Source: Cyanobacterium sp. T60_A2020_053
GTDB taxonomy: Bacteria > Cyanobacteriota > Cyanobacteriia > Cyanobacteriales > Cyanobacteriaceae
DNA: 64,000 bases
Assembly (NCBI GenBank): GCA_015272165.1
Contig: JACYMF010000008.1
Location: 62,001-126,000, forward strand
Direction of reading: 5' to 3'
Made by a program: the position numbers and the translations under genes. Shown here piece after piece: positions 1-64,000 of the stretch; within the stretch, counting starts at the first letter, position 1, and each line of letters begins with the position of its first letter. The notes beneath the pieces are model-generated. The model saw nothing but the letters and a program-made list of their open reading frames with translations, had not been told where the DNA came from and did not search any database.

Positions 1-33
1 AACAGTATCCCGTTCAATAAATTGAACTAAGAT
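1..33 (+). repeat. Repeat family C, partial copy at the window edge
   Basis: The hairpin GTTCAATAAATTGAAC (7-bp arms, 2-nt loop) followed by TAAGAT is shared with copies near 2047, 3903, 6214 and 20436. The left half lies outside the window. The rest of the gap up to 293 holds a second shared module around 145-190 (a GATCAAACT..TTAATATTA block) and no gene. Confidence 0.7.
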
Positions 34-293
34 TATTTTTAAGCTAAGACGCATTTAAATTACCGTTTATACTAAGTCTTAAAATAACTCAAACGCTGAC
101 CTGTTGCCTCTTGCCTACCTTCACCAGTAAACTTAAATGCAAACTAGCTTAATTGATTTATAAGGGATCAAACTAACTTAATATTACCCATAAAAATTGT
201 TCATAGTTTACTTTTTGACGATGGGGAATACAATAACCTAAGTAGGAATGTGATCCTATTCAGTCAATCATCAGCAAAAATAAATCCGTTAAT

Positions 294-1964
294 ATGGCTA
301 ACAGCGCCCTTCACCCTTCCACTATTCGCCCGTTAATTGCTACATCCTTGGATGGTATTAGCTTTAAAAATAATTTTTTATATGCCCTTGATTCTCGTAA
401 TGGGTATTTAATGAAAATTAATCCTCACACTAGCGTTACCAAGATAATTAACTACAATTACTGGCAAGATTTTATTGGCGCGAAAGGATTATGTATTACG
501 GATGAAGAAATTTGGTTTGTAACTCAAAGTAGTGTTTATTGTACTCCTATTACATGGCAAGAAGAAGAATTAGTCATAAAAAGCGCTCCTCAGTATCGTT
601 TCAGCTTGGCTTATCCCAGTAATGGTATTGCTATTTGGGAAAAAACTATTTATGTTACTTGCCAAAAAAACGGCACAATTACGGTTTATAGTAAAGCCGA
701 TGGCAAACAAATCACTAAGTTTTATGCGCCGGGTATCGGTAACGAAAACATCACCATCAGAGGGGAAGAAATCTGGTTATGTGATAATCTCGAACAAACT
801 GTTTATTGTTTGGAGCGCGCTACAGGTAAGACTAAGTATAGTTTATTAACCCCTTTTGAGTATCCCAGCGCCCTTGACTTTTACCAAAATCCTGACACGG
901 GAGAAGAAACTTTATATATTGCCTATACCGACCAAGAACCTTATATTAGAGATAATCCTAACGCTGAACCTAACCACGAATTATTATATCGAGATCGTAC
1001 CTTCATTCATCCCCTCTATTTTAAATATTACGAAGACGAAAAATACACCCTATCCAATGGTTTTTTAATCGAAATGAGCTACCTTGAGGAAGTAGCGCCC
1101 CTCGATGACATTACCATCAAAGATTTAGAATGGCGCATCGCCTTACCTACCGAAAGCCATCGCCAAAAAATTCGCAGTATTGAAGCGGTAGGTTTACCCT
1201 ACATCGAAGAAAATAATAACGGGCAGAAAGTCGCCCTGTTTAAATTTCCTAAATTTACTTCCGAAGAGCGATTTGTCTTCGGTTGGCGCGCCATGGTTGA
1301 GGTATGGAGTATTAAATATCAGCTTACTCCCAGAGATTGTGAAACTTTGCCACCTCTGCCCCCAGAATTTGCCGATAAATACCTCATTGATAATGATAAC
1401 CTCGCTATGAGTGCCGATGTAATTTTGAGGGGCGCTGAAGAAGCGAGAGGCACAGAAACCAATTTACTGCGCAAAATGTACAGTATCCGTAACTATGTTT
1501 ATGATCGTCTTAGCTACGGTATTAAACCTCACATTGATACCCCAGATATAGTTATTAAAAGGGGTGTAGGCTCATGCGGTGAATATCTCGGTTTACTCCT
1601 CGCCCTTTCTCGTCTCAATGGTATCGCTTCGCGCACTGTCGGGCGCTATAAATGTCCTCTTAAAGTATTGCAATTTGGTGTACCATTGAGTCCAGACTTT
1701 AACCATGTATGGATGGAATTTTACTTGCCTAGCATTGGTTGGCTACCCATGGAATCAAACCCCGATGATTTGCAAGATGGTGGCCCTTATCCCACGCGCT
1801 TTTTTATGGGGTTAGCTTGGTATCATCTGGAAATGGCAAAGGATACTACTTTTGAAACTTTGAGGAGTGAAGGGCAACCCGTGAGTAAGGAAAAAACCTC
1901 TATCGGGCAGTTAGCCATTAATCATGTTTCTTTTACTATTCTCAAAGAGTTAATCCCCAACTAG
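294..1964 (+). CDS. Beta-propeller-like protein with C-terminal transglutaminase-like domain
   Basis: 556 residues. The N-terminal 250 or so residues hold repeated short blocks of the GIAIWEKTIYVTCQKNG and ITIRGEEIWLCDNL kind, as in YVTN/SMP-30 style propellers. The C-terminal third is a transglutaminase-like fold: the Cys sits in GVGSCGEYLGLLLALSR (Cys428), the His in FNHVWMEF (His471) and the acid in ESNPDD (Asp491), giving the Cys-His-Asp triad in the usual order. There is no signal peptide, so it is probably cytoplasmic. Family knowledge allows a cysteine protease or transglutaminase activity; the substrate is unknown. No strong ribosome-binding site precedes the ATG. It stands alone, flanked by repeat modules on both sides. 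The domain assignment is good, the function is not known. Confidence 0.8.
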   Translation: MANSALHPSTIRPLIATSLDGISFKNNFLYALDSRNGYLMKINPHTSVTKIINYNYWQDFIGAKGLCITDEEIWFVTQSSVYCTPITWQEEELVIKSAPQYRFSLAYPSNGIAIWEKTIYVTCQKNGTITVYSKADGKQITKFYAPGIGNENITIRGEEIWLCDNLEQTVYCLERATGKTKYSLLTPFEYPSALDFYQNPDTGEETLYIAYTDQEPYIRDNPNAEPNHELLYRDRTFIHPLYFKYYEDEKYTLSNGFLIEMSYLEEVAPLDDITIKDLEWRIALPTESHRQKIRSIEAVGLPYIEENNNGQKVALFKFPKFTSEERFVFGWRAMVEVWSIKYQLTPRDCETLPPLPPEFADKYLIDNDNLAMSADVILRGAEEARGTETNLLRKMYSIRNYVYDRLSYGIKPHIDTPDIVIKRGVGSCGEYLGLLLALSRLNGIASRTVGRYKCPLKVLQFGVPLSPDFNHVWMEFYLPSIGWLPMESNPDDLQDGGPYPTRFFMGLAWYHLEMAKDTTFETLRSEGQPVSKEKTSIGQLAINHVSFTILKELIPN

Positions 1965-2000
1965 GAATAGATAATTGACAATTAGTTATAAAAGATTATG

Positions 2001-2117
2001 TCTTCGCAATTTACCCACCGTGTAATGAATTACACGGCTAACGGTATCTCGTTCAATAAATTGAACTAAGATCGTGTCTAATTGATTTGTAAGTTATCAA
2101 GTGGACTTGATATTATA
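2001..2117 (+). repeat. Repeat family C, full copy
   Basis: Contains the hairpin CCGTGTAATGAATTACACGG (9-bp arms), then GTTCAATAAATTGAAC, then an ACTTGATATTA module. The same order recurs near 20387-20457, and in reverse orientation at 3893-4048 and 6187-6323. It fills the gap between the transglutaminase-like gene and hisG. Confidence 0.75.
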
Positions 2118-2179
2118 AACACTAACCACTTTGCTAAAGTCTTTGATTTATAAGCCTTTAAACCATTGCCCATTGCCCT

Positions 2180-2806
2180 TCACCTCACGATTTTCTCAAC
2201 CCATTGGCTAATTTGATCTTGATTAAGGCGATAACTGAGAGGATTTGCCACTAGATAAGCGCTACTTTCAAATAATACGTCAATTTCGATTAAGCCATTT
2301 TCCCTCAAAGTTTTCCCCGTGGAAACTAAGTCCACAATGGCTTCCGACATCCCTGTAATTGGTCCTAATTCTACCGAACCATACAAAGGTACTATCTCCA
2401 CAGGTAAATCTAAACTACGGAAATGATCTTTGGCACAATTCACGAATTTAGAGGCTACGATGCCGTGCGCTGGGAGATCAACTGAACTACGATAAGGGCT
2501 ATCTTTCGGTACTGCTACAGACAGACGACAAGAGCCAAAACCTAAATCAGCTAAATTGGCAACATTGGCTTTTTTTTCTCTCAGCACATCATAACCAACC
2601 ACGCCGAGGTGCGCTTGTCCATATTCTACATAAACTGGGACATCCTGCGCCCGTACTAACAGCGCCCGTGCCTTTCCTTGAGTATCTTCGATTTGTAATT
2701 GTCGATTGCTGGATGACAAAAATAAGCTAAAGTCTAAACCGACTTTTTGCCACATTTCGATACTTTCTTGTAATAATGCCCCTTTAGGTAATGCGATAGT
2801 TAACAT
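2180..2806 (-). CDS. hisG: ATP phosphoribosyltransferase, short form (HisG)
   Basis: Catalyses the first, committed step of histidine synthesis: ATP plus PRPP to phosphoribosyl-ATP. The 208 residues begin [15 protein letters not shown], and the PRPP-binding region [14 protein letters not shown] lies near residue 160. The length is that of the short form, which lacks the C-terminal regulatory domain and in other bacteria works as a hetero-octamer with HisZ. No hisZ is in this window. The upstream stretch 2807-2860 is a run of AATAATGAATAATTAATAA-like simple repeat with no clear promoter. The neighbour dapB is read in the same direction after a 123-bp gap, so co-transcription is possible but not shown. 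Confidence 0.95.
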
Positions 2807-2929
2807 GAATAATGAATAATTAATAATGAATAATGAATAATTAATAACGAATAATTAATAAGCAATTTTCTTTCTTCCCCTTCTCCTCTGCTTCCCCTTC
2901 TCCTCTGCTTACCCTTCTCCTTGAAAATA

Positions 2930-3757
2930 TTAAAGGATTTTTTCTAAACCATAAACGAGAGATTTAAGCTCAACAATTTTACGAATAGACAACAAAACTC
3001 CCGGCATATAACAACTACGATCACTGGTATCATGTCTGAGGGTATAAACTTCCCCCATCGAGCCAAAAATAATCTCCTCGTGAGCTAGTAAACCGGGTAA
3101 ACGCACACTATGAATGCGAATATTATCACCGCAAATACTACCCCTAGCGCCCTCCAAATGCTCAGTTTCCTTCACCTGAGGAGGATTATAAGACTTACCT
3201 AAACCAGATAACATCTCCGCCGTTTTGATTGCTGTGCCACTAGGCGCATCCGCTTTCTGATTATGATGTAATTCGATAATTTCCACATAATCGAAATATT
3301 GAGAAGCATTGATAGCAGCCTGTTGCATCAACACCATACCAATAGAAAAATTAGGAATAATTAATGCACCTGTACTAGCTTTATCCGCAAAATCACTTAA
3401 ATCCTTGATTTGATCTGCACTTAAACCAGTAGTGCCTACCACCGGGCGCACTCCATAGGCAAGGGCGCTACGAACATTTTCATAAACACCGTCAGGGTGG
3501 GTAAAATCGACCATTACCCCTTGAATTTTATACTGGGTAGCTAAAACTAAAACACTTTGTAAATCACTAAGGATAGGCACTTCCAGCGCCCCTATTCCTG
3601 CTACTTCACCTACATCTTGACCTAAAAGGGCTGAATTATGATCCACAGCGCCCACCAACATCATATCATCAGCTTTGGCAATGGCTTTAACAACCTCTTT
3701 GCCCATTTTGCCCCCAGCGCCATTCACCACCACAGGGATTAAATTATCTTGACTCAT
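2930..3757 (-). CDS. dapB: 4-hydroxy-tetrahydrodipicolinate reductase (DapB)
   Basis: NAD(P)H-dependent reduction of hydroxy-tetrahydrodipicolinate in the diaminopimelate/lysine pathway, which feeds peptidoglycan. The 275 residues match the cyanobacterial length. The N-terminal Rossmann motif is GAGGKMG (13-19), then GTTGLSADQ (109-117), and the family signature [15 protein letters not shown] (162-176) carries catalytic His164/His165 and Lys168. The C-terminal [20 protein letters not shown] is the conserved closing segment. It sits upstream of hisG on the same strand. The upstream gap 3758-4155 is repeat-filled, so its promoter must lie close to the start codon. Confidence 0.96.
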
Positions 3758-3892
3758 ACAATCTCATTACCTTTGCTAACTCGACCCAAATTTTACCACA
3801 AAATAAGAAATTAATTAGGGTTTGAGGAAAAAGTGCAATGGTGAGGGCAAATTGACAATGGATAATAGAAGGAATGGAGAGTCTTATAAATC

Positions 3893-4048
3893 AATTCAAC
3901 ATAATCTTAGTTCAATTTATTGAACGAGATACTATTGGTTCCGTGTAATTCATTACACGGTGGGGAAATTGCGAAGATAACATCTATTTATAACGGATTA
4001 TCCGAACTTGATATAATTCATTACACGGTGGGTAAATTACGAAGATAT
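3893..4048 (-). repeat. Repeat family C, reverse copy with a duplicated end
   Basis: Reading + strand, ATCTTAGTTCAATTTATTGAAC (3903-3924) is followed by CCGTGTAATTCATTACACGG (3941-3960) and a GAAATTGCGAAGATA tail, and the end module TTCATTACACGGTGGGTAAA is then repeated at 4017-4048. Repeat units of families C and E together occupy most of the 398-bp gap between the Uma2 gene and dapB. No gene is seen in it. Confidence 0.75.
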
Positions 4049-4090
4049 GGCAATCCCATGTGAATTATAAGATTATCAACACTCAAATTT

Positions 4091-4121
4091 TGATAACAAG
4101 GGGTTTAAACCCCCTGTCTGG
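4091..4121. repeat. Repeat family E palindrome
   Basis: A near-perfect palindrome centred on TTTAAA: ACAAGGGGTTTAAACCCCCTGT, preceded by AAATTTTGATA. The same palindrome with the same left flank occurs at 16535-16566, and the palindrome alone at 6126-6149. It could form a strong hairpin in RNA from either strand. Confidence 0.75.
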
Positions 4122-4155
4122 TAAATTAGCTTACGAATTTTTTTGACTATTTAGA

Positions 4156-4770
4156 TCATTCAAATTCGACTCTTTGATACAAATTTTCTAGGCTAATACT
4201 TAACTCTAAAGACTCCAAAGATAAAAGGGCATCTTTACCTAAATAATCTGTTAAAACCCATTTTCCTGCGGAATTTTTAGCAAATTGTTTCACATAATAT
4301 CTATACTGATCAATTAAGATATATTCTTGTAAATCAGCAATGGAACGATAGCTGTCAAATTTATCCCCTTGATCATAATTTTGAGTAGATTTAGACAACA
4401 CTTCCACAATTAAAAGAGGGTTAGTAATACAGGTTTTATTTTCCCCTTGATAAACCGGTTTTCCCTTCACCACCATAACATCAGGGTAAGTATAACGGTG
4501 ATAATCTTCAATCCATAAGCGCACGTCATTGATATAGACTTGATATTTTTCAGGATGAAGTTGTGTAAATAAGAATGAAGCAATGGTTAAAGCTAAAATA
4601 TTATGATTAGTTGTGCCTCCAGTCATGAGGGTAATTTCTCCATGGTGATATTCGTGTTTTTCTTCTGAGGTTTCCTCTAAAATGAGATATTCTTCGGGAG
4701 TGTAATATTGCTTCTCTGTGGAATCAGAGATAATGGTTTTTTCTTCTTTTAGTGCAATGGCATTTGTCAT
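4156..4770 (-). CDS. Uma2 family endonuclease-like protein (DUF820)
   Basis: 204 residues with the Uma2/DUF820 pattern: YTPEEYLILEETSEEKHEYH with a GEI strand after it, then YTYPDVMVVKGKP and LLIVEVLSKSTQNYDQGDK, which supply the Asp and Glu-x-Lys-like elements of a PD-(D/E)XK nuclease core, then FDSYRSIADLQEYILIDQ. These genes are present in many copies in cyanobacteria and their physiological role is not established. It stands alone between repeats. No partner gene (methylase or antitoxin) is adjacent, so calling it a restriction enzyme would go beyond the evidence. Confidence 0.88.
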   Translation of the reverse strand: MTNAIALKEEKTIISDSTEKQYYTPEEYLILEETSEEKHEYHHGEITLMTGGTTNHNILALTIASFLFTQLHPEKYQVYINDVRLWIEDYHRYTYPDVMVVKGKPVYQGENKTCITNPLLIVEVLSKSTQNYDQGDKFDSYRSIADLQEYILIDQYRYYVKQFAKNSAGKWVLTDYLGKDALLSLESLELSISLENLYQRVEFE

Positions 4771-4925
4771 AATAAATAATGGATAATTGGATAATTAATT
4801 ATCTTTGATGAAAGAGTGAAAAATATTTTAAATTTACTCTTGCCCTTTGTCTTCTTTCCTTTGAGCTATACTTACGAGTATTCTATCATATTCTACAGTA
4901 ATAGAATCCAGAAAGTTAACAAAAT

Positions 4926-6005
4926 TTACTCTATTTTTTCGCCAGTAATAGAATCAAAAATTACAATTTTTTCTATGTCTATCACTAAGTTAATAATTTC
5001 TTTTTTGTCGATATTAACGTTACTAGGTACTAAAAAATCGAGGGTTATATCTGTTTCTAATAATAGTCCTTTGATGAGGATTTCTTTGCCTAAAGGTTCA
5101 ATAATTTTGGTTTGTAGGGGAATCCCAGCGCCCTCCGCCGTAGTTGTGATATGCTCAGGACGAATACCTAAATCAAAACTCTGTCCATTATGGGGCGAAA
5201 AAGAAGCAAGAAAACGAGAGGGTAGAGTAATGGGGTAAATATTACCGAGATAAAATTGACCATCTTGGAATACGGCTGGAATGATATTCATGGGCGGACT
5301 ACCCAAAAAAGTAGCTACCATTTTATTAACAGGGGAATTATAAACATCTGTGGGAGTGCCTATCTGTTGTATTTTTCCTTGATCTAATACTACAATACGA
5401 TCTCCTAATGTCATCGCTTCAATTTGATCATGGGTGACATAAATAGTAGTTATGTTAACCTGAGAGTGAAGTATTTTTAACTCTGTTCTAGTTTGCTCTC
5501 GTAATTGCGCATCGAGGTTAGATAAAGGCTCATCTAACAAAAATACTTGAGGATTTCTAATGATAGCACGACCCAACGCTACCCGTTGTTGTTGCCCCCC
5601 TGACAGTTGTTTTGGTTTACGTTGGAGGAGATGACTAATGTTGAGGATATTTGCCACCTGTTGCACCTTTTCTTCTATCAGCGCCCTTCCCACTCCACGC
5701 ATTTTTAAACCAAAAGCCATATTTTCTGCCACCGTCAAATGAGGATATAGCGCGTAATTTTGAAACACCATGGCTACGTCACGGTGACGGGCGCTGGTAT
5801 CATTCATTAATTTTTCATTAAAATAAATATTACCTTCGCTAATCGACTCTAAACCGGCGATACTACGCAAAATAGTTGATTTCCCACACCCAGAAGGTCC
5901 AACCAATACCCAAAATTCCCCGTTGGGTATCTCTAAATTGATATTATCAATGATGATGGTTTGATTGATTTTTCGGCTAACTCTTTCCAGTTTTACCCTT
6001 GCCAT
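4926..6005 (-). CDS. ABC transporter ATP-binding protein, MalK/UgpC type
   Basis: 359 residues. Walker A is GPSGCGKST (36-44), the signature LSGGQQQRVALGRA lies near 134-147, Walker B is VFLLDEPLSNLDAQ, and a switch His follows in TIYVTHDQIEA. The C-terminal 120 residues form the TOBE/OB extension typical of MalK, UgpC and MsmK ATPases, with the RPEHI motif. It probably energises import of a sugar, glycoside or glycerol-3-phosphate. No permease or binding protein is nearby, so like many cyanobacterial MsmK-type ATPases it may serve permeases encoded elsewhere. The substrate cannot be read from this sequence. Confidence 0.93.
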   Translation of the reverse strand: MARVKLERVSRKINQTIIIDNINLEIPNGEFWVLVGPSGCGKSTILRSIAGLESISEGNIYFNEKLMNDTSARHRDVAMVFQNYALYPHLTVAENMAFGLKMRGVGRALIEEKVQQVANILNISHLLQRKPKQLSGGQQQRVALGRAIIRNPQVFLLDEPLSNLDAQLREQTRTELKILHSQVNITTIYVTHDQIEAMTLGDRIVVLDQGKIQQIGTPTDVYNSPVNKMVATFLGSPPMNIIPAVFQDGQFYLGNIYPITLPSRFLASFSPHNGQSFDLGIRPEHITTTAEGAGIPLQTKIIEPLGKEILIKGLLLETDITLDFLVPSNVNIDKKEIINLVIDIEKIVIFDSITGEKIE

Positions 6006-6125
6006 ACCTAATTTGCAACGTTAACCATTAAATTTTATCAGCTTTCAACTTTTACTATCAATTATCTTTTCGGATTTTTGCACGGTGAAACAGGCATCTT
6101 GCCTGTATTTCTGGAGAGGTGTAGG

Positions 6126-6149
6126 CAAGGGGTTTAAACCCCTTGTTAT
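6126..6149. repeat. Repeat family E palindrome
   Basis: CAAGGGGTTTAAACCCCTTG is a perfect 20-bp palindrome, followed by a TATCAAGT module also found after the copy at 16544. It belongs to the 386-bp gap 6006-6391, which otherwise holds repeat C and the kinase promoter region. Confidence 0.8.
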
Positions 6150-6186
6150 ATCAAGTTCGTTTGATCAGCCGAAGGCTGCCGCTGCG

Positions 6187-6323
6187 CGATCATTTATAAA
6201 TAAATTAAACTAATCTTAGTTCAATTTATTGAACGTAATTCTATTAGACGTGTAATTCATTACACGGTGGGGCAACAGCGAAGAGACAATCTATTTGTAA
6301 CTAATATCCGAACTCGATATTAC
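6187..6323 (-). repeat. Repeat family C, reverse copy
   Basis: The order matches the copy at 3893: AATCTTAGTTCAATTTATTG, then CGTGTAATTCATTACACG, then a GCGAAGA tail and a TATCCGAACT..GATATTA end. Its right end is about 70 bp from the start of the kinase gene. Confidence 0.75.
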
Positions 6324-6391
6324 GGAACAAACCAAACCCAAAATTTATCGTTATGATAGAATGCAAAATTTCTTGAGTAATAGTACTCCAT

Positions 6392-8227
6392 ATGGGGATG
6401 AATACCACAACCTTGTTAAACAATCGTTATCAAATTACCTCTACCCTCGGTAGAGGCGGTTTTGGAGAAACCTTTTTAGCCATTGATACCCATTTACCGT
6501 CAGGAAAAAAATGCGTCATTAAGTTGCTGAAACCGATTATTAGCAGTGGTAGGATACCCCAATGGATGTATGATCGTTTTGAACAAGAAGCTCGATTATT
6601 AGAGCATTTAGGGGATGCCCACCGCCAAATCCCTCGTCTCTATGCCTATTTTTCCGAGGGCAATAATTTTTATTTAGTGCAAGAGTGGATCGAAGGTACT
6701 ACTCTATTAGAAAAAGTCAAAAAAGAAGGTCAACTTTCTCCCCATCAAGTAGAAGAAATTTTACTTAATATTTTGCCCGTCTTGAAGTTTTTACACGGTG
6801 AAAATATTGTCCATCGTGATGTAAAACCCGATAATATCATTTTTCGAGAATCGGATAATTTGCCTGTTTTAATCGACTTTGGGGCAGTGAAAGAGGCTTT
6901 AACTACCTTTGTTGACATGGAAGGTAATTCTGCCTATTCTATCGCCATTGGCACACCCGGTTATATGCCATCAGAACAAGCAGCCGGGCGCCCGATTTAC
7001 TCCAGTGACTTATATAGTTTAGGTTTAACAGCAGTTTATTTATTGACAGGCAAAAGTCCTCAATATTTAGCCACGGATACCGATACGGGGGAAATTCTCT
7101 GGCGGGAAGAATTACCCGATTTACATAGTAATTTAGCAGGAGTGATTGATCGAGCCATTCGTTTTCATCCCAGAGAGCGTTTTAAAAGTGCCAATGAGAT
7201 GATGGAAGCACTCCAGCCTATATCCAGCGCCCCTCTCCCTACCGTTAGTTTTCAGGGGGTAAAAGTAGCCAATCAAACGATTAGTCATGATCCTACCATA
7301 GCGGTGGGGGGCAGAAGACAAAATGCACCCATGGGTAATGATGCCACCATAGCAGTGGGTGGAGTAAATCATAGTAAAGTTAGTCAAATTTATCGTCAAA
7401 ATGCGCCCCTCACCCCTACCAATGGGGTTAATCTTTCCCCACAAATCACAGATTCTCCAAGGGAAAGTAATTGGTTTAGTGGTTTTTTGCCTTTTCTGTG
7501 GTTAATGGTGATTGGTATTGCCTCTTTTACCATCGGTTATAACGTCATTGCTTCCCGTTTTGCGCCAGCGCCCGAAGTGACGGAAAATAATACCCCTGAC
7601 ACTCCAGAAGAGTTATTTCCTCCTAAAAATCCCCTGCGCCGTCAAATTGATTTAATTATTCCCCAAGAAAATCCATCACCCAATCCTGACACGGAAATTG
7701 ATAACTCCGTGGATGCTAACTTAGAGGAAAATCCCACTTCACCGCAACCTGAAGCAAATATTCCTGAAACACCTCCCACCGTTGAAGAAACGCCTCCTCC
7801 AGAGAATCCTCCTCCATCTCCTATTAAAAATCCTCCTCTGGTGTCAGTGGGAGGGTTGGTTAATCAGTTGATGGGTAGATTTGGCAATCCGGCTTATAAA
7901 GAGCAAGGGCGCTGGGAAAATACCACTGTTTGGGTGTATCCTAATCTTTTTAATAGTACCACCGAAGTACGTTACACTATCCATGATCAAAATGGGCAAG
8001 TAAAAGAAATTGATTTGTTTTTTCCCCTCACCGCTAACATAGACAATGTAATAACTTTGTTTGATCGTTTGGTGGATGGTAATGTCACTCCTGTGGTGCG
8101 AGGGGCGCTGGAAGAGGTTTTGAGAGGGGAAACTGATTTACGCTCTTTTAATCTTGGTAAATGGAAAGGAATGATTCGTTTACAGGATGATTTAATTAAT
8201 CTCAATATCCATTCGGGAGATAATTGA
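6392..8227 (+). CDS. Membrane-anchored Ser/Thr protein kinase with novel C-terminal domain
   Basis: 611 residues. The kinase domain (about 12-275) is complete: Gly-loop LGRGGFGET (19-27), Lys44 in CVIKLLKP, catalytic loop HRDVKPDN (141-148), DFG (162-164), GTPGYMPSEQ (187-196). A linker holds two TIAVGG boxes (302-307, 319-324). One membrane helix follows at about 364-388, then a Pro-rich stretch, then a conserved-looking C-terminal domain (about 490-605) starting VSVGGLVNQLMGRFGNPAY. The kinase is cytoplasmic and the C-terminal domain should be on the other side of the membrane, as in a receptor kinase. A TATGAT box at 6352-6357 is a possible promoter -10. The ligand and targets are unknown. 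Confidence 0.93.
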   Translation: MGMNTTTLLNNRYQITSTLGRGGFGETFLAIDTHLPSGKKCVIKLLKPIISSGRIPQWMYDRFEQEARLLEHLGDAHRQIPRLYAYFSEGNNFYLVQEWIEGTTLLEKVKKEGQLSPHQVEEILLNILPVLKFLHGENIVHRDVKPDNIIFRESDNLPVLIDFGAVKEALTTFVDMEGNSAYSIAIGTPGYMPSEQAAGRPIYSSDLYSLGLTAVYLLTGKSPQYLATDTDTGEILWREELPDLHSNLAGVIDRAIRFHPRERFKSANEMMEALQPISSAPLPTVSFQGVKVANQTISHDPTIAVGGRRQNAPMGNDATIAVGGVNHSKVSQIYRQNAPLTPTNGVNLSPQITDSPRESNWFSGFLPFLWLMVIGIASFTIGYNVIASRFAPAPEVTENNTPDTPEELFPPKNPLRRQIDLIIPQENPSPNPDTEIDNSVDANLEENPTSPQPEANIPETPPTVEETPPPENPPPSPIKNPPLVSVGGLVNQLMGRFGNPAYKEQGRWENTTVWVYPNLFNSTTEVRYTIHDQNGQVKEIDLFFPLTANIDNVITLFDRLVDGNVTPVVRGALEEVLRGETDLRSFNLGKWKGMIRLQDDLINLNIHSGDN

Positions 8228-8251
8228 TAATTGATCTGAAGATTAGACAAT

Positions 8252-8539
8252 ATGGCAAATAAGGAGCAAGAGTTTGAGTGGGATGAGCAAAAAAATATCA
8301 AGAATCAAGAAAAACATGGAATTAGATTTGAGGATGCAATCCCTGTTTTTGACAATGATATGCTAATAGAAATAGATAATAGATTTGATTATGGTGAGAT
8401 AAGGTGTAAAGCAATCGGAAAAACTATAGCCGTGTATTTTACAGTTATTTATACTGAAAGAGGAGAAAAGATTAGAATTATATCAGCGCGTAAATCCCAT
8501 AAAAAAGAAAAGGTGAAATATGACAATTATTACAGTTAA
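8252..8539 (+). CDS. BrnT family type II toxin
   Basis: 95 residues with the BrnT/DUF497 pattern: FEWDEQKNIKNQEKHGIRFE at the N terminus, a central VFDN stretch, and the C-terminal RIISARKSHKKEKVKYDNYY. In characterised systems BrnT is a ribonuclease that arrests translation and is neutralised by the downstream BrnA. Here the stop codon overlaps the start of the next gene (8520) by 20 bp, the usual toxin-first coupling of this family. The gene starts 25 bp after the kinase stop and could share its transcript. Family assignment is from pattern; activity is not shown. Confidence 0.88.
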   Translation: MANKEQEFEWDEQKNIKNQEKHGIRFEDAIPVFDNDMLIEIDNRFDYGEIRCKAIGKTIAVYFTVIYTERGEKIRIISARKSHKKEKVKYDNYYS

Positions 8540-8714
8540 ACGAAAAGACATCCCTCCTATGACAGAAGAAAGAATGAAGGAAATTCTAGCAATACCTGAT
8601 GAAGATATTGATTTCTCAGATATTCCTGAATTAGATGATGAATTTTTCAAAAACGCTCAATCAGTTAATTATGCTAAAGGTGAAAGGTTTAAGCCATTAA
8701 GCAAAACAAAATAG
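8520..8714 (+). CDS. BrnA-like antitoxin
   Basis: 64 residues, overlapping the BrnT gene by 20 bp in another frame. The sequence has the usual acidic centre (IPDEDIDFSDIPELDDEFF) seen in partners of BrnT-like toxins. A classical ribbon-helix-helix tail is not obvious, and the protein ends early with AKGERFKPLSKTK, so DNA binding and autoregulation are uncertain. The genetic coupling to the toxin is the main support. Confidence 0.8.
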   Translation: MTIITVKRKDIPPMTEERMKEILAIPDEDIDFSDIPELDDEFFKNAQSVNYAKGERFKPLSKTK

Positions 8715-8813
8715 AGTTTGGGCGAATGGACAATTTAGGATTTACACACCGATTAAATATTAAAACTTCATAATTCATAATTTTCCCATTCCTCTTAACC
8801 TCTCGACTTAACT

Positions 8814-9072
8814 AGGGGTTGCTGAAAAAGTATTTTGGTGAGGGGGAGGTGTCAGGTTGCGGGTGTCAGGTTTCAGGTGAAATGCTTGTAAATTAAAGAC
8901 TTTAGCCAAATATTTATTTTTCATAAATTGCTCATTTATATCAATAATTTTTGATTAGGGGATCAGAAATACAGATTTTTTGGCAAAAAAAGACTATTTT
9001 TGGCACTTTTTTGAGTTTTATTATGCTTAAAACCTATATTAGACAAAGGTTTTAATTTATTCAGCAGACCCT
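8814..9072 (+). mobile_element. MITE-like element, family A copy 1
   Basis: 259 bp, no coding capacity. It begins AGGGGTTGCTGAAAAAGT and ends TTCAGCAGACCCT, so the ends are inverted repeats. It is bracketed by the 4-bp direct repeat AACT (8810-8813 and 9073-9076), read here as a target-site duplication. Most of its length is nearly identical to the reverse-oriented 259-bp copy at 48934-49192. Its right end is only a few bases from a candidate promoter of the downstream ABC ATPase gene. Confidence 0.82.
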
Positions 9073-9077
9073 AACTA

Positions 9078-9108
9078 TTACATCAAGACTTACCTAATAT
9101 GCTATGAT
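9078..9108 (+). promoter_or_regulatory. Candidate sigma-70-type promoter of the DrrA-type ATPase gene
   Basis: An extended -10 box TGCTATGAT (TATGAT at 9103-9108) with a weak TTACAT -35 near 9078-9083. Transcription would start about 9115, so the TTG at 9117 would be leaderless, while the ATG at 9141 would have a short leader. It is by-eye evidence only. Confidence 0.4.
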
Positions 9109-9140
9109 TTACTAGGTTGAAGGACTCTAAAGTAATTAGT

Positions 9141-10160
9141 ATGAGTAAAATTGTTGAAATTAAAAACCTACGCAAAAATTACGGCAAAATTGAAGCGATT
9201 AAAGATATTTCTTTTAGTATAAATAAAGGAGAAATCTTTGGTTTATTAGGTCCTAACGGTGCAGGAAAAACTACCACCATACGCTGTCTAACCACCTTAG
9301 CACAACCTGACGGCGGTGAAATTATTGTGGATGGTGTTTCAGCAATTTCTCAACCAAAAAAGGTGCGCCAAAAATTGGGTTATGTGGCGCAAGAGGTGGC
9401 TATCGATAAAATGTTAACGGGTAGGGAATTATTGCAACTGCAAGGGGCATTGTATCATTTACCCAAAAAACTGATTAACGCTAGAATTGATCAATTAGTG
9501 GATTTATTAACCCTTTCAGAATACATTGATCGCGCGACAGGGACATATTCTGGGGGAATTCGTAAACGTTTGGATTTGGCTTCAGGGTTATTACATCAAC
9601 CACAATTATTGATTTTAGATGAGCCTTCGGTGGGTTTAGATATTGAAAGTCGGGTTATTGTCTGGGAGTTTTTACAACAATTAAAATTAGCTGGTACAAC
9701 GGTATTAATTACTAGCCATTATTTGGAAGAGATAGACGCACTGGCGGATAGTTTAGCAATTATTGATCAAGGTAAAGTTATTGCTGAAGGTAGCCCAAAC
9801 AGTTTAAAGGCAAGGATTGGTGGTGATCGTGTTACGGTGAAAGTTAGGGAGTTTTCTCCTCTTGCTGAGGCGCAAATGCTTCAAGAGAAATTAGCTTCTC
9901 TTCCTTTTGTTAAGGATATTATTATCAATAAAGCCCAAGGTAATTCTCTTAATTTGATTGTGTCAGGGGAAGGGCGAGGGGCGCTGGAAAAAGAAATTAA
10001 TTTACTAGGTTTACCATTATTTAGTATTAGTCAATCTCGCCCCAGTCTTGATGATGTTTACTTGGCAGCCACCGGGCGCACTCTCCTCGATGCGGAAATG
10101 GAAGCCTTTACCAAACGAGATTTAAAAGCAGAGAAAAAACAGGCAATGAGTGGCAAATAG
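9141..10160 (+). CDS. ABC transporter ATP-binding protein, DrrA type
   Basis: The ATG at 9141 is preferred over the upstream in-frame TTG at 9117 because the protein then begins MSKIVEIKNLRKNYGKIEAI, the normal start of the domain, and a promoter -10 lies at 9103. Walker A is GPNGAGKTT, the signature YSGGIRKRLDLASGL, Walker B LLILDEPSVGLD, and the H-loop is in ITSHYLEE. The C-terminal extension SRPSLDDVYLAATGRTL is the tail of daunorubicin-resistance (DrrA) type ATPases, which power export of drugs or lipids with a DrrB-type permease. No such permease follows, so its partner is elsewhere. Confidence 0.93.
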   Translation: MSKIVEIKNLRKNYGKIEAIKDISFSINKGEIFGLLGPNGAGKTTTIRCLTTLAQPDGGEIIVDGVSAISQPKKVRQKLGYVAQEVAIDKMLTGRELLQLQGALYHLPKKLINARIDQLVDLLTLSEYIDRATGTYSGGIRKRLDLASGLLHQPQLLILDEPSVGLDIESRVIVWEFLQQLKLAGTTVLITSHYLEEIDALADSLAIIDQGKVIAEGSPNSLKARIGGDRVTVKVREFSPLAEAQMLQEKLASLPFVKDIIINKAQGNSLNLIVSGEGRGALEKEINLLGLPLFSISQSRPSLDDVYLAATGRTLLDAEMEAFTKRDLKAEKKQAMSGK

Positions 10161-10295
10161 GGTTTGTTGAAACAATGGATAATTGATAATTAATTTCTTC
10201 ATCTGTCACTCATTAATTATTAATTCTTGCTTCCCTTTCCCCCCCTTTTCCCTTTTCCCTACCTCAACGACACCACTAATAAGTGCAACCCCTCG

Positions 10296-10877
10296 CTATA
10301 TAATCCAACGAAAGGTTAAATTAATGCGAGGGGCAACAAATTTAGTAGTTTTGGGGATTTGATGTAACCAATAGTGTTGAGTTTCACCCCCCATCACTAA
10401 CAAACTACCGTCAGTTAAATTAATTTCGGTTTTAGCTGGGTTTTTTTTGTCTCTCGATTTCAACATAAATCGCCTGACTCCGCCAAAACTAACGGAAGCA
10501 ATGACGGGATTTTTGCCCAATTCTGGCTCATTATCGCTATGCCATCCCATACTATCTTGACCATTTCGATAGTAATTTAATAATACGCTGTTAAATTCAT
10601 GATTAGCAAGAGGTTCAACTTTTGCTTTTATTTGTAATAAACACTCTAACCAATCATTACGATACATAGTCAAACCTGAATAGGTGTAATTTTTATCGCC
10701 ATACCAAGCGATTAAGCGTGGTTGTAAGTGAGTTTTGCCAAAAACAGTTATGGAATCTTGGCGCCATTGTATTTCTTGTTGTAGTTGTGTGAATATTTGA
10801 TCACTGGTGGCATGATCAAATAAATTAGGATAGTAGTAAATGTCGCTATGGGGTAAATCAATTTTGGTCAGTATCAT
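10296..10877 (-). CDS. AlkB-like Fe(II)/2-oxoglutarate-dependent dioxygenase
   Basis: 193 residues resembling the ALKBH2/ALKBH3 branch of AlkB, which removes alkyl groups from N1-methyladenine and N3-methylcytosine in nucleic acids. The iron ligands are His113 and Asp115 in WHSDNEPELG and His172 in HYWLHQIPK. The 2-oxoglutarate-binding arginines are in PRINLTFRWI at the C terminus. The loop NYYRNGQDSMGWHSD is typical of the family. It is a single gene, on the opposite strand to its neighbours, with no adjacent ada or alkA. A role in alkylation repair is inferred from the family; RNA substrates are also possible. Confidence 0.92.
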   Translation of the reverse strand: MILTKIDLPHSDIYYYPNLFDHATSDQIFTQLQQEIQWRQDSITVFGKTHLQPRLIAWYGDKNYTYSGLTMYRNDWLECLLQIKAKVEPLANHEFNSVLLNYYRNGQDSMGWHSDNEPELGKNPVIASVSFGGVRRFMLKSRDKKNPAKTEINLTDGSLLVMGGETQHYWLHQIPKTTKFVAPRINLTFRWII

Positions 10878-11202
10878 ACAGTTGATAATGGGTAATTAGT
10901 TATTAATGATCTTTCTTAAAAATCTCTACTTTTCACCTTATAAATAATAAGATTTGTATTTTTAAAATACTATAAAGCCTAATCAAATAAACTTTGAGTC
11001 AATGATTTTCTATTAATTTTTCATACCTACTGTAAAATCGCCAACTTTTTTTTCTCATTTTTCTTAATTTATATTAACATTATCAAAAGGTCAAAAGAAG
11101 ATTCATGAGATTTTAATTAATTATAATTAAGAATATAAATTGCTCAATTTCTAATTTATAGCTATAGTAAAGACTGACATATTCAAAAAATACTAAGAAA
11201 CG
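10878..11202. other. Intergenic region without recognised feature
   Basis: 325 bp of AT-rich sequence between two divergently read genes. No repeat family of this window, RNA gene or small ORF is supported. A TATAGT hexamer near 11164 could be the -10 of the downstream membrane-protein gene. Confidence 0.5.
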
Positions 11203-12843
11203 ATGATACCAATCATGGATTATCCACCAAATTTTAATTTTAATTTTATTATAGCAACTTTAGCTCAAATCCCGATTGCTGAAGATGTAATTCCCTTACT
11301 AATTAGCGTGGGAAAGGCTCTTTTAATTTTGATTGTTGGTTTGATTTTAGCCAATATTTTCAAGACAGTTATCAAAAAATGGTTACATAAAACCGACATT
11401 GATAATAAAATTGCTAATTTTATTGTCGGGGAGAATAGTCAAGTATCATCACAAATTGAAACAGAAAAATGGATTTCTGAAATTGTTGGTTGGATTATTA
11501 CTCTTATAGTCATAGTTGCTTTTCTCGATGCTTTAGATTTAGATGTGGTTTCTCAGCCACTTAATGCGCTTTTAGAACAAGTTTTGGCGTTTTTACCTAG
11601 TTTGGGGGGCACTGTTGCTTTATTGGCAGCGGCTTGGGTTATTGCTACGGTAGTTAAGCTATTTATAGTTAAGGTTTTTCGTCAATTAAATATCGATGAA
11701 AAATTAAATCAACAAGTACAAGATGAGGAAGAAGGATTAGAAAATACCGAACAAATTGCTATCGGTGAAACCATCGGTAATGCGCTTTATTGGTTTATTT
11801 TTCTCCTGTTTTTACCTTCTATTTTAGGTATTTTAAGACTAGAAGGTACTTTACGACCGTTAGAAGAATTAGTCAGTGATATATTGGGCATTATACCCAA
11901 TATTTTCTCGGCGGTTATTATTGCTTTTATTGGTTGGGTAGTTGCCCAAGTGGTGAAAAAAGTAGTAATTAATTTGCTCAAGGCAACTGGTGTAAATATT
12001 ATTGGCGAAAAGTTCGGTTTATCTGCTACTAAAAAGAATCAATCTCTAGCTTATATTATTGGTTCAGTAGTCTATATATTGATTTTAATTCCTATTGCTA
12101 TTACTGCTCTTGATGCTTTACAAATTAAAGCTATTTCTGTTCCAGCTATTGCAATGTTGGATCAAGTTTTGGAGCTTTTACCCAAGTTATTTGCCTCGAT
12201 TTTAGTTCTAGGCTTTGCTTATTTTGCCAGTCAATATTTAGCAGAGTTACTCACTAATTTATTAACTAATATTGGATTTAATAATGTTTTTGTATGGTTA
12301 GGGATTACGGAATCAGCGCCCTCCACCGCACCTCAAGCCGATGAGGAATTGTATGAAACACCTCAATCCTATGAGGAATCCTCTGAGAATATAACTAAAA
12401 CACCGGCGCAGATGGTGGGCATTGTTTTAATTATTGCCATCATGTTAATTGCCACTGTGACGGCGGTGGATATTTTACAAATTGAGGCGTTAAAAGAAGT
12501 AGTTGCTTTTATCTCCCTGTTAGCTGGACAGGTATTAGTGGCGATTGTTATCCTTGGAGTAGGGTTATATTTTGCTAATTTAGTGTTTAGATTAATTGCT
12601 AATTCTGGCACTAATCAGGCGCAATTTTTAGGACAAACTGCGCGCGTCGCCATTATGGTGTTAGTCATTGCTATGGCTTTGGAAAGAATCGGCATCGCGC
12701 CTAACATTGTTAATTTAGCCTTTGGCTTGTTAATGGGTGGTATTGCGGTAGCCATCGCCCTTGCCTTCGGTTTAGGAGGTAGAGAGGCGGCAGGAAGGGC
12801 GCTACAGCAGTGGTTAGACTCTTTTTACACCAGAAATGATTAA
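11203..12843 (+). CDS. Mechanosensitive-channel-like membrane protein with repeated TM_helix units
   Basis: 546 residues, almost entirely hydrophobic. It is built from about four repeats in which an LDALDL- or LDALQI-like turn is followed by LLEQVLAFLPSLGG- or MLDQVLELLPKLFA-like amphipathic segments and a membrane helix (about 95-175, 200-285, 290-365, 400-500). This is the conserved TM_helix arrangement annotated as mechanosensitive ion channel-like. It has no MscS beta domain. It ends GLGGREAAGRALQQWLDSFY. An acidic loop (about 365-395) separates repeats three and four. A pore function is inferred only from the family name. A good terminator follows at 12866. Confidence 0.82.
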   Translation: MIPIMDYPPNFNFNFIIATLAQIPIAEDVIPLLISVGKALLILIVGLILANIFKTVIKKWLHKTDIDNKIANFIVGENSQVSSQIETEKWISEIVGWIITLIVIVAFLDALDLDVVSQPLNALLEQVLAFLPSLGGTVALLAAAWVIATVVKLFIVKVFRQLNIDEKLNQQVQDEEEGLENTEQIAIGETIGNALYWFIFLLFLPSILGILRLEGTLRPLEELVSDILGIIPNIFSAVIIAFIGWVVAQVVKKVVINLLKATGVNIIGEKFGLSATKKNQSLAYIIGSVVYILILIPIAITALDALQIKAISVPAIAMLDQVLELLPKLFASILVLGFAYFASQYLAELLTNLLTNIGFNNVFVWLGITESAPSTAPQADEELYETPQSYEESSENITKTPAQMVGIVLIIAIMLIATVTAVDILQIEALKEVVAFISLLAGQVLVAIVILGVGLYFANLVFRLIANSGTNQAQFLGQTARVAIMVLVIAMALERIGIAPNIVNLAFGLLMGGIAVAIALAFGLGGREAAGRALQQWLDSFYTRND

Positions 12844-12865
12844 TTGATAGTTGATAATTGATAAT

Positions 12866-12899
12866 GGGTTGAACAATATTCGTTCAACCCTTTTTTTTT
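12866..12899 (+). terminator. Rho-independent terminator
   Basis: Stem GGGTTGAAC / GTTCAACCC with a 7-nt loop, followed by nine T residues. It ends the transcript of the channel-like gene, three bases before the stop codon of the convergent symporter gene. Confidence 0.9.
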
Positions 12900-12901
12900 C
12901 C

Positions 12902-14494
12902 TTATTTTTCTAGTTGATTTCTAATTTCTTGGTGATATTCTTTGGTAATGGGGTAAAAGTAAGCTAAAACCATCCCGATAACTAATACCAGTGCCGGTAA
13001 AATACTCACTACTAAACGGATGGCGAGGAGGGCGCTGGGGGGTTGGGTGGGGATTTCTTCCCCCGGTATTGTGCGCAAAAATCCTGATAAATCAAGTGCA
13101 ATTCCTACTAAAAATAACCCTAAAGCTAAACCCATTTTTTGTAATAAAACCATAAAACCATAAAAGATTCCTTCTCGTCTTTTTCCTGTATTTAACTGGT
13201 CTAAATCAATAACATCAGGTATCATTGACCAAGGAATCAGATAAGCTACTGATACTCCACAACCTGCTAAAATTGCTAAAAAATATAATAAACCAGTCTG
13301 CCCCGGTTGCACTAAAAATAAACCTATTTCAGCAATAATCCAGATTATTGAACCTAAAAAATAGACGATTTTTTTATCTAATTTTTTGCTGATTAATTGC
13401 CATACAAATAACATTACTAAAGCTGTACCTTGCACAGCAATAGCGACTTGGGGAAACGATGCCTCTGGCATTCCCATCCAATTTACTACGAAAAACAGTA
13501 AAATTGAAGCGGTTAATTGTACTGCTAACCATGAACATAAATAGATACCAATTACATATAAAAAAGGCTTATTTTGCAAAGCAATTTTTAATTGTTCAAA
13601 AAAAGGGATATTTTCTTCATTGTCTCCTTGTATTAAAGATTGCGTTAATAAATGTTTTTCTGTTTTTCCTTTAATTAAAGTCCATGACATAGTAGTAAGT
13701 AAAATCATAAAAAACAGACTGATTATGCTATTGAAAATAGTTTGACTATTAGAGTTAGTTAATAAATTAGTTACACTAACTATTAATAAAATAGTCGCAA
13801 TAGACAGTAAAATTAAGCCAAAAATTGTTTTATTTTTTGGGGATAAAAATGGTTGGTATCCTCTTTCTCTTAACTGTAATGGACACCATAATAATGAAAT
13901 TATACTGATTAAACTAGAAATTAAACCAAGAATAATATATTTTTCTTGATCGCTATCTTGATAAACTTGAAAGATTATTTGAGCTAAAATTAATGAAAGA
14001 ATACTAGCGCCAATAGAAAAACTAAAACGAAAACTATTCAGGGAAGTGCGCTCATTATAATCAATAGTTAACTCTGGAGTAAGGGCTTGATAAGGTAGAT
14101 TTACTGCTGTATAAAATATATTAAAAATTATACCTATTATCACATAATAAATAAATAGAAAAATTTGGTTAAAATTTGGTACGATCCACTGTAGAAAAAA
14201 ACTTAATCCAAATGGTATTGTTGCTAAAATAATCCAGGGCATTCTTCTTCCCCATTTAGTGGAAGTGCGATCACTTAAAATACCAATAATTGGATCATTA
14301 ATAGCATCAGCGATTTTGCCGATCATTAAAACACTACCTGCTAAACTAGCAGTTAAACCAGCTACATTGGTCAAAAATGGTAATAAAAAGAATACTAATA
14401 AATTGGCGGTGAGGGCGCTGGCAATATCTCCGGCACCAAAGGCAATTTTAGTGGTTAAATATAGTTTTTCTGCTGATTTTTCTTGATTTTCCAT
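12902..14494 (-). CDS. MFS transporter of the GPH (glycoside-pentoside-hexuronide) family
   Basis: 530 residues with 12 predicted membrane helices. The signature between helices 2 and 3, ILSDRTSTKWGRRMPWI, and the N-terminal KIAFGAGDIASALTANLLVF place it in the MFS_2/GPH cation symporter group related to MelB. These proteins import sugars with Na+ or H+. The insert of about 60 residues between the two six-helix halves is typical. No sugar-metabolism gene is adjacent, so the substrate cannot be assigned. Its stop codon is nearly abutted by the terminator of the convergent gene. Confidence 0.9.
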   Translation of the reverse strand: MENQEKSAEKLYLTTKIAFGAGDIASALTANLLVFFLLPFLTNVAGLTASLAGSVLMIGKIADAINDPIIGILSDRTSTKWGRRMPWIILATIPFGLSFFLQWIVPNFNQIFLFIYYVIIGIIFNIFYTAVNLPYQALTPELTIDYNERTSLNSFRFSFSIGASILSLILAQIIFQVYQDSDQEKYIILGLISSLISIISLLWCPLQLRERGYQPFLSPKNKTIFGLILLSIATILLIVSVTNLLTNSNSQTIFNSIISLFFMILLTTMSWTLIKGKTEKHLLTQSLIQGDNEENIPFFEQLKIALQNKPFLYVIGIYLCSWLAVQLTASILLFFVVNWMGMPEASFPQVAIAVQGTALVMLFVWQLISKKLDKKIVYFLGSIIWIIAEIGLFLVQPGQTGLLYFLAILAGCGVSVAYLIPWSMIPDVIDLDQLNTGKRREGIFYGFMVLLQKMGLALGLFLVGIALDLSGFLRTIPGEEIPTQPPSALLAIRLVVSILPALVLVIGMVLAYFYPITKEYHQEIRNQLEK

Positions 14495-14784
14495 TATTTT
14501 TTTATTGTTTAATAATTACAGTTTTTCCTTTTTAATATAAAAAATTAATCTTTTAAAATTGGTTGATTAAATTATAAATGATCAATAATTTTTCTACTTT
14601 TAGCATGGAAAACTATTACTTAATTTAGAAAAAAATAAGTTTTAATATTAATGTCTATAATACAGTATTGATAAGAATTATTTTTTATTGATTTATCATA
14701 GCTAATGTAGAAAAACTATAATTGATAATTGCTATAATAGGACTTTTATAAATTAATTATTAATCATAATTTAGTTTGCTGAAG

Positions 14785-15714
14785 ATGAAACAATTTTTTT
14801 TTAAATCTCCTGTGATTATGACTGGTAAATGGGTATGGTATAATTTCTGGCGGTTGATGATGTCGAACTTAGCGCCCTCCGACGATACTGGCAATTATCA
14901 GCGCCCTTCATCCCATTTTCGTCATCAGGTTAAGGAAATAGAAGCTAATCGTTACACTTTGTATGGTGGCATAACTTGCCCTTGGGCGCATCGCACTTTA
15001 ATGGTAAGGGCGCTAAAAGATTTAGAGGATGTCATCGAGGTTAATTTGCTAGTGCCTTCGGTGAATGAGGGGGGATGGATAATGCAGGAAGTATCGGAAA
15101 ATTGTCGCACCCTCAAGGAATTATACCAGTTAGCCGAGCCTAGTTATGAGGGGCGCTGTACGGTGCCTGTTTTATGGGACAAAAAAACTAAAAAAATCAT
15201 TAACAATGAAAGTGCAGATATTATTATTATTTTGAATGAAAAATTTAATCAATTTAGTAATCAAAAAAAAATCGATCTTTACCCTCAAAATTTACAAGAA
15301 CAAATAGATTTATGGAATAAAAAAATTTATCATTATATTAATAATGGTGTTTATCGTTGTGGATTTGCTCAAACTCAATCAGCTTATGAAAAAGCCTGTT
15401 TAGGATTATTTACAACCCTTGATGAAATCGACTTACATTTAGCCGATAATCGTTATTTATGTGGGGATGACTTAACCTTAGGTGACGTGCGCTTGTTTAC
15501 TACCTTAATTCGCTTTGATAGTGTTTATTTCCATCTCTTTAAATGTAGCCTCAAAAGAATCAAAGACTATACCAATTTAAACCGTTATCTTGAAGATATT
15601 AATAACTTACCAAAAATTAAAAATACCTATGATATAAAAAAGATTAAGGAAGACTATTATCATAACCTTTTTCCTCTTAATCCTAGCGGGATAATTCCTC
15701 TAACAACATCCTAA
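14785..15714 (+). CDS. Glutathione S-transferase family protein, glutathionyl-hydroquinone-reductase-like
   Basis: The ATG at 14785 is preferred to the TTG at 14776. The N-terminal thioredoxin-like domain carries YGGITCPWAHRTLMVRAL, in which CPWAHRT is the signature of YqjG/ECM4-type (Xi class) enzymes and the Cys is the nucleophile (Cys65 from this start). The C-terminal helical domain contains NRYLCGDDLTLGDVRLFTTL, the GST C-terminal capping motif. Xi enzymes reduce glutathionyl-hydroquinones. The segment between the domains is shorter than in E. coli YqjG, so this may be a distinct cyanobacterial subgroup. The downstream SDR gene is convergent, 11 bp away. Confidence 0.85.
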   Translation: MKQFFFKSPVIMTGKWVWYNFWRLMMSNLAPSDDTGNYQRPSSHFRHQVKEIEANRYTLYGGITCPWAHRTLMVRALKDLEDVIEVNLLVPSVNEGGWIMQEVSENCRTLKELYQLAEPSYEGRCTVPVLWDKKTKKIINNESADIIIILNEKFNQFSNQKKIDLYPQNLQEQIDLWNKKIYHYINNGVYRCGFAQTQSAYEKACLGLFTTLDEIDLHLADNRYLCGDDLTLGDVRLFTTLIRFDSVYFHLFKCSLKRIKDYTNLNRYLEDINNLPKIKNTYDIKKIKEDYYHNLFPLNPSGIIPLTTS

Positions 15715-15725
15715 ATAAAAAAAGA

Positions 15726-16487
15726 TTACCAAGGTAAAACAGCGCCCTCCCAACTAAAAAATTTACCATGATCATCTATAGTTAAATTATTAATTATTGT
15801 TAATAATTGTTGAGTGCAACGTTGCACCGAAAATAACTTTTCGGGGGGGACATTATTTTGGAATGGTTGAGATAAATTAGTATCAGTTGTACCCGGATGT
15901 AACGCCACAACAATGGTTTTTTTACTCACTCGACTATATTCAATAGAAATATTTTTGATAAACATATTTAGAGCAGATTTTGAAGCGCGATAACCATACC
16001 AACCACCTAAGCGATTATCTTCAATGCTACCAACTTTAGCTGAAATACAAGCAAAAATGCTTCCTTCTTGATGTTTAAATAAAGGTAATAAATGTTTAGC
16101 AAATAGTACCGTAGGAATACTATTAACGGTAAAATAACGCAATAAATTTTCAGTATTGATATATTTTAAGCTCTTTTCTGGTTGCAAATTATCTTCATGC
16201 AAAACACCAACACAATTAATAACTAAATGCAAGTTATTAGTATCTGTTTTAATACTTTCAATAATATTGATTATATTAGATTCTTGGGTAACATCTCCCT
16301 GCAAACATTGTAATTTATCAGGAAAATTATTTGCCATAGCTAATAATTGACTAGCGTTATTAGTATTTCTATAAGTAGCATAAATTTTGTTAATGTGAGA
16401 ATCATTAATTAACTGTTGCACAAAGCCAAAACCAATACCTTGAGTTGCGCCAACTATCAACACATTTTTTGTTTTAGAGTTATCCAT
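15726..16487 (-). CDS. SDR family oxidoreductase (C-factor-like)
   Basis: 253 residues. The N-terminal Rossmann motif is VGATQGIGFG (12-21), NCVG (91-94) is the NNAG-equivalent, and the catalytic Tyr-x3-Lys is YRASK (166-170), with the Ser in ISAKVGS (148-154). The overall pattern, with VALHPGTTDTNLSQPFQ in the C-terminal half, matches the C-factor/CsgA-like group of short-chain dehydrogenases. Substrate and cofactor are not determined by the sequence. It is followed convergently by the GST-like gene. Confidence 0.9.
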   Translation of the reverse strand: MDNSKTKNVLIVGATQGIGFGFVQQLINDSHINKIYATYRNTNNASQLLAMANNFPDKLQCLQGDVTQESNIINIIESIKTDTNNLHLVINCVGVLHEDNLQPEKSLKYINTENLLRYFTVNSIPTVLFAKHLLPLFKHQEGSIFACISAKVGSIEDNRLGGWYGYRASKSALNMFIKNISIEYSRVSKKTIVVALHPGTTDTNLSQPFQNNVPPEKLFSVQRCTQQLLTIINNLTIDDHGKFFSWEGAVLPW

Positions 16488-16534
16488 AAAAACAATAGCA
16501 ATCTTATCTGAGTTGTGAGATTGTCAATAATTAA

Positions 16535-16590
16535 ATTTTGATAACAAGGGGTTTAAACCCCTTGTCTTATAATATCAAGTCTGTTTAATC
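16535..16590. repeat. Repeat family E palindrome with flanking module
   Basis: ACAAGGGGTTTAAACCCCTTGT (16544-16565) is a perfect palindrome. It is preceded by AATTTTGATA, as at 4087, and followed by a TATCAAGT..GTTTAATCACTTACAA module related to one after 6145. Confidence 0.8.
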
Positions 16591-16614
16591 ACTTACAAAT
16601 ATTATCAAATATTA

Positions 16615-16835
16615 CCCCCCTCTCCTATGGGAGAGGGGCATTTTCATTCTCAAAATTGTTAGTTTCTCAAACTAGCTAATAGTCTGAAACTTAGAGGTTT
16701 TTAACTAGAAATAAATTAACTATTAGTAAAAAATCTCCCTTTCTCCCGTGCTTCCTCTGCTTCCCCTTCCAAAATTTAGATTTTTGGTTCGACTTTGAAA
16801 ATCCCCTGCTATGGGAGAGGGGTAGGGGGTGAAGG
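16615..16835 (-). repeat. Repeat family B, full copy
   Basis: About 220 bp with palindromic ends (CTCTCCTATGGGAGAG on the left, CTATGGGAGAGGGG on the right) and a core TTAGTTTCTCAAACTAGCTA. Copies in either orientation occur at 45923, 48697 and 58169. Together with repeat E it fills the 383-bp gap downstream of the chemoreceptor genes. No ORF. Confidence 0.8.
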
Positions 16836-16870
16836 CAAAAGATTGTAATATCGACATTCATTCAGTTTGA

Positions 16871-19800
16871 CTAACTAACTTTAAATCGTGCCACGTTAGA
16901 TTCTAACTGTTGAGCAACTTGTAATAATTGCCCGAAAGAATCAGATAATTTAGTTACCGAAACAGTAGTTTTTTCCGCAACTCGTGCCACATCAGACATT
17001 TTTTCGCCCACGCTTTCCGAGTTTTCCGACTGCTCAAAAGCAGCAGCCGCAATCACTTCTACCAATTCGTTAATCTGTAAAGTAGCCGCCGTGATTTGGT
17101 TCAAACTTTGGCGCGTTTCCTCCACCAGTTTACTACCTTCTACCACCTGCTCGTTACCTTGTTCCATCGCCGTTACTACGCTTTTGGTTTCTGAGATAAT
17201 TTCACTAACTAGCTTTTCAATATCAGCCGTTGCTGATGCTGATTGACTCGCCAGCGCCCTCACCTCTTCAGCAATTACCGCAAACCCTGTTCCTTGCTCC
17301 CCGGCGCGCGCCGCCTCGATGGAGGCTTTCAAAGCCAAAAGGTGAGTTTGAGCAGCAAAGCGCCCGATGAGAGATACCACATTGGAAATATTTTGGGTCG
17401 TATCCCCTAACTTTTTCACCTGTTTGGCTGCCTGTTGCACCGTAGTCCGAATATCGAGAATAGATTTAACCGTCCGGTTCATGGCGAGGTCCCCCATTTC
17501 TACGCTCTCTTGGGCTTTTTGCAGGGCTTCTTCTGCCTGTTCAGCACTTTCCGCCACCATATTACTAGAACGACTCATAGCGTCAATAGTAGCTAAGGCT
17601 TGGCTGATATTTTCTACCTGTTCCCTGATTTCTCCTTGTAAGACCTTAACATCACTTTCGTTAATGGTAGTAGTTTCCGTTACAGAAAGCGCCGCCGTTT
17701 GTACCTGAGATACAATTTTACGCAAGTTTTCAATGGTGGCATTGTAAGAGTCAGCAATAGTGCCGATTTCATCTTCCGTCACCGTGGCTCGAATGGTCAA
17801 ATCACCATCAGAAACTGGATCAACCTGCATTAAGAGGTCTAAAGCTCGTTTTTGTAATAACTCCCTTGCCTCTCTTTGTTCTTGCTCTGAGTTTCGCTGA
17901 GTTTCTACTAACTGCACCCTTTCCAAACCTAAACCCACTTGAGTGGCAATTTGTCCAAAAATCTCCACTTCTCCTTTTTCCCAATTTCTCGGTCCTGAGC
18001 ATTGATGACAAATTAATAATCCCATCAAATTCTGATTAACGATGATGGGCGATACTAAGTTGGCGATCACTTTAAACGGCTCAAGTTGTTTAAGGTGACA
18101 TTCCGTTAATCCAGCTTGATAAATATTGGGGGTAGCCTGTACGCGCCCTTGCAAGTATTTTTCCACATAACGATCTGCAAAACAAGGATCAGCAACAGTA
18201 GCGCCCAAAGCCTGTGGATAGCCTTGTACTACTGATTCAGCGGTAATTGTACCCTTCCAAGTTTCGTCAAATTCATAAACAATGGTACGGTCAGCGCCCA
18301 TCACCGGTCGAACTTCCGCTACGATTTGATTTAATAATTGCTGACGACTACTTTTAGACGCAATAGAAAGAGTTAATTCTTTGAGCTGATCTGATCTTCT
18401 CGCACTAAGGATTTGACCTTTCAACAGGTTAACCCTGTCCAAAATCACCCCAAAACGCAGGGCAAGTTGTCCCATAAAGGTAATTTCTTTATCCTCCCAC
18501 TGATGGTAATTTTCACAATGGTGGGCGATAAATAAAGCGAATAATTGTCCCTGACTGATAATCGGCACTACTAAATTTGATTTAATTTGCAATCTGTGCA
18601 TCAAGGCTTCGTGTTCAGGTGCAAATCCAGCTTCATAGACATTTTCAGTAGGTACAACTCGACCATTGATGTAGGCTTCCCTTAATTCTAAAGGAATACA
18701 AGGATCGTTAATTTCTTCTTCAAGGGCGCTAGGGAATCGGACGCTACCAGCTTCATTAGAAATATAACCACTCCAATCCGGTTTAAAACGATAAATAACC
18801 ACCCGATCCACTTTTAAAATGGCTTGAGCTTTAGCTAAAGCGCGGTTAAATACCTGATCCACGTCAGTTTCATCTAGGGTTTTCGCCCCTGTAATTTCTT
18901 GTAATAACACCGCTTTGTCGTTATCTAACATTAACATCTCTTGGTTTTCAGCGATGTTATCAGCTAACTGGTTAAAAGCTCTACCTAGTTTACCAATTTC
19001 ATCATCCCCTAAAATATTAATTTTCTCCCTATAGTCTCCCTCGGCAAATTTTTCCGTTGCTCTTTGTAAATTTTCAATTCTACGAGCGATTGCCCTTCCT
19101 AAAATGACAATAAAAATTAGGTTTAAGGCAACAACTGCCACCGCAACTTGTGATTGTAAAGTCACACTATTGCGCAAAATCGAGTTTAATTCTGTCTCTG
19201 GTGTACCGCGCACCAATACCCCTACGGGTTCATCTAAACTGTTGATAATGGCACGGGCGCTTACTGTGTAAATATCGTCTTCTTCTGCTAAATTAGTTCT
19301 GGTGAAAACAATTTCGCCTTCATTTTCCAGCGCCCTCCGCAATATACCTTCATCGGCTAAAGGTTCATCATATTCCAATTCTTCATTATGTTCGTGAGAG
19401 GCGCTGGCTAACTGAAATTGTCCATTATCTAATAATTTGTAAATTGCTGAATAACCACCGTTAAACTCATTTACAGTAGTTTCCACCACACTATATTTAC
19501 CATTAATGACATCACCAGCTACCAGCGCCCCAATAACTCGATTAGTATTAGGAACTACCACTGGAGTCACCACATAACGAATTAAAGCATCGCTACCCGG
19601 TTGAAAAAGTCTGAGATTCAGGGGATTTTCCCTTTGTAATTCATCCCAAGATACCAACTCACTGATCCGAATTTGTTGATTACTTTCGATTGCCCTTGTT
19701 ACTAATCCTTGGGGGTCAAAAATTTCTCCCTGACGGTTACTAGCATTACCATTAACAATAATACGTTTATCTATACCTACCAAAGTAGCATATTCGATAT

Positions 19801-20266
19801 TTCTAGCATTAATTTCGTTTAAAAGAATTTGGCGCGCTACCCTCAACTGGTCTATGGAGGGATTTTGTCCATTAAATTTAGTTAAAGCAGTGTTAATAAT
19901 AGCTGAGTTATCGGATTGACCACGAAAACCAAAACTCATTTGATCAATTTTTATATCATAATTAACTGCTGATGCCTTTAACTCAGATGCTGATTGTTTG
20001 GCTAACTGTTGTCTTCCTCCTCGGATGGTTTGGGTTACACCTACCCCCACCAGAGAGGCAATGGCTAACGCTTGAGCAGTCACCAATACCAATAACTGTT
20101 TTTGTCTTAAGGAAAGGTTGTAGAACCATTGCACCACTGGACCTAGTTCTTTTTGAGGTTCTTCTGGTGCTTGACTCGGAGGGGGGGTAACAATCGGAGT
20201 TCGGTCAATTTTTTGGGTTGTTACACGATTGAGATTTAATCTAGGTTTTTCGGGCGCTTGTGTCAT
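16871..20266 (-). CDS. Methyl-accepting chemotaxis protein with one cyanobacteriochrome GAF (PixJ-like)
   Basis: The start is taken at ATG 20266 (MTQAPEKPRL), not the upstream TTG at 20326. The tandem paralogue begins MTQTSPKP, and the extra 20 codons lie next to a 17-bp tandem repeat. The 1131 residues are: membrane helix ~58-78, periplasmic sensor domain, helix ~374-393, HAMP, GAF1 ~461-611, GAF2 ~637-786, a second HAMP-like linker, and an MCP signalling domain to the end. GAF2 has both cysteines of DXCF cyanobacteriochromes: Cys695 in ADPCFADRY and Cys723 in [14 protein letters not shown]1 keeps DPC (Cys523) but has PEHEAL where the bilin Cys should be. The hairpin tip reads QTHLLALKASIEAARAGEQG, altered from the consensus. 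It probably signals light to a CheA-like kinase. Confidence 0.92.
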   Translation of the reverse strand: MTQAPEKPRLNLNRVTTQKIDRTPIVTPPPSQAPEEPQKELGPVVQWFYNLSLRQKQLLVLVTAQALAIASLVGVGVTQTIRGGRQQLAKQSASELKASAVNYDIKIDQMSFGFRGQSDNSAIINTALTKFNGQNPSIDQLRVARQILLNEINARNIEYATLVGIDKRIIVNGNASNRQGEIFDPQGLVTRAIESNQQIRISELVSWDELQRENPLNLRLFQPGSDALIRYVVTPVVVPNTNRVIGALVAGDVINGKYSVVETTVNEFNGGYSAIYKLLDNGQFQLASASHEHNEELEYDEPLADEGILRRALENEGEIVFTRTNLAEEDDIYTVSARAIINSLDEPVGVLVRGTPETELNSILRNSVTLQSQVAVAVVALNLIFIVILGRAIARRIENLQRATEKFAEGDYREKINILGDDEIGKLGRAFNQLADNIAENQEMLMLDNDKAVLLQEITGAKTLDETDVDQVFNRALAKAQAILKVDRVVIYRFKPDWSGYISNEAGSVRFPSALEEEINDPCIPLELREAYINGRVVPTENVYEAGFAPEHEALMHRLQIKSNLVVPIISQGQLFALFIAHHCENYHQWEDKEITFMGQLALRFGVILDRVNLLKGQILSARRSDQLKELTLSIASKSSRQQLLNQIVAEVRPVMGADRTIVYEFDETWKGTITAESVVQGYPQALGATVADPCFADRYVEKYLQGRVQATPNIYQAGLTECHLKQLEPFKVIANLVSPIIVNQNLMGLLICHQCSGPRNWEKGEVEIFGQIATQVGLGLERVQLVETQRNSEQEQREARELLQKRALDLLMQVDPVSDGDLTIRATVTEDEIGTIADSYNATIENLRKIVSQVQTAALSVTETTTINESDVKVLQGEIREQVENISQALATIDAMSRSSNMVAESAEQAEEALQKAQESVEMGDLAMNRTVKSILDIRTTVQQAAKQVKKLGDTTQNISNVVSLIGRFAAQTHLLALKASIEAARAGEQGTGFAVIAEEVRALASQSASATADIEKLVSEIISETKSVVTAMEQGNEQVVEGSKLVEETRQSLNQITAATLQINELVEVIAAAAFEQSENSESVGEKMSDVARVAEKTTVSVTKLSDSFGQLLQVAQQLESNVARFKVS

Positions 20267-20324
20267 TTTTCTTGGCGTTGATAACAGCGTAATTTTATTG
20301 GTTCGTAGGGGTTGAATATTATTC

Positions 20325-20383
20325 AACCCTTATAGAGTTTTAACCCTTATAGAGTTTTAACCCTTATAGAGTTTTAACCCTTA
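20325..20383. repeat. 17-bp tandem repeat, three units plus a partial
   Basis: The unit AACCCTTATAGAGTTTT is repeated exactly at 20325, 20342 and 20359, then broken off at 20376-20383. It lies just upstream of the first chemoreceptor gene, where its promoter or leader would be. Confidence 0.92.
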
Positions 20384-20386
20384 ATA

Positions 20387-20457
20387 GCTTCGCAATTTCC
20401 CCACCGTGTAATGAATTACACGGCTATTAGGTATCGTTCAATAAATTGAACTAAGAT
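20387..20457 (+). repeat. Repeat family C, full copy
   Basis: CTTCGCAATTT, then CCGTGTAATGAATTACACGG, then GTTCAATAAATTGAACTAAG: the same order as at 2001-2073. It sits between the two chemoreceptor genes, adjacent to the 17-bp tandem repeat. Confidence 0.78.
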
Positions 20458-20489
20458 TAGATGATGATTATTCATAATTCATAATTCTT

Positions 20490-23400
20490 CTAACTAACTT
20501 TAAATTTACTGACACTTTCTTGTAAATTTTCAGAAACTTTCAATAATTTACGGAATTTGCGTGCTACGTCTTCCACCGCCGTAGAAGTTTCACTGGCAAT
20601 GGTGGCAACATCTGCCATGGTTTCCGTGATTTCGTCTGATGTCTGAGACTGTTCTGCCGCCGCCGAGGCGATGGTAGTTACTAATTGGTTAATTTGGGCT
20701 GAGGCTGCGGTAATTTGGGTCAAGGATGCTCGAGTTTCTTCTACTAACCTTGTACCTTCTACTACCTGTTCTGTACCAAATTCCATAGCTTTTACTACTT
20801 CATTGGTTTCCTGTTGAATCTCAGCTACTACTTTTTCAATATCCGATGTCGCTTCTGCTGACTGGCGCGCCAGTGAGCGCACTTCCTCCGCAACTACCGC
20901 AAAACCTCGACCTTCTTCCCCGGCGTGCGCCGCCTCAATGGATGCGTTTAACGCTAATAGGTTGGTTTGATCGGCAAAACTACCAATCAGGTTCACAACT
21001 TTAGAAATTTTTTGGGTTGATTCCCCTAATCGTTTTACTTTTTTGGCGGTTTCTGCTACGGTTTCTCGAATGGCTAAAATACCATCAACCGTACGATTCA
21101 TCGCTAATTCCCCTTCTTCTACACTGCGATTGGCTTGTAATACTGCTTGTTCAGCTTGTTCGGCGTTATCGAGGACGAGGCGCGCTGAGAAGGACAAAGA
21201 TTGAACCCGTTCTAATGCTACGTTAATATCATCAGACTGACGGAGAATTTCTATTGCCAAGTTAGCAATAACTGCTTCCTGTTCACTAACTACCTCCGTT
21301 ACCGCACGAGTACCACCTTGTACTTGAGTTACGATTTTTCTCAAACTTTCAATGGTCGCATTGTATGAGTCAGCGATAGTACCAATTTCATCTTCCGTTA
21401 CTGTGGCACGAATGGTCAAATCCCCTTGAGATACGGGGTCAACCTGCATTAAGAGTTCTAATGCCCTTTGCTGGATTCTTTCTTTCTCTTGTCTTTGCTC
21501 TAATTCTGAAGCTCTTTGTCTTTCCAATAACTGGATACGTTCTAAAGCTGGTCCAATTTGAGTGGCTAACTGAGAAATAAAGCTGGATTCTGATTCTGTC
21601 CACTGACGAGGTCCGGAACATTGGTGAGCAATTAATAAACCTAAAAGGTTATTATCCACAATTACTGGTGTTACTAAGTTTGCTTTCACTGCAAAGGGTT
21701 CTAACTGCTCAATATGGCATTTCGTCAGCCCAGCGGTGTAAATATTCGGTGTGGCTTGGACTCGACCTTGTTTGTATTTGTCCACATACTTATCAGCAAA
21801 ACAAGGGTCTTTAATCATAGCACCCAAGGCTTGGGGAAACTGTGGATCGACAGATTCGGCAATAATAGTACCTTTCCAATCTTGATCAAAAGTATAGATA
21901 ATCACTCGATCCGTTCTCAAGGCTTCTCTGGTTTTAGCGGTGGTTACCTCGAAAACTTTTTCTTGATTGAGAGATTCAGCAATTTTGAAACTGATGTCTT
22001 TTAATTTGACTGATAAGAAACCGTCTAACTGCTGGTTTTGAATCAACATTACCCGTTCTAAAGCTGGACCCATTTGAGTAGCTGTTTGGGTGAAAAAGTC
22101 GATTTCATTAGGGCGCCAATTTCTGGGGCTAGAACACTGATGAGCAATCAATAGTCCTAATAGTTTTCCTTCTACGACGACGGGCGCTACTAAATTGGCT
22201 TTGACAGCAAAGGGTTCCAACTGCTTGAGATGACAATCTGTTAAACCGGCATTGTAGATGTCGTTGGTAGCTTGTACCCGACCATTGAGATATTTATCAA
22301 CGTATTTTCCTTCAAAACAGGGATCATGAATTTGAGCCCCCAGCGCGCGTGGGTAGTTCCGATCTACTGATTCAGCAATTACTGTCCCTTGCCAATTTTC
22401 ATTGAAAGTATAGACAATGACTCGATCAGAACCTAGCGCTTGACGAATTTCGTTAACAGCAATATTGAACACCTCATTAACTTCAAAGGCTTTGGTCATT
22501 TCAAGGGTAATATTTTTCAGCAAGTTCGACTGAGAAGCAAACATTTGTTGTTCCTGAATCAAATTCCGCAGTTGGGAAGTCATTTGGTTGACATTTTCCC
22601 CTAACTGTGCAATCTCGTCATCCCCATCAACAGCAATTTGTTGATCTAATTCTCCTTGACCAATTTTTTTCACAGCTCGAGACATTTTGGTAATGGGGTC
22701 AGTAGCTTTTCCAGCTAGAAGCAAGGAAGCAACTGCCACCGCAGCGCCCGTCACCACTACCCCAGTGAATAACCATCCCAACAAAGCACTTTTATAGGCA
22801 AAGGCTGTACCACTATCAATGGTAATTAAAGTTTTCCAAATTCTTTGTTCTTGATCTTGTTGCCAAGTATTTAGAGCAAATAAAATCTCCTCGTTATTTT
22901 TTCTTCCTTCTAATACTTCACTGACATCCGCTACGGTGTTACCACCAAGAATATTACGGGTTTGGGGAATTACTTCTTCTATGGTAGTACCCACTAATTC
23001 AGTTTCTGAACTAATAATAATCTGATTTTCACTGTTAACAATATAAAAATCCTGTTGATTATTTCCGATGTAACCAAATAAGTTAGCAATACCGGTGACG
23101 GGAATAGAACCGACTACCACTGCGGTTACTTCCTGACTAGCATTCAAAATGGGTGAAGCCATATATAAATAACTTTCACCATTTCTTTGAATTAAAGAAC
23201 TAATTTTGCTACTTTTTTGGTTAATTACTTCGCTAAAATAACCCTGAGTAAACTGGTTGCCAAAGTCTCTCCCCTCCGTAGTTAGCACTAAATCACCACG
23301 CAGGTTAAATACGCCGATACTATCGAAATCAGGATAAATTTGTAAATAGTTATCTAGGTATGCCTGTTGATCTGCTTCGGTGACGGGCGCTCCTCTAAAA

Positions 23401-23783
23401 GTCCTAATAGTAAAAACATCTAACTGACTAATGGCTTCAATATTTTCTAATCGTGAGTTTAAATAAGTTTCTAACTCTCTCGTGACACTGGAGGCAGTTT
23501 GTGCCAACTGTAAATCAACTTGATTTCTAAACTGGGCATTAGTAGAAAGATAAGCAATACTTCCCACTACCACCGAAGGCACTACCCCCATCAAAATCGC
23601 TGTGATGGTGGCTTTATTCTTCAAATTTTGTTTTTGCCACCAACTTTTAAAAGTATTACCAGCTTGGTTTAATACTGGACTAGAAGATATTTTGGTCACA
23701 GAGGAAGAACCATTCAGTTGTTCTAGATTTTTGCTCTGTGAATTATTAACTTGAGGAGTGGGTTTTGGGGAAGTCTGGGTCAT
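20490..23783 (-). CDS. Methyl-accepting chemotaxis protein with two cyanobacteriochrome GAFs (PixJ-like)
   Basis: 1097 residues: membrane helix 60-81, dCache-like periplasmic domain ~85-330, helix 337-358, HAMP 359-411, GAF1 ~425-580, GAF2 ~595-755, HAMP-like linker ~770-820, MCP signalling domain to the end. Both GAFs carry the full DXCF-type cysteine pair: HDPCFEGKY (Cys489) with TDCHLKQ (Cys517), and KDPCFADKY (Cys661) with TKCHIEQ (Cys689). Family knowledge: such GAFs bind phycocyanobilin or phycoviolobilin and switch between blue- or violet- and green- or teal-absorbing states, as in PixJ phototaxis receptors. The hairpin tip [20 protein letters not shown] is near consensus. It lies upstream of, and is paralogous to, the next receptor. 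No cheW, cheY or cheA is adjacent. Confidence 0.93.
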
Positions 23784-24020
23784 CGAATCTACCTCTTGGC
23801 TATTTTTGCTAATCTATGTTAAGTATTTATACCTACACTGCTTCGGGTGTTGAGTAAGTAATCATAAATCTTTATCTACCCAACTATTCTAGCTTAATTG
23901 ATTCTTGGTGAAGGTATTTTTTCATTAACAATCAAGACTTACACACTTTTAGGAAAATTTAGGAATTTTGATACATTTCCCCTTTTCTTTTCGTAAACCC
24001 TAATTATCCATTGTCCATGA

Positions 24021-26234
24021 CTATGATTTTTTACTTTCTTCATTATTGTGACCATAACCATAGGTATAACCGTAGCCATAATTTTTTTTGTAACCAGATT
24101 TATAACCATAGCCGTAACCATATCCCTCATCTTTGCGATTAAAGCAGTTAAGAATTAATCCAGCCACATTAATATTAGCCTGTTCGATAATCTCTCGACT
24201 AGCTTTCAAAAGAGGCAAAGTAGCTTTACCTTGACGAATTACCATTAACATAGCGTCACTCATCCTCGCAAACAACTGAGCATCCGCCGCCACAGTCAAA
24301 GGTGGTGCGTCAATAATAATCAAAGCATAATTTTTTCTTTGTTCCTGAATAAAATTAAGCATTTGGGGAGAACCGATTAAACCCACCGGGTTATTATTAT
24401 GTCCCCCCGCCGGAAAAATATCTAAATTTTCGATACCCAAAATATCTTGACCACTAACTAATAACTGCTCAAAAGGAATACGACCGTTACTCTGTAGATA
24501 TTGATTTAAACCTTTTTCTGCTTGATAATTCCAAATGACTTTTTGAGATGGTTTACGCATATCCCCTTCAATTAAAAGCACTTTTTTAGCGCCCTCCGCC
24601 GAGTCATCTTGAGGATTTAAAATTTCGGCAGCAACGGTAGCCAAATTGGCCGCAGTAGTGGATTTCCCCTCCCCGGGTACAGAACTAGAAATGGTAATGA
24701 CATTTAGTGCTTGTTTTTCGGTACTCATAAAACTGAGGGTAGTATATAACTGTCGATATTCCTCAGCAATTACCGAGTTAGAATGGTCTCTGGCAGGTAT
24801 TTGAGTTGTGCTATCTTTGCCTAAAACCTCAGAAAAATTGTTAACCCTAGCTAAGATAGTTTGAGGTAATACTTTCTTAACACTTTCAGAACTTTTGAGA
24901 CCTTTATCTAATTTATCTAAAATTAGAGCAACAATGGAAGCTAAAATGACACCACCAATGAAGGATTGAGCGATGTAGAGTAGTTTTCGACTTGGTATAG
25001 GAGTATCGGGAACTAATGCCCTTTCTACCAATTGAATATTGCCCTGGGTCTTACTCAGAGAAATTTGTACATCCTGATAGTTTTGTACCAAGTTTCGCAC
25101 TAAATTTTCTCTGACTTCAATATCTCTTTGTAGTTGTTGGTTTTTAAACTCTAATTCTGGTAACTGATTAACTCTTTGACGGTAATCATCAATTAAGTTT
25201 TCTAAGGATACCAGTTGAGCTTCTAGGCTTTGTATTTGTCTTTCGGTATCAGCATACTCTTCTAATAATCGAGTTTGGGTTTGTCCGGGTTGCACAATGG
25301 CATCAATATTGACGTTGGTATTATCTTGAGTTTGACTGACAAAGGTGTTATCTATTTGATTTTGTAATTGTTCTCTTAATACTTCTTCTTCTCTTTGTAG
25401 TGCAATAATTTGGGGATGTTGATCACCAAAACGGACTTTTTCTGTTTCAATTTTCGCTTTGAGGGTTTGCAATTCTTTTAATAAGCTACCAGCTACGGGG
25501 GATTCATTAATAAAACTAGAAACTACAGCGCTCCTCGAATCCACTTGGAAAATTTCTTGTAGGGATTGTTGTTTTGCTCTGAGGGCGGATAATTCCGTTT
25601 TAGTGGTAGCCATTTGTTTATCCAACTCGCCAATAATTTGCACAGTGGAACTAGCTTCGGCTTGAATGTCTAAAATACGATTGGATTGCTTAAATTCTTT
25701 TAATTCTTCTGTGACTAATTCTAATGATTCTTGGCTTTTGGGTAGTTGTTGTTCGAGAAAAGTAGCTACGTTGCGATTTTCTTGTAAATTTCTTTCTAAA
25801 TCAATGGCAAGATAATTATCCATCCAACTGTTAACGATTTGAGCGGCCAGAAGAGGGTCTTCATCTTCATAAGATAATTCAATAATCTCTGTATCTCTAA
25901 TATTAGTAATATTAATGTTTTTAAGTATATCTAGTTCTTCTTCATCTTGTTGTTGATCTAGTTGTAAATCTTTTATTACTCTTTGGGCAAGTAGTTCAGA
26001 ATTAATCAATTCCAAATCGTTAGCAACGTTACTTCTTTTTTGATTGAGGGCAAGAATATCAGCTATATTACCGCCACCACGGTTATTGGGAAATAAAAGT
26101 TTGCCGGTGGCTCGATAAACGTCCACTTGAGTGGCTGCTTTTTGGAAGCCTAGTAACACTACCGCAATAAAAACAATACTGGCAGGAAACCAACGACGGC
26201 GAAGAATTTTTAGATATAGAATTAAATCTTCCAT
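24021..26234 (-). CDS. Wzc-like polysaccharide co-polymerase with BY-kinase domain
   Basis: 737 residues. An N-terminal Wzz domain has its first membrane helix near 14-31, followed by long coiled coils (about 150-400) and a second helix near 410-435. The C-terminal bacterial tyrosine kinase has Walker A SSVPGEGKST (Lys524), Walker A' LLIEGDMRKP and Walker B ALIIIDAPP. In A' the usual first Asp is Glu. The tail is a Tyr/Gly cluster ending YGYGYTYGYGHNNEESKKS, the autophosphorylation site in this family. It controls chain length and export of exopolysaccharide in the inner membrane. It is preceded by the Wza-like gene with a 99-bp gap, so an operon is likely. No glycosyltransferases are nearby. 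Confidence 0.93.
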   Translation of the reverse strand: MEDLILYLKILRRRWFPASIVFIAVVLLGFQKAATQVDVYRATGKLLFPNNRGGGNIADILALNQKRSNVANDLELINSELLAQRVIKDLQLDQQQDEEELDILKNINITNIRDTEIIELSYEDEDPLLAAQIVNSWMDNYLAIDLERNLQENRNVATFLEQQLPKSQESLELVTEELKEFKQSNRILDIQAEASSTVQIIGELDKQMATTKTELSALRAKQQSLQEIFQVDSRSAVVSSFINESPVAGSLLKELQTLKAKIETEKVRFGDQHPQIIALQREEEVLREQLQNQIDNTFVSQTQDNTNVNIDAIVQPGQTQTRLLEEYADTERQIQSLEAQLVSLENLIDDYRQRVNQLPELEFKNQQLQRDIEVRENLVRNLVQNYQDVQISLSKTQGNIQLVERALVPDTPIPSRKLLYIAQSFIGGVILASIVALILDKLDKGLKSSESVKKVLPQTILARVNNFSEVLGKDSTTQIPARDHSNSVIAEEYRQLYTTLSFMSTEKQALNVITISSSVPGEGKSTTAANLATVAAEILNPQDDSAEGAKKVLLIEGDMRKPSQKVIWNYQAEKGLNQYLQSNGRIPFEQLLVSGQDILGIENLDIFPAGGHNNNPVGLIGSPQMLNFIQEQRKNYALIIIDAPPLTVAADAQLFARMSDAMLMVIRQGKATLPLLKASREIIEQANINVAGLILNCFNRKDEGYGYGYGYKSGYKKNYGYGYTYGYGHNNEESKKS

Positions 26235-26333
26235 TATGAGTAGTTACTGAACTGATTGATAATAAAGGTTTGTGATAAATTGTTCTGGGGAGTAGGAGTG
26301 AGGCAGGAAAAATTTTGCTTTGTTAAATATAGC

Positions 26334-27857
26334 TTAATCTACTGCTACTTTGATTAGTCCTAAAATACTTAACACTTGTCGGATGGGATCAAAAAAGGAA
26401 GTCATGCGATCGGAACGGGCTGCCAATGCTGACCTTTCAATAAAGACGATGTCATTATTTAATAGTTGCGGATTCGTTTCTTCATTAATGGGGGCGCTAA
26501 AGTCCACGGGAATACTTCTTCTCGTCACCGTGCCGTCTGGATTTAAGCGAATTAGTTGCGCTACGGTATCTTTGGCTCTTTTTTGGTCGAAACTACCGGC
26601 TGCTAAGATAGCTTGTTGTAGGGTAATGTTGGGTTGTAGTTGTTTGATACCCGGATTCTCTACTTCTCCCACTACGTTAATATTAATATTATTAGGAGAG
26701 AAACTGGCGGTAGCTAATTGTCTTACTTCTGTTTCATTGATGGCGGTGGAGGTGGGGATAAAAATTTGATCACCATTTTGTAAGATAGCATCTTGTTGAA
26801 AGTCCCCTGATTCTAGTAATTCCCATAGGTTCACTTGTACTGTTTGTCTTTGTCCGTTGGGCAGTTGCCGGCGCACTTCAATATTTCGGATGTCGGCGCG
26901 CGCCGTCAAACCCCCTGAACTTTTGATTGCCCTTGATACGGTGGGAATACCCGCTAAACTCTCTTGACTGGTGATACGATCAGTTTGAAATTCAAGGCGA
27001 TCGCTCAAATCAGAGGAGCGCACGTCACTACCACTTAAAGTATAAGGTCCGGGTCGATTGACTTCCCCGACAATATTAACGGAAATGGGAATGCTGAGGT
27101 TAGCGGAAAAATTGGCAGTGGCGATACGATAGACTTCATTGGGGTTGAGGCTGGGGGCGCTGGGTATCAAAATCCGATCACCATCTCTTAAGATGATATT
27201 TTCGTTGGCGTCTCCTTGATCAATAAAATTCCAGAGGTTAACATTAATTGTTTGTTGTTCCCCTTTATAGTTTCTAATGACTTGGATATTACGGGTATCA
27301 GCAGAAGCATTAATACCACTGGCAATATCCAAAGCATCAATGATGGTAGGAAATTTAATTGATCCCCTGATATTGCCTGTATTACCTATTTGTCTAAAGG
27401 GTACAGTATAAGCACCCGGCGTTCTCACTTCTCCCACTACACTAACATTAATTGGTCTGGGGGTAACTAAATTAACGGCGATGATGGGGTTACGCAGTAA
27501 TCCTCTTGACACATATTCACGGGTAATCAATTGTGAGGCTTCCGCTAGGGTTAAGTCTCCTACATCAATATTATTAAGTAATGGTAAATTGACTGTACTA
27601 TCAATTAATACTTGATACTCTTTACTATATTCTGGCACATTAAATACATCGATACTAATTAAATCTCCCCCTCCTAATGTATAGGGCTGTTGGCGAGGAG
27701 GAGCGCTGTTACGAGCAAAATTTCCTGTTTCCAAACGATTAATGGGTTTGAGGCTTTCCCTGATGGGCATGGTTTGGGCTAAGGTGGAGGGCGCTAGGGA
27801 AGTGTAAAAGCCACATAAACCAAGGGATATAAAGCACTTGAGATCACTTTGTAACAT
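26334..27857 (-). CDS. Wza-like polysaccharide export protein with SLBB domains
   Basis: 507 residues. The N-terminal segment CFISLGLCGFYTSLAPSTLA is a signal peptide with cleavage expected after AQA-like LAQT. The Poly_export domain starts YTLGGGDLISIDVFNVPEYS, then come SLBB domains with ISVNIVGEVNRPGPYTLSG and INVVGEVENPGIKQLQPN. Between these are repeated RNIQVIRNYKGEQQTINVNL- and RNIEVRRQLPNGQRQTVQVN-type strands. It forms the outer-membrane channel for capsule or exopolysaccharide and pairs with the Wzc-like protein encoded immediately downstream. The usual lipobox Cys is not evident, so it may not be lipid anchored. Confidence 0.92.
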   Translation of the reverse strand: MLQSDLKCFISLGLCGFYTSLAPSTLAQTMPIRESLKPINRLETGNFARNSAPPRQQPYTLGGGDLISIDVFNVPEYSKEYQVLIDSTVNLPLLNNIDVGDLTLAEASQLITREYVSRGLLRNPIIAVNLVTPRPINVSVVGEVRTPGAYTVPFRQIGNTGNIRGSIKFPTIIDALDIASGINASADTRNIQVIRNYKGEQQTINVNLWNFIDQGDANENIILRDGDRILIPSAPSLNPNEVYRIATANFSANLSIPISVNIVGEVNRPGPYTLSGSDVRSSDLSDRLEFQTDRITSQESLAGIPTVSRAIKSSGGLTARADIRNIEVRRQLPNGQRQTVQVNLWELLESGDFQQDAILQNGDQIFIPTSTAINETEVRQLATASFSPNNININVVGEVENPGIKQLQPNITLQQAILAAGSFDQKRAKDTVAQLIRLNPDGTVTRRSIPVDFSAPINEETNPQLLNNDIVFIERSALAARSDRMTSFFDPIRQVLSILGLIKVAVD

Positions 27858-27991
27858 TATTCTTTATTATCTGCAATTTTAATATTTTGTCATTGTTACA
27901 TATAATTACGGAAATTGAACAATCTGCATTAGTCTTAATTTCAAAAAAATTGATAAGATTTACGAAGGAAATCAATTAAGTAACAAGTTTT

Positions 27992-29176
27992 ATGCAGTAT
28001 CGCCGTTTCGGTAGGACAGAATTAGCAATGCCCGTGTTTTCCTGTGGTGGAATGCGCTATCAATACAAATGGCAAGATTTACCACAAAAAGACATTCCTG
28101 TTGATAACCAAGCCAATCTTGAAGCAATTATCAAACGCAGTTTAGAGTTGGGCATTAACCACATCGAAACTGCTCGATTTTATGGTACTTCTGAAATGCA
28201 GTTAGGGCGAATTTTACCCACTTTACCCCGAGAAAAATTAATAGTACAAACTAAAATAGCGCCCTCCAGCCATAGCAAAGATTTTGGGGAAAATTTTGAG
28301 AAATCTTTACGATATTTAGGATTAGAATATGTGGATTTGTTAGGTATTCACGGCATTAATACTCCTGAATTACTACATGATACTGTGAAACCGGAAGGAT
28401 GTTTAGAATTAGCCAAAAAATGGCAACAACAAGGCAAAGTAAAACATATCGGCTTTTCTACCCACGGTGACACAGATTTAATCATCGAAACAATAAAAAC
28501 CAATCAATTTGACTACGTTAACTTACATTGGTATTGGATTAATCAAGAAAATTGGCGCGCCGTTACAGAAGCAAATCGTCATGATATGGGGGTTTTCATC
28601 ATTAGCCCTGCCAATAAAGGAGGATTACTCTATCAACCTTCTCCCAAATTAGTCAAATTATGTCAACCTTTAAGCCCTGTCGTCTTCAATAACCTTTTTT
28701 GTTTATCTCACCCAGAAATACATACCTTGAGTGTGGGCGCTGGGCAACCATCAGACTTTGATGAGCATATTAAAACTTTATCACTATTAGACCAAGCGGA
28801 TCAACTATTACCCCCTATTATTGAACGTTTAGAAGCAGAAGCAAAACAAGTTTTAGGAGAAAAATGGCTAAAAACTTGGCGCTTGGGTTTACCTCACCAC
28901 AAAGACACTCCGGGTAATATCAATATTCCCCTGATTTTATGGTTGAGAAATCTTGCCCTAGCTTACGATATGGTGGAATATGGGAAAATGCGTTATAACT
29001 TGCTTGGTAACGGTGGGCATTGGTTTCCAGGGCAAAAAGCTGATAAACTGCCAGAAGTTGATCTTAAATCTTGTTTAGTTAATAGCCCTTATCAACAGGA
29101 AATTCCCCAATTTTTAGCAGAAACTGAAGTATTATTAGGAGGGCAAGAAGTAAAACGTTTGTCTCAGAGTAGTTAG
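27992..29176 (+). CDS. Aldo/keto reductase
   Basis: 394 residues. The N terminus MQYRRFGRTELAMPVFSCGG and the barrel motifs NHIETARFYGTSEMQLGRIL (Tyr in the catalytic position) and GIHGINTPELL identify the AKR superfamily, with NADPH as the usual cofactor. The C-terminal extension after residue 280 (ERLEAEAKQVLGEKWLKTWR and onwards) is longer than in classic AKRs and resembles the larger AKR proteins common in cyanobacteria. The four-Cys iron-sulfur cluster found in some of these is not present. Substrate unknown. It is divergent from the Wza-like gene, with a 134-bp shared upstream region. Confidence 0.9.
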   Translation: MQYRRFGRTELAMPVFSCGGMRYQYKWQDLPQKDIPVDNQANLEAIIKRSLELGINHIETARFYGTSEMQLGRILPTLPREKLIVQTKIAPSSHSKDFGENFEKSLRYLGLEYVDLLGIHGINTPELLHDTVKPEGCLELAKKWQQQGKVKHIGFSTHGDTDLIIETIKTNQFDYVNLHWYWINQENWRAVTEANRHDMGVFIISPANKGGLLYQPSPKLVKLCQPLSPVVFNNLFCLSHPEIHTLSVGAGQPSDFDEHIKTLSLLDQADQLLPPIIERLEAEAKQVLGEKWLKTWRLGLPHHKDTPGNINIPLILWLRNLALAYDMVEYGKMRYNLLGNGGHWFPGQKADKLPEVDLKSCLVNSPYQQEIPQFLAETEVLLGGQEVKRLSQSS

Positions 29177-29614
29177 GGTTTGCTGAATAAGTATTTTAGG
29201 TATTGATAGGGAAGAGGGAAAAGGGAATAGTTAAAATGCTTAAAATCAATGGTATTAAATCATAAACCGCCAAGAAATTTATGATCTTGTTGGCGAAACA
29301 TTTTGTTACAGAAAATTTGACAAAATTAACAATTTGTGGATAGATTTGTGTTGGATCATAAACCGCCAAGAAATAAATTTCATGGCTCATAGCTCAAGTC
29401 GGCTAAAGCGACTAAAGGTATGTTGATAAATCGCTTCAGTAGATTTTAGCTGTTAGCTTCGTCAATTTATTGCGAAGCGGGTTGTGGCATAAAACCGACT
29501 TTTTGTCAAGTTTTATGTTAGTATTTATTTCACCAACAGAGTAATTGATTACAAGGTGGGTAAATTGCGAAGATATAATCTTTTATAACAGATTCCCGAA
29601 CTTGATATTAGAGC
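29175..29614. other. Intergenic region: MITE end, 20-bp direct repeats and degenerate repeat C
   Basis: TTAGGGTTTGCTGAATAAGT at 29173-29192 matches the left end of MITE family A, but no right end is found, so it is a remnant. The 20-mer ATCATAAACCGCCAAGAAAT occurs at 29259 and again at 29355. A decayed repeat C copy lies at 29539-29610 (GTAATTGATTAC, then GGTGGGTAAATTGCGAAGAT). Short ORFs here are built from the repeats and are not called. Confidence 0.6.
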
Positions 29615-30262
29615 TTAAATTGGTTGGATTAAATAACCACAACGATGCTCACCGCTATTAATCCAGTTGGTGCGCTCTACCTTACAATCAGGAAAGAGAG
29701 AGGCAAACATTTCTAATTCATGACTGCACACTTGAGGGTAGGATTCAGCCACATCAGAAATAGCGCAATTATTTTCACTGAGGAAGAATTGGGGTGAATT
29801 TTGGTCGTTATTATTTAAACAATATAACTCAGCCATATAGCCTTCTTTTTTTCTCATTTCCGCTAATTTATGAACTCTTTCCCATAAGTTTTCACTCGTT
29901 AAATATTCTCTATATAAAGAGGCTTTTTTTTGCCATTGTTTCGCTAAAACTTGTGCTACTTGTTGCTCTCCTACTGTTTCTGTTAGGGTATCTAAAAATG
30001 ATACGGCAAAGTCTCCATAATTTTGGGGGAATTGTTCTTTTCCTTTCTCGCTAAGACGGTAGAGATATTGAGGTCTCCCCGATTTTATGGGGATAATTTG
30101 ATGGGTAATTAATTCTTGTTGTTCTAAGTCTTTAAGATGTTTTCTCGTGGCTTGGACACTAATTTGGAGGGCGCTGGCAATGTCTGACACTGTTGCCTCA
30201 TTTTCTTTTAACAAAAACTGTAAAATAGTTTCCTTACTAGACTGATGTAGGGAAGTTTTCAT
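29615..30262 (-). CDS. sufR: Iron-sulfur cluster biosynthesis repressor SufR
   Basis: DeoR/ArsR-type winged helix in the first 70 residues (VSDIASALQISVQATRKHLK) and a C-terminal cluster-binding region in which four cysteines have the spacing C-x12-C-x13-C-x14-C (NNCAISD, QVCSHE, PDCKVE, HRCGY). This spacing is the SufR signature. SufR binds an Fe-S cluster and represses sufBCDS and itself. The start is set at 30262 (MKTSLHQSS) because GAGAGGGAGAAC lies directly in front of it; the upstream in-frame ATG at 30283 has no such site. A perfect SufR-type operator lies at 30297-30310. Unlike the usual arrangement, sufB is not divergent from it. Confidence 0.94.
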   Translation of the reverse strand: MKTSLHQSSKETILQFLLKENEATVSDIASALQISVQATRKHLKDLEQQELITHQIIPIKSGRPQYLYRLSEKGKEQFPQNYGDFAVSFLDTLTETVGEQQVAQVLAKQWQKKASLYREYLTSENLWERVHKLAEMRKKEGYMAELYCLNNNDQNSPQFFLSENNCAISDVAESYPQVCSHELEMFASLFPDCKVERTNWINSGEHRCGYLIQPI

Positions 30263-30296
30263 GTTCTCCCTCTCAAGAAGCATTTTTTTACTAAAA

Positions 30297-30310
30297 CAAC
30301 AATAATGTTG
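30297..30310. promoter_or_regulatory. Candidate SufR operator
   Basis: CAAC-AATAAT-GTTG, a perfect CAAC-N6-GTTG inverted repeat, the operator form described for SufR in cyanobacteria. It lies 35 bp upstream of the preferred sufR start codon, consistent with autoregulation. Confidence 0.75.
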
Positions 30311-30504
30311 CTAAAGCTGAATTATAACAGATTTTCAAACTTGATAGCAAGACCACATCAAGGTTATACAAAAAATTCAAGTCGTGAAGGCAAATGGATA
30401 ATTGACAATGGATAATGGACAATTGACGATTAAGATTTACTGAATAGGTCAAAGCTATCTTTAATTTTACCTTTGTCATTTTGACTTAATGCAAAAATTA
30501 CCCA

Positions 30505-30545
30505 CAAAAAAAAGCTGGTCAAGACTAAGGGGTTTAGTCTCGACC
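30505..30545 (-). terminator. Rho-independent terminator of the S9 peptidase gene
   Basis: On the minus strand GGTCGAGACTAA pairs with TTAGTCTTGACC across a 5-nt loop (one G-U or mismatch position) and is followed by AGC and eight T. It lies 50 bp beyond the stop codon of the peptidase gene and insulates sufR from it. Confidence 0.85.
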
Positions 30546-30594
30546 ATTAGGTGTGGTTTAAGTGTTAGGTAGTTTGATTATAGCGAAGTTTTTT

Positions 30595-32496
30595 TTAATT
30601 TGACAAGGAAAAACCAAAAATTTTGCCATAAAAATTAAATTCTTCGTCCAGCGCCCTCCGAATATTTTGAGCTTTACGGAAGCCATGTTGCTCATCGGGG
30701 AATGTGATATAAAGAGTCTCAATGCCTTTGGTTTTTAAGGCTTTAACCATCATCTCTGCTTGATTAGGAGGGACGATTTTATCTTCTAAACCTTGAAAAA
30801 ATGCCACGGGGCATGATAACTTATTCACATGGTTTAAGGGTGAGCGCTGTTGATAAATTTCTTTTTCTTCAGGATATTTGCCAATCAAATTATCAAGGTA
30901 ACGGGATTCAAATTTATGGGTATCGGTAGCAAGGATAATCAAATCACTAACTCCATAATAACTCGCTCCGGCTTTAAAAGTATCATGGAATGTTAGCGCC
31001 GCAAGGGTTGTATAACCCCCAGCACTTCCTCCAGAAATTGCCATTTTTTCCTCGTCAACTTTACCAATTTCTGCTAAATATTTGGCAACATTTAGGCAAT
31101 CTTCTACATCAACAATACCCCAATTTTTATTTAATCGCTCTCGATATTCTCGACCATATCCTGTACTACCACCATAATTCACGTCCACAAAGGCAAAACC
31201 TCGACTTGTCCAGTATTGGATGCGCAGGTTATAACTAGCTGTAGTCATGGCAGTGGGGCCACCGTGACTTTTTACCAACAGGGGTGGTAATTCTTCGGCG
31301 GGCGCTAGGAAATCTTTATTTTGAGGAGAATAATACCAAGCATAGGCGGTTTTACCGTTGCTGGTGGGAAATTCAATTTGTTCGGGCTGACTGAGATAAC
31401 CTTCGTCTAAGTTTAAGTTACTAGCTTGTTGTAATATTTTAATTTCTTCCATAGCTACATCTCCCCAAACTACGGCAGTGGGTTGGCTTGGTGCGCCACC
31501 GGTAAAAAGAATTTGATCTCCTTTAGTCTGTAGATAGGCAATATTAGTGAAAGGGGTGTTTAACTCTGTCAAATCTTTTGATTTGGTGTTGAGGCGCGCT
31601 AAATGCCAAGTGCCATCTTGGGTATAGGTGCAAATAAGATTATCTTCATCAGCAAAACCATAGACTGATTCTCCAAATACCCAATGAGGATAGCCGAATT
31701 CCGCATCGAGGGGATAAATTGGATCAATTGTACCATCTTCTAAACGGCGATAAATATTCCACCAATTACGGCGATCACTGATAAAGTATAATAAGCCGTT
31801 AGGGCTAAATTCGGGCTGACAAATGGACTCGGTTTCGCTTCCTGCAATAAGTTTGGTATTGATAATTTTACCGTTATCATCTAAGGTGGCGAGAGTTAAA
31901 TAGGTGCTTTCCCAAGGCATATAAGGATGATGCCATGATAACCATGCCAGTTGAGTTTGATCAGGAGAAAGACGGGGAGAAGCATAAAAATCAGCGCCCG
32001 TCACCAAATCTTGCACTTCTCCGCTATGTAAATCAATGGTAACTAATTTGTTTTCTGGTTCGTGATCGGCGTTATTATGATCTTCGGCTACACAAATCAA
32101 ACGGTTACGGCTACTATCAAGGCAAAAATCAGCATATCTCAGTTTTCCTTCAGGGGTAAGAGGTTGCGGTGTTTCCCCCATTTTCTGTACATATACCCTC
32201 TGATCTTGATTATTGCAAAAATAAACTGTACCATTTTTAACCAAATAAGCGCCCCCACCGTATTCATGCACTCGACTGCGCACGTTGAAGGGCGCTGGGG
32301 TGACATCTTCAGTTTGGAGGGCGCTGTCACAATGAACAATCACCGCCCTACCCCCCTCTGAAGGGCGATTTTCCAGCCAATAAATGTCATTTTGGTCAAA
32401 TTTGACCTCACTTAAACCTTTACTACCCGAAACAATCAATTCTGAAGTAATGGGGGATTGCCATTGCCCGTAACTTTTAACACACTGATTAGTCAT
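30595..32496 (-). CDS. S9 family peptidase (prolyl-oligopeptidase / acylaminoacyl-peptidase type)
   Basis: 633 residues. The N-terminal two thirds form a beta-propeller (for example DSSRNRLICVAEDHN and PRLSPDQTQLAWLSWHHP) that gates access. The C-terminal alpha/beta-hydrolase domain starts near 370 and contains the nucleophile Ser491 in SGGSAGGYTT, Asp572 in GLEDKIVPP and His604 in PDEQHGFRK, the full serine triad in order. It has no signal peptide, so it is a cytosolic peptidase of short peptides or N-acylated peptides. A strong terminator follows the gene. Its specificity within S9 (B, C or dipeptidyl type) is not settled. Confidence 0.93.
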   Translation of the reverse strand: MTNQCVKSYGQWQSPITSELIVSGSKGLSEVKFDQNDIYWLENRPSEGGRAVIVHCDSALQTEDVTPAPFNVRSRVHEYGGGAYLVKNGTVYFCNNQDQRVYVQKMGETPQPLTPEGKLRYADFCLDSSRNRLICVAEDHNNADHEPENKLVTIDLHSGEVQDLVTGADFYASPRLSPDQTQLAWLSWHHPYMPWESTYLTLATLDDNGKIINTKLIAGSETESICQPEFSPNGLLYFISDRRNWWNIYRRLEDGTIDPIYPLDAEFGYPHWVFGESVYGFADEDNLICTYTQDGTWHLARLNTKSKDLTELNTPFTNIAYLQTKGDQILFTGGAPSQPTAVVWGDVAMEEIKILQQASNLNLDEGYLSQPEQIEFPTSNGKTAYAWYYSPQNKDFLAPAEELPPLLVKSHGGPTAMTTASYNLRIQYWTSRGFAFVDVNYGGSTGYGREYRERLNKNWGIVDVEDCLNVAKYLAEIGKVDEEKMAISGGSAGGYTTLAALTFHDTFKAGASYYGVSDLIILATDTHKFESRYLDNLIGKYPEEKEIYQQRSPLNHVNKLSCPVAFFQGLEDKIVPPNQAEMMVKALKTKGIETLYITFPDEQHGFRKAQNIRRALDEEFNFYGKIFGFSLSN

Positions 32497-32610
32497 AGAT
32501 AGATTATTTTATTATTTCTTAACAATCATCTTGACATATATCGGTGGAGGGCGCTTGTCAGTGGGAGGAAATTATGAATTATGAAGTTTTAATACTTAAA
32601 TCCTCAATTA

Positions 32611-33009
32611 TCAATTATCCATCACCTCATCATCCATTTCCTCATCATCATCAACATCCAGAGGAGTGATACTATTAATTAGTTGGATTAACTGATCGCC
32701 TTTTTCGAGAGAAACATCTTCAAAGAAACTTAACGCAGGAGTATGACGTAAATTAATTTTTTGCCCTAAGCTACGTCTGACAAAAGCAGTACAGGCTTTT
32801 AAACCTGCCATGGTTTCTTCTTTTGCTTCTGGAGTGCCATAAATACTTACAAAAATTTTGGCGTGTTGTAAATCTCCAGATACCTGTACATAGGTAATAC
32901 TAACCATTCCCGCACCGACTCGATCATCTTTGATGCCACTAATTAACATCTGACTAACTTCTCTTTTAATCAGAGAAGATACTTTTTCAATACGACGACT
33001 ATTAGCCAT
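32611..33009 (-). CDS. rbfA: 30S ribosome-binding factor RbfA
   Basis: 132 residues, starting [20 protein letters not shown]. It contains the KH-type fold with [17 protein letters not shown] and [18 protein letters not shown], the conserved RbfA C-terminal motif. RbfA binds the 16S rRNA 5' helix region during late small-subunit assembly and cold adaptation. The acidic tail [15 protein letters not shown] is extra to the core. A DUF751 gene lies upstream in the same direction (140-bp gap), a neighbourhood known in other cyanobacteria. The S9 peptidase gene is downstream. Confidence 0.95.
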
Positions 33010-33149
33010 TTTATATTGCTCTTAATAATATTTTTTATACTTCTTTTTTTATATAATTAATTTTAGTAATTTAATTTAGAAAATCAATTTATGAATGTTT
33101 TATCTCAAAAATAGCTATTTTTTTACTTATTTTCTATATCTACTTTTAA

Positions 33150-33353
33150 TCACATGGTATTCAAACCTAACATAGCTTCTAGAGTAAAATATAGGAAAGA
33201 AAAACCGCCAATCAAAATCCCAAAAATAGCTATTCCAGTGAAAGGATTATTAAATAAAGGTTTAATTTGTTCCCACAAAAAAATAAATATTCCCAAAATT
33301 AAACTCACCATGTAGCGAGGATAACGCAATACATTTTCAAAAAATTCACCCAT
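33150..33353 (-). CDS. DUF751 family small membrane protein
   Basis: 67 residues, beginning MGEFFENVLRYPRYMVSLIL. Two hydrophobic helices (about 14-31 and 41-60) are separated by EQIKPLFNNPFTG. This is the DUF751 pattern, related to plastid Ycf33, found in cyanobacteria and algal plastids. Its function is unknown and a thylakoid location is only presumed. Its position upstream of rbfA is conserved in cyanobacteria as far as I recall. Confidence 0.85.
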   Translation of the reverse strand: MGEFFENVLRYPRYMVSLILGIFIFLWEQIKPLFNNPFTGIAIFGILIGGFSFLYFTLEAMLGLNTM

Positions 33354-33562
33354 AGCTTACCTAAACCAAACTTTTTCTGTCTTAAACTATAACAATTTAT
33401 TTTCTATTTTGTCAAATTTGAGTTTTAATTTTTATTAATTATCGACTAAATTAATTAACTTATTAATATACAATAAATAAAACTTTTATCTATCAACTTA
33501 TTTAATCATAAAATATGGTAAAGTAATAGTTTTTATCAAGAGTAAATTTGGTAACAGAGTGG

Positions 33563-34135
33563 TTAATTTTTTTTAAGATCAAGTAACTTAGCTTGGGTAA
33601 AATCAACTTGATCAAAATTGCACCAGCGCCCGTCAGCGTTATTAAAAATAGTATTATGAACATTAGCTAAAACTAGATAAGCCTTAACTAAATGAGTATT
33701 AACCAACTGTGCAAAACTAAGATTAACCTTATATAAATAAGCTCCAATTAACTCAGCTTCATAAAGATTAGCATAACTTAAATCAGACTCATTAAGAGTA
33801 GCATTAATTAAGTTTGCTTCACTAAGATTAGCTCTATTTAACTGAGCATTAATGATCAAACTATCACGCAAATTAGCTAACCGTAAATTAACTCCAATTA
33901 AATTACAATAACTTAGATTAGTACCTCGTAAATCAGCGCCCCTCAAACTACAACCAATCAAATTACTATGACTAAGATCACAGTAACTTAAATCAACTTG
34001 ATCTAAATTATGATTACTTAAATCAATACCTCTTAAATCAAGAATTTTGCTACCAGAATTATGATGGCGTAATTGATTCCAGCGTTGAATATCAGAAGTT
34101 AAAACTTGCCATTCTAATTGATGTTTCATCGTCAC
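33563..34135 (-). CDS. Pentapeptide repeat protein
   Basis: 190 residues. From about residue 32 to 185 it is a run of A(D/N)LXX-type pentapeptides (for example LRGADLRGTNLSYCNLIGVN), about 30 coils that fold as a right-handed beta helix. The first 30 residues (HQLEWQVLTSDIQRWNQLRH) are a non-repeat cap shared with cyanobacterial proteins of this type. There is no signal peptide or membrane segment. The biochemical role is unknown. It is expressed alone. Confidence 0.9.
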   Translation of the reverse strand: MTMKHQLEWQVLTSDIQRWNQLRHHNSGSKILDLRGIDLSNHNLDQVDLSYCDLSHSNLIGCSLRGADLRGTNLSYCNLIGVNLRLANLRDSLIINAQLNRANLSEANLINATLNESDLSYANLYEAELIGAYLYKVNLSFAQLVNTHLVKAYLVLANVHNTIFNNADGRWCNFDQVDFTQAKLLDLKKN

Positions 34136-34283
34136 AAATTAATAATTTTCCCTATCTCCTCGACACCATTTCTCAAAGCTATGATGAGAAGGCAAGGGGA
34201 GCAACAAGGGGCGCACATCCCCTTGCCTTTCCTTGTTACCTTGCCTATATACAATCAATTTTGCCAGAGAACTTACTAGCTAT

Positions 34284-35762
<1,479 letters not shown>

Positions 35763-35813
35763 AGCTATGCCGTTTATTATATCACCAATTCTTGCGCCGA
35801 TCTCCATTGAATT

Positions 35814-36006
35814 AGGGTTTGCTGAAAAAGTGCTATCGTGAGGTGAAGGGCAAAGTTAAAAGGGCAAAGGGCAAAGGTTTAAAGGTTTCAGGTTGTCGGA
35901 AATACAGCATTTTCAGCGAAAAAACCATATTTTTGACACTTTTTCTAGGTTTTATTATACTTAAAACCCCTACTAAACAAAAGTTTTGATCTATTCAGCA
36001 GACCCT
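35814..36006 (+). mobile_element. MITE-like element, family A copy 2
   Basis: 193 bp, beginning AGGGTTTGCTGAAAAAGT and ending ATTCAGCAGACCCT, flanked by AATT on both sides (35810-35813 and 36007-36010). It lacks part of the interior of the 259-bp copies and is more diverged. It sits 52 bp upstream of the thiC riboswitch, so the thiC promoter lies within it or in the remaining spacer. Confidence 0.82.
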
Positions 36007-36059
36007 AATTAGATATTCTTTTTAATTTATTAAAACTACTGTAGAAGAGCCGATTTTTT

Positions 36060-37187
36060 CTATTTTTTTAGATTATCAAAGTTACGAAACCAACCCTTTT
36101 TCCAAAAAAAGATCATCATTCCAATGGCTACAATTAACATTAGTACCCAGGCAAAAACATAACCCCAATACCAGTTTAATTCTGGCATATTATATGGAGA
36201 TTTATCGGGATTAAAATTCATGCCATAAATTCCAGCAATAAAGGTTAAAGGGATAAAAACACTGGAAACAACGGTTAAGGTTTTCATAATCCCATTCATG
36301 CGGTTACTTACTGAAGAAAGGTAAATATCCATTAAGCTAGATGCTAAATCTCGATAGTTTTCTACTATGTCAAGAATTTGAATAAGATGATCATAACAAT
36401 CCCGCAAAAATACCCTGATTTCATCAGAAATTAACTCATTTTTCTCTCTCAGTAGGGAATTCATCGCATCTCGTAATGGCCAAACCGAACGACGTATTAA
36501 AAGTAAATCCTGTTGTAATTGATGAATTTTCGTTAATGATTGATGGGTAGGAGTAGTTACTACTTCTTTTTGCAATAAATGTATAGATTCCCCATATATC
36601 TCCATCACAGGAAAAAAACCATCGATAATCGCATCAATTAAAATATAGAATAAATAATCTACTCTTTTTTCCCGAATTAATCCTTTTTTATGACGAATTC
36701 TTTCTCTTACTTCGTGAAAACAATCGTAATCAGGCTCTTCTTGTATGGTTAATAGATAATGTTTTCCCAAAACGAAGCTAATTTGCTCAGTAACAAAAAA
36801 ATTTGAATGTTTATCCACCGTCACCATAGGAGAAATAAAGATTAAATAGTCTTCATATTCTACCATTTTTGGACGCTGAGGAACGTTAACAATATCTTCA
36901 AGGGCAATAGGATGAAGGTTAAACACTTGACTTAATTGTTTCCAAGTTGTTTCATTCCCTAAGCCGTCAAGATTAATCCATGAGACAGATTCAGTATTAA
37001 GAGAAAGAGTACAATCTAAAGGGTTTTCCAGTTTTTTACGAGTGGCTTGGTTTTCGTCATAGTCAATCAGTGTAATTATAGGGGCGATGGCATCAGGTTG
37101 AAAATTAAGACTGCCGGGTATAGTATTATGAGAATTATTAAAGTAATTAAAATGGGTAACCAAATTGGAAGGACGAAAATGAGTCAT
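36060..37187 (-). CDS. corA: Magnesium/cobalt transporter CorA
   Basis: 375 residues. The N-terminal cytoplasmic funnel has SVSWINLDGLGNETTWKQLS and long stalk helices, followed by two C-terminal membrane helices. The first helix ends in the pore signature YGMNFNPDKSPYNMPELNW, which contains GMN. It forms a homopentameric channel for Mg2+ (or Co2+) in the plasma membrane. The closing KKGWFRNFDNLKK is the usual basic tail. It is a single gene upstream of thiC on the same strand, separated by the MITE. Confidence 0.95.
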   Translation of the reverse strand: MTHFRPSNLVTHFNYFNNSHNTIPGSLNFQPDAIAPIITLIDYDENQATRKKLENPLDCTLSLNTESVSWINLDGLGNETTWKQLSQVFNLHPIALEDIVNVPQRPKMVEYEDYLIFISPMVTVDKHSNFFVTEQISFVLGKHYLLTIQEEPDYDCFHEVRERIRHKKGLIREKRVDYLFYILIDAIIDGFFPVMEIYGESIHLLQKEVVTTPTHQSLTKIHQLQQDLLLIRRSVWPLRDAMNSLLREKNELISDEIRVFLRDCYDHLIQILDIVENYRDLASSLMDIYLSSVSNRMNGIMKTLTVVSSVFIPLTFIAGIYGMNFNPDKSPYNMPELNWYWGYVFAWVLMLIVAIGMMIFFWKKGWFRNFDNLKK

Positions 37188-37244
37188 AGTAGTTGATTAT
37201 TGTTTGAAAATAGCCCAATTAGGATTAGTAAAAGCATCTATTCA

Positions 37245-38450
37245 TCAGATATTTGAAGAAACCATAATTAATTGACGTTGAATGAGTAAGCGCACTCCAT
37301 CCAAGTTAAAATCGTCTGATTGTGAGAGAATATCCCCCACCGATAAACTTTGATTGGGGTTGAGGGCGCTGGATTTCATAAAATTAAATTCACCATCAGA
37401 CAAAGTAATCGGGTGATATTGATAATCCAATAAACTGCGACTTTCCCAACCCATCATGCAGGGATTCAACTCTGGTATTGCTTTTAATAATTTCTCATCA
37501 TCTTGCCAAGTTTCTTTGATAAAAGGCGGTTTAGCAAGGAAAAACTCATAATGAGTCACGCTGGAAGGATCAAGTAATTCAATTAAACGATAACGCTGTT
37601 GAGGGGTTAAAGATTGCGCCCTCCGCCGTAAATCTTCCCTAGGGATTAATTTTTCTAACTGCCAAAAATCAGGATTAGAAAAACCCACAAAATCTAAACC
37701 AGAAGTAGCGATAAAATCAAATAAAGAATTGATGTTGTAGTCAAACTCATTAGGATGCACATACATATCCGCAAAACATTCATCCCGTTGATTTTCCAGC
37801 GCCCATCGCTCTTTTTCCCGTTGTAAGAGACGACTATAATCGGGTAAACCAGCAAACAAATCCCTACCAACTTTAACACCGTCTTGATAATCCCCTCGTT
37901 TTTCCCCTTGAAGTAAAGCAATGGCTTCTTGCATCAAGAGAATTTCCCATCTACCTAACTCAGCGTAAACGAAAATATGGAATAAACCATCGGGCGCTAA
38001 CTTATCCGCTAAAGCCTGAATACCAATTACTGGATTAGGTAAATGATGTAATACTCCCACGGAGTTAATTAAATCAAATTCTCCCTCCAACTCTCTGGCA
38101 TCTTCTACCTGAAACTGTTTAAACTCGATTTTGCCTTGAAAATCTTTTAAAACCCCTGATTTTTCTAACCTTCTCTGTGCCGTAGCGAGGGCATTTTCAC
38201 TAATATCCACCGCTAAAATGTCAGCGTGAGGATTATGTAAAACTAGGTATTCTGTACTAGAGCCTGTACCACAACCAGCATCAAGAATGCGCGGTGAAGG
38301 GCGCTGGGGTTTTTTGCCTTTGCAAAAATTATAAGCTGACTGATAATGCCAACGCCAATTATAACCCGGCGGTGGTTCACTCAAAAGAGGATCAGGGGGA
38401 AAAGGATAAGTATTATAGAGTTTTTGAACTGCTTTTCTAACTTCAGACAT
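37245..38450 (-). CDS. Class I SAM-dependent methyltransferase
   Basis: The start is set at ATG 38450 (MSEVRKAVQKLYNTYPFPPD). The in-frame ATG at 38492 lies inside a repeat B palindrome and would add 14 unrelated residues. The SAM-binding motif I is ILDAGCGTGSSTEYL, with motif II VDISENALATAQ and motif IV DLINSVGVLHHLPNP. The C-terminal 200 residues are a large extra domain with a predicted Cys-poor helical character (REDLRRRAQSLTPQQRYRLI). The YNTYPFPP N terminus is shared with other bacterial methyltransferases of unknown substrate. The substrate cannot be assigned. Confidence 0.88.
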   Translation of the reverse strand: MSEVRKAVQKLYNTYPFPPDPLLSEPPPGYNWRWHYQSAYNFCKGKKPQRPSPRILDAGCGTGSSTEYLVLHNPHADILAVDISENALATAQRRLEKSGVLKDFQGKIEFKQFQVEDARELEGEFDLINSVGVLHHLPNPVIGIQALADKLAPDGLFHIFVYAELGRWEILLMQEAIALLQGEKRGDYQDGVKVGRDLFAGLPDYSRLLQREKERWALENQRDECFADMYVHPNEFDYNINSLFDFIATSGLDFVGFSNPDFWQLEKLIPREDLRRRAQSLTPQQRYRLIELLDPSSVTHYEFFLAKPPFIKETWQDDEKLLKAIPELNPCMMGWESRSLLDYQYHPITLSDGEFNFMKSSALNPNQSLSVGDILSQSDDFNLDGVRLLIQRQLIMVSSNI

Positions 38451-38481
38451 GATTAATTTAACTTGGTGTTTGATTATTCTC

Positions 38482-38517
38482 CCCTCTCCCATGGGAGAGG
38501 GGTTGGGGGTGAGGGTA
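38482..38517. repeat. Repeat family B, solo palindromic end
   Basis: CCCCTCTCCCATGGGAGAGG plus GG, then TTGGGGGTGAGGG. This is identical in form to the right end of the full repeat B copies but without the interior. It lies between rpoC2 and the methyltransferase gene. Confidence 0.8.
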
Positions 38518-38524
38518 TCAAAGA

Positions 38525-41500
38525 CTAACCTTCATAATCATCATCAATTAAATCATCACCCATCAGCGCCCGTTCCGAAGACAAAGCGCGGGCAATGTTA
38601 TCATCAATAACAGCAGGTTCAGACTCATCATAAAGATAAGTAGGCTCAAGATAATCACTAACATCACCGATAAAATCAGAATTACCAGCGCCCACCTCCG
38701 TATCTTCCCAATCTAGGTTAGCCTCATAAGCATTGAAACCAGTACCAGCAGGAATTAAACGACCGATAATGACGTTTTCTTTCAAACCTCGTAACCAGTC
38801 AGTTTTACCCTCAATGGCCGCCTCAGTTAGTACCCTTGTAGTTTCTTGGAAACTAGCCGCCGAGATGAAACTATCAGTATTCAAACTCGCTTTGGTAATA
38901 CCCATTAACTTAGGAGTGTATTCGATGGGCGCCCCTCCCGTGATAGAAAGAGTCTCATTATCCTTAGCAATATCTCGTAACTCTACCAATTCACCCGGTA
39001 AACGAATACTATCACCACCATCATCAATGTGAACCTTAGAAGTCATTTGACGGACAATTACCTCAATATGTTTATCAGAAATATCAATGCCTTGAGACTG
39101 ATAAACCCCTTGAATTTGATCCACAAGGAAACGTTGTGCTTTTTGGACAGCTTTCAGCGCCGCTTCATAAGCGCCCTCCGTCTCTTTATAGTAATCATAA
39201 AAGACTTCCAACAACTCGTGAGGACTGACCAAACCATCAGAAAGAGCATCACCTGTATCAACCCGTTGATCATCCCCGACAATGATGTTTTGAGTAGGAC
39301 TTAAAGAATATTCAGAAATAGTGCCATCATCCTCAATCACTTTGACATCGATAGCCTCATCATCCTTATATTCCACCTGACAAACTCCGGGGCGACGTGC
39401 CAAAACGGACGGTTCTTTTGGTTTACGAGCTTCCAACAGTTCCTCAATTCTCGGTAAACCCTGTACAATATCCCCAGTTTTTGCCCGTTCAAAAACCAAT
39501 AGTACAAGATTATCACCCCTTTGCACTAAGTCACCCTGTTGAATGTGTAAAATTGCCCCCGTAGATACTCGGTAGGGGCGCGCTTGGCGTAAAGTTAATT
39601 TACCTTTACCCTGTTTCATGATGTAAGCGGATTCGGGCGCTGGTAAACCCTCAGCGATTAACTCACCTTCGGTAATAAAATCACCCTCTTTCTTGAGTAA
39701 TTTTTCCTTAGTTTCAATTTCCACCAAGTCATTTTCACGCACCACTAAAACCCGGCGAATGGCTTCCCCGTCTTCTCTGATACCTCGAATAATACCATTC
39801 TCTTGACAAAGAATTTGAGTAGTGGCTACCACAGCGCCCGGCACGATTTCCTGACCATCCGTTACTGTGATATTGGTAGTGATGTGAGATTCCGCATCTA
39901 ATTCACGGCGCAACATCACCGACTCTAGTACCACAATTTGTAATCGGTAACAATCCTCATCTTTTTCGTCTGGAATTAACTCAATATCAGCACTCATGCC
40001 GTCACTGGTTTCCAGCACAAGCTGAGTAGTAACTAATTGTACTCCCTCAACACTTTTCACCCTTTCCCCATCCTTAAAGAAAGTACGCAACACAGGACGT
40101 AAATTAATTTTACCCCCAGCACTATTCAAAGACTCTTGGGAAGGAGACTCAATGGTGTTCACTACCTCATATTGTTTCATGGGGCGTAATAATAAACCGA
40201 CACCTTCATTAGTATCCACAAACTCAGTGATACATTCATGTTGAGTCACAACTCCCGGCATAATTTCCGTACCCGGAGATAAAATTGTCCCATCCTCCAA
40301 GGTTGCCATGGCTTCGGGGTCTAAATCCAAGTATAATTGACCCGGTTTGATGATAATTTCTCGCAAAATATCATTTTTCTGGACAACTTCCACTACTCCA
40401 CTGGATTGACAGAACATATCCTTAACTACTTCTGTACCACCTTCCACATATTGACCATCTTCCACTAATAATAAAGAAATATCCTTATTAATCTCGTGAC
40501 TTTCTTCGGGAATCCAGATCAAAATTCCTTCTGTGGTAACTTCATAACCTTGCTTTTTATTACCGCGCCCAGTTTCCAAACCGGCATAACGCATAATCCC
40601 ACCAGTTTCGGTGGTAAAACTATCGTCAATTAACTCCGCCACAATTTGATTATGTTGTACCTTCGTACCCGGAGACACTTTCAAGGCGAAACGTTCATCT
40701 CTGGGGGTATGGATAACGTACTGTTGCTGATTGCCGTGATGTTCTAGGAAAATATCAGCTTGATCTAAAGATACAGAAGCGGTAATAATTTCAATTTCTC
40801 GACTACCTTCTTCAAAACGGCACACACCACCGCTTTTAGTTTTGAGCTTGGTTTCCGCTAAAACTTCACCTTGTTTAATAGTGTCACCATTTTTAACCAC
40901 TGGTTCAGCGTTGGGAGGCAAATTATAAACTTGTCCTGACAATACCCAAATCAAACCGTTACGAGAAGCGGTAATGGTGGTGTTGCCCTGTTTGTCGGTG
41001 GTGGAGAGAGGATCAACATCTTGGAATATTACTTCCCCAGCTAAATCGGAGGCAACGTCTTTGGTCACTCTTTCCGTTGATCTAGTTTTTTGGGGCATTA
41101 CTTCGGCGAGTAAGTCTCCAACTTGTACTTGATCTCCTTCTCTAACAGCGAGTAAACTGTTAATTGGTACGGCAACTTTTTCTTTACCCACTAAAACATC
41201 ACCGTTTACCTCTACTAATAGTTTTTGGTCTCCGTGACGAGTACGATTTTCTCTGACTTTTAATTTTTTATCAAATTTAATTTTTCCAGCCACAGGAGTA
41301 GTAATCCTTTGAGCAACTTCCCCTGTAAACACTCCTCCTGTGTGGAAAGTACGCATGGTTAACTGTGTACCCGGTTCACCGATGGACTGGGCGGCAATAA
41401 TACCGATAGCTTCACCCATGTTGACCCATTCGCCGTGAGCCAATGACCAACCGTAACATTTTTGACACACGGAGCGCGCTGTTTCACAGGTTAAAGGTGA

Positions 41501-42379
41501 TCTCACTTTAACTCGTTCCACAGTTTTACCAATTAATTTTGCTAAATCTGCGTCAATGGCTTGATTTCGTTCGCCAATTACTTCCCCTGTGATAGGATGC
41601 ACTACATCATCAGCTAATACCCTTCCCAACAGGCGATCACCTAAAGGAATTAAAACCCGATCACCGTCTTTCATGGGTTCTACCCAAATGCCTTTATGAG
41701 TACCGCAATCCGTTTCTCTGATGATTACATCTTGGGATACATCTACTAAACGGCGGGTTAAATAACCAGAGTCAGCAGTTCTCAATGCCGTATCTACTAA
41801 ACCCTTACGGGCGCCGTAGGAAGAAATAATGTATTCTGTAACGGTTAAACCTTCACGGAAGTTAGTTTTAATGGGTAAATCGATGATTTCTCCTTGAGGA
41901 TCAGCCATCAAACCACGCATTCCCACCAACTGACGAACTTGGCTAATGTTACCCCTAGCGCCCGAAAACGCCATCATATAAACTGAGTTGAGGGGATCAA
42001 ATTCTTTAAAGTTTCTGACTACTTCATCTTTAAGAGATTCTGAAGTATCATTCCATGTATCAATTACTTTTTGGAAACGTTCTACTTCGGTAATTTCCCC
42101 GTTAGCATAACGATTCATGGTAGTGCGGATGGTAGTTTCCGCTTCTGCTAACATTTCTTTTTTAATAGGTGGTACTTTCAAATCTTCCACACTAATGGAA
42201 ACGGCGGCTTGAGTGGCATAATGAAAGCCCATGGTTTTGAGTTTATCACACACGGCAGCGCACCTCGCCGAACCGTATTGCGTAAAGGTTTTCGAGATGA
42301 GTTTTTTTAATGCTCCTTTGTCGATAATTTTGTTATAAAAAATAGCAGGGTTAGGGGTTTTTTCTTGCTGTTGAGACAT
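38525..42379 (-). CDS. rpoC2: DNA-directed RNA polymerase subunit beta-prime, C-terminal half (RpoC2)
   Basis: 1284 residues, the cyanobacterial split form in which RpoC1 and RpoC2 together equal bacterial RpoC. The trigger-loop region [18 protein letters not shown] is present near 350, preceded by a Zn-binding [13 protein letters not shown]. The conserved C-terminal QEVYRLQG-like and [12 protein letters not shown] segments lie near 1180. A large central insertion made of repeated barrel-sandwich units ([20 protein letters not shown]-like) is typical of cyanobacteria. It is downstream of rpoB (163-bp gap), with no rpoC1 between. It is transcribed with rpoB or from its own promoter. Confidence 0.97.
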
Positions 42380-42541
42380 AATTTGATAATTTTGTTGATG
42401 GGTTGATCAAAAAGTCCTTTCTTGAGAAGGGGGAGAAAGGGGAGAAAGGGGAGAAGAGGGCGAAAGGGGAGACAGGAGGATGATAATTCATAATTCATAA
42501 TTCATAATTTACCATCCACTATCCACTACCCACTAATCTTT

Positions 42542-45500
42542 TTAATACTCGTCGTCGTCTTGACCTAAACTAGCTAGGTTTTCATAAGTCGGGCGTTTGG
42601 GCGCACGGGTGTGGGCGCTGTCCATTAAGTCGATTTCAATGTCTTCGTTATCTTCCATTACTTTATGGACAGAGACATCTAAACCGAGGGATTGTAGTTC
42701 TCTTAACAACACTTTGAAAGATTCTGGTGTACCCGGGTGAGGAATAGATTTTCCTTTGACGATGGCATTAAGAGCCTCATTTCTCCCTTGCATATCATCG
42801 GATTTAACCGTTAATAATTCCTGTAAGGTGTAGGCTGCGCCGTAGGCTTCTAATGCCCATACTTCCATTTCTCCAAATCTTTGTCCACCGTGTTGGGCTT
42901 TACCACCCAATGGTTGTTGTGTGACAAGGGAATAAGGACCGGTGGAGCGCGCGTGAATCTTATGTTGTACCAAGTGAACCAGTTTCAGCATATAGGCTTT
43001 TCCGATAGTTACAGGGTTATCAAAGGGTTCTCCCGATCGCCCGTCATACACTTGAATTTTACCCGGGTGATCTTCATTGAAGACCCATTCTTTACCCTTC
43101 TTCTTAGCGGCATCGCGGAGTAAACCGTTAACGGTATTACGAGATGCTTCTTCCCCATACATTTCATCAAAGGGAGTCATTTTAAACCGATAACCTAAAT
43201 GCTCTCCAGCCCATCCTAACAGGCACTCAAAAACCTGACCCACGTTCATACGGGAAGGTACACCAAGGGGGTTAAGAACAATGTCCACGGGGCTACCATC
43301 GGGCAAATAGGGCATATCTTCACGGGGGAGGATACGAGAAACAATTCCTTTATTGCCGTGACGACCAGCCATTTTATCGCCCACTTGAATTTTTCTTTTT
43401 TCAGCGATATAAACCCTGACGATCATGTTGGTGTTCGGTGGTAATTCGTCCCCTTGCTCTCTGGTAAAGACGCGCACGTTAACCACTCGACCTCTTTCAC
43501 CGTTAGGAAGTCTGAGGGAGTTATCACGAACATCTCTTGCTTTTTCACCGAAAATAGCGCGTAATAGTTTTTCTTCTGGGGGTTGATCTGACTCACCTTT
43601 AGGGGTAACTTTACCCACCAAAATATCACCAGCTTCTACCCAAGCGCCCACCCGAATAATCCCATTTTCATCGAGGTTAAGCAGGGCATCTTCTCCTACG
43701 TTGGGGATTTCTCTAGTTACTTCTTCTGGTCCTAATTTAGTTTGACGGGATTCAATGTCGTGTTTTTCAACGTGAATGGTGGTGTAAATATCATCTTGTA
43801 CCAATCTTTCACTAATTAAGATGGCATCCTCGTAGTTATAGCCTTCCCAAGGCATATAAGCCACGGTGATATTTTGACCTAAAGCCAATTCGCCCCCTTC
43901 GGTGGCTGAACCATCCGCCAATACTTGACCGGGTACTACTTCCTCCCCTTCGTCCACTAACGGGCGCTGGTTTAAACAAGTATCTTGGTTCGATCTTTCG
44001 TATTTTTGCAAGTCATAAACGATTTCTAAACCCTTTTTGGTAACGAGCTTAATGGTTTTAGCGTCCACATAGGTAATTTTGCCGTAGTCCCGCGCCACAA
44101 TTACCATGCCGGAGTCGCGTGCCGCTTGACCTTCTAATCCTGTACCCACCAACGGGCGCTCAGGACTTAATAAAGGCACTGCTTGGCGTTGCATATTTGA
44201 CCCCATCAGCGCTCGGTTAGCGTCATCATGTTCTAAGAAGGGAATCATAGATGTAGCTACGGAAACGATTTGCACGGGGGAAACTGCCACATAGTCCACT
44301 TGATCGGGCGCTGTGGTAGAAAATTCCTGACGGTAACGAATGGGTACAATATCCCCTAAAATGTTGCCGTCTTCATCGGTGGATAAATCTCCGGGTGCTA
44401 CTCTTTTATCATCTTCTTCGTCGGCGGTGAGGTATTCGGGCGCTAAATCCCAGCGCACTTTGCCGTTTTCGACTTTGTAATAAGGGGTTGCAATAAATCC
44501 ATATTCGTTAACTCTGGCATAGGTTGCTAAAGAACCGATCAAACCAGCGTTAGGACCTTCGGGCGTTTCCACAGGACAAATGCGCCCGTAGTGGCTAGGG
44601 TGAATATCTCGTACAGCAAAACCAGCACGATCCCTACTTAACCCCCCCGGACCGAGGGCTGAAATACGACGTTTATGAGTCAACTCGGCTAAAGGATTGG
44701 TTTGATCCATAAATTGTGAAAGCTGAGAAGAACCAAAAAACTCTTTAATAGCTGCTGCCAAAGGTTTAGGGTTAACTAAAGCTGTGGGACTGAGGGTATT
44801 AGGATCGCCCACTGTCATTCTTTCTTTGATAATTCGTTCTAAGCGTGATAAGCCCACACGCATTTGATTTTGTAATAATTCTCCTACACTTCTCACCCGA
44901 CGATTACCGAGGTGATCAATATCGTCCACATTACCGATGTCAAATTCGAGGTTAATCAAATAATCCACAGTGGAGAGAATATCGTCAACGGTTAAAACTC
45001 TGAGATTATCAGCTACCGTGAGACGTAGTTTTTTGTTCATTTTATAGCGCCCGACTTTACCTAAATCGTAGCGTTTAGGATCAAAGAAACGGGTTTCTAA
45101 TAGGGCTTGACCACCGCTCACTGTGGGAGGTTCACCCGGTCTCAATTTACGATAAAGTTCCATCAAGGCTTCATCGGTGGTGGTATTACCTTCTTTTTCG
45201 ATGGTTTTTTGATAGAAGTCAGCATGGCGGAAACGATCCATTATTTCTCTGTCAGTCAATCCCATGGCTTTTAATAACACATGGGCGGAAATTTTACGGG
45301 TTTTATCAATTCTTACCCATACTACGCCGTTTTTGTCGGTTTCAAATTTCAACCAAGCGCCTCGGTTGGGAATTACGGAAGCGGAGTAGGTTCTTTTACC
45401 GTTTTTATCCAATTCTGATTTGAAATAAACACCCGGAGAACGGACGATCTGGTTAACAATTACCCTTTCTGCACCGTTAATCAAAAATGTACCCCGGTCA

Positions 45501-45808
45501 GTCATGAGGGGAAGTTGACCGATGAAGACTTCTTGTTCTTTTATATCTCCCGTTTCTTTGTTCATTAAACGGGTGGGTACATAAATTTGGACTTCGTAAC
45601 TGGCTTCTCTTTTTTTAGCTTCTTCGATGTCGTATTTTGGTTCTTTGAGACGATATTTTTCGCCGATAAACTGTAGTTCTAATTTTCCTGCATAATCGGT
45701 GATAGGGCTAAAACTGTTGAGTTCTTCAATAATGCCATGCTCTAAAAACCATTTATAGCTAGAGCGTTGAATTTCGATTAAATCGGGTAACAGTTCTTGG
45801 GTTCTCAT
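42542..45808 (-). CDS. rpoB: DNA-directed RNA polymerase subunit beta (RpoB)
   Basis: 1088 residues, the usual cyanobacterial length. It begins [20 protein letters not shown]. The rifampicin-site region contains [20 protein letters not shown], followed by [20 protein letters not shown]. Further on come [20 protein letters not shown] and the C-terminal [20 protein letters not shown]. No deletion or frameshift is visible. It is the catalytic beta subunit of the core polymerase. The TatD gene lies upstream, separated by a full repeat B, so rpoB must have its own promoter or be read through the repeat. An interior motif reads [20 protein letters not shown]. Confidence 0.98.
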
Positions 45809-45922
45809 AGGTCGGTTTTTGGTGTTTATTTCTGATTTTTTTGGGTATAAAAACAGCGTTTATCTATCATAACGCTTATTTTTCCCTTTTTTTGGTAATT
45901 TTTCGAGTTTGAGACTTGATTC

Positions 45923-46183
45923 GCCCTCACCCCAACCCCTCTCCCGCAGCAGGGCGTTTTCAAAGTCAGGATCAAAATTGATTTGTTTTTGACAAGAAGA
46001 CAATATAAGGATGATCCCCCCCAACCCCCCTTAAAAAGGGGGGAGATTCAGGGAGACAGGAGGATTTTTTACTATTAATTGATTTATTGGTAGTTAAAAA
46101 CCTCTGAATTTCAGATTATTGGCTAGTTTGAGAAACTAACATTTTTGAGAATGAAAACGCCCTGCTCCCGCAGGAGAGGGGAG
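45923..46183 (+). repeat. Repeat family B, longest copy
   Basis: Bounded by CCCTCTCC..GCAGGGCG-like ends, with the core TTTGAGAAACTAAC and AAACCTCTGAATTTCAG. A 20-bp C/G-run (46018-46040) is inserted near its middle. It fills most of the 383-bp gap between rpoB and tatD. Nothing else is seen in the gap. Confidence 0.8.
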
Positions 46184-46191
46184 TAAAGTTT

Positions 46192-46971
46192 TTAGGTTAG
46201 GTTAAATAAGGTTTCAGCGTTTTGGGTGGTATGTTGAGCGATAATGCTCAAGTCAATTCCTTTCAATTCCGCTAATCTCTCGGCGACATGATACACATAG
46301 GCTGGTTCATTCCTATCACCACGATGAGGACTGGGAGCAAGAAATGGACAGTCTGTCTCAATTAACAGACGGTCTAAGGGGGTGAGGAGGGCGCTGTTAT
46401 GAACGGTTTTAGCGTTTTTGAATGTGACCACGCCACTAAAACTGATATACATTCCTAAGTCTAAAAACCATTGAGTTTCTTCTGGTGTGCCTGTCCAGCA
46501 GTGCATTACGCCTTTAATTTGTCCTTTGTTACTCAAAAATTCTGTTAGCAGGTCTCTAAAACTAGCGCCCGCCTCCCTACAGTGAATAATCACTGGTTTA
46601 TTAAGCTGATACGCTATTTCTAGTTGTCGCCAACAGATTTCTTTTTGTTTTTCTTGCTCTTGATCTTTAAAAAAGTCCAAGCCCATCTCGCCAATAGCTA
46701 CTACTTTGGGGTGAGATTGGGCAAAGTTAAGGATTTTTTGGGCGGTGATTTCTCCAGCCCATTTTTGGTGATCAAGGGGGTGTAAGCCTACGGAACAATA
46801 TAGTTCGGGATAGGCTTGGGCAAGGGCGCTGATGGTTTCAAATTCGTCGGGATGTACACAGGAATGAACTAATTTACTTACTCCTTGTTGGCGCCAGCGC
46901 CCGACTACCTGCTCTAAATCTTCTTTGAATCTATCAAAGTTGATATGGACATGGGTATCAATTAGTTGCAT
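46192..46971 (-). CDS. tatD: TatD family metal-dependent hydrolase
   Basis: 259 residues. Metal-binding motifs include DTHVHINF at the N terminus, [10 protein letters not shown] (Glu), IIHCREAG (His), MHCWTG (His) and the C-terminal [12 protein letters not shown] (Asp), all in the TatD order. These enzymes act as Mg2+-dependent 3'-5' exonucleases or D-aminoacyl-tRNA deacylases. The gene order rpsT, tatD, rpoB is also found in other cyanobacteria. It lies between rpsT (154-bp gap) and repeat B. Confidence 0.94.
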
Positions 46972-47125
46972 ACAATTAACTATTCTGTCCTCATTGGCTG
47001 ATTTTTATTACCATCATAACTTCTGGACTTTTTGCTCAATTTTTTGTTTTTCCAGTCGTAACGGGTTAAATGCCTTTAGGTCGTAATTAAGTTAGGTCGT
47101 AATCAAGGGTTTATAACCGTATTTT

Positions 47126-47422
47126 TTATGCTGATTGAGATTCAGCAGTTTTTAATGCTCTTGCTAATCTAGCTTTTTTTCTGGCACCGTTATTTTTGTG
47201 TAATATTCCTTTTTTAACAGCTTTGTCAATTTTGCTGTATGCTGAAGCCATGGATGTTTTTACCACTTGCTTTTGTTCTTCACTGGGAGTAGAGACATAA
47301 ACTTCTACGGCTTGAAAGTATTTTTTCATTAGGGTTCTAACCGCAGATTTGTAAGACTTATTCCGTAAGCGATTGCGTTCGTTAATTTGGATTCTTTTTG
47401 ATGCTGATTTGGAGTTAGCCAC
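47126..47422 (-). CDS. rpsT: 30S ribosomal protein S20
   Basis: 98 residues, strongly basic, starting [20 protein letters not shown]. The three-helix body contains [18 protein letters not shown] and ends with [20 protein letters not shown], the usual S20 sequence. S20 is a primary 16S rRNA-binding protein of the small subunit. A candidate promoter lies 36-65 bp upstream. Confidence 0.97.
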
Positions 47423-47457
47423 GATTTTATTCTAAATAATAATAATTTACTGTAAAT

Positions 47458-47487
47458 ATTTTAGTTAGGATTTCCCTATATAGTCAA
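47458..47487 (-). promoter_or_regulatory. Candidate sigma-70 promoter of rpsT
   Basis: On the minus strand TTGACT (47487-47482), an 18-bp spacer, and TAAAAT (47463-47458). Transcription would begin near 47451, leaving a leader of about 29 nt. By-eye match only. Confidence 0.45.
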
Positions 47488-47621
47488 GTTATCTATCTTA
47501 GCCTTACTTGCTACTTCTTGACAAGGACATTTTTTCATTGCCACAACTGGCTCGGTATTGGTATATTAATAGTTATTGAGAAAATTTATTATTTTAGTCT
47601 CTAAAGATTATTATTAGTTGT

Positions 47622-48683
47622 ATGGCAGTATCGACAATCTTAAAGGTTAGTGGCGTTACCAAAAGTTTTTCCCCTCATCAAGCCCCTGCGGTGAATAATG
47701 TTAGTTTTAGTTTACGAGAGGGAGAATTATTAGGTTTACTAGGTCCTTCGGGTTGTGGGAAAACTACTTTATTAAGAATGATTGCTGGTTTTGATAAGCC
47801 TAACGAGGGAGAAATTGAGTTAGGTGGTGAAATGGTGACGGGCGCTGGTTGTTGGGTTGTGCCTGAGAAGAGGGGCGCTGGTATGGTATTTCAAGATTAT
47901 GCTTTGTTTCCTCATTTAACGGTAGAGGAAAATATTGCTTTTGGGTTAAAAACGAAAAAACCGCGCCCCAGCGCCCTCCAAATTAAGCAAAGAGTCAAAG
48001 AAATTTTGCATTTAGTGGGCTTAGAAGGTTTTGCCAAACGTTATCCCCATGAATTATCGGGGGGGCAACAACAACGTATCGCTTTAGCTAGGGCTTTAGC
48101 GCCCCAACCCAAGTTAATATTATTGGATGAGCCTTTAAGTAATTTGGATGTGCAAGTGAGAGAAAGACTGCGCCACGAAATCAGAAATATACTCAAAAGC
48201 ACTAATACTTCAGGGATTTTTGTCACCCATGATCAACAAGAAGCCATGGCTATTGCTGATACTATTGGGGTAATGCAGAAAGGGGTATTAGAACAAATTG
48301 ATTCTCCAGAAAGTCTCTACACTCAACCCCTATCAAGGTTTGTAGCGGAATTTGTTACTAATGGTAATTTTTTAGAAGCTGTCAAAGAAGGTGATATTTG
48401 GCGCACGGAGGTGGGCGCTTGGCAGTTGGAAACACCTTTTCAAGGTTCAGAGGCTGAAATTATGTTTCGTCAAGAGGATATTTTGTTATATCCTGATGAT
48501 AATAGTTCTACTACTATTCAAGAAAGAGAGTTTTTAGGGCGTGAGTATCGTTATTGTTTAGAAACCTCTTCAGGTAAAAGGTTACACGCGCTAACTCCCA
48601 TGACTACTCAGTTACCTGTCGGCACTAAGGTAAGTTTGCAGATTAATTCTCAAACTGCCCAATTTTTTCCGAAAGAAAATTAA
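47622..48683 (+). CDS. ABC transporter ATP-binding protein, FbpC/PotA type
   Basis: 353 residues. Walker A GPSGCGKTT, signature LSGGQQQRIALARAL, Walker B LILLDEPLSNLDVQVRE and an H-loop in FVTHDQQEAMA are intact. The C-terminal third is the TOBE-type extension of the Fe3+ (FbpC/FutC), spermidine (PotA) and sulfate ATPases, with IMFRQEDILLYPDDN. The best guess is the ATPase of an iron(III) importer, but no permease or periplasmic binding protein is nearby and the substrate remains open. It diverges from rpsT. Repeat B and a MITE follow it. Confidence 0.9.
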   Translation: MAVSTILKVSGVTKSFSPHQAPAVNNVSFSLREGELLGLLGPSGCGKTTLLRMIAGFDKPNEGEIELGGEMVTGAGCWVVPEKRGAGMVFQDYALFPHLTVEENIAFGLKTKKPRPSALQIKQRVKEILHLVGLEGFAKRYPHELSGGQQQRIALARALAPQPKLILLDEPLSNLDVQVRERLRHEIRNILKSTNTSGIFVTHDQQEAMAIADTIGVMQKGVLEQIDSPESLYTQPLSRFVAEFVTNGNFLEAVKEGDIWRTEVGAWQLETPFQGSEAEIMFRQEDILLYPDDNSSTTIQEREFLGREYRYCLETSSGKRLHALTPMTTQLPVGTKVSLQINSQTAQFFPKEN

Positions 48684-48696
48684 TTTATAATGCTTT

Positions 48697-48918
48697 GCCC
48701 TCACCCCCAACCCCTCTCCCACGGGAGCAGGGCGTTTTCAAAGTCGGCATCAAAATTGATTTGTTTAGCAGGGGAAGCAGAGGAAGCAAGGGAGAAAGGG
48801 AGATTTTTTACTATTAAGTGATTTATTAGTAGTTAAAAACCTTTGAATTTCAGACTATTAGCTAGTTTGAGAAACTGAGATTTTGAGAATGAAAACGCCC
48901 TGCCGTGGGAGAGGGGAG
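48697..48918 (+). repeat. Repeat family B, full copy
   Basis: Ends CCCCTCTCCCACGGGAGCAG and CCGTGGGAGAGGGG, with a core nearly the same as the 45923 copy (TTAGCTAGTTTGAGAAACTG). Only 15 bp separate it from the MITE that follows. It begins 14 bp after the ATPase gene. Confidence 0.8.
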
Positions 48919-48933
48919 TAATATTTGATAATT

Positions 48934-49192
48934 AGGGTTTGATGAATAAATCAAAACCCTTGTCTAACAAAGGTTGTAAGCATAATAAAACTCAAAAAAG
49001 TGCCAAAAATAGTCTTTTTTTGCCAAAAAATCTGTATTTCTGATCCCCTAATCAAAAATTATTGATATAAATGAGCAATTTATGAAAAATAAATATTTGG
49101 CTAAAGTCTTTAATTTACAAGCATTTCACCTGAAACCTGACACCCGAAACCTGACACCTCCCCCTCACCACTCCACTTTTTCAGCAGCCCCT
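48934..49192 (-). mobile_element. MITE-like element, family A copy 3
   Basis: 259 bp, the same length as copy 1 (8814-9072) but in opposite orientation and closely matching along its length. Reading + strand, it begins AGGGTTTGATGAATAAATC and ends TTTTTCAGCAGCCCCT. The left flank is AATT, the right flank TATT, so the target duplication is imperfect. The high similarity to copy 1 suggests fairly recent movement. Confidence 0.82.
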
Positions 49193-49221
49193 TATTATCG
49201 ATTTTTTGCCAACCTCTAGTG

Positions 49222-50268
49222 TTATTCCAAATTTTCTAATTTGATGCGAGGATCAACAATACTTAGTAGTATATCAGCGATTAAATTACCGATAATTAAC
49301 ATCCCAGCGCCCATCATCAAACTAGCCATAACTAGGTATAAATCTTGAGCTTGAACTGCTTGTAAAATCAAACGACCTAAACCGGGCCAATTAAAGAAAA
49401 ATTCAGCAATAAAAGCACCACTTAATAAACTAGCAAATTCAAAACCTAATAGGGTAATTAAAGGGTTAATGGCATTGCGTAAAGCGTGAACATATAACAC
49501 TCGATTTTCTGGTAATCCTTTCGCCCTTGCGGTTTGAATATAATCTTGTTTTAATACGTCTAATAATTGCCCTCTAGTTAATCTTTGTAATCCGGCAAAA
49601 CTGGTAATACTTAGAGCGATGGTCGGTAAAATCATGTGCCAAATAATATCAATTATTTTACCGAAAAAAGAGAATTGATTATGATTAACACTGGTCATGC
49701 CACCCACGGGAAATAAAGGGGATAAATTTTGAGCAATGACTAATAAAATTAAAGCTGTAATAAAGCTCGGAAATCCTTGACCAAAATAACTAACGACTCG
49801 CAAAAAACGGTCTAAATTGGTGTTTTGGTGGAGGGCGCTGAGAATGCCTAAAGGCAAGGCAATCGCCCAAGTAAGGATAATGGAAGTAATTGCCAGAAGC
49901 AAAGTGGCGGGGATTCTCTCTAAAATTAGACTAGAAACTGAACGAGAATAAACAAAACTTTGACCAAAATCGAAGCGAGTTATTACTTGTCTAAACCATA
50001 ACCAATACTGTTCTAAAAGAGGTTTATCTAAGCCAAAACGTCTAGTTAAATCTTCGATAGTTTCAGGAGAAATAGTAGGATTTTGACGTAAGGTATCGAG
50101 ATAATCTCCGGGGGCTAATTGAATGATAAAAAAACTTAAAATTGAAGCTAAAAATAGGGTTAAAATACCTTGAGATACCCTTTTAATTAAATAGATTGAG
50201 CGTTCACTGAAAAATAGATTTTGTAAACTATTTAATACTGCTAATGGTTGAATAACTTTTCTCCTCAT
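49222..50268 (-). CDS. ABC transporter permease, DppB/OppB type
   Basis: The start is set at ATG 50268 (MRRKVIQPLAV); the TTG at 50280 is weaker. About 348 residues with six membrane helices. The N-terminal FIIQLAPGDYLDTLRQNPTI is the BPD_transp_1 N-terminal segment. The EAA-loop equivalent is YIQTARAKGLPENRVLYVHA, followed by LRNAINPLITLLG. Such permeases move di- and oligopeptides, nickel or glutathione. The partner DppC-like permease, binding protein and ATPases are not here, so it is an orphan subunit. Only 15 bp separate it from the upstream SH3 gene on the same strand. Confidence 0.92.
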   Translation of the reverse strand: MRRKVIQPLAVLNSLQNLFFSERSIYLIKRVSQGILTLFLASILSFFIIQLAPGDYLDTLRQNPTISPETIEDLTRRFGLDKPLLEQYWLWFRQVITRFDFGQSFVYSRSVSSLILERIPATLLLAITSIILTWAIALPLGILSALHQNTNLDRFLRVVSYFGQGFPSFITALILLVIAQNLSPLFPVGGMTSVNHNQFSFFGKIIDIIWHMILPTIALSITSFAGLQRLTRGQLLDVLKQDYIQTARAKGLPENRVLYVHALRNAINPLITLLGFEFASLLSGAFIAEFFFNWPGLGRLILQAVQAQDLYLVMASLMMGAGMLIIGNLIADILLSIVDPRIKLENLE

Positions 50269-50283
50269 TTTTTTTAGCAAAAA

Positions 50284-50766
50284 TTAATTAACTCTATCAA
50301 CATTTCCAGCTTTAACCCAGCCTTCTTGAGTGCCTCCAGCAATTTTAACTTTTTGCCACGCACCGTCAGAACTAGAACCAAGAATAATCAGCTCAGAATT
50401 GTAGCCCACACCGCCCACTCGTTCGGCATCTGCGGAGGGGTTTGACCTCAAACTTAAACCAGTTGACCAAGTAACTCGCGCCCGATAAGCGCCCTCCGGC
50501 AGTTTTTCTTCTTCGGCTTCGGGTTCAGGCTCAGGCTTTGGTTCAGGCTTTGGTTCAGGTTCGGGTGCTTCGGCGACGGGCGCTTCTTCTGGGGTGGAGG
50601 GCGCTGGGGTTTCTTCCACGGTAGTATTTTCGGGAAATGTCGGATTAACAGGTTCTGAGTCCATTCTAGTCAAAAAATAATATGCTCCACCGGCAATTCC
50701 TGTACCAAATAGAATGATACCGACCACAAATCCAACGATAAATTGAATAAAGCCGGAAATTTTCAT
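50284..50766 (-). CDS. Membrane-anchored SH3-domain protein with Pro/Glu-rich linker
   Basis: 160 residues: one N-terminal membrane helix (about 7-33), a linker rich in Pro, Glu and Ala (about 45-90) that contains a PEPKPEPKPEPEPE repeat, then an SH3_3 domain (about 100-158) starting STGLSLRSNPSADAERVGGV and ending EGWVKAGNV. Bacterial SH3 domains of this type sit in the periplasm and often bind peptidoglycan. The gene lies immediately upstream of the DppB-like permease, 3 to 15 bp apart, so they are probably co-transcribed. A link between them is not shown. Confidence 0.88.
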   Translation of the reverse strand: MKISGFIQFIVGFVVGIILFGTGIAGGAYYFLTRMDSEPVNPTFPENTTVEETPAPSTPEEAPVAEAPEPEPKPEPKPEPEPEAEEEKLPEGAYRARVTWSTGLSLRSNPSADAERVGGVGYNSELIILGSSSDGAWQKVKIAGGTQEGWVKAGNVDRVN

Positions 50767-50838
50767 AACACTTAAATTGATTGGCTAAATTTTTGAACTT
50801 AATTATAGCACTGACTTTCTAGTTTCAGTCAATGAATT

Positions 50839-50942
50839 AAAAGGGCAAGGGGCAAGGGGCAAAGGGCAACGGTAAATTTCAAGATAGCTTTCACTACCTT
50901 ATTTCTTTGCTTACGTCTTAAAAGACAGGGTTTTCAACCCTT
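50839..50942. repeat. Repeat family D, copy 1
   Basis: Contains AAGGGCAAAGGGCAACG..AAATTTCAAGATAGCTTTCAC and the end hairpin GTCTTAAAAGACAGGGTTTT. It is related to copies at 60979-61071 and 62178-62275. A TAATTCATAATTCATAATTC simple repeat follows. Confidence 0.65.
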
Positions 50943-51009
50943 CATAATTCATAATTCATAATTCATAATTCTTCCTCCCCTACGCCTTTTCTCCTCACAT
51001 CATAGAAAG

Positions 51010-51852
51010 CTACTCTTGACAAGGGGGATATTCTAAAGAAAGTTGACCCAAATAACCCTTGCGGAAGTCTTGTAACAGTTGCCTAGCGCCCCTCTCCCTA
51101 TCCCCTTGATAACGCATGACACCTAATTCATTCATAAACTCTTCCCCCGTCATATCCAAGGCATCTAAACCATAACGAGCCGACAAAGCGCCCTCCAAAC
51201 CTAGATTAACCAATAAATCTACAAAGGCTTCCGCTACTTCTTGATTATTGTAGGCAGCATCGCCAATATCTTCACAAACAGCCAATTTGAGAGCATCCGC
51301 CTGATTTTCTAACTTGAGGGGAATTACTCCCGGTGCATCTAATAATTCAATATCATCAGAAATTCTCACCCATTGTAACTGACGAGTTACCCCTGCTTTA
51401 CGGGCGCTTTTGACAATTTTACGATTTAATAAGCGGTTGATGAGCGCTGATTTGCCCACATTAGGAAAACCAATCACCACAGCGCGCACCGGGCGAGGCA
51501 ACATACCCCGATTATGGCGCTTTTCATTCACCGCCACCCCACAAGACTGTGCCGCTTTACTAATAGTTTTCACCCCTTGCCCATCTTTAGCGTTAGCAAA
51601 AAATGGCGTTTCACTCTGGGAAACAAACCAATTTTGCCAGAGTTTCTTTAAATCAGGGGTAATCATGTCCACCCGATTGAGAATTAATAAACGAGGTTTT
51701 TCGCCAATCCATTCCTTAACTTGGGGATGATGAGAGGCAAGGGGAATACGAGCATCCCTCACTTCTAAGACAACATCAACTCGTTTTAACTGTTCTTTTA
51801 GCTGTTTTTCTGCTTTGCTGATGTGTCCGGGATACCATTGAATTAATGCCAT
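51010..51852 (-). CDS. rbgA: Ribosome biogenesis GTPase YlqF/RbgA
   Basis: Circularly permuted GTPase that acts in late 50S assembly. G4 (LILNRVDMI) comes before G1 (GFPNVGKSALINRL) and G3 (LLDAPGVI), the permuted order that defines YlqF. The start is set at 51852 because MALIQWYPGHISKAEKQL is the conserved N terminus; the ORF's upstream Met at 51876 adds only FKVNNNF. The C-terminal helical domain (ARYGLDALDMTGEEFMNE) completes the protein. It is alone on the minus strand. Confidence 0.95.
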   Translation of the reverse strand: MALIQWYPGHISKAEKQLKEQLKRVDVVLEVRDARIPLASHHPQVKEWIGEKPRLLILNRVDMITPDLKKLWQNWFVSQSETPFFANAKDGQGVKTISKAAQSCGVAVNEKRHNRGMLPRPVRAVVIGFPNVGKSALINRLLNRKIVKSARKAGVTRQLQWVRISDDIELLDAPGVIPLKLENQADALKLAVCEDIGDAAYNNQEVAEAFVDLLVNLGLEGALSARYGLDALDMTGEEFMNELGVMRYQGDRERGARQLLQDFRKGYLGQLSLEYPPCQE

Positions 51853-52007
51853 GAAATTATTATTAACCTTAAACAATTAATATAGCAATTTCTGAGAAAG
51901 TCTGTCAAAGTAACGAATTGTTAATGATTACTTTCTAATGAGTAACAATTTAATGGAAGATAAAATATAATGGGGTTGCAATCCAAATATTCTTGATAAT
52001 CGAAATA

Positions 52008-52226
52008 ATGAATATTTTTAATAATTCATTTAGTTTGCAAAGTAAAAAATGGAAAATATTACCTTTTATTCTAAGTGGTATAATTTTATTTACCGTCAAT
52101 TCTCATCTAAATTTTAATTATTTCACTAGAGGCTATTTAACGATATTGGAAATACAAATTTTAGCTTTATTATTTTATTTTTTTATCGCTAAATCTAAAC
52201 GAAAATTACCAATCAATAATAAATAA
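52008..52226 (+). CDS. Small hypothetical membrane protein
   Basis: 72 residues from the ATG at 52008 (the TTG at 51993 is less likely). It has two hydrophobic segments, KILPFILSGIILFTVNS and TILEIQILALLFYFFIA, with a basic C terminus (KSKRKLPINNK). No family is recognised. Codon use is as AT-rich as its surroundings. It is the first of three small membrane-protein genes on this strand. It could be a real gene or a chance ORF. Confidence 0.45.
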   Translation: MNIFNNSFSLQSKKWKILPFILSGIILFTVNSHLNFNYFTRGYLTILEIQILALLFYFFIAKSKRKLPINNK

Positions 52227-52325
52227 ACTTTGATTAATTTGAGGCTGGAAGCCAGAAATAAGTTGAAAAAAAGTTATTTTTTTGGAGATGTTCAATTAAT
52301 GTAATATAGGAAAAATATTGAGATT

Positions 52326-52676
52326 ATGAAAAATAGAGGAATTGCTATTGTATTAGTTTTTTTCTTGGGAGGATTTGGGGTTCACAAATTCTACTTAGGC
52401 AATAATTTTGCTGGAGTTTTATATCTGGTTTTCTTTTGGACTTTTATTCCTAGTATTTTGGCTATTTTTGATTTTTTCGGTTTACTTCTGATGTCAGCTC
52501 AGGCTTTTAATGCTCAATATAATTTTATTTCTGGTTCATCTCCATCTCAGTTTACATTTGAATCAACTAAAGATAAAGTAGCAACTTTAAATGAATTGAA
52601 AAAACTCTATGATAACGGCATAATTACGGCAGAAGAATACGAAGAAAAGCGCCGAAAATTTTTAGATTCTATCTAA
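52326..52676 (+). CDS. TM2 domain protein with C-terminal SHOCT motif
   Basis: 116 residues. The N-terminal 65 residues are a TM2 domain: GIAIVLVFFLGGFGVHKFYL (the GxxG-x-H-x-FY-L core), then WTFIPSILAIFDFFGLLLM. The C-terminal part KDKVATLNELKKLYDNGIIT is followed by AEEYEEKRRKFLDSI, a SHOCT motif (short oligomerising helix). It is a small two-helix membrane protein of unknown role. 21 bp separate it from the next gene, so they probably share a transcript. Confidence 0.88.
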   Translation: MKNRGIAIVLVFFLGGFGVHKFYLGNNFAGVLYLVFFWTFIPSILAIFDFFGLLLMSAQAFNAQYNFISGSSPSQFTFESTKDKVATLNELKKLYDNGIITAEEYEEKRRKFLDSI

Positions 52677-52697
52677 GTAAACTAACTATATTAAATC

Positions 52698-53402
52698 GTG
52701 TCTAATAATTCTAATTGGTTTGAAAAAACACCGCAATGGATATGGGGTGCATTTGTTCCTATGTTTGGGGGTGCATCGTTGATTTTTGCAGGTTGGAAAG
52801 CTAAAACTAATTCTTGGATGGCTATGGGAGGAGGATTGATTGTTGGTAGTCTTTTTATGTCCTCAATTTTCCCACCTTTAATGTATTTGATCTGGGGCGG
52901 ACAAGTATTTTTAGCTTTTAAATTTAAACAAGATTATTTAATTAAAACTGTGCCAAAAGGTACGAAGATACCTTCGTCAAAAATTGCTCAATTATTAGCA
53001 GAAAAGCGAGGACAAGTTGATATAAATAATTGCTCTAAAGACGATATTGTTTATCAGTTAGGTTTACCGATTATTTACGCTAATGATTTGGAAATATTGA
53101 GACGAGAGGGTTATTTTTTCACTGATATTGATGAGTTAGCGGAAGTGGCTGGAATACCTGAGCATCTCTTACAAAGAATTGAACCTTTAATTGTTTTTCG
53201 CTATGATTTAAGGAAAGAAACTGATATTTCTTGGCGAAGATTAAATAGCTATTCTGTAGAAGAATTAGTTAATCATGGTATTGATTTTGAAAGTGCAAAA
53301 AAAATTGTTTCAGAAAGAACTAAAAATGGACAATTTAATTCTTTAGTGGATGTTTTAAAAAGAACTAAAATACCAATCAATGTATATCGGCATTTAGCCT
53401 AA
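52698..53402 (+). CDS. Membrane protein with helix-hairpin-helix domain
   Basis: 234 residues, GTG start at 52698. The N-terminal 75 residues contain about three hydrophobic helices (IWGAFVPMFGGASLIFAGWK, then a Gly-rich GGGLIVGSLFMSS, then PLMYLIWGGQVFLAF). From residue 95 there are HhH-like segments: GQVDINNCSKDDIVYQLGLP, LAEVAGIPEHLLQRI, and a later NHGIDFESAKKIVSER. Tandem HhH repeats in a membrane-anchored protein recall ComEA-type DNA binding, but the first segment carries membrane helices and the order is different. It follows the TM2/SHOCT gene by 21 bp. Function unknown. Confidence 0.75.
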   Translation: MSNNSNWFEKTPQWIWGAFVPMFGGASLIFAGWKAKTNSWMAMGGGLIVGSLFMSSIFPPLMYLIWGGQVFLAFKFKQDYLIKTVPKGTKIPSSKIAQLLAEKRGQVDINNCSKDDIVYQLGLPIIYANDLEILRREGYFFTDIDELAEVAGIPEHLLQRIEPLIVFRYDLRKETDISWRRLNSYSVEELVNHGIDFESAKKIVSERTKNGQFNSLVDVLKRTKIPINVYRHLA

Positions 53403-53435
53403 ACATTAAAAGGATAATTGACAATTATCCATTTT

Positions 53436-55169
53436 CTATTTTAACCATCCCTCTAGTCTTTGTTGTTGGAGGGCGCTCATTTTTGGGATAGTTTTGAGCT
53501 TATAAGCTGATGGCTGTGGTGTTGCTAATTTTATTTTTGTAGTTAATAACTCATCTTCATGAAAAACAGTTAATTCGATGGTGTCTTCGGGTTGATAATC
53601 CTGTAATCTTTCCATTAAATTTTCTCCTGTCACCCGAAAACCATCCACCGCTAATAATTCATCTCCAGCTTGTAATCCAGCAATCCCAGCCGGAGAGGTG
53701 GCATCAACGAATGTAATTTTTTCCGTTGTGCCTTCCCTTTGCACAATAATGCCTAAGGTGGGGGGCGCTTTTTTCTCAATTTTTTCCTCAATCATCAACC
53801 CAAAAGGTTCTAAATACTCATCGAAAGGTAGTTCTTCTGTACCATCTAAATATAATTCCCAAAATTTACTTAAATCTTCTTGGGCAAAGTCTTCGATAAC
53901 GTTCTTTAATTCATTCTCGGTATAGCCGACTTCTGGTTTGCCAAATTGTTGCCACATTTGACCCATTACATTATCAAAAGAATGTTTATTTTCACTATTT
54001 TTTCTAATTAATAAATCTAGTAAAAAACAAATAAATTGACCTTTTAAGTAATAAGAAATCTGATTGTTATTGCTGTAGGGAGTGCGCCTGTATAATTTAA
54101 TCCAAGCGTCAAAACTTGACTCTCGTAAGGGTTGAACTTTTCTGCCCGGCGTGTTTAAGTATTGAGTAATATCTTTGTTTAACAGAGAAAATAATGTCAA
54201 ACGGTCATAAATTTTGGCACGGTAGGGGATAAAAATATCATAAAAACTCGTAGCGCCCTCACAAAACCACAGAGAAGAAGTATAATTTTCTTGGTCATAA
54301 TCAAAAGTTTCTAATGCTTTAGGACGAATCCTTTTTACATTCCAAAGATGGAAAAATTCGTGCGCTACTAATTGAATAAAACGGTCATATTTTTCTTTTT
54401 TTTGAAATCCAAAACGAGGATAGTTTAACACACAACAATCTTTATGCTCTAAACCACCAAAACCACTACCTGATAAATGTAAAAGAAAGAAATAGTTATC
54501 GTAAGGTAATTCTCCGAAAATTTTTGTTTCTATTTCAATGATTTTTTTAGTATCTTTAATAATTTTATTTGTATCGATATTACCCTTACCCCATGTTACC
54601 CACTGATGAGGTTTATTTAATACTTGAAAATACTCTATTTTTTGCTCTCCAATTTCAAAAGGGCTATCCACTAATTGATCAAAATCATCAGCAATAAAAG
54701 TATGTTCATCTACTGATTTCAAAGCAGTGGTGATGTGCCAAGGGAGGGGCGCTGTGTCAATACTTACTTGATATTGTATATCTTCATATTCAGGAATGTA
54801 AAAGAATAATCCCGCACCGTTAAAATAGCCATGAGTAGCATCAAGGTGATTTGTTCTTACTGTTAATTCATTGGCATAAATTTTATATTGAACAGTTATT
54901 TTATTTTCGCTTTTAGTTTCAATTTGCCAGTAATTTTTAGCATTTTTTCGCCATGTTAATAAAGTTTGTTGATCACTTTTGGTCGCAGTAAAATCTTGTA
55001 AATGTTGGCTATATTCTCTCACTAAATAAGAGCCGGGTGTCCACACTGGCATTTTTAAATCTAAGTTTTCTTTTTGCCAATTATCGATTGTTAACGTGAT
55101 GTCAAAAAGATGTAATTGAGGATTTTTGATTTTAATGTGATAGTGAATATTTGGTTTTATTGGTGTCAT
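53436..55169 (-). CDS. M61 family metallopeptidase with C-terminal PDZ domain
   Basis: 577 residues. The zinc-binding motif is VAHEFFHLW (His270, Glu271, His274), with Glu304 in FCEGATSFYD as the third ligand. The N-terminal half is the M61 beta-sandwich (HIKIKNPQLHLFDITLTIDN). A PDZ domain follows from about 475 (ATSPAGIAGLQAGDELLAVD). M61 enzymes are glycyl aminopeptidases that act on N-terminal Gly or Ala. No signal peptide is seen, so it is probably cytosolic. It is a complete single gene. Confidence 0.95.
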   Translation of the reverse strand: MTPIKPNIHYHIKIKNPQLHLFDITLTIDNWQKENLDLKMPVWTPGSYLVREYSQHLQDFTATKSDQQTLLTWRKNAKNYWQIETKSENKITVQYKIYANELTVRTNHLDATHGYFNGAGLFFYIPEYEDIQYQVSIDTAPLPWHITTALKSVDEHTFIADDFDQLVDSPFEIGEQKIEYFQVLNKPHQWVTWGKGNIDTNKIIKDTKKIIEIETKIFGELPYDNYFFLLHLSGSGFGGLEHKDCCVLNYPRFGFQKKEKYDRFIQLVAHEFFHLWNVKRIRPKALETFDYDQENYTSSLWFCEGATSFYDIFIPYRAKIYDRLTLFSLLNKDITQYLNTPGRKVQPLRESSFDAWIKLYRRTPYSNNNQISYYLKGQFICFLLDLLIRKNSENKHSFDNVMGQMWQQFGKPEVGYTENELKNVIEDFAQEDLSKFWELYLDGTEELPFDEYLEPFGLMIEEKIEKKAPPTLGIIVQREGTTEKITFVDATSPAGIAGLQAGDELLAVDGFRVTGENLMERLQDYQPEDTIELTVFHEDELLTTKIKLATPQPSAYKLKTIPKMSALQQQRLEGWLK

Positions 55170-55214
55170 CTGATTTTATTTTTTAATACCTGATTGAAAA
55201 TAGCCAATAGGGAG

Positions 55215-55305
55215 AGGAAAGCAATATTTTATAATAATTGATGTATTAGTAGTTAAAAACTTCTAAATTTTAAACTATTAGCTAGTTTGAGAAATTGACC
55301 TTTTT
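55215..55305. repeat. Repeat family B, interior fragment
   Basis: TTGATGTATTAGTAGTTAAA and TTAGCTAGTTTGAGAAATTG match the repeat B core, but neither palindromic end remains. It lies just before the rsmH stop. Confidence 0.6.
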
Positions 55306-55309
55306 GAGA

Positions 55310-56179
55310 TTAAAGACGTTGAGCGATGCGTAACTTAGCCGAACGAGAGCGCCCGTTGTCCCCTTTTTCAGCCTCAGATGGTATGATAGGCTTTTTGGTA
55401 ATCACTTTTAGTAAAGGATGATCTCGAAATTGATGTTTAATCAAACGATCTTCCAAACTATGAAAACTAATCATAGCAATAACTCCCCCTGATTTTAGCC
55501 AATGGGGCGCAATATCTAAAAATTTACGCAAAGAATCTAACTCTTGATTAACCGCAATACGCAAAGCCTGAAATGTACGGGTAGCTGGGTGAATGCGCCC
55601 ATAGCGCCCCTTAGGAGGATAACAGAGGCTTACTAAGTCCGCCAGTTGAGTTGTAGTATGCAGAGGTCTTTTTTCCACGATTTTACGGGCAATACGGCGA
55701 GATAATCTTTCTTCACCATAGTTATAGATCACATCCGCGATGTCCTTTTCCTGCCAATGATTGATAATATCCTTAGCACTGAGGGGTTGAGTTTGATCCA
55801 TGCGCATATCCAAATCCCCCTCATGACGGAAGCTAAAACCCCTTTCGGCTTGGTCTAATTGTGGTGAACTCACCCCCAAATCAGCGATAATACCATTAAA
55901 TTGTTGTTCTTGTGGCAAAAACTCCGCAAAATTACCATGCCAAAAAGTCAGACGTTTTAGATATGATGGTGGTAATAATTGTTGGGTAGCTAAAAAAGCC
56001 TCGGCATCTCGGTCAATCACCGTCATGGTAATGCTATCATAGTGGTCGAGAATTAATTTAGTGTGTCCGCCCCTGCCGAGGGTAGCATCGAGATAGTGTC
56101 CTCCTTCTGTGAGGTGAAGGGCGCTAATTAATTCAGATGCTAAAACGGAAATATGAGCGGAATTTTCGTCAGTTTTCAT
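55310..56179 (-). CDS. rsmH: 16S rRNA (cytosine-1402-N4)-methyltransferase RsmH
   Basis: 289 residues. Starts [20 protein letters not shown]; the SAM-binding motif is [15 protein letters not shown]. The signatures [20 protein letters not shown] and [18 protein letters not shown], plus the C-terminal [19 protein letters not shown], are those of MraW/RsmH. It methylates N4 of C1402 in the decoding centre, using SAM. In many bacteria rsmH lies in the division cluster with ftsL; here it is alone, facing a lipoprotein gene on the other strand. Confidence 0.96.
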
Positions 56180-56254
56180 TGTTTAGGGGTCATTTCCTAC
56201 TATTAAATTTTAGCCAGCAATGGTTAATGTACAAATCTTTTCATAACTTTTACC

Positions 56255-56893
56255 ATGAAACAAGCTAACTCCATCTCTATTTTAATATTGTTAGGGGCGT
56301 TCTTGCTCATCACCGGTTGCAATGCTATTCCCGAAAATTCTGTTATCACCCCTGAAAATGAAACCACGGCGGAGGGCGCTGATACTGCAGAAGAAATACC
56401 TACACGTTACATTCCAGCCGAAAATGAACCAGTAACCAATTTTGGAGAAGGTCCAACAGCGATAATGAAAGAGCAGACGGGCGCTGATGATATATATAGA
56501 GATGTTTATGAATATGATCTTAATACCTCAAAAGTAAACAATCCCGACCTTGGTACGGGGTTGGGCGCTATGTTTGGCACAGAACAAAAAGCCACCCCCT
56601 CCGATTATCGTCGTTTACAACAGAAGTTGGTAGGAACTTTAGCCGAAGACATCCAAGCTCAACAATCGCCATCATCTCCTAATAATCAAAATAGTAATTT
56701 TGATCCTACCAATTCTGTAGCAACTCCAGCGCCCTCCCCCGTACAAAACAGTTGGTTTTTATTTTACGGTAAAGCTCAACAAACCGCAAATCCCGGTGAC
56801 TTAATTGGTAATACGGATATAGTCAGAGAACAACTAGAATTAGAAAGACAAGTGAGAGAAAGAGTAAACCAGCGCACTTCCCCCTCTCGTTAA
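56255..56893 (+). CDS. Probable lipoprotein of unknown function
   Basis: 212 residues. The N terminus is a hydrophobic signal ending in a lipobox, SILILLGAFLLITGC (Cys22), so the mature protein should be lipid anchored. The body is acidic and low-complexity, with ENEPVTNFGEGPTAIMKEQT and DYRRLQQKLVGTLAEDI, then a Ser/Asn/Pro-rich stretch. The C-terminal FLFYGKAQQTANPGDLIGNT is followed by a basic tail. No domain is recognised. It is divergent from rsmH (75-bp gap). It may be specific to this cyanobacterial group. Confidence 0.7.
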   Translation: MKQANSISILILLGAFLLITGCNAIPENSVITPENETTAEGADTAEEIPTRYIPAENEPVTNFGEGPTAIMKEQTGADDIYRDVYEYDLNTSKVNNPDLGTGLGAMFGTEQKATPSDYRRLQQKLVGTLAEDIQAQQSPSSPNNQNSNFDPTNSVATPAPSPVQNSWFLFYGKAQQTANPGDLIGNTDIVREQLELERQVRERVNQRTSPSR

Positions 56894-56939
56894 AAAAAAG
56901 GTTTTTGTCATAGATATTTATCCAAAACAGCCTCTTGTT

Positions 56940-57064
56940 TCTTCAAAAAATCTGTATTTCTGGTATCCGAATCAAAAATAAGTGAGACAAAATATCAACT
57001 CACAGAAAATGATGATTATGCCAAAGTAGTTGATCTATAAAGATTTTGACCTTTTCCCCTCACC
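56940..57064 (-). repeat. Decayed MITE family A copy
   Basis: TCAAAAAATCTGTATTTCTG followed by ATCAAAAATAAGTGA and TGCCAAAGTAGTTGATCTAT parallels the interior of the 48934 copy (for example AAAAAATCTGTATTTCTGAT and CTAAAGTCTTTAATTTAC). The ends are lost. It lies between the lipoprotein gene and the pentapeptide gene. Confidence 0.55.
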
Positions 57065-57066
57065 AT

Positions 57067-58059
57067 TTAATGATAAACTTGACCATCTGGCATGATGGCA
57101 CTGCTAAAATTAACCGAAAGAGTATTCGCACTACTCAAATCAGCGCCAATCAAGTTAGCATTGGTCATGTCAGCTGAACTTAAATTAGTACGAGCAAAAA
57201 ACACTTCCATCAAAGAAGCATTGCGCAAAATCGCTCCATAAAGATTAGAGCGACTAAAATCAGCACGATTCATCCGAGCAAAACTCATGTTAGCCTGTAC
57301 CAAATTACAACGAATAAACTTAGCTTCAGGCATAGCAGCACTTTCCATATTAACCATTGCCAACTCAGCATCAGTCATATTAACTCGCTCCATTTTCACA
57401 TTAGCCAAGTTAGCACCAATAAACTTAGTACCGACACAAATAGCATCCGTTAAAAAAGCACCATTGAGATTAGCCTCCGTTAAATCAGCACCTGTCAAAT
57501 CAGCGCCCCTCAAATTGACATCACGCAAATTAGTACCAATTAAACTAGCACCCTTCAACTCAGCGCCTTTCAAATCAGAGCCTTGTAAATCTGCCTTATC
57601 AAGATTTGCCCCTTTGAGATTAACTCCTCTAGTCCTTTTTTCTTGACGTAAATTAGCACTGCGCAAACAAGCACCCTTCAAATTAGCATTATTCATATCT
57701 GCATTGCGAAAATCCGCTTCAATCAAATTAGCATCAAGAAAATTAGCTAAAGTTAAATGACTTTCCTTAAAATCGGCTTTCTGCAAAATAGCGCCATGAA
57801 ACTCCGCACGATGAAGATTAGCACCCAAAAAACTGGCTTGATTAAGATTTGATCCTGAAAAATTCGCCTCCACCAGATTAGCGCCCGTAAAATCAGCCCG
57901 ACTGAGATAAGCAAACAAAAGATTCGATTTCTGTAAATTAGCCTTAGCTAAATTGATGCCAATTAAATCAGCATGACTCAAATCAATTCCTGCTAACATT
58001 GCTCCGATAAATTGAGTTTCTCCCGAAGTAAAACGCTGAATAAATTCGTTAATTTCCAT
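57067..58059 (-). CDS. Long pentapeptide repeat protein
   Basis: 330 residues, nearly all pentapeptide repeats of the A(D/N)LXX type from about 20 to 320 (for example DLKGAELKGASLIGTNLRDV), about 60 repeats in all, with a break at about 140 (RQEKRTRGVNLKGANLDK). It should form a long right-handed beta helix of about 15 coils. The N-terminal MEINEFIQRFTSGETQFIGA is a helical cap. The interior holds Met, Cys and Ala in place of Leu or Phe in several turns. No signal peptide. The function is unknown. Confidence 0.92.
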   Translation of the reverse strand: MEINEFIQRFTSGETQFIGAMLAGIDLSHADLIGINLAKANLQKSNLLFAYLSRADFTGANLVEANFSGSNLNQASFLGANLHRAEFHGAILQKADFKESHLTLANFLDANLIEADFRNADMNNANLKGACLRSANLRQEKRTRGVNLKGANLDKADLQGSDLKGAELKGASLIGTNLRDVNLRGADLTGADLTEANLNGAFLTDAICVGTKFIGANLANVKMERVNMTDAELAMVNMESAAMPEAKFIRCNLVQANMSFARMNRADFSRSNLYGAILRNASLMEVFFARTNLSSADMTNANLIGADLSSANTLSVNFSSAIMPDGQVYH

Positions 58060-58168
58060 TTTTTTAATACCTAATTTTCTGATAATTAATTTGCTTAAAA
58101 CAAGACCTTAAAACCCTTGTAATAAAGTATCGTTCACATAATCAATCAAATAATACAAAATGCTACTT

Positions 58169-58387
58169 CCCTCTCCTGTGGGAGCAGGGCGTTTTCATTC
58201 TCAAAAATGTTAGTTTCTCAAACTAGCCAATAATCTGAAATTCAGAGGTTTTTAACTACTAATAAATCAATTAATAGTAAAAAATCCTCCTGTCTCCCTG
58301 TCAACCTGTCTTCTTGTCAAAAACAAATCAATTTTGATCCTGACTTTGAAAACACCCTGCTGTGGGAGAGGGGTTGGGGGTGAGGGC
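58169..58387 (-). repeat. Repeat family B, full copy
   Basis: The left end CTCTCCTGTGGGAGCAGGGC and the right end CTGTGGGAGAGGGGTTGGGG are inverted repeats. The core TTAGTTTCTCAAACTAGCC and CTGAAATTCAGAGGTTTTTA is the reverse complement of the 45923 copy. It occupies most of the 349-bp gap between the pentapeptide and three-repeat genes. Confidence 0.8.
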
Positions 58388-58408
58388 TTTTAAGAGAGAT
58401 CAAACTCT

Positions 58409-59560
58409 CTATTTTTTCTTATAAAAATGCTTAATAGCCTCAATTAAAGCCGTAAAAGTCTGTTTATTTTCTTCTAATTCCAAGCCCTCAATGGGTGAAT
58501 TAGCCACATACTCTAACTTGTTAGTGATAGTCTTTATATCCTTATCATGATGCTCAAACATTCTAATTAGTAAATCATCTAAGTTACAAGTCCTTACAAT
58601 TGACCAATGTTGCTCCACTGTTTCAATTTGATAAGTAGCATAAAATAGCAGAATTTTCGCCCTTAAAGGATTTGTATATTGCATAATTTCCTGTTTTAAC
58701 TCAAATAAATTCTCTACTTTTAACCAAGGAATAACTTGTCCTTCTGGTACACAACTAGGCTCAACTTCTTGCTCAGAAAGAGGCTCAATGGTTTTAGTTT
58801 CGGGGGGAGATGCTACTTCAATTTTTTGCACAACATCAATTTCCAGCCCTTGAGTGTTAATTTTTGCCTTAATTAATTGGGTATCTTCTTCTACTTCCGA
58901 TGAATTCGTATCTTTATCAACTTCCACTGCTTCATAACGATACAAAGTTCCCAATTCGTCAACAATGGTATCGGCAATAAAGGAGTAAAAATTTTGACGA
59001 TTGATGCTGGAAACTACATTTTCTAAAGCTCTTTTTAATCTTTTACTACTAGGATATAACTCTTTTATTTCCATGATTAACTCTCGTAAATCATACATTT
59101 CAATGACATTAATATCATTTTCCCAGTATTGCTTACACACCGCAAAAATTAATTTTTTCATGCGAGGAGATTCCGCATGATGTTGAATATTGTCGCTAAT
59201 GTGGAGGATTACCTCATTTTCCGATTCTTCTTCAGCGCCCGTATAATCATCCTCAAAGGAGTTACTTTGATATAATTCCGACATACGCTGTAAGACATAT
59301 TTGGCAATTTTGTTATAAACTTCCTTGCGATTAAGAGTATCAACAGCATGATAAAGTAAGGCTTTTAAATCTTCAACGGTAGGATTATTTTGATATAAAC
59401 TTTCCAAAAGACCTTGGAAGGAATAACTATTAACTACACTAAAATCAGCTTCCCAATATCTCTGACTGACATAGAAAACTAGCTTTTTTGCCCTTTTCGC
59501 TTCTTTGGAATGGCTTAATTCTTGGGCAATACTCTCAATTACGTCTGACGATACGATCAT
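58409..59560 (-). CDS. Uncharacterised protein with three tandem helical repeats
   Basis: 383 residues, not recognised. The protein contains three related segments of about 90-110 residues: residues ~7-105 (SKEAKRAKKLVFYVSQRYWE), ~115-215 (ESPRMKKLIFAVCKQYWEND) and ~285-380 (NPLRAKILLFYATYQIETVE). Each has a K-LIF-x-V-Q-Y-WE-like start, a DL..L..L middle and a final helix. A charged linker (about 225-285) with LSEQEVEPS separates the last two. No signal peptide or membrane helix. All-alpha and probably cytoplasmic. It stands between a repeat and gun4. Confidence 0.75.
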   Translation of the reverse strand: MIVSSDVIESIAQELSHSKEAKRAKKLVFYVSQRYWEADFSVVNSYSFQGLLESLYQNNPTVEDLKALLYHAVDTLNRKEVYNKIAKYVLQRMSELYQSNSFEDDYTGAEEESENEVILHISDNIQHHAESPRMKKLIFAVCKQYWENDINVIEMYDLRELIMEIKELYPSSKRLKRALENVVSSINRQNFYSFIADTIVDELGTLYRYEAVEVDKDTNSSEVEEDTQLIKAKINTQGLEIDVVQKIEVASPPETKTIEPLSEQEVEPSCVPEGQVIPWLKVENLFELKQEIMQYTNPLRAKILLFYATYQIETVEQHWSIVRTCNLDDLLIRMFEHHDKDIKTITNKLEYVANSPIEGLELEENKQTFTALIEAIKHFYKKK

Positions 59561-59674
59561 AGATTTTCGTCGGGGATAATCAGTTCCTTATTTTTGTAAT
59601 TATAACGAATTAATCATAACATAATACACCTTTTTTCAAGTTTCAGAAGATAATTAACAATGGATAATGAAAAA

Positions 59675-60367
59675 CTATACATCTTTTGTCCACACAGGAT
59701 GGGCAAAAAGTGCATCAATTTCTCTCACCCCTCGCAGTTGATTGGATAGGGGTAAATGTCCCATAGGCGCACTCAAATCCCAGATAAATTCTTGGGGATA
59801 TTTTGTCCATTTATTGCCACTTTTCCATTTTAATTTTGTCCATAATTCAATATAATCTTTTCCTGATGAAAGCCAAATTTTTCTTTGTAAACTATAACCA
59901 AATTTTCCTTCAGAATAAACATACCAAAGCTGATCAATGGTGTTTAAATCAACGGTAGGCATTTTGCTAATTTCAGTAAAATAAAGCCATTTTCTTTCTA
60001 TTGCTTTTTCTCCTGCAATTTCACATAGTTTAACTCTGGTTAAAACATCAGCTTCTTGATATTTTTGCAAAATTAATAAATTTTGTAATTCACTGTAATC
60101 AATATTTTTTTCTGATCGTAAATCAACTACTCCTAAGGGAAACTTATCCGCTAGAATTTGTTGATTTTCTGAATCTTCACGATGTTTCAATAACTGGTAA
60201 GTTTTACCTAATACGGGGTTAGCTTCTTTGCCTTGAGATGAAAATAAAAACTCCCTTAAAAATTGGTATCCTTCCGCTCCTTGTTGAGATATATCGTCAA
60301 TTAATTTGAGTTGATTTTTTTCTGAAGCCTGAGTAAATTTTTCTTTGAGAGTTTCTAATTCGTTCAT
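59675..60367 (-). CDS. gun4: GUN4 Mg-chelatase activator
   Basis: 230 residues, the length of cyanobacterial Gun4. The N-terminal helical bundle (about 1-75) is followed by the GUN4 core, with YSELQNLLILQKYQEADVLT, then VDLNTIDQLWYVYSEGKFGY and SLQRKIWLSSG, and at the end LSAPMGHLPLS. These match the protoporphyrin-binding core: the conserved TIDQLW and the FGY/SLQ stretch. Gun4 binds Mg-protoporphyrin and stimulates Mg-chelatase in chlorophyll synthesis. Some cyanobacteria carry several GUN4-domain proteins; the N-terminal bundle and length favour the genuine one. rfaE2 lies 41 bp upstream on the same strand. Confidence 0.93.
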   Translation of the reverse strand: MNELETLKEKFTQASEKNQLKLIDDISQQGAEGYQFLREFLFSSQGKEANPVLGKTYQLLKHREDSENQQILADKFPLGVVDLRSEKNIDYSELQNLLILQKYQEADVLTRVKLCEIAGEKAIERKWLYFTEISKMPTVDLNTIDQLWYVYSEGKFGYSLQRKIWLSSGKDYIELWTKLKWKSGNKWTKYPQEFIWDLSAPMGHLPLSNQLRGVREIDALFAHPVWTKDV

Positions 60368-60408
60368 TTTAATAATGTTGACCGTCTGTATGCTTTAATT
60401 TAGTTATC

Positions 60409-60897
60409 TTAATTAATAGCTAAAATTTGTTGAATAATTTTAGTAGTTGAAGTCGGTATTTCGATTTCCACCAATTCAATTTTACCACCATAGGACAAGA
60501 CAGTAGGGGCTTCAGGCAAAGTTTCTATGGCATAATCACCTCCTTTGACATAAATATCAGGTTTTAGTATCTCAATTACTTTTGTCGCCGTGGCTTCACT
60601 GAAAATTATTACGCCATCAACCATGCGCAGATTACTGAGTAACTCTGCCCGTTGTTGTTGTGGTACGATGGGGCGCGCTGGTTGTTTTTCTTTCATCGGT
60701 TTAATAGTTTTGACGCTGTTATCACTATTCACACCGATAATCAGGGTTTTACCATGGGATTTTGCTTCTTTAAGGTAGCGAGTATGCCCCACATGAAGCA
60801 AGTCAAAGCATCCATTGGTAAACACCAACGGGCGCCATTGTTGGGGATTTTGTTGGATAATGGCGGTTATTTCTTCGAGTTGATAAATTTGACTCAT
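60409..60897 (-). CDS. rfaE2: D-glycero-beta-D-manno-heptose 1-phosphate adenylyltransferase-like
   Basis: 162 residues, the separate adenylyltransferase half of bifunctional RfaE. The nucleotidyltransferase motif is FTNGCFDLLHVGHTRYLKEA (HxGH). VNSDNSVKTIKPM, then QQRAELLSNLRMVDGVIIF, and DIYVKGGDY complete the RfaE2 pattern. It transfers AMP to heptose 1-phosphate for ADP-heptose synthesis, for lipopolysaccharide or surface glycans. The kinase half (rfaE1) and gmhA/gmhB are not adjacent. It is the last gene upstream of gun4 on the minus strand. Confidence 0.93.
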   Translation of the reverse strand: MSQIYQLEEITAIIQQNPQQWRPLVFTNGCFDLLHVGHTRYLKEAKSHGKTLIIGVNSDNSVKTIKPMKEKQPARPIVPQQQRAELLSNLRMVDGVIIFSEATATKVIEILKPDIYVKGGDYAIETLPEAPTVLSYGGKIELVEIEIPTSTTKIIQQILAIN

Positions 60898-60978
60898 GGA
60901 ATAATTATGAAAATTTGCTGAAAATCGTTAAGTAATGTAACATAAAACAAGGCTTTAATTCTCATTACTGAGAAACTT

Positions 60979-61071
60979 AAAAGGTGAGCAAAAGGGCAAA
61001 GATAAATTTAAGGATAGCTTAGACTACCATTAAATTTGCCCATGTCTGAAAAGACGGAGCTTGACACCCTT
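60979..61071. repeat. Repeat family D, copy 2
   Basis: AAGGGCAAAGATAAATTTAA, then GGATAGCTTAGACTACCATT and AAATTTGCCCATGTCTGAAA match copy 3 (62178-62275). An in-frame TTG and ATG here make the DUF192 ORF look 20 codons longer than it is. Confidence 0.65.
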
Positions 61072-61095
61072 TATTATTCGATAACTTTTTTGCCC

Positions 61096-61614
61096 ATGAA
61101 TGTCAGAATCGGTCAAGTTTTTTCCCTAAGTTTGCTGGTGTTAAGCTCTACTTTGCTTATGGGTTGCCAAGGTGTTAGTTTATCTACTGTAAACTCTGCC
61201 AGCGCCCTTCACCGTAATCAGGGGCAAATCTTACCTCCCAACGCCCGTCTAGTAATAGATGGACAGGAAATCCTCTTGGAAGTGGCACAAACTTCAGATC
61301 AACAAGCCTTAGGGTTAATGTATCGGGAGTATTTATCTCCCCATCAGGGGATGTTATTTCCTTTTGAATTTCCCCGTCGTGCTAGTTTTTGGATGAAAAA
61401 TGTTCCCATCAGTTTGGATTTAATCTTTTTATATCAAGGTAAAGTCCAAGCTATGGAAAATAGCGCCCCTCCTTGTTTACAAGAACCATGCCCTATTTAT
61501 AGCCCAGATGTGTTAGTAGATCAAGTGCTGGAGTTGGCAGGGGGAAGGGCGCTGGAATTGGGTATTAGCATCGGCGACGTTTTACCCATTGAGTCAATTT
61601 CTGTGAGTCAATAG
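61096..61614 (+). CDS. DUF192 lipoprotein
   Basis: The start is set at ATG 61096 because MNVRIGQVFSLSLLVLSSTL is a signal sequence followed by LMGC (lipobox Cys24). Upstream in-frame codons (from 61036) lie inside a repeat D copy. The mature part is the DUF192 domain (about 60-165), with LMYREYLSPHQGMLFPFEF and ASFWMKNVPISLDLIFL, the typical core of YjbQ-unrelated, periplasmic DUF192 proteins. In some species DUF192 proteins are found near polysaccharide or secretion genes. Function unknown. The next 750 bp downstream are non-coding. Confidence 0.88.
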   Translation: MNVRIGQVFSLSLLVLSSTLLMGCQGVSLSTVNSASALHRNQGQILPPNARLVIDGQEILLEVAQTSDQQALGLMYREYLSPHQGMLFPFEFPRRASFWMKNVPISLDLIFLYQGKVQAMENSAPPCLQEPCPIYSPDVLVDQVLELAGGRALELGISIGDVLPIESISVSQ

Positions 61615-61799
61615 GGCTAGAGGGCAAATAAAATTTAGATTTTTGTCTCTCGCAAAGGCGCGAAGACGCAAAGAAAATCTTTGTAATAATCTCAGGCATC
61701 GTTTAAGAAAATGAAAACTGGTGTAAAAAACGGAGTTACAAATTCGTTATCATTTAATGATTAAGTTTAGTTACAATATTATTCTTAATTTCTCATTTG

Positions 61800-61808
61800 T
61801 GCTATAAT
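61800..61808 (+). promoter_or_regulatory. Candidate extended -10 promoter
   Basis: TGCTATAAT, a perfect TATAAT with the extended TG. No clear -35 at the right distance. Transcription would begin near 61815, over 550 bp before the next start codon. Confidence 0.4.
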
Positions 61809-62177
61809 TTCAGACTTAACCGTAAAAATAGATTTTAATACTCAAAGCAAGTACATTGTAAAACAATGTAAATTGTTGATACTGATACTTTTATAAGTAA
61901 AACACCTATTCACGGTAATTACATATCAAAAGTAAGATTTACGGCTCCTAATCCAGAGTGAAACTTAATAAGTTTTGTAAGCAAATTAAGCTAAATTTAG
62001 CACAAAGAATTACATTTGAGGACAAGAGAGTAAGGCTTACAGTCTCGGTAGCAGACTATCTAGTGAAGATTCAAATTAATTAAGCAAATCTAAAGAAACA
62101 CCACAGCAGAAAATTATTCTGTTACTATTACTTATTTCCATCAAATTCCCTCTCGTCAGCAAGATAAGCAAATGTTT

Positions 62178-62275
62178 TGAGGCTGTCAAAAGGACAAAGA
62201 TAAATTGAAAGATAGCTTACACTACCATTAAATTAAATTTGCCTAACCCTTAAAAAACAGGTTTTTAAACCCTTC
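62178..62275. repeat. Repeat family D, copy 3
   Basis: AGGACAAAGATAAATTGAAA, then GATAGCTTACACTACCATTA and a CTTAAAAAACAGGTTTTTAA end hairpin. It parallels copies 1 and 2. It lies upstream of the DUF2949 gene. Confidence 0.65.
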
Positions 62276-62369
62276 ATTATTTTAAAAAAGAGTTCAAAAT
62301 ATTTCATCACTATAAAAATTATTAATTGAGAATAATTTAACTAACTACTACACTATAAAAAATAAGATT

Positions 62370-62561
62370 ATGCCCCCAACTATTTATTGTAAATTTTTAA
62401 ATTTTCTCCAAGAAGAAATCAATCTTTCTCAAGACTCCATTGCTGTGGCTAAACGTTCGGTCGAGCAAAACGTGGAGTTAATTCCTATGGTACTATGGCA
62501 ATACGGTTTAGTGACCATTGATCAATTAGATCGTATCTATGATTGGTTAGAAACTTATTAA
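62370..62561 (+). CDS. DUF2949 family small protein
   Basis: 63 residues: a helix rich in hydrophobics and Glu (FLNFLQEEINLSQDSIAVAK), then ELIPMVLWQYGLVTIDQLDR and a C-terminal IYDWLETY. This matches the DUF2949 pattern (LxxEL..VP..LWQYGLIsleQLdrifDWLE), a small protein family restricted to cyanobacteria. The function is unknown, but its retention suggests a role in the phylum. It has a 750-bp non-coding region upstream. Confidence 0.88.
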   Translation: MPPTIYCKFLNFLQEEINLSQDSIAVAKRSVEQNVELIPMVLWQYGLVTIDQLDRIYDWLETY

Positions 62562-62769
62562 GCTAGTTTCCATCTAAGTTTACTGGTGGAGATAGGGAAA
62601 AGAGAATTATTAAATAATAATTTCTAAACTTTTAACTATTATTTTGCTCTAAGCATTATTTTTTATTACTTTATCATAACCACTGTAGAAGGGTTATAAA
62701 AATTAGTTGATCCGAAGTAAAAAAGATAACCTAAAATAAAGGGGTTAATTTGTGTAGCGTGAGCAAAGA

Positions 62770-63540
62770 ATGTCTTCATCATTTACCGATGCTTGGCAAT
62801 GGCAAAAAACAGCCCATGGAAGGTATTTAACCAGCGCCCTCCTCCGTGATTGGCAACATGGCTTTTTTAGTAGTGATTTTATCGGTAAAACCCCTCAAGA
62901 CATAGCACAAAATTTCTCAAATGTCAAGGCAATTTATCGTCTCAAACAAATACATAGTAATATTGTTCTACCTAGTTCAGCAGTAAAAGAAGAAGGATAT
63001 ACCGAGGGTGACGGTATCATCACCACAGGAAAAGGGCAATCGGCGTGGTGCGCTAGTGCGGATTGCACTCCGGTTTTGATTGCTGACAGGGTTTCTGGGC
63101 AAGTAACTGCCATTCATTCTGGTTGGCGTGGCACAGCTTCGGAAATAGTGGGGAGGGCGCTTAATCTTCTCAGGGATTACGGTTGTCAAAAACAAAACCT
63201 TTTATTTGCTTTAGGTCCAGCCATCAGTGGCGAAGTTTATCAAGTTACCATGGAAGTAGCTTTAACCTTATTAAAAACAATTTTTCAGGGTAGCGAGGAA
63301 GAAATTTTACGCCAAGGTTATCAATCAAAAAATCAAGTTATTTTAGTTGATCCACAACCAGAAAGAGTAAGATTAAATGTAACTCAAGTGATTTATCAGC
63401 AAATTTTACAACAGGGTATTAAACCCGAACAAATTACTGTAGCGCCCTTCTGCACTTATCAAAATCCCGACTTATTCTTTTCCTATCGGCGCACCCATGA
63501 AAAAAATGTGCAATGGTCTGGTATTGTTGCTAATGGATAA
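62770..63540 (+). CDS. pgeF: Peptidoglycan editing factor PgeF (YfiH, laccase-domain protein)
   Basis: 256 residues. The metal-binding Cys and His residues are in KQIHSNIV, WCASADCTPVLIADR and AIHSGWRGTASEIVGRALNL, the YfiH/DUF152 signatures. Members were called polyphenol oxidases or laccases; the better-supported role is hydrolysis of mis-incorporated amino acids in the peptidoglycan precursor UDP-MurNAc-L-Ser/Ala. It starts MSSSFTDAWQWQKT, without a signal peptide, so it acts in the cytoplasm. It is a complete single gene, convergent with a PIN toxin gene. Confidence 0.94.
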   Translation: MSSSFTDAWQWQKTAHGRYLTSALLRDWQHGFFSSDFIGKTPQDIAQNFSNVKAIYRLKQIHSNIVLPSSAVKEEGYTEGDGIITTGKGQSAWCASADCTPVLIADRVSGQVTAIHSGWRGTASEIVGRALNLLRDYGCQKQNLLFALGPAISGEVYQVTMEVALTLLKTIFQGSEEEILRQGYQSKNQVILVDPQPERVRLNVTQVIYQQILQQGIKPEQITVAPFCTYQNPDLFFSYRRTHEKNVQWSGIVANG

Positions 63541-63555
63541 TAGGCAATAATTTAG

Positions 63556-63963
63556 CTAAGGATTCCAAAATTCCATACTACCAAAAAAACCTAAATCTTT
63601 ATAATCAATAGTCCAAATTTGACTCTGATATTTTTGAGCAATTACTATCACAGAAGCATCTTCCAAAGTACCTCGCCAATGGGAAAAGTTCAATACTAAA
63701 TCCGATATACTCACAAAATCCGATGTAGAGATAGTGACGATTACTGTTTCTTCCTCAATAACACTTAATAACTTCTTTGCCATGTTAATTGATTCATTAC
63801 GGGATACAAACTTATAAACTTCAAATAATATGGGTAAAGGAGTTAAAACTTCCCCAAAAATAAGGGAAATTTTGCTAAAACCAAGTTTAGCTTCACTGTG
63901 ATAATTGTCCTTTTTAGATACTAGCGCGATTAATGGTCCAGCATCTAATACTAATCTTTTCAT
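63556..63963 (-). CDS. PIN domain toxin, VapC-like
   Basis: 135 residues. The acidic active-site residues of a PIN nuclease are in LVLDAGPLIALVS (Asp7), ILFEVYKF (Glu48), EDASVIVIAQK (Asp102) and WTIDYKDLGFF (Asp120). VapC toxins cut tRNA or rRNA and are blocked by an antitoxin. The start codon overlaps the TAA stop of the upstream gene by one base (TAATG), so an antitoxin gene is translationally coupled, mostly outside the window. Confidence 0.85.
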   Translation of the reverse strand: MKRLVLDAGPLIALVSKKDNYHSEAKLGFSKISLIFGEVLTPLPILFEVYKFVSRNESINMAKKLLSVIEEETVIVTISTSDFVSISDLVLNFSHWRGTLEDASVIVIAQKYQSQIWTIDYKDLGFFGSMEFWNP

Positions 63964-64000
63964 TAGCGGTTATCAACATTTGTAGAGGAATCTGCGGAAG
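63963..64000 (-). CDS. Probable antitoxin of the PIN toxin, 3' end only
   Basis: Only the last codons are visible, reading ..SADSSTNVDNR and a TAA (63965-63963) that overlaps the ATG of the PIN gene. Position and coupling are those of a VapB antitoxin; the family cannot be told from so few residues. Confidence 0.5.
   Translation of the reverse strand, partial: SADSSTNVDNR

Follow-up and report, generated by a model that had tools for sequence, protein, structure and literature searches.

In Synechocystis, the tax1/pix genes (sll0038-0043) include two adjacent MCP genes, pixJ1 (sll0041) and pixJ2 (sll0042); PixJ1 carries a DXCF cyanobacteriochrome, and its partners are PatA-CheY, CheY, CheW and CheA (PMC7076178, PMC5812497). 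PixJ2 is listed in reviews just as an MCP. Chemoreceptor arrays have been understood from receptors with nearly identical contact residues, any of which are able to mix. Within the hairpin tip of MCPs (Tsr numbering is used throughout), positions 373, 381, 385 and 388 are trimer-contact residues (PMC8466855) and E385-R388' forms an inter-dimer ionic lock (PMC8144572); binding determinants for CheA and CheW are also found there (PMC4692393).

Here, we analyzed two receptor genes of Cyanobacterium sp. T60_A2020_053 that lie in a window of 64,000 nucleotides (positions 62,001 to 126,000 of contig JACYMF010000008.1):

20490..23783, minus strand: receptor B (PixJ1 orthologue), 1097 aa, TM-dCache-TM-HAMP-GAF-GAF-MCP
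22992..23528, minus strand: periplasmic dCache_1 domain of B (Pfam E 1.2e-15)
20598..21068, minus strand: MCP signalling domain of B (Pfam E 3e-43)
16871..20266, minus strand: receptor A (PixJ2 orthologue), 1131 aa
19196..20023, minus strand: dCache-like periplasmic domain of A between two TM helices, by predicted fold only
16979..17452, minus strand: MCP signalling domain of A (Pfam E 2.5e-39)
16617..16638, minus strand: terminator-like hairpin after A, from a consensus scan only and near shuffle background

As stated in the original prediction, these are two paralogous chemoreceptors placed head to tail; both are of TM-HAMP-GAF-GAF-MCP layout. A Pfam search found HAMP, two GAF domains and MCPsignal in both, which is the TM-HAMP-GAF-MCP architecture of PixJ-type receptors. 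B is upstream of A in the direction of transcription, and in the gap of about 220 bases between them the consensus scan detected no terminator-like candidate on the minus strand. The longest reading frame of A starts at TTG 20326 (1151 aa), which we dropped; ATG 20266 is the likelier start because the orthologous proteins start at about residue 20. Other members of the genus and the family share the tandem pair, which is thus not a chance pattern. Downstream of A on the opposite strand, three congeners have a 367 aa gene of constant length (L016:13526-14629, L017:13351-14454 and L018:13171-14274, all on the minus strand), which does not adjoin the pair in the window.

A periplasmic sensor domain had also been expected in each receptor, and one could be recognized in both, by Pfam in B and by predicted fold in A. 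The periplasmic part of A had no match to a Pfam family; its AF2 model (pLDDT 83) matched dCache-type domains, among them those of DctB, LuxQ and Tlp3 (E 1e-8 to 1e-5, TM-score by target 0.56-0.65), and we assign it from this model, with good confidence, as a dCache-like domain. Judged from this anatomy, it is plausible that each receptor integrates a chemical and a light input.

The four GAF domains of the pair are as follows:

22062..22478, minus strand: GAF1 of B, DXCF cyanobacteriochrome type (DPCF, CH)
21519..21989, minus strand: GAF2 of B, DXCF cyanobacteriochrome type (DPCF, CH); best solved relative TePixJ GAF 3vv4, E 5.9e-48
18443..18865, minus strand: GAF1 of A, DPCI, with Glu at the position of the CH cysteine
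17903..18367, minus strand: GAF2 of A, DXCF cyanobacteriochrome type (DPCF, CH); 3vv4 E 1.9e-46

The full DXCF cysteine pair is thus present in three of the four domains, as had been claimed, with the CH cysteine exactly 28 residues past the DPCF cysteine in each of the three. GAF1 of A lacks the pair, and its DPCI and Glu are also found in the family orthologues; bilin binding of the usual kind is improbable for this domain. The TePixJ GAF 3vv4 was the closest solved structure to the second GAF of either receptor (E 1e-46 to 1e-48), and a bilin reductase gene (PF05996) as well as three pilus-type ATPases could be identified in the genome. Homology, cysteines and operon orthology agree, and they support the assignment of A and B as predicted bilin-binding receptors of the PixJ type. 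The suggestion that the two have split spectral ranges gained no such support, as the three complete GAFs are all of the DPCF type and their sequences do not separate colours. In two relatives (L021:10005-13364 of G006 and L022:6495-9857 of G009), the second GAF of A is also without the full DXCF motif, and light sensing seems to be left to B alone.

Analysis of gene neighborhoods revealed that no che genes adjoin the B-A pair, just as the original prediction noted. Its implication that Che partners are lacking did not hold: three CheA and four CheW genes were identified in the genome, and a pix-type set is found on other contigs. Many relatives in the order have a full operon, patA-cheY-cheW-B-A-cheA-cheW2, whose two MCPs match B and then A in the nearer relatives. 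The other genes of the operon match one for one a patA-cheY-cheW group on contig C27, which is followed by no MCP, a CheA on C82 and a lone CheW, corresponding to cheW2, on C14. A place in the pix operon of its own genome, usual for a PixJ-type receptor and not strictly defining, was therefore not found for either receptor; both group with the receptors of pix operons (patA-cheY-cheW-MCP-MCP-cheA). In the closed, single-contig genome G002, the four pix pieces are located near 0.30, 1.35, 1.94 and 2.41 Mb. Since the same pix cheA, patA-cheY-cheW and cheW2 genes are present on other contigs, the receptors are detached from the operon, not partnerless, and on these sequence comparisons B and A are assigned as the PixJ1 and PixJ2 orthologues of a pix (tax1-type) system whose operon has been dispersed. 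The pix-type CheA of the family (here L010:5614-12552, on C82) is a very large protein (about 1900-2450 aa) that combines several Hpt domains with a receiver.

A profile of the signalling domain was built and applied to the MCPs of all loci compared in order to read their tips. In the comparison with orthologues, the hairpin tips of B and A were unlike each other:

20892..20972, minus strand: tip of B, equivalent to Tsr 373-399, with D373, N381, H388 and V399 (R388-less tip)
17273..17353, minus strand: tip of A, equivalent to Tsr 373-399, with A373, H376, K381, R388 and I399 (K-tip)

The second tip, given after that of B, is AAQTHLLALKASIEAARAGEQG. Neither has the canonical Tsr-type tip in which N381, E385 and R388 are all kept; E385 is kept in both, and the departures are K381 in A and H388 in B. 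The same split was observed in all 55 complete tandem pairs (54 distinct ones, as L153 repeats L075), where columns 373, 381, 388 and 399, out of 239, differ in the same sense. The K-tip member has Ala at 373, Lys at 381, Arg at 388 and Ile or Leu at 399, whereas its partner has Asp or Glu, Asn, His or Asn, and Val, respectively (column 373 also shows one Ser on each side). Among the 25 columns with the most frequent differences in nine sister-like pairs, no further one differed in all 55. At positions 376/381/388, 45 tandem sets were NNH then HKR and six were NNH then NKR; three complete triples each combined an NNN and an NKR member with one that was NNR or SNR, and one set was ordered HKR-NNH-NNN. 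Single receptors of the pix lineage keep N381, R388 and V399. We propose that a PixJ2-type partner be defined as a K-tip receptor beside an R388-less receptor, which is the arrangement of A and B. No description of this split was found in the open-access papers searched.

We also examined the occurrence of both tips in an even sample of the class (390 genomes). DNA patterns matched the K-tip in 21 genomes and the R388-less tip in 25; after reading of the loci, a K-tip receptor was present in 26 of the 390 genomes, and all 26 had an R388-less receptor beside it (25 with His and one with Asn). One genome, G020, has two such sets. Thus, in the sampled genomes, the K-tip and the R388-less tip were never found apart. 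A few MCPs outside such pairs (L089:4023, L072, L078 and L119) have lost R388 and have no K partner. It should be noted that this co-occurrence owes much to the inheritance of one operon. Several candidate exceptions were rejected: the f43 genomes, R388-less with no K pattern, do have an HKR tip, spelled HMLAMKA, which the DNA pattern missed; the K-pattern match of G180 is not an MCP; and L057, L070 and L034 are not true single receptors, their loci being cut by contig ends. In G040 (L024:7080-10544 and 10750-14148, both minus strand), the sensor halves are swapped relative to the tips, and one K-tip and one R388-less tip remain. Two receptors in a pix system do not require the split, because the adjacent pix receptors of Moorena (L074/L152) both have the canonical N381/R388 tip.

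In five genomes (four of one genus and G400), the second receptor is only a hairpin of 166-223 aa without TM, HAMP or GAF, which is located between pixJ1 and cheA and has an invariant K-tip:

L031:7378-7875, minus strand: reduced second pix receptor
L035:12180-12851, plus strand: reduced second pix receptor
L139:9280-9933, plus strand: reduced second pix receptor
L140:818-1336, minus strand: reduced second pix receptor
L141:8088-8759, minus strand: reduced second pix receptor

The unchanged tip of these sensorless proteins suggests that PixJ2 is needed for its tip and not for a sensor. When a reduced receptor was modelled as a monomer with AF2, the result was one long helix (pTM 0.53), which says nothing about pairing.

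The best explanation overall, which we consider reasonably probable, is a dispersed pix system in which B and A are the obligate partners PixJ1 and PixJ2. Blue or green light would isomerise the bilin in the three complete GAFs, and each receptor might also read a periplasmic ligand via its Cache-type domain. Both would feed the multi-Hpt CheA of C82 via the CheW of C27 and/or that of C14, and phosphate would then pass to the C27 regulators (PatA-type and CheY), which may act on type IV pili. At the tip, B lacks the R388 half of the E385-R388' lock and has an acid at 373, whereas A has an extra Lys at 381 and Ala instead of the acid at 373. Homotrimers of B or of A would then be poor, and mixed trimers of dimers could balance the charges of the two and satisfy the contacts. 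The tip asymmetry gives strong, though indirect, support to the mixed trimers of B and A that the original prediction had raised as a possibility; that such PixJ1-PixJ2 trimers are obligate and held by charge complementarity is what we infer from the residues.

As the same residues touch both trimer partners and coupling proteins, the B/A difference could instead serve contacts with CheA and CheW. The split would then suit the two receptors to separate coupling proteins (A might dock on CheA or one CheW, for example, and B on the other CheW) with no special pairing. The location of CheA and CheW determinants in the tip (PMC4692393), the two CheW types of pix systems (C27 and C14) and the position of the K-tip receptor next to cheA in nearly all operons are in line with such a fit. 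However, operons with one canonical NNR receptor (L113 and L132) also have both CheW types and a C82-type CheA, so that the presence of a second CheW is not tied to the split, and of the four fixed columns three correspond to trimer contacts. We therefore regard this reading as unlikely, but as the most serious competitor of obligate pairing.

A second possibility is that the differences simply date from a single ancient duplication and were retained through drift and common descent, with no function in pairing. In the signalling-domain tree most K-tips (HKR) indeed cluster, and the operon is passed on as one unit. Yet no part of an MCP is normally more conserved than the tip, and the sensorless receptors keep their K-tip invariant. 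In addition, in a tree computed without the tip columns the K-tip receptors did not form one clade, and a single K-tip clade was rejected (log-likelihood difference 136, AU p=0.007). Partners that are split alike were sisters in that tree in f58 (100/98), in the f24 pairs (100/100) and in the Chroococcus group (99/99). Either the split would have arisen several times or the genes exchange sequence while their tips stay different. With partners sister outside the tip and the K-tip clade rejected, both origins point to selection on the difference, and descent from one duplication is improbable as a sufficient account. Finally, A and B might be orphan photoreceptors that joined another Tax system once the pix operon was lost, but this is very improbable. 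The two do lie away from every che gene, and cheY, cheW and MCP genes are present within the C105 and C25 clusters. However, the patA-cheY-cheW of C27, the CheA of C82 and the CheW2 of C14 are all intact and are conserved throughout the family, two members of which (G008 and G014) still have B-A-cheA in one contiguous run.

Obligate pairing of PixJ1 and PixJ2 thus remains the preferred reading. Its extension to pix systems in general is held more tentatively, at somewhat less than even chances: an obligate hetero-oligomeric chemoreceptor whose tips are individually defective and complementary, which forms an array only from mixed teams and whose PixJ2 has in some lineages been stripped to its tip, as a structural subunit and no longer a sensor. 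If this is true, B and A would represent receptors that are made to mix solely with one another, PixJ2 would have a concrete job, and the tandem receptor genes of pix operons would be explained. A few residues would also offer a simple handle for testing the effect of trimer composition on kinase control and phototaxis. More generally, receptors that look like orphans can be part of an operon that has been broken up and yet remains complete across the genome.

Compared with known systems, the pair resembles the Synechocystis tax1/pix system in its two neighbouring MCP receptor genes, so that a tandem pair is ordinary for pix operons; unlike that system, as far as it is compared by description, the operon here is dispersed, a DXCF GAF is present in both receptors and A is full length. 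TePixJ of Thermosynechococcus provides the closest solved GAF and shares the DPCF and CH cysteines 28 residues apart, whereas each receptor of the window, compared with TePixJ for the GAF only, has two GAFs and a Cache-type periplasmic domain. PtxD of Nostoc punctiforme is likewise a cyanobacteriochrome MCP for phototaxis and has its own Che genes; in contrast with the window pair, it is a single receptor with many GAFs, for which the review describes no paired partner (PMC5812497). As in Tsr and Tar of E. coli, the MCP hairpin tip has trimer-contact residues that permit mixed teams (PMC4692393), but Tsr and Tar mix via nearly invariant contact residues, whereas B and A are substituted oppositely at theirs.
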